Part shown: in pieces, positions 1 to 20,267 of the stretch
Numbering within the stretch: position 1 is the stretch's first letter
Layout: the number at the start of each line of letters is the position of its first letter
Source of the DNA: Rodentolepis nana
Taxonomy: Eukaryota; Platyhelminthes; Cestoda; Cyclophyllidea; Hymenolepididae
Length of the DNA stretch: 20,267 nucleotides
Direction: 5' to 3'
Assembly: GCA_900617975.1 (NCBI GenBank)
Contig: UZAE01012922.1
Span: forward strand, 1 to 20,267
Notes under the pieces: generated by a model
Databases searched by the model: none
The model's input: only the letters and a program-made list of their open reading frames with translations
Told to the model about the DNA's origin: nothing
Position numbers and translations under genes: made by a program

Positions 1-202
1 TCTATGTCATTAATAAAGACACTGAAAAGAGTGCGGCTTTTGGCAGCTTCCTGTAAAAGGACTGTTTGTAAAATATTGGATTTTGATAGAGCATTTCCAT
101 ATCTGACATTACATGATCTTTGTCCAATTAATGCTTTTTTCCAGTTAAGCGTGTTATGCTTAATACCAATCTTTGCCAATTTAAGAATTAGCACCTCTTT
201 CC

Positions 203-480
203 ATACTAAGCCATATGCTGATTTGAAATCGACGAAAACAGCATATTTCTTGCATCAATGGCATCTTTGATGTGTTGGAAGAGGAAATCGACGAAAACAG
301 CCGTAAGAGTATTTCTTGCATCAGAAACAGGATACTAAGTCATATGCTGATTTGAAATCGACGAAAACAGCATATTTCTTGCATCAATGGCATCTTTGAT
401 GTGTTGGAAGATCCTGGAAATCGACGAAAACAGCCGTAAGGGTATTTCTTGCATCAAGGGCATCTTTGATGTGTTGGGAG
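203..480. repeat. Imperfect tandem duplication, about 130 bp, inside the LINE RT domain
   Basis: The block starting ATACTAAG at 203 recurs at 332 (offset 129) with the same run through the motif A coding sequence to GTGTTGGAAG. The following sub-block GGAAATCGACGAAAACAGCC at 284 recurs at about 417 (offset about 133). RT motif A coding sequence is therefore present in multiple partial copies, which cannot be functional. The copies are nearly identical, so the duplication is much younger than the element's general decay, or it is an assembly effect. Confidence 0.85.
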
Positions 481-640
481 AAAGTGGCCACTTGTTGGCT
501 CGTTGATCTTTGTGGCCTAAAACCTGCTTGTTTACACCTAAGAATATTGTCGCCCTCAAGGAACCCGTTCAGTCTCCTGTTATTCATTCTTTCCATTAGT
601 TAAGCTAGAACGCTTGTGAGAGAGATAGGCCTATAGTTGT

Positions 641-703
641 CAAAGTTGCCTTAGTACTGGTATCAAAGTTGCTAGGGTCTTTGCCCTTTCTTAGTACTGG
701 TAT
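641..703. repeat. Short interleaved direct repeats in the LINE
   Basis: CAAAGTTGC occurs at 641 and 664, and TTAGTACTGGTAT at 651-663 and 691-703. The arrangement looks like a local duplication of about 23-40 bp in which the two copies carry different small deletions. It breaks the RT frame just before the NYRPISL segment. Confidence 0.7.
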
Positions 704-1408
704 TACAATGGCAAATTTCCATTAGTTAGGAAAGAAACTGGTCTCTCAGATTTTGTTGAAAAGTGTCAGAATGGTTTTCTTGTCTTTTGGTCCCATACAA
801 ATTAGAAATTCCGGTTGAATACCGTCTTTGCCAGGAGATTTCTTGCACTTTAGCTGTTTTATCCCAGCATTAAATTTGCAAGGTCGGAATGGTTCAATAA
901 GTATATTATTTGGTGTTGCTATGTCTTTCTTAATTTCACCAAACTGTCTTACTTGTATCTTTAAATCTCTTGAAGATTTTCTGACAAAAGAGTTTTCCCT
1001 TTTATTGTGGGAATAGAACCTCTCAAAGTAGTTAGCCATTTCGGAGTCAGTGGTAAGCAATTTGTTGCTTAAGCCTATTGGTTCTTTCTTGGATCTTTCT
1101 CTGTTGTTTTGGAGGTTTCTCAGAAATTTTAAAGTGCTTTGGCCATCATTTTGATAGTTGATATTTGAGATGAACTTGTCAAAGGAAGTGCGTTTAGCTT
1201 GTAAGATGGCTTGTCTTAGGACAGCTGTTTGTCGTCTCCAGGCTTGTACGTCTTCAGTTCTTCCAGTCTGATCAGCAGTGATGCGAAGGGCGTCCCTTTA
1301 TCTTTCCAGTTCCTCAAGGTGTTTAGACCAAAACACTCGATATTTTTTATTCTTGTCTCTGAGAATAGTTTTCTTTGCACATCTAATCATAATATTCTTG
1401 ATTTCATT

Positions 1409-1490
1409 GCAAAGTTTGTCAGGATGTTGGTTGAAGTTGAGTGGACTGATCGCAAAGTTTGTCAGGATGTTGGTTGAAGTTGAGGGGACT
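1409..1490. repeat. 43-bp tandem duplication in the LINE
   Basis: The run from GCAAAGTTTGTCAGGATG onward at 1409 recurs at 1452 with one or two differences (offset 43). On the minus strand it duplicates a FNQHPDKLCNE-like stretch between endonuclease and RT and shifts the frame. Confidence 0.85.
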
Positions 1491-1498
1491 TCCATTGT

Positions 1499-1575
1499 CT
1501 AAAAGGTTAGTGAATCTAGACCAGTCAGGCTTCTATTCTCTAAAAGGTTAGTGAATCCAAGCCAGTCAGCCTTCT
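1499..1575. repeat. 41-bp tandem duplication in the LINE
   Basis: CTAAAAGGTTAGTGAATC at 1499 recurs at 1540, and the following CAGTCAG-containing segment is repeated with substitutions (offset 41). It directly adjoins the 43-bp duplication. Confidence 0.8.
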
Positions 1576-1755
1576 TAAAGTTCCATGATAGCTTAGTTGG
1601 CACTTTCCATGTCATGCTTTTGCTGCCGATGATAATATTTGCAATGCCTGGTTTGTGACCAGAACCAGGATCGTCAATTATTTTGCGGCGTGTATGCTCG
1701 CTGATGTTGCTTAAAACCAGAATTAAGTCAGGAGTTTTTCTGGCTCCTTCAAATT

Positions 1756-3880
1756 TTTACCCAAAGTAATGAAATTTACATTAAGATGTTTTAATGTTAA
1801 TTTATTGGTACTAAAGAATTAATAAAGGATGTTATATATAGTCCATTTAAGAATTTGAAAAAAATCATTTGTGGGAGGGTTGCATTTCAAATCTTTGAAT
1901 TTTTTACTTATTGCCTCCGGTACGCAGAATCTAAGATGATATTGCGAATCTGTGACTAACATCATTGTATAACACATATCTACTTAAATTTACGGTCGTT
2001 TATCATTTATTTATTAATAAATTATGTGATTCATTTGTTAACGGTATCATTAAATAATCGTAAAACACATTGTTTCCTAAATAAAATACATCATGCAAGC
2101 CATTAACTACTAATTATAGCAACGAGTTTTTTTCTCAAGAACCATTAAATGACTGTTGATGGAGCTAAAAAAAGAAATTTAATTTTCTGTCAATTTTGCC
2201 ATTTTATGCACTTAAGATTTCTATCTAGTTGATTTTTTATCGTTCTTTGATCAAAGTTTATTAACCTCAATGGGTGAATTTATCATTTATTTCCCATTCA
2301 TGTAATTCCTCACCAATCGACGATTGAAGAGCTTTAGCATAACGAGGTACTGAATGCCTCGATATATATATTATTTTTGCTTCGAGGGAACAATTTATCT
2401 TTGGAAATAGACAAAATTCTGATATATCCACCGTATATCATCTACAATGCACAAACCCCCAAATTGCACTTTAAAACATATCAGAGCATAGTAGAGGCGT
2501 ATTATTATTAACGTTCTTCAAAGTGGCAGAATCTTGCGTTGGTCTTACAATCTAAGATTTTAATCATTCGTAAATCTGCGTTAAAGTGACTTAATTTCGA
2601 ATTTCGGTTTATTTAAATTTCTAAGGTTTCAACTTGTTATCTATTTGAAATAAAAAACGATATATCAAGGGGCTTTGAGGTTTTGTTAGTTTTTTTAAAA
2701 TGTATAATATACAGTAACCAAAGAAATATTATATTGTTCAAGAGACTTTGTCATGCTTTATTAATTAGAATGACCTATTTAGTTTGAAATCCTTTCGTTC
2801 TTTGTTATTGTAGTGGAAAATGACCAATTTCATCAATGCAATTTATTTATTGATATAGAGCACAACTCACTTTATTAAATAAATCCCAAAATTAATATTT
2901 GGCAAATTCAATTCAAGGCGCAGTGATTTTCATAAAAATAAAATGACTTTTAAGTCTCAAAAGATCTCGCTATCATTGAATCGGTGAGTAACTGGTTTAT
3001 AGCCTTATTGGACCGATTATCTGACATTGTAATGTTAATTGAGGATATTAAGTTTTTAAAATTGAATGGTTAAGATATTATCAAATATAAAACCCATTTC
3101 ATTGACTTATATAAATATTATTTTAAAAGCAAACTTTATTTCGTAATATTTCAAGAAATAAAACGGATATACTAAGATTCTTTTCCATCCGAGATAATGG
3201 CTAGATAATTTATGCTCATCCGAGATACAAGATTTAGCTGTGCATCCAAAGCGACTAATTGAGTGTAAATAAAATTTTCTTAAATTAATTGCCTTAATTA
3301 AATGGTGATTTAGTGTATTGTATAACTTGACCACATTGCTAAGATATGCTTTCTTTAATTTTAATCGTGCTAATCAAAAACACTTTTAAGGCTTTTGATT
3401 AAGTCAGATTATGGATCAAAAGAAGTGATCCATTTGTAAGTTCTCAAGTAATATTTCGAAACGTGGCTATCATCTATTTTACCGACAAATTTTCGGATTC
3501 CTAAAATTGGTCCTTCTATTACATATCAGCAAAACTCTAGAATATCCCATATATTCCTTATTAAATGTGTTCATGATAACATTCTGCAAAATATGCTATC
3601 TAAAATAAATCTGTATTTTTAAAATTCATAATGCCCTTTATTTGCGTTAGTTAATCTTCAATTGTTGCTAACAAATGTTGAAAGAGAGTGCTTTCTAATT
3701 TATTTAATTCTTGTTGTTGCCTGAAGCCAATAATGTATAATAGATTTTGAGGGCCTGGAACAATTGACCCAATCATAAGCTTATGTTGATTGTAATTAAT
3801 GCTCACATTTTACCATAGAGCAGAGAAACAAATTAACTGATAATAGAGGTGAATAAAACAAACACAAATTTTGCAAGCCA
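1756..3880. other. AT-rich stretch without recognised features
   Basis: This region has stops in all frames every few tens of codons. The one minus-strand open frame at 3107-3334 is AT-driven and has no recognisable motif. Promoter sequence for the + strand gene at 3892 is presumably near the right end, but I see no diagnostic element. Confidence 0.6.
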
Positions 3881-3891
3881 CATACAAATCA

Positions 3892-4047
3892 ATGAGTGTC
3901 ATTCTCTTTGCAATTACCTTGCTGCATTTAACTGCTTCCCTTTCTCTAGAGGGCCCAGCTCGGCCGTATTCAAATTGTTCGAAAATTGTGTCGACACCGA
4001 CTGGCAAAACAGAACCTTTAATATTTGAAGTAAAGACAGAATCAAGC
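3892..4047 (+). CDS. Secreted protein exon 1 (signal peptide)
   Basis: ATG at 3892 begins 52 codons ending TESS before a GTACGT donor (phase 0). An in-frame TTG upstream at 3871 is not needed: the ATG places a hydrophobic stretch, VILFAITLLHLTASL, immediately at the N-terminus. The first Cys (NCSK) and first sequon are in this exon. Confidence 0.75.
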
Positions 4048-6054
4048 GTACGTATATATTAATGCGCAATCATTTTATTTGTTTTTATTTTCAGAGACTC
4101 ATTGTCCTAAATAAAATAACACAGACTTTTGATATAAATATACAAAACGACCGTTGTTATGCCAATGGCGAATCGATCGGAGAACCGTGTACTAAACATA
4201 TTGGTAATATTATTTTCTTAGATTTTACAACTAACCTTTTCATCTTAATCATAGATTACCTAAATATAACAATTGACGATGTTACAAGATTCGATGAACT
4301 TCGTGTCCTAACAAAGGACCGCGTATGTATCGTCAAATTTGTTCCGAAATGTCAATTCAATTCTGTTTTACCAGGTGAGATATGCAAAAATTGAATTAGC
4401 AAGTTGCTATGGGCTAATAAATTTTAAATACCAGTGACTTCGAATTTTGCGTTATTTGCAGGATATTTTATGCCCCAAGTGTCCTTTCCGTTTGCTAGAT
4501 TTGAGAAAGGACAGAGGTCTGTTAAAATAAACCTTTCTATCAAGGGAAGAAGTTCCGTTGTCGGAGTGAGTTTATTTTCATTTAAATAAACAAAATTTCT
4601 TTAAAAATTTATTGCTATGAATAGTGATTTGAATTAATTAATTTTTCATTGTAAGAANATTCTCTTTGCAATTACCTTGCTGCATTTAACTGCTTCCCTT
4701 TCTCTAGAGGGCCCAGCTCGGCCGTATTCAAATTGTTCGAAAATTGTGTCGACACCGACTGGCAAAACAGAACCTTTAATATTTGAAGTAAAGACAGAAT
4801 CAAGCGTACGTATATATTAATGCGCAATCATTTTATTTGTTTTTATTTTCAGAGACTCATTGTCCTAAATAAAATAACACAGACTTTTGATATAAATATA
4901 CAAAACGACCGTTGTTATGCCAATGGCGAATCGATCGGAGAACCGTGTACTAAACATATTGGTAATATTATTTTCTTAGATTTTACAACTAACCTTTTCA
5001 TCTTAATCATAGATTACCTAAATATAACAATTGACGATGTTACAAGATTCGATGAACTTCGTGTCCTAACAAAGGACCGCGTATGTATCGTCAAATTTGT
5101 TCCGAAATGTCAATTCAATTCTGTTTTACCAGGTGAGATATGCAAAAATTGAATTAGCAAGTTGCTATGGGCTAATAAATTTTAAATACCAGTGACTTCG
5201 AATTTTGCGTTATTTGCAGGATATTTTATGCCCCAAGTGTCCTTTCCGTTTGCTAGATTTGAGAAAGGACAGAGGTCTGTTAAAATAAACCTTTCTATCA
5301 AGGGAAGAAGTTCCGTTGTCGGAGTGAGTTTATTTTCATTTAAATAAACAAAATTTCTTTAAAAATTTATTGCTATGAATAGTGATTTGAATTAATTAAT
5401 TTTTCATTGTAAGAAAATAGTGAGAAATCAATGTGCTTATTAACAATATAATTAATTAACTTGCGCTTCAAATTACATTGCCTTACATAATAATTTTGAT
5501 CTTCTAATACAAATAATGAATTTCATACATTTTTTCGTGCTTTTAGTGAAAATTTCAACTGATTTATTAAATTATGATATAAAGAAACAGCTTTAAATTT
5601 GGTTATATAATCATAATTATTCTTTTCATTAAGATAAGTCTACAGAAGAACGGCATGCCTTTTTGTGAATGGAAGGGCAATATTGTTGAACAGCATATGT
5701 CTCAAGGCAATTGTAGTGAGTCTTATTCAATCTCATTAGCCATGTATTTCAAGCTAATATAAACACAAGATTTTGTTTCTTAAGAAAACTTTACTGAAAA
5801 TGCGGAAAAGGATCGGTTGGATTCCACATTTGAGTATCATCGAGCTGGAAAGGAAACTAGAACGAATTTCTTTTTCATATCCACACCACATATCAATAGC
5901 TCATTTTTATCAATCAGTGTCTACTGGGAGATAGGTGGTATGCCAATTTTGCATTATCATTACATATGCTATTTGATTTGTCTCAAAGCATGTGTTCTAT
6001 CTAGGTACGTCATCTGACATACTGGAATGTGAAAGTAAGTTATCCTTTGTTTGA
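3892..6054 (+). CDS. Unrecognised secreted/ectodomain protein gene, seven exons (gene span)
   Basis: Spliced exons 3892-4047, 4095-4203, 4255-4374, 4462-4565, 5646-5715, 5785-5937 and 6005-6054 join in one frame and give about 253 residues. All donors are GT and all acceptors AG. The protein opens with a signal peptide, MSVILFAITLLHLTASLS, cleaved probably near residue 18. No later transmembrane helix is visible. There are eight cysteines in the mature part (in NCSK, DRCY, EPCT, RVCI, PKCQ, PFCEW, QGNC, LECE) and four N-glycosylation sequons (NCS, NIT, NFT, NSS), which points to the secretory pathway. The C-terminal SVYWEIGG...ILECE faintly resembles the last strands of ML/NPC2-like lipid-binding domains, but I would not assign it. 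The middle exons are present twice (see the duplication). I do not recognise the family. Confidence 0.7.
4095..4203 (+). CDS. Secreted protein exon 2
   Basis: It follows a 47-nt intron ending TTTTATTTTCAG. It encodes RLIVLNKITQTF through GEPCTKHI with two cysteines and ends in phase 1 at a GTAATA donor. Confidence 0.75.
4255..4374 (+). CDS. Secreted protein exon 3
   Basis: It follows a 51-nt intron ending AATCATAG. It encodes DYLNITIDDVTRF through FNSVLPG, with two cysteines and the NIT sequon. The donor is GTGAGA, phase 1. Confidence 0.75.
4462..4565 (+). CDS. Secreted protein exon 4
   Basis: It follows an 87-nt intron ending TTATTTGCAG. It encodes YFMPQVSFPFARFEKG through GRSSVVG with no cysteine and ends in phase 0 at GTGAGT. 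Confidence 0.75.
4853..5323 (+). CDS. Second copy of secreted protein exons 2-4
   Basis: Exon copies lie at 4853-4961, 5013-5132 and 5220-5323, each offset by 758 from the first set. Exon 4 ends and exon 2 starts in phase 0, so splicing the first exon 4 to the second exon 2 would keep the frame and give a protein with a duplicated 111-residue segment (about 364 residues). The partial exon 1 copy at 4659-4805 lacks its start codon and any acceptor. If the duplication is an artefact, only one of the two sets exists. Confidence 0.6.
5646..5715 (+). CDS. Secreted protein exon 5
   Basis: The acceptor is GATAAGTCTACAG. The frame entered from exon 4 (phase 0) reads KNGMPFCEWKGNIVEQ and QGNC, then a GTGAGT donor in phase 1. 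The upstream AG at the same site would run into a stop, which fixes this acceptor. Confidence 0.65.
5785..5937 (+). CDS. Secreted protein exon 6
   Basis: The acceptor TTTGTTTCTTAAG is followed in phase by NFTENAEKDRLDSTFEYH through SVYWEIGG, carrying sequons NFT and NSS. The donor is GTATGC. No cysteine is present in this exon. Confidence 0.68.
6005..6054 (+). CDS. Secreted protein terminal exon 7
   Basis: The acceptor TTCTATCTAG is followed by GTSSDILECESKLSFV and a TGA at 6052-6054. A possible internal donor (GTAAGT at 6035) would permit splicing to a candidate exon at 6670, but the AATAAA soon after the stop favours termination here. Confidence 0.55.
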
Positions 6055-6136
6055 TGCAATTTTGAGCATGCAAAATGCTATACCAATTCGCTATTTAGTT
6101 TCTAAACAATCTCATTTTTATTATATATCATGAAAT

Positions 6137-6142
6137 AATAAA
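6137..6142 (+). other. Poly(A) signal AATAAA
   Basis: A canonical AATAAA lies about 83 nt after the TGA of the secreted protein gene, a normal spacing for a short 3' UTR. In AT-rich DNA such hexamers arise by chance, so support is positional only. Confidence 0.4.
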
Positions 6143-6149
6143 ACGTTAT

Positions 6150-7790
6150 AAAATTGAATTGATAAACCAAAGACGTTGTTCAATTTGAAGAATGTTAATT
6201 TTTCCCTAATTTAATAAATCGACGTAATTGTGAGGGAAATCGAGGCATTTATTTTGCGTTTTATTAAGTACTGAATTTCTTCAATTAATTTAAAATTTAT
6301 AATGGTTAATTTTATGCAATTATGTGAATATACGAATATATATAAAAAATTAGAATTTATTTTGACGTCAATGCTAGAAAAGCAAAAGTAACAGAATGCA
6401 TGAATATTTTAACAATATTTCTGAGCAATAAATGAATTATATATCACCAGTTCAATATTTTAATGGAGTGAATATAAAAATACGCATTTCTAAATTGAAT
6501 TTATTTCACAATATCAAATCTTTCAAAGATATTTATTAAATTAATCTTCATTTGGAAATCAAAAAATGGTATAATCTTGTGACTACTAAGTTAAATATAT
6601 GTGATGGTGAGAAATTGTTAATTGAACAGGAGATTCGTAATATATGATAATATATTTGGCGTCTTTCAGAGTATGAACAATTAAAAACTACAAGCCACGG
6701 TGAGTCTGCATGATTAAAACGGGACGTCATGCATTTTAGAGCAGTTTAAACGTAATTTCAGAGCAATATTCAAGTCATTAGTAATTATTGAACAACTATG
6801 TTTATTCATGATTTTATCACAACTGATTGAAAATCGACAATAACTTGATCTTAAAAAATTGTTGGAAAATATTTTATGGAGGTAAATTGTGGATTATACA
6901 GAAGAACCGTGTTGTGAGTCTAAAATGATGCAAACTTCTAGATTAGGAAAAAGCAATAACAACGAGCATAGGTAAATATGAATGATAAATAATCACAACG
7001 CAGTTTAAAGCGCTGTTTGATTCGCTATATGTCTTTAATGCAGAATGGTATATTGGCGTTTGGTAGCTACTTAGTAGTCCCTCATCTGGATTTCTGCTAC
7101 AATTCGTCATAGTTTAGTATCTAAACCAAACTTCAGAAGCTTAAATATATTAAATTGAGTTCATTTAGAGCAATATTGACATTCATGTTTTTTTATAGGT
7201 TGCCAAGTTGCATATATATTCTCAAGCAAGTTATTTTATTATAAATAAATTTATTATCGAATTTTATTTTCTTATTTCAAAACCGCTAATGATTACATTT
7301 ACTTTCTTCAGTTGCTTTTGGGGTATCTCAATGGATTTTGCAATGAATACTGCAAAGCTTAAAGAGAATTACCACTTTAATTTTCATTAAAAATTTGATA
7401 CTAATTAGTCAGAAGCCTATTTTTTCAATAACTCGAAATTATAAAAAATTCCCTTAAATATAAACTAATTATCAAATCCATATTTAATTCAAATTCATTG
7501 TGGCATTCGAAATTACAAGTATTCTCATCCGTACATCTTTCTGTAAAAGCTTAATAATTGACCCAGACACTAAAAGACGCTAAAAAGTTTTTCTCTCGGA
7601 AACGTCTTTTCAGTTTATTGCACTGTATCATGAAACAAAATTTCGATTTGACTTTGCATAATTTTTATTTACTAATACTTTAATTCACTTAATAGGGCTC
7701 TCCGCACATGTTTACATAAAGGCCTATTTCCTACTTGCACTTGCCGCAACTCAGGCTCAGCCACATATATAAAAATAAATTGAAGTAATG
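6150..7790. other. AT-rich intergenic stretch
   Basis: Apart from the weak alternative exon at 6670 I see no coding or RNA signal. The open frame at 7208-7390 (+) is hydrophobic and AT-driven, with no homology I can recognise. Confidence 0.5.
6670..6713 (+). other. Possible alternative last exon of the secreted protein
   Basis: If exon 7 is spliced at its GTAAGT (phase 1), the acceptor GTCTTTCAG here continues in frame as YEQLKTTSHGESA and stops at TGA 6711-6713. An internal GTGAGT at 6700 could also be a donor. This is weak and rests on phase compatibility alone. Confidence 0.25.
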
Positions 7791-7791
7791 T

Positions 7792-8001
7792 TTAGTTGAT
7801 GGGGCAACGATTAAGAATTGCGTTGGAAGTAATTAGAGGAAATAGTTCAAAAGCCTTCCTTAATCTAAAGAAATGAATATTGAGAAAATTATCACATTCA
7901 TCGCAGAGCTCGTCAGACAAGTATGAATCATTTGCTTCTATCACAGCACAAATATCAGAAGACGAAAACGGAGGCAGGCTATTGTATACGACAGGACATA
8001 C
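7792..8001 (-). other. Candidate minus-strand terminal exon, unrecognised
   Basis: A minus-strand frame open from 8085 ends at a TAA near 7790. From 8001 it reads VCPVVYNSLPPFSSSD, then SYLSDELCDECDNF, then FRLRKAFELF, with four cysteines in the first half. Composition is more protein-like than the surrounding AT-rich frames. The CAGGTATGT at about 8002 could act as an acceptor (CAG) or as a donor, so exon limits are uncertain. It could also be chance. Confidence 0.25.
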
Positions 8002-8312
8002 CTGTTTTATCCCATTCATCAATGTGGGCGAGGTGAAAAAAGGATAGTGTGAGACATTTGACAATTTCTTGTATCGGCATAACACAAACTAGGTACAAAT
8101 ATGCATATTAGCACGTATATACAATGCAAAATAAACCTACCTCTTTTTACGCATAGATAATTACAGTTGCAACAGATTATATAGAATACAACTCCAGGAT
8201 ACTACACTTGGCAATCAAACTGATCATCGACTTTACTGTCAACATAGAATGGCTATCTTGAATTGCAAACCTTGAAATTCCTGGAGTAGTTGCCTCTAAA
8301 AGTGAACCTTCA

Positions 8313-8646
8313 AATAGTTAATTAATTAATATCAAATGGCAGGCGTTTTGATTGCTATCATTAGCCCTTAAGTTGACTTCAGGCTTCGCAGAGGGGAGGA
8401 GGAACAACAAAGTGAAACAAGTCGAGGGGGAGAGGGGGAACAAAAGAGAGTTTCAAAGATGTAAAAGAGACAGACACAAAAGTGGATAAAGGTGAGGTGA
8501 GTACTGTGGAATTAGTCGAATATGAAATACAATGGGGTGAGGGAAGTTTGAAGTCAGAAGTCAACTGCCAGTTAATAGACTTTTTCGCCGTATGAGTATA
8601 AGTTGCCTAGGGTGCACTACGTGGAGGTAAGTCTATCGCACACCCC
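8313..8646 (-). mobile_element. Ribozyme-headed SINE-like element, copy E1 (near full length)
   Basis: On the minus strand the copy starts at 8646 with the ribozyme block, continues through a pyrimidine-rich body (about 230 nt with CTGTCTCTTTTACATC-like runs) and the conserved 3' block CAAAACGCCTGCCATTTGAT, and ends in an ATTAATTAATTAA tail. Length and order match E2, E5 and E6. It has no protein coding capacity; the open frame at 8379-8564 is a by-product of the body. It lies in the presumed intron just before the first recognised intermediate-filament exon, antisense to it. I found no clear target-site duplication. Confidence 0.85.
8575..8646 (-). ncRNA. HDV-like ribozyme, copy R1 (mutated)
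   Basis: From 8646 downwards: P1 GGGGTGT pairs with GCACCCT, J1/2 is GCG, P2 is ATAGACTT with AAGTCTAT, L3 is TCCACGT, and J4/2 is GGCGAA, the same as in hepatitis delta ribozymes. Changes likely to weaken it are AGT for GGT in P3, AGGCAAC for GGGCAAC in the P1.1 strand, and a G to T change in P4. P1 and P2 are intact. Confidence 0.75.
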
Positions 8647-8832
8647 AATATAGGCGAAATAATTTACCCAAAACGACCAATCTTGGAAGAGAGGGTGACA
8701 ACGATATTCAAATCCGTAGAATTATAGTATCGTTAAGTGGTATGAGCCAAGGAGGCTTTTCCTCCTAAAAATCTAAATAATAGTGTGATTTGCACACACA
8801 AGACTACTGTAATGCAAAAAAAATATTTGTAG

Positions 8833-9019
8833 GCTTCGCTTAAAAGACAGTCAAATTGCTAACGACCAAGAGCACTTGCAAAGCCTCACTGATCAATTGA
8901 AGGTTGCAGCGAGCGAAGCCGCGGAAATTCAGCAGCGTTGTACTAAGATGGCGGAAGAAAGAGCCAAAGAAATTCAGGAATTTAAGCATCTCCAGGAGCA
9001 GCTTAAGGAGGTCTGTTTG
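8833..9019 (+). CDS. Intermediate filament exon: coil 1B, first part
   Basis: It follows the acceptor ATATTTGTAG and starts with one base completing a split codon, then LRLKDSQIANDQEHL, through KMAEERAKEIQEFKHLQEQL. Heptad-like spacing of L/I/A runs throughout. Two in-frame donors are possible: GTATGT after 9019, taken here, or GTCTGT after 9010, which would drop VCL. Both keep phase 0. Confidence 0.82.
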
Positions 9020-12000
9020 GTATGTTTATCACGCAGATTATATAATGTCACTTGCTTCCTTAAATAAGTAGCAGTTTATAATGAAGGACAATCAATTTTA
9101 GAAAAATGAAAGGCTTACAGTGGCTCACCACGCAGCTGAAACTGATGCAAGAATTCTCAGAGAAGAAATGGAACTTCGAAAGAGGGTTCAAAATGCTGTA
9201 AGTTTTTGCGCATATCTTGCTTATTTATAATAATAAAGAGAATGAGGCCCTACCCTTAACAGAAATGTTTAGCATAAAAAACTGAAACCATTCTTTCCTA
9301 AATTCTTCTTTTTGTGGAGTTCTTTATCATTTATTTATTTATTTCAAATGACAGGTGTTTTGATAGTTATCATTATACATTTTGCTGACTTTGGGCTTCA
9401 GAGAGAGAAGGAGGAACATCAAAGTGACAAAATGTCGAGAGGAAGGACAAAATAATGATTCACAAATGTGAAAGAGACATACAGACAAACAAAAAGCAGA
9501 GAAAAGAAAAGATGAGTACTGTGGAAGAGGTCGAATATGGCATACAGTGGAGTGATGGTAGTTAGAAGCCAGAAATCAACTTCCGGTTAATAGACGTTTT
9601 GCCGTATGAGTATACTTTGCCAAGGGTGTACCATGTGGAGGTAAGTCTATCACAAACCTTACCTTCAAATATAACAAATGCCTGTAGCAAAGTTGTGGGA
9701 CACTCCATCAATGACCAAATAGAAATATTGCTATAGAATATTACTCAGAAATATTTAGCTATTAATGTTCATACGAATCATGGTAGAGTTATCTGATAAC
9801 TAATCGCTTTTCCAAACATACACTTCGCTATCAATATACGTATTGAATAAACGTATTCCGTGCTACACGTCTATTTCCCTTATAGCTGGGCTATAGCTTA
9901 GCTTGTTCTGGGAGTCTAGCTAGATGCTTGAGAATCTGCCATAGAGATTTCTGAGTCGGTCAGGCTTTACTAGAGTAGCAATCCGCTACAAATTAAAATT
10001 GCAAAAAGGTTATATGTTCAAAAGTATAATCTAGTTAACTAACAGATAAAAAGTGCATTTATTTATAAATTTTCCTATGATAAAACAAAAATTCAAATCG
10101 AAATGACAATTTAAATCAATTAGAATTGAAATGAAATTATTATATATATTAAATAAGTTACACTTTCCCGTTTTTAAGGAACTGCCAACTTTGAAGCACT
10201 GCTTCTTTCTTTTAGAATACTAACATATGGGAGTTTTAAAAAAATAGAATGTAAACAAAATATCAATGTAATATTTATGCAAAAAATGTAAACAATATTT
10301 TCAAACACAGAATATCCTATTCTGCTCCATNTTTTTTGCCGTATGAGTATACGTTGCCCAGGGTGCACCACGTGGAGGTAAGTATATCACACACCCCAAA
10401 AGTAATTCTTGAGGTTCAGCCAAAATTTAGTTGTATACCAATCCGTTACGCGATTATTAGTATTCTTTCGTACCATCCAATTACGTTTTCTAATTTAATA
10501 TACTTCAATTTTCGCACCCATTTTAAAATAGAAACGCCCTCTCTCTCACACATTTCTAGCCTGGGAAGAGATTGTCACCATCTATGGGCAAAGCAAGGGT
10601 AGTAGAAATAAAAAAATGATTCTTTCTAGGATAGAAGGTAACATTCTAATGTGAGATAATCGTTATCGATAGCTACTATTTCAAAATACTGTGGAAAAGG
10701 TATCTATCGGGGGTGCGCGATAGACTTACCTCCATGTGGTGCACCCTGGACAACGTATCTTCGTACGGCAAAAAAGTCTATCACTCGGTATTTAAGGGAT
10801 AATAAAAAATAAATAATAATTTGTGTCAAATGACAGGCGTTTTGATAGATANAAATGCGCTAAAGCTAATTAAAAATTTACATTTGTTTTATTTTAAATA
10901 TTTTCCATGTGCCAACATTCATTTATATCAAATTGCAGGCGTTTTGGTAGACATCATTAGCCCTTTAGTCGACTTCGGGTTTCACAGAGGGGAGGAGGAA
11001 CATCAAAGTCTCAAAAAAGTCGAGAGGGGAACAGAAAAACAATTCATAGATGTTAGAGAGACAGACAGACGGAAACAAATGTAAAGATAAAGGTAAGGTA
11101 AGGTGAATACTGTGGAAGTGGTAGAATATGACATGTAGTGTGGGTAATGGCAGTTTGAAGTGCCAACTGCCTGTTTATAGACTTTTTGCCGTATGTGAAT
11201 ATGTCGCCCACGTGGAGGTAAGTCTATCTTGCACCCCATTTATTCACGGATAAACGGAAGCATCATAAATTCAGGCATCATTTCTTTTTTCAGAGAATTT
11301 TGCGAGAATATTTGCAACCAGACTTTTTGTTTAATTTCTTCCCTTTTCAAAGGCACTAAACCAGACAATGGAATAATAAATTTAGTAAAAAATATGGTCG
11401 TTTGATAGCCGCAGGACAAACACGACTTGCTTTAAGCACCACAACTGTATTTACTTAAAGTGTCGTTTCCTGGTTTCAAAGACGAAAATATTTGTCTAAA
11501 TATGACCTAAGGACTCGCAATAAATTTTAGTTTCTTCTAATTATTCGACCTCTCTACCTTTCATTACCTTAATGAACTTAAAGTATTTATATTTATTTAT
11601 ATCAAATGGCAGGCGTTTTGATAGTTATCATTAGCCCTTTGGTTGACTTCGGGCTTCACAGAGGGGAAGGAACATCAAAGTGGCAAAATGCCAAGAGGGG
11701 GGGGGGCAGAATAATGATTCACAGATGTAAAAGAGACAGACAGACAAAAAGGCAGAGAAAAGGTAAGATGAGTGTTGTTAAAATTTGTTCGAATATGACA
11801 AACAGTGGGGTCATGATAGTTTGAAGCCAGAAGTCAACTACCGGTTTATAGGCTTTTGCCGTATGAGTATACGTTGCCCAGGGTGCTCCACGTGGAGGTA
11901 AGTCTATCGCACACCCCGTACTTTATCATAATGATTAGTTAAAGTCAGGAATGCTTTATTTCATTTAAAGCTAACTTAACAATTAAATTTTTTAAGATGC

Positions 12001-15000
12001 TGGCACAAAAAATTTCTTAGGCAGTAAATAGAAGGTGGGACTGATCAACCAGGGACCGAGGTTGGCATTCAAAGAGATTGCACGTCCATCTTGTTTAAGC
12101 TCATAGGAATGGCTGCTCGATTAAGGGAAGAGAAATAAAATTCTGGCACTCTAAGAAATTGCATTGACATTATACGCCCTGCTCTGAATTTGGCCTAATT
12201 GCAGACAATTATTTCATTTTACTAACAACGACTCATTTAAAACCGTTACAGCATTTAAAGTCCTTCTGCTTTTGAAAGAGCAACGTGAACTGTTTTTTGT
12301 GAACTTGACAAACTTTTCATAATATACGAATTTGATGGATCATAATTCGTGTACTCTTTATTATATACTTTGTTCTTAGATGCGAATGCCAAAGATCAGT
12401 TATTAAACAGTTTAATGTCCATTGTGGGAACTCCATTCTACCAATTTTGCCTTCGGTCAACGTCATCTTCCAATTTCGTCCTTTGAGTACATAACATTCA
12501 ATTGAATCGTATATTATATTCTTGGTTGGTCTCGCATCGGAGAAAGTCTATGCGAGCAGGGATTTTCACATACCTGGTCATTGCTATTATTCACCAGGTT
12601 TCAGCAATGCGTCATCAAGTAATATACTGATAGATGTGCAGCCGGTGCCATCTATCCAGTGTACACGTAGTGCCAACATGTGCCCTTTTAAGAGAAGTGG
12701 GGTCTAAATAAGCATTTTTAGAGATTACCTATTTTGGATAAGGCATTTTAACTCTTAAAAGCCAGGATTATTTATTAAAAAAATGCACCCAACCGCACTC
12801 ACGCGCGTCACCCAGTAGATTGATACCGCCGACGTGATGAGTTTTGGTGGAGCATCAGGCGAAGGCTACCTGGACGTATTGAACACATTTCAAATGACAA
12901 CAGCGCCTTCTCTTACAGGTCTAATACCAATGGAACTTGTTTTGAAAGAGGACTGAACGGTCCCTAGGGCGGTAAGGCTGGAAAATGTGTCGAGGAATAG
13001 TAGTGCCACGATGGCAATAATACAAGTTATTGTCAGAAGTCTATAAATTTTCTACGTAATTTTAATTCTGAAAATTAGCAGTCAAAACTAGTTTTGCAAC
13101 TGCATCCTTTTTAATATTCAATAACAAGAAATGCGGTTAACAGGTGGTATCAAGAAGGGAGGTTAATTGAAGAAGAATAAGAAGAAGTGTATTTCTCCCC
13201 ATGAAAAATGAATCTATAACTGATTTGATTGCCGACTAATCCTTCGTCCTCATGATATGAGCCACTACTTTAATAAATTATCGCTCTTTACTGACTCACC
13301 AGTAGGCAAGCCCTGTTTTTGCTTAATGAAAACAAGATTCAATGTTCCAACTCCAAACCTTAGAATTTTAGATTATTTTCGGTGCATTAACTCTTAATTG
13401 CGTTAAACGTGTTCTAAATTTTCGATTAGAGTACTGCAACTCTTGAATTTAAATTTGAAAGACCACCAATGAAGAATTTATCGTTGTTTACATCGATAAA
13501 CAAGTCTGTCAATCATTTAGCCCAGATCCAATTCTCCTAAAGTACTTTTGAAGGAGACAGTTGTTTGAGCCACAAGTTTTCCTTCTTCCCAGAATCGGAG
13601 AAGTTGTAGCATTCTGGGTAATGTATGGAAGAATCATATCTCGAGGTTTGTGAGGGTTGGTAAAAGTGTTTTGTACCGCTTTACCAGCATATTGTAAAGA
13701 GGGAAATTTACAAACGACACGCCCCTATTCTGTTGGGTAAAGACCGGCAAGTTTATTTCTATTAAAATATATGTTACAGGAGATGAAAGAACTTTCTGCA
13801 TTAGTGCAGCGTGAGTCAACTCAGGAAGCTGTAGCTATCTTTCGGACAGAGATTATGCAGGTTTTGCGAGAAATTCAGCTGGAGTATGAACAACGTTTAG
13901 AGGCAGCCCGTGCAGACATTCACTCAGCCTACGAAGTAAAGGCACGTGTGCTTCGAAAAACAGGGCTGACAAGTGGAAATGTGGGGGTGGGAGGTCAGAC
14001 ACCCTCTGATAAAAATCTCCAACAACTTGTCGATGAGCAGAAACAGAAAATCAGAATTCTAGAAGAGAATGTAAGTGCCTATTAAAAGCCTTACTTAAGT
14101 TGCCTATTAATATTTTCCAGTAATATAGCACCCCTATTTTGATCTTCGCATTTTTACTCAAGTTGTATTTGAGTACGTGGACACCTTTTTAGTTCCTCTT
14201 AATACCTTATCTTCTTTTGGTAAATTTAGTAGGACTTTGAGAGGACGATGGCATAACCAGACTTCTCCACTCAAAATTCTAAGTTGCGACTGCTTTTCAG
14301 GAAAAAATTTTAGAAAATAATACTTGGCTGTTTCTTCTAGGTGTAATAAAGGCGTTCACGAACTCATCAATAAAGGTGATAACAGCAATTATGGAAGCTG
14401 CTCAGTGCTCCCTTAATGCCTTGAAAAAAATCAGGCACGAACTGAAGAATTACAATGGGGGGAGAATGAAGTAATTGAATTAATTAGTCATATCACAACC
14501 CTTCATATTATTTTTAATTGGACAAGGTAAAGCGGATTAAGAAATTAAGAGCTCTTGATCATGAAACCAACGATTTCTGCATGCTAAATATTGTTATTAG
14601 GGTCATGTTTCCCTCAAAGGATTCAAGCCTCGAGCAGTTACGAGCATAAATTTATCGGCATGGAAGTTGCCGACACTGGTCCTTGAAATGGAAATATTGT
14701 AGTTGTTTCATCGGAGAACAGAAATTCCATAACAAACTTCATTAATTTCGGAAGAATAGATGGGAGTGTCGCTCGCATCTCTGAATATTCAGAGCATATA
14801 TCATTCAAAACTAATAGATTTCCTCTTTTAACACCGAAGAGAGTAAGACGAAAAACCTAAATTACCATTCTTGCTACCAAGTGATATAGTAGTGAGGCCA
14901 CTTCATGCCTTTCTATGGAAATGGAAAAACACTATACACCAACTTAATGTCTGTGATACGAACGTGAACTGTGTTTACTTGGGTTGAATATTGGGAATAA

Positions 15001-18000
15001 AGTGGATAATGAAGTTTAAAAGATTCATAGTGAAATGGTGCTACCGAACAATAGCAGTTCTGTCTTTTTCCAAGCTCTTTGCAAATATATACTCAGACAT
15101 TTTTGAAATGATCTATTACTTTCAACTCATAAGTATTTAATTTGTAATGAATTTTCATTTAGGAGTATAAAATTCGTACACTAGGGGTAAAAATGGGCAC
15201 CGATACACCAATACAATTTTTAACACAAACATATACAAATTTTAAAATTTCTCCCAATAGTAAACAACTCGAGAAAACAAATTTAGAATGTTGAAAATTC
15301 TTATTTGGAGTCTATTGGGTAATCTTGATTAGCAGTTTTCTGTTTGTAAAGTGAACACCGTGTGAATATGATGGAAAATGTTTAACATCAACATTTGGTT
15401 GCTTTTAGAATGTGCCGGCAGTTTTCAGGGAAGTTGATGAAAGATTGATTTTATTGTAGAATGCTCGAATGGAGAGGACAATACGAGAAGTAAGAGGAAC
15501 TCTTCGGGAACGAGAGAGAGAACTGGAGACAGCTAAAAATCGATTTGAAATCGAGTTGAGTGCCAGTCAAGGCGAACTTCAATGTCTTAAAACTGACTTT
15601 GAGGCCCTCCTAGACTCGAAAATCGGTTTGGAACTGGAAATTGCCTCTTATAGACGTCTCATTGAACGCGAGGAGGAAAGGTAGTTCAGAAAATACATTC
15701 CTTGAATTTATTAAAAAATTATATTAAATTCCAGAACGATAAAATATATGCTTACTAACGTTCATACTACATACGCATTATAAATGAAATCCGCTAAATT
15801 GCAAAAAAGGAACAAAGTGTTCTTGAAAAGATCAATATCCACTTTAAGATGTTATGAATGATTAGATTTATGGTTGCAGAAATATAATCAAGGAGTATTT
15901 TTCACGCGAAGATATTAACTCAAATGGATAATCAGCGCCATTTGCGCCTAACCGTTATTTATGTTATCCATTTTTTACTTCAAAATAATGGGCTCTATTA
16001 TATTCTAAATTCAAATGATTTGACAATGAATAATTTTGATTTTATAGCTCGATAGCCCTCTGCATAGGTTTGTCATTAGTTTAATTAATCATCATCTTAA
16101 ACTCTATTGAAATTATGCTGTTTTGTTAGCTTCCATTTTTCGTTCACTTTATTTGGCACAAGGAGTGACTCAAACTGACACTCTTTAGAAATGATACGCC
16201 ACTTCCACCTCCATTTTGCTCGTGACGTTTAACTTCCACAATTGCCTGACCTCCAGATTAATTGGTATTACCTCATCCTGTTTTAGAACATGATCGAGAC
16301 CTCCATCCCAATATTCACTTCTAATGGTTTGCGGACTAAGAGGGAGTACCACCAAGAACAAAGAGTCAGATTATTGTCGATAGTTGCTGAGCTACCGAGT
16401 ACATCAATAAATCAAAGTCTAGAAGAAGAGGCTTGACTGAAAAGTACCTCATTGAGTGTCAGGGTGCTGGGATTCGTTGCTATTTATAGGACCTAATGGA
16501 ATGTCTTAAATGTAGGGTTGACTGATAGGAGCTGAAGATAGAAACCGAAACCTCAGAAGCTTAATTGTAGGATAGTAAGAACCGATGATGCATAATTTAT
16601 AGGTGTGATGGGGTTAAGGAGTCAGATGGCGATGGTTTAGATTTCCTCACACATGCCAATGTGGTGTGGTGAAGAAGGCCTCAAATATGCTTTTATACTA
16701 AAAAATTATATTGATAAATGCGTGTCAAAAGATGTGGAGACGATTAAGTTAACCATCAGCTAATAAACTGAACTTATGCGAAATATTGTGCAGAAAACTT
16801 TGCAATATAAAAATAAAACGCCTGTTATTATTTACTTAAACAAATTATTCCCAATTCAGACATTCATTGGACTCCTCTGGTATGTTTATGATTTTCTTTT
16901 CTCAAGCTCATAAGCACTTATTTGCACAAAAGCACTAATTGGCAGCACAAATAACATCTAAGAGCAGTTAAATGCCTGTCAGATTTTTAAAAATTTTTCC
17001 CCAAATGAAAGCCATTATTTGAATGTAGTCGATTATATTCACTACGCACCGCCACAACAATCCTATTTTTAAAACATTAAATGGATATTTAATTGGGACA
17101 TTTTGTTTCGAAAGTAGTGCAGGAAATGGCCACCAAGATCCATCAAAACGACTTAAACCAAGCAACATTGAAGGGTACTAGAGTGAGAGAAAGCGAGCAC
17201 CATACTTCAATTATCAATTCCATCTGAAACAAATTGGGATTAATTTTGAGTATGCTTACTGTTTGAGCTCTTCTTTTTAATGATAATTGCCCTCATGGTG
17301 ACAAATTGTTCCCCCTGTGAGGTTGTTGCTTAGCCCACGTTCAATTCTCCAGTGTCTTGGTAGATTATAGTAGAGATCTTCCATGATATTCACTCCTCAC
17401 TATTAAATCCGTCACAATATCAGGTATCTGAGGACATCACAATTTCAATTTCAAATCGCTCTATAAACAACTAAGGATTAGTCGTCGATTTTTGCTTCAT
17501 TCTTATAGCTGCATAATTGTTAATAGACTCAATCGAAGATTCACATTATCCTAACTTTAAAAATTAAATAATTATTAAGCTTTGCCAATAAGCGTATACA
17601 TTTTATAAGATAGGATTCTAACGGTCTGAAAATGTGCGGAGCTTAGCGCTTTTCCTGAGGAAAAGAACAAAGAAATATAGTGGATTGATTTAGTCGATGC
17701 TATCGGGTTAAAGTTAGGAAGTGAGCGTCTGGTCCCACTAGAATCTGATTTCAATTATTTAGGATGCCTCTCATCCACTTTGTGTAAAGTTCTTCTAATT
17801 TTCCCCATTGAAGTTGTTCAAAAAAAATTCCACAGAATTAAATAAAATGTTTGCTTTCACAGAGTCCAAGTTTTATCATTAAAAACGGAAAAAAGGAAAG
17901 AATTGACATCTTAGTTCCAAATTTTCCCATTTTTATTTTTAATTGTCTATGATCGAGCTCAATATTTATTGATGCTATCATCAGTTCATGGCGGTACGCC

Positions 18001-19318
18001 ATTGAAACTTTACTTCTATCATTAAAAGTAAAAACGCTTTTGTATTTTAATTAAAACTTACAGATACCTTAAGGTTTCTTTTTATTCACAGCACACCCTC
18101 TTTTATCGAAGATAATAACGAGGCGAAAATCCACTTCCCCTCATTTCGTAAATAAGTTTTTGCTATTTTCTAAGTTTTGGTTTTTATTAACTTTCGCCAC
18201 TGGGGAGTGCTACAATTTGCCCTAAATGCGAAATGTTATAAAAATATGCTCTTAGAGAACTACATATTTGCTATTAAAAGATTAAAGGTATGCTAAACGT
18301 CTTGCATTTTCAAAGACTTCGGAAAACTTCGTCTAGAACCACCGAATTCTAAGCCAAGGTTCTACAGTCACACAAGAAGCTCCAAAGGCAACGTCTGTAT
18401 CATTGAATGTGCTGTCGATGGTACCTCAGTAACAATAGCAAATATTGGGTCGCAGGTAAGTATCACACGAACTTGTTTACACCTTCGATTTATAAACTAA
18501 ACAAAACCTGCATTTGACCACATTTACTAATAATGAGCAATTTGTGTAGTTTCGCAAAAATTTATTTGACTTAGACTAGTTGATATAACCATTATCATGA
18601 GGCATCTTAGTGAAGGGAAGTTGAATATTTTGGGCTATTATTGGAAAGAGTGATTAAAATTAATTCAGGTCCAAAGATATTTTAACTCTTTTTTGCCAAA
18701 TGTTCATCCTGAATATGTAAAAATGGTGAGAAATGGCGAAAGATATTGGCCAATGGAACGTGACCCAACGTTTCAGCGTTCAAAGCTTAGAATTTAATCA
18801 ATAAATTCTTGAGTATAATATTTCCTAGCGATAACACAAAGAGTTTATAATTCAAACAGATTCAATTGATAGGATTATCAGTTTATCTCGTATGGAAATG
18901 TAGGAGCAACAAATAGGCGTTAATTAATGTTGTCTGATAATAAGGGAACACATAATTACCCGTAATTACCCATTATGGTAACAAAAGAAGAGAGAGAGGT
19001 AGTTATTAATTAAAAACAAGATAAAATTTACAATAAAAATATAATCTAACACAAATGCTCCCACGAGTTCGGTAATAATAATGTGGTGGTTAAAACGATG
19101 ATGACGAAAATAAGTGATCAGAGTGAGATCAGCACCCTATTCCTCACCCCCCCCCCTCACTTCTGATATGATTATCTAAAGACAAAATTAAGGACAATTG
19201 TGCCAGAATTTTAAGTACTAATTAGCAATGAAACCATTTGACTGTGTTTTACCGGCGGACGTGGAGATTTTTATGGTCAATCCGAATTTAAATATTTTCA
19301 CGAAATACGAAATGGAGG
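8833..19318 (+). CDS. Intermediate filament protein with lamin-type tail (gene span, partial)
   Basis: Eight exons join in phase: 8833-9019, 9102-9197, 13780-14070, 15460-15680, 18092-18147, 18316-18455, 18669-18759 and 19226-19318. The product is a coiled-coil rod protein that would polymerise into 10-nm filaments. Exons 1-2 are coil 1B. Exon 3 (EMKELSALVQRES, FRTEIMQVLREIQLEYEQ) matches the start of coil 2 in invertebrate filaments. Exon 4 ends with the conserved rod terminus LLDSKIGLELEIASYRRLIE. The tail linker has no KKRK-type nuclear signal, and exons 6-8 enter a lamin tail domain, which fits the protostome cytoplasmic type better than a nuclear lamin. Missing are the head, coil 1A, about 15-18 residues expected at the 1B/2 junction, and the end of the tail domain. 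The introns hold most of the repeats of this window. Confidence 0.88.
9102..9197 (+). CDS. Intermediate filament exon: coil 1B, second part
   Basis: Exactly 32 codons, phase 0 at both ends, after TCAATTTTAG and before GTAAGT. It reads KNERLTVAHHAAETDARILR then EEMELRKRVQNA, resembling the lamin/IF stretch EE...RRVDAEN near the end of coil 1B. Confidence 0.82.
9327..9660 (-). mobile_element. Ribozyme-headed SINE-like element, copy E2
   Basis: Same order as E1: ribozyme block at 9660 downwards, pyrimidine-rich body, the 3' block with CCTGTCATTTGAA, and an (ATAA)n tail, read here on the plus strand as TTATTTATTTATTT at 9330-9343. It is more diverged than E6, and its 5' end has C to T changes on the plus strand. 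Confidence 0.85.
9590..9660 (-). ncRNA. HDV-like ribozyme, copy R2 (decayed)
   Basis: P2 pairs 6 bp contiguously and GGCAAA in J4/2 is kept. P1 reads AAGGTTT against ACACCCT with two mismatches, and the P1.1 strand is TGGCAAA. Position 7 of P1 is T-A here, where others have T.G or C-G. Probably inactive. Confidence 0.7.
9790..9992 (-). repeat. Dispersed repeat family 2, copy A
   Basis: The reverse complement of this stretch matches 19450-19655 along about 200 bp. Shared blocks include CGGATTGCTAC, CTCAGAAATCTCT.TGGCAGATTCTC, CCCAGAAC, and GGAA.ACG.TTATT, in the same order and spacing, with roughly one base in four or five different. No coding frame and no terminal inverted repeats are visible. 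The element class is unknown. Confidence 0.75.
10331..10331. other. Single N, assembly gap
   Basis: The N directly abuts ribozyme copy R3 at the point where its P2 3' strand and the element body should follow. The body is absent on the other side, so sequence is probably missing here. Confidence 0.7.
10332..10397 (-). ncRNA. HDV-like ribozyme, copy R3, cut by the N
   Basis: From 10397 downwards: P1 GGGGTGT with GCACCCT, P3 ACC with GGT, L3 TCCACGT, then GGGCAAC, a P4 hairpin CGTAT-ACTC-ATACG and GGCAAA. All core positions match the delta ribozyme pattern. The 3' strand of P2 is lost at the N, and the 5' strand is ATATACTT, so this copy is incomplete as assembled. Confidence 0.8.
10684..10702 (-). 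repeat. Small fragment of the SINE-like element body
   Basis: AATACTGTGGAAAAGGT on the plus strand matches the body segment AGTACTGTGGAAGAGGT of E2 (and similar in E1 and E5). It stands in the same orientation as those copies, right beside the inverted ribozyme R4. It is short, so chance is possible. Confidence 0.4.
10710..10781 (+). ncRNA. HDV-like self-cleaving ribozyme, copy R4 (best preserved, plus strand)
   Basis: P1 is 10710-10716 (GGGGTGC) with 10741-10747 (GCACCCT): seven pairs, the first a G.U wobble as in hepatitis delta ribozymes. J1/2 is GCG. P2 is 10720-10727 (ATAGACTT) with 10774-10781 (AAGTCTAT), eight perfect pairs. P3 is ACC with GGT around L3 TCCATGT, whose CC can form P1.1 with GG at 10748-10749. 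The next strand is GGACAAC (others GGGCAAC). P4 is CGTA with TACG. J4/2 is GGCAAA, with C10769 at the position of the catalytic cytosine. The predicted cleavage is between 10709 and 10710. Downstream sequence differs from the other copies, so this is a ribozyme joined to a different or truncated element. It is in sense with the intron of the intermediate-filament gene. Confidence 0.88.
10797..10851 (-). mobile_element. 3' end of a further SINE-like element, cut by an N
   Basis: On the minus strand this reads the conserved 3' block TATCAAAACGCCTGTCATTT followed by an A/T tail (ATTATTATTTATTTTTTATT). The body that should precede it is missing beyond the N at 10852. Confidence 0.65.
10852..10852. 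other. Single N, assembly gap
   Basis: It interrupts an element copy about 25 bp inside its 3' block. The sequence after it is unrelated AT-rich DNA, so a repeat body has probably been lost in assembly. Confidence 0.7.
10918..11237 (-). mobile_element. Ribozyme-headed SINE-like element, copy E5
   Basis: Near full length, with the same body and 3' block and an ATAAATG tail. CATTTAT occurs both at the tail end (about 10916-10923) and just after the 5' end (11237 on), which could be a 7-bp target-site duplication or simply tail-like sequence. The minus-strand open frame at 11003-11239 is the element body, not a gene. Confidence 0.85.
11177..11237 (-). ncRNA. HDV-like ribozyme remnant, copy R5, lacking the P1 3' strand
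   Basis: P1 5' strand (GGGGTGC), P2 (both strands), L3 and GGCAAA are present. The eight bases TGCACCCT, which form the P1 3' strand and its neighbour, are deleted: GTGG runs straight into GCGACA. Without P1 it should not cleave. Confidence 0.75.
11584..11917 (-). mobile_element. Ribozyme-headed SINE-like element, copy E6
   Basis: Complete: ribozyme at 11917-11848, pyrimidine-rich body (with a run of about ten C on the minus strand), 3' block CAAAACGCCTGCCATTTGAT and tail ATATAAATAAATATAAATA. It is the best reference copy for the family. The open frame at 11606-11824 is a by-product. Confidence 0.88.
11848..11917 (-). ncRNA. HDV-like ribozyme, copy R6 (well preserved)
   Basis: P1 GGGGTGT/GCACCCT (seven pairs, G.U first and last), J1/2 GCG, P2 ATAGACTT/AAGCCTAT (seven of eight), L3 TCCACGT, P3 CC/GG with the outer pair lost, GGGCAAC exactly as in hepatitis delta ribozymes, P4 CGTAT-ACTC-ATACG, J4/2 GGCAAA. 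The predicted 5' end is 11917, exactly where homology to the other copies stops. Confidence 0.88.
11930..13600. other. Intronic stretch with a GC-richer block at about 12780-13000
   Basis: Most is AT-rich without features. The part at 12780-13000 (CGCACTCACGCGCGTCACCC to CCTAGGGCGGTAAGGCTGG) is clearly richer in GC and CpG than its surroundings and may be an old repeat insertion, but no second copy is in the window. The open frame at 12522-12707 (+) has three cysteines and no family I know. Confidence 0.4.
13780..14070 (+). CDS. Intermediate filament exon: coil 2, first part
   Basis: 97 codons, phase 0 at both ends, between ATATGTTACAG and GTAAGT. EMKELSALVQRESTQEAV and FRTEIMQVLREIQLEYEQRL follow the invertebrate filament pattern at the start of coil 2 (EI.EL..L..RD.T.EN...F...EL..AIRDI..EY). 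A glycine-rich interruption, GLTSGNVGVGGQTP, follows, then LQQLVDEQKQKIRILEEN. The glycine-rich insert inside the rod is unusual. Confidence 0.92.
14071..15459 (+). other. Intron, 1.39 kb
   Basis: It runs from GTAAGT to TTTTATTGTAG. Inside, around 14340-14800, composition is somewhat richer and short open stretches occur on the + strand, but none gives a protein I recognise. Confidence 0.6.
15460..15680 (+). CDS. Intermediate filament exon: coil 2 end with rod terminus
   Basis: 73 codons plus two bases. NARMERTIREVRGTLRERER, then QGELQCLKTDFEALLDSKIG and LELEIASYRRLIEREEE. The last part is the highly conserved helix-termination motif of all intermediate filaments (usual form LD.EIA.YR.LLEGEE). 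The donor is AAAG|GTAGTT, phase 2; reading on would meet TAG at once. Confidence 0.93.
15681..18091 (+). other. Intron, 2.4 kb
   Basis: AT-rich, with a moderately GC-richer tract at about 16190-16690 in which I see no intact gene. The minus-strand open frame at 16968-17168 has no recognisable motif. Confidence 0.6.
18092..18147 (+). CDS. Intermediate filament small exon: tail linker
   Basis: This 56-nt exon follows TTTTTATTCACAG and precedes GTAAAT. It starts by completing AG|C (Ser), reads TPSFIEDNNEAKIHFPSF and ends in phase 1. That exactly bridges the phase 2 end of the rod exon and the phase 1 entry required by the next exon, which otherwise could not be joined. Confidence 0.65.
18316..18455 (+). 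CDS. Intermediate filament exon: start of lamin tail domain
   Basis: It begins after TGCATTTTCAAAG; an in-frame TAA at 18294 forces this acceptor. It reads FGKLRLEPPNSKPRF, then RSSKGNVCIIECAVDGTSV and TIANIGSQ before GTAAGT. SSKGNV.I.E...DG....I.N.G is the opening of the lamin tail domain, an immunoglobulin-like fold. Confidence 0.85.
18669..18759 (+). CDS. Intermediate filament exon: lamin tail domain, second part (tentative)
   Basis: Acceptor AAAATTAATTCAG and phase 0 entry fit the previous exon. The frame stays open for 30 codons (VQRYFNSFLPNVHPEYVKM, then VRNGERYWPME) and ends in phase 1 at GTGACC, a poor donor. YVKMVRNGE could correspond to the W.L.R..DG strand of tail domains, but the usual GGW is absent. 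Confidence 0.42.
19226..19318 (+). CDS. Intermediate filament exon: lamin tail domain, third part
   Basis: Between AAGTACTAATTAG and a strong GTAAGT donor. The frame reads MKPFDCVLPADVEIFMVNP, then NLNIFTKYEMEG. The spacing from LP to IFTK and G matches the Y.FP.......V.IW....G section of lamin tail domains. Entry in phase 1 fits the tentative exon before it. An alternative is the first exon of another gene starting at ATG 19228. Confidence 0.5.
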
Positions 19319-19449
19319 GTAAGTAGACATCTGGAAAAATGTCTATATGAACAATATCTTCAGATCAGAGCTTTATAACCAGAACGGGAATGTATAAAAG
19401 CCAAAATTAGAATGTCTTAAAACAAGATAGTTTAAAGCGCTTTCCGGGT

Positions 19450-19655
19450 TCACTGTCGTAGGCGGATTGCTACACTGATAAAGCATTGACTAACTCAGAA
19501 ATCTCTGTGGCAGATTCTCCTATATCTGGTTAGACCCCCAGAACTAGGTAAGCTACAGCCTAGTTATAGAGAAAACAGGCATATCACATGGAACACGCTT
19601 ATTTGGGACATATCGTTGTGAAAGTGTACTTGCCGGAAGGTTAGTCATATTTCAC
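19450..19655 (+). repeat. Dispersed repeat family 2, copy B
   Basis: Inverted partner of 9790-9992. Blocks include GTAGGCGGATTGCTACACTG, AACTCAGAAATCTCTGTGG, CCCCCAGAACTAGGTAAGC, and GGAACACGCTTATT. Coming from two places about 9.6 kb apart and diverged, the two copies are a repeat family rather than one long palindrome. Confidence 0.75.
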
Positions 19656-19863
19656 TTGGTGGATTAGATAAAACAAACGAAGGCTTTTGATTGGCCTATT
19701 GGCTGTGCGCATGCGATTACTTATTAGGCGATGATGTGTCTCACACTATTTCGGAAAAAAAAGCTTTTGACATTCGTTGTTTGAGTATGATTGACTCTCG
19801 CCTGCCGTTGAATACATCTTAGTTGTTATTAAAGCAGCTGTCATTGCCACGATATACCCAAAT

Positions 19864-20064
19864 TCGATCAAGATAGAGCTTGTTCTCTCGGGGATCTTTC
19901 GGGTTTTTGTGCGTAGTTCCCAAAATATCATAATAGTTTATCCAGTAATGCCAGTGATCTTGAAATTCACTTTCTTTTGCATAGTGAAAATCTTTAAGCG
20001 ATCTATTTATAAATTGACTTAAGAGTATAGCAAGATTCACACATGAATTGTAAGGTAATAATTT
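19864..20064 (-). other. Candidate minus-strand exon, unrecognised
   Basis: The minus-strand frame at 20151-19819 contains a plausible exon between TACTACTACTTTTAG and a GTATAT donor. It reads LLPYNSCVNLAILLSQFI, then AKESEFQDHWHYWINYYD and NPKDPRENKLYLDRIW. It is rich in W, Y, H and D, unlike typical AT-rich noise, but no family is recognised. If real, a gene on the opposite strand lies at the right edge. Confidence 0.28.
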
Positions 20065-20267
20065 TACTAAAAGTAGTAGTAAGCAACAAAAGGTTGCTGT
20101 TGGGGATGGATGTATGGGCTTAATGCACCAGCGACTGAACATTTGGAACATAAAGGCAAAACGAAAGAAACTTAAAAGTACCTAAGATATGTCTCCAATA
20201 TTATGAAGTATACTAATACCTCAAAGTTAATCAGATCCCACAATACCTGAATAAAGACCAAGAACTT

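Follow-up and report, generated by a model that had tools for sequence, protein, structure and literature searches.

We consider it highly probable that predicted self-cleaving ribozymes of the HDV fold form the exact 5′ ends of a tapeworm LINE and of its non-autonomous, SINE/SIDE-like partner. The evidence comes from the assembly of Rodentolepis nana (107.1 Mb, 4701 contigs) and from one 20,267-nt stretch of it, contig UZAE01012922.1, which was analysed over its whole length and which we call the window. Translated with the flatworm code, the mitochondrial COX1 of this assembly lies nearest to tapeworm proteins, with a top match at 91% and the top named matches in Pseudanoplocephala crawfordi (89%) and in species of Cloacotaenia, Taenia and Versteria (87-88%), in keeping with a cyclophyllidean host. 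As judged from sequence comparison, this is a real and very large retroelement-borne family of HDV-like ribozymes in a tapeworm, for which cleavage is a prediction.

One copy in the window, at 10710-10782 on the + strand, has every helix formed and all 25 pairs present under strict structural scoring. When the structure of the alignment is mapped onto the window, its parts fall at these positions:

10710-10716 with 10741-10747 (+): P1, 7 bp, first pair G.U
10719-10726 with 10775-10782 (+): P2, 8 bp
10728-10730 with 10738-10740 (+): P3
10732-10733 with 10748-10749 (+): P1.1
10754-10758 with 10763-10767 (+): P4
10769 (+): predicted catalytic C (C75 of HDV), from alignment to RF02682 and RF00094; column 62 of A1
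10710-10793 (+): LINE-type ribozyme (10710-10782) followed by 11 nt from the LINE 5′ region, up to 10793, where the LINE match ends

A sequence-only reading of this DNA had proposed P1, P2, P3, P4 and the catalytic C at this place, and all of these helices are confirmed by structural scoring; its 8-bp length for P2 was right, but the ribozyme ends at 10782, one base beyond the 10781 that it gave. The catalytic C after P4 and the conserved bases of L3 and J1.1/4 are present both in this copy and in the family consensus. With a model built from the family, the copy scores 106.4 bits (R1). It is nearer to the LINE (97.6% to the LINE 5′ end at L062 over 84 nt) than to a SINE copy (90.3% over 72 nt), and by sequence similarity we assign it to the LINE type.

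The family-built model recognises six window copies (55-106 bits), in agreement with the at least six related copies of the earlier reading, which had credited the motif with all five helices; these are complete in just one of the five copies scored, that at 10710, and its five relatives nearby are decayed. The copy at 10332-10397 was left out of the structural scoring because its sequence runs into an N at 10331. In a blastn-type comparison to SINE and LINE copies, all five relatives are closer to the SINE type. The window also holds fragments of the two elements, so that its further inventory reads:

8318-8646 (-): two-ended SINE-like copy; ribozyme 8563-8646, with P3 and P1.1 each one pair short
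9328-9660 (-): two-ended SINE-like copy, older; ribozyme 9578-9660, decayed
10332-10397 (-): SINE-type ribozyme fragment, 98.5% to a SINE copy over 66 nt, with the window's best RF02682 score (42.1 bits); 3′ strand of P2 missing, N at 10331
10819-10851 (-): SINE 3′ end fragment beside the N at 10852; 84.8% over 33 nt to SINE positions 292-324
10917-11237 (-): SINE-like copy; ribozyme 11165-11237, without the 3′ strands of P1 and P3
11590-11917 (-): two-ended SINE-like copy; ribozyme 11836-11917, with one P3 pair broken; RF02682 35.1 bits
2-842 (-): RT-region fragments of the LINE family of the ribozyme, rearranged and partly repeated; blastn 85-95% to L045 in several pieces, and tblastn
1301-1747 (-): fragment of the endonuclease region, from this LINE family as well; 75.2% identical to L059 over 447 nt

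Element copies break off at the single N at 10331 and at that at 10852; these are perhaps collapsed assembly gaps.

An Rfam cmscan of the window matches RF02682 (HDV-F-prausnitzii) at 10712-10781 (+; 34.3 bits), 10326-10397 (-; 42.1 bits, E 6.5e-5), 11848-11915 (-; 35.1 bits) and 8575-8644 (-; 31.0 bits), and RF00094 at the first three of these places (26.2-34.1 bits). The gathering scores are 44 bits for RF02682 and 50 bits for RF00094, and no window copy reaches them (best RF02682 score 42.1 vs 44). The covariance-model scan suggested with the earlier reading therefore stays below cut-off in the window itself and succeeds in the genome: a genome-wide RF02682 search, with 61 of 25,212 first-look candidates scored, places 59 of the 61 at E<=1e-3 and 37 above cut-off. 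Five of the best six genome matches were examined, and all five come from the same ribozyme family. Within eight loci, half of the ten RF02682 hits exceed the cut-off: four SINE copies at 45.3 bits, in which every pair of P1, P3 and P4 is formed, and a fifth at 44.5, with LINE-type copies under it at 34.3-37.6 bits. RF02682 had no match in 14 control genomes, which are prokaryotes as far as named, and a 27-base pattern from the ribozyme core had no exact match in viral_contigs and genome_contigs, collections without animal genomes. Our structural descriptor, a custom pattern set against 200 first-order Markov windows as the null, hits one place in the window and three in a 48-kb genome sample, with 0 hits in the 200 Markov windows; the one place is the 10710 copy, and the other window copies are missed.

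Could the resemblance be due to chance, or could the repeats be ordinary ones that lack ribozyme activity? The sub-threshold scores in the window, together with the lack of covariation described below, would fit such a reading, to which we give next to no credence. Chance resemblance is ruled out by the above-cut-off genome copies, the empty Markov windows and control genomes, and an insertion boundary, marked by target-site duplications (TSDs), that coincides with the predicted cleavage site.

Of 88 hits, 86 lay within bounds, and the 80 that were distinct and without N were aligned to build the model in which variation within the family was followed. Paired cells make up 89.3% of 1974 over these copies, as compared with 31-40% for slid partners and 89.0% for shuffled letters; the near-equality with the last figure means that the pairing reflects shared ancestry. 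Covariation does not rise above shuffled columns (5 two-sided-change pairs vs 3.4; 125 of 500 shuffles). Nor is the ribozyme region more conserved than the body (0.79 vs 0.73-0.80) in 27 unselected copies of 51 found by the body alone, some of which have lost the 5′ end, lowering the ribozyme figure. Both outcomes are expected if most differences arose after insertion; function is not demonstrated by selection in the covariation and conservation comparisons. Intact structure was found in 8 of 32 copies chosen without regard to the ribozyme.

The short element is non-coding and about 310 nt long, with the HDV-like ribozyme at its 5′ end. Across 34 aligned copies from the window and other loci it begins abruptly at the ribozyme's first G (G1), with varied sequence upstream; its 3′ end is conserved and runs into simple repeats, for example (ATAA)n. 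Among 39 two-ended SINE-type copies, the 3′ motif lies 237-395 nt from G1, and in most of them 290-318 nt. The base preceding G1 is variable in copies not chosen by search, and is often T in the best hits, where the query itself favours it.

Another key observation concerns the TSDs, which were sought in the 48 of 88 ribozyme hits with a recognisable 3′ motif, a flank match score of at least 9 being required. TSD matches of 9-15 nt are present in 21 of the 48: 14 end exactly before G1, three are one base off and four lie at 3-6 bases, and some copies are surrounded by perfect TSDs of 13-15 nt. Thus 17 of the 48 lie within 2 nt of the predicted cleavage site, as compared with a mean of 0.13 and a maximum of 2 in 60 shuffles with re-dealt flanks; the four window copies included in this test have no TSD. 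Since most of the TSDs end at the base before G1, the inserted RNAs either started at the predicted cleavage site or were copied up to it.

A start of transcription at G1 would yield identical insertion boundaries. The first ~75 nt might then be an internal promoter, the HDV-like fold being incidental or both roles being combined as in Pr77, a trypanosomatid hallmark that the accessible text of PMC4035085 reports as both promoter and ribozyme. We find this improbable, as it leaves unexplained a complete double-pseudoknot fold that starts at that very base; moreover, ARAGORN found no tRNA in nine sources, and no Rfam family besides RF02682 was found at E<=0.01 in eight loci. By these same ARAGORN and Rfam searches, no small-RNA head (tRNA, 5S, 7SL) with a Pol III promoter was recognised, and we set aside a classical SINE. 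A ta-TRIM or LTR edge is ruled out by the 9-15 nt TSD matches and the simple-repeat 3′ tails. Cleavage just before G1 remains our preferred reading, and what characterizes a SIDE is present: the element starts with the ribozyme of the LINE 5′ end, finishes with the LINE 3′ end and lies between TSDs. In a short copy at L055 1646-1729 (-), the ribozyme is of the LINE type, a SINE-like 3′ motif lies within 460 nt and the TSD is a perfect one of 14 nt; perhaps this copy represents a second short subfamily derived from the LINE.

The partner was sought through its reverse transcriptase (RT): by tblastn, 20 of 30 RT loci examined (of 150 listed) belong to one LINE family, and in 11 of these 20 the SINE's last ~60 nt lie 3′ of the RT in the same orientation, the other loci ending too early. 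The order in L045 is ribozyme, endonuclease start, internal deletion, RT (PF00078, 6e-32), RNase H (PF00075, 1.5e-12) and 3′ tail; in L059/L093, which have no RT, it is ribozyme, endonuclease (PF14529, 2e-15), RNase H (5e-14), a C-terminal segment whose only match is a weak zinc-binding one (zf-RVT, E 0.077), and 3′ tail. Each of these copies starts at the ribozyme, finishes with the 3′ end that the SINE shares and has an internal deletion. R2 retrotransposons have a C-terminal restriction-like endonuclease and are not known to carry an APE endonuclease or RNase H; R2 is ruled out as the partner by the domain order of L059, with its N-terminal PF14529/PF03372 endonuclease and PF00075 RNase H. 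In domain order alone, the LINE presumably resembles the L1Tc/ingi clade. The best E-value for its protein is to an R. nana protein; named relatives with at least 64% identity come from R. nana and Hymenolepis microstoma, and full-length relatives rank second and third at 46% and 42% (the latter from Diaphorina citri).

The LINE 5′ end together with its ribozyme was also used as a query; this search yielded 1766 candidates, 40 of them as scored matches. The ribozyme core, which this query requires, is present in all 30 loci examined, the sequence upstream of it varies, and 14 of 29 are structurally intact (L045's second retrieval left out). Between the SINE and LINE types, ribozyme identity is ~89% (over 66 nt, with window 10332-10397 set against L062). 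When the L059/L093 LINE copy is set against the SINE, the match is confined to SINE positions 1-73 and 268-324; in other SINE/LINE pairs the 5′ match extends to about position 107, and about 160-190 nt between the shared ends have no match in the LINE copies compared. Since only the end regions match, the SINE keeps the LINE's two ends, its body being otherwise unmatched. That the ribozymes are retroelement-borne, as was proposed from the sequence alone, is thus supported by the above-cut-off copies, the G1 boundary with its TSDs, and the LINE 5′ and 3′ ends in common.

The scale of the family was estimated in two ways. The 48-kb sample, made up of twelve 4-kb stretches at regular contig numbers, contains 10 copies in 5 of the 12, which scales to about 22,000 per genome with a wide error because copies cluster. 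Chance copies in other loci number 24 in 226 kb, or about 11,000 per genome; the 24 include one LINE 5′ end, in a locus brought in by the RT of that LINE. By these extrapolations the genome probably holds about 10^4 copies of the short element. Pairwise identity among the 39 two-ended SINE copies, which were in part selected by ribozyme similarity, has a median of 0.81 and reaches 0.96 in the closest pair, so the family looks old, with younger branches.

Such ages bear on present activity rather than on the identity of the motif: source elements may once have used the ribozyme, the family now being inactive and its present copies decaying fossils. The median identity and the intact ribozymes in a mere 8 of 32 unselected copies are compatible with this reading, which we nevertheless regard as very unlikely, in view of the perfect 13-15 nt TSDs around some copies and the closest pair at 96% identity; from these two observations, part of the family is young.

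How might a family with such ends spread? The short element has no recognisable small-RNA promoter head, so that its RNA is probably made within a longer read-through transcript. The nascent 5′ end would fold and cut just before G1, the structure predicting an RNA that starts GGGGUG. From the shared 3′ ends, we infer that the LINE protein would recognise this end in both elements; the RNA would then be copied into a new site by target-primed reverse transcription, to which the shared 3′ ends, simple-repeat tails and TSDs all point. Cleavage before G1 followed by such copying would make new copies start exactly at the cleavage site; this boundary is observed, and cleavage is its putative cause. 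Under this model it is very likely that the ribozyme trims the element RNA before it is copied back into DNA and, by analogy, the family most likely works as in R2 SIDEs and L1Tc/NARTc. A bolder reading is possible, although we stop just short of favouring it: this would be one of the largest HDV-like ribozyme complements known, a ~10^4-copy SINE-like family in which a self-cleaving ribozyme replaces the Pol III promoter and which spreads by excision from host transcripts, as an animal counterpart of L1Tc/NARTc, and sense intronic copies could cut pre-mRNAs.

Around the ribozymes, the window has probable exons of an intermediate-filament-like gene at 13771-14085 (+; PF00038, E 0.0049, below cut-off), for which no relative was found in viral_contigs, and exon-like open stretches of the same probable gene near 8829-9010 and 9101-9199 (+). 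The retroelements would sit in introns of that gene, and of the six ribozyme copies five would be antisense to it. GGAGGTAAGT occurs in the ribozyme complement at window 8623-8632, 10374-10383 and 11894-11903 (+); we take it to be a good match to the 5′ splice-site consensus, and intronic antisense copies might therefore serve as splice donors. Elsewhere, window 3901-5375 spans a direct tandem duplication of 758 bp whose copies do not differ over the 300 nt compared; each duplicate holds the same 110-aa ORF, and the one scanned matches DUF5727, with no homolog found. An inverted pair at 9846-9962 and 19487-19603 (117 nt, 77% complementary) shows no relation to the ribozyme family in the searches made.

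Short elements that join a 5′ HDV-like ribozyme to a LINE 3′ end are described, in the accessible parts of the respective papers, as SIDEs of Drosophila rDNA (PMC3414825) and as NARTc, RIME and SIDER of trypanosomatids (PMC4035085), several ribozymes of the latter having been shown to cleave. A 2021 review of HDV-like ribozymes lists mosquito, Drosophila, sea urchin, lamprey, lancelet, nematodes, an insect virus and a bacterium; its accessible text contains neither flatworm nor schistosom- (PMC8256844). Within the literature covered, HDV-like ribozymes combined with SINE lead to trypanosomatid papers, and combined with platyhelminth to an R2 survey (PMC5035012); self-cleaving ribozyme with tapeworm leads to engineered hammerheads in a nematode, most subscription papers being outside this coverage; and no title on HDV-like ribozymes and retrotransposons names a tapeworm. 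The ta-TRIM of taeniid tapeworms is likewise an abundant, short, non-autonomous retroelement, but of LTR type, with paired LTRs (TG...CA) and TSDs of 4-5 bp, neither of which the ribozyme element has; the word ribozyme does not occur in the accessible text of that paper (PMC4558846).

The tapeworm ribozyme is like RF02682 and RF00094 in that the alignment spans the full model and takes in P1, P3, P4, the CCUC loop, GGCAAC and the GGC catalytic strand, and unlike them in its small P4 (5 bp, 4-nt loop) and its retroelement context. The R2 SIDEs and R2/R1 hybrid SIDEs of Drosophila insert in 28S rRNA genes and are cut from the rRNA co-transcript (PMC3414825, accessible part), whereas the tapeworm element is dispersed, its partner is a LINE with N-terminal endonuclease and RNase H, and its body has no LINE match. 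If the family is what we propose, HDV-like ribozymes occur in bulk in tapeworms, which offers a natural variant library for structure-function work and would test the genome-wide success of ribozyme-headed short elements without their own promoter; because the insertion boundary matches the predicted cleavage site, release from a co-transcript could be tested directly in laboratory tapeworms. With the L1Tc/ingi and NARTc/RIME/SIDER elements, as far as the accessible sources describe them, the tapeworm pair has in common a 5′ HDV-like ribozyme on both LINE and short element, TSDs and dispersed copies; the trypanosomatid hosts are protists, and that of the tapeworm elements is an animal. Ribozyme-headed short elements are a known kind, and the tapeworm host, the abundance and the unrelated SINE body look new as far as literature searches reach: the surprising part is the scale, and the SINE/LINE pair in an animal.
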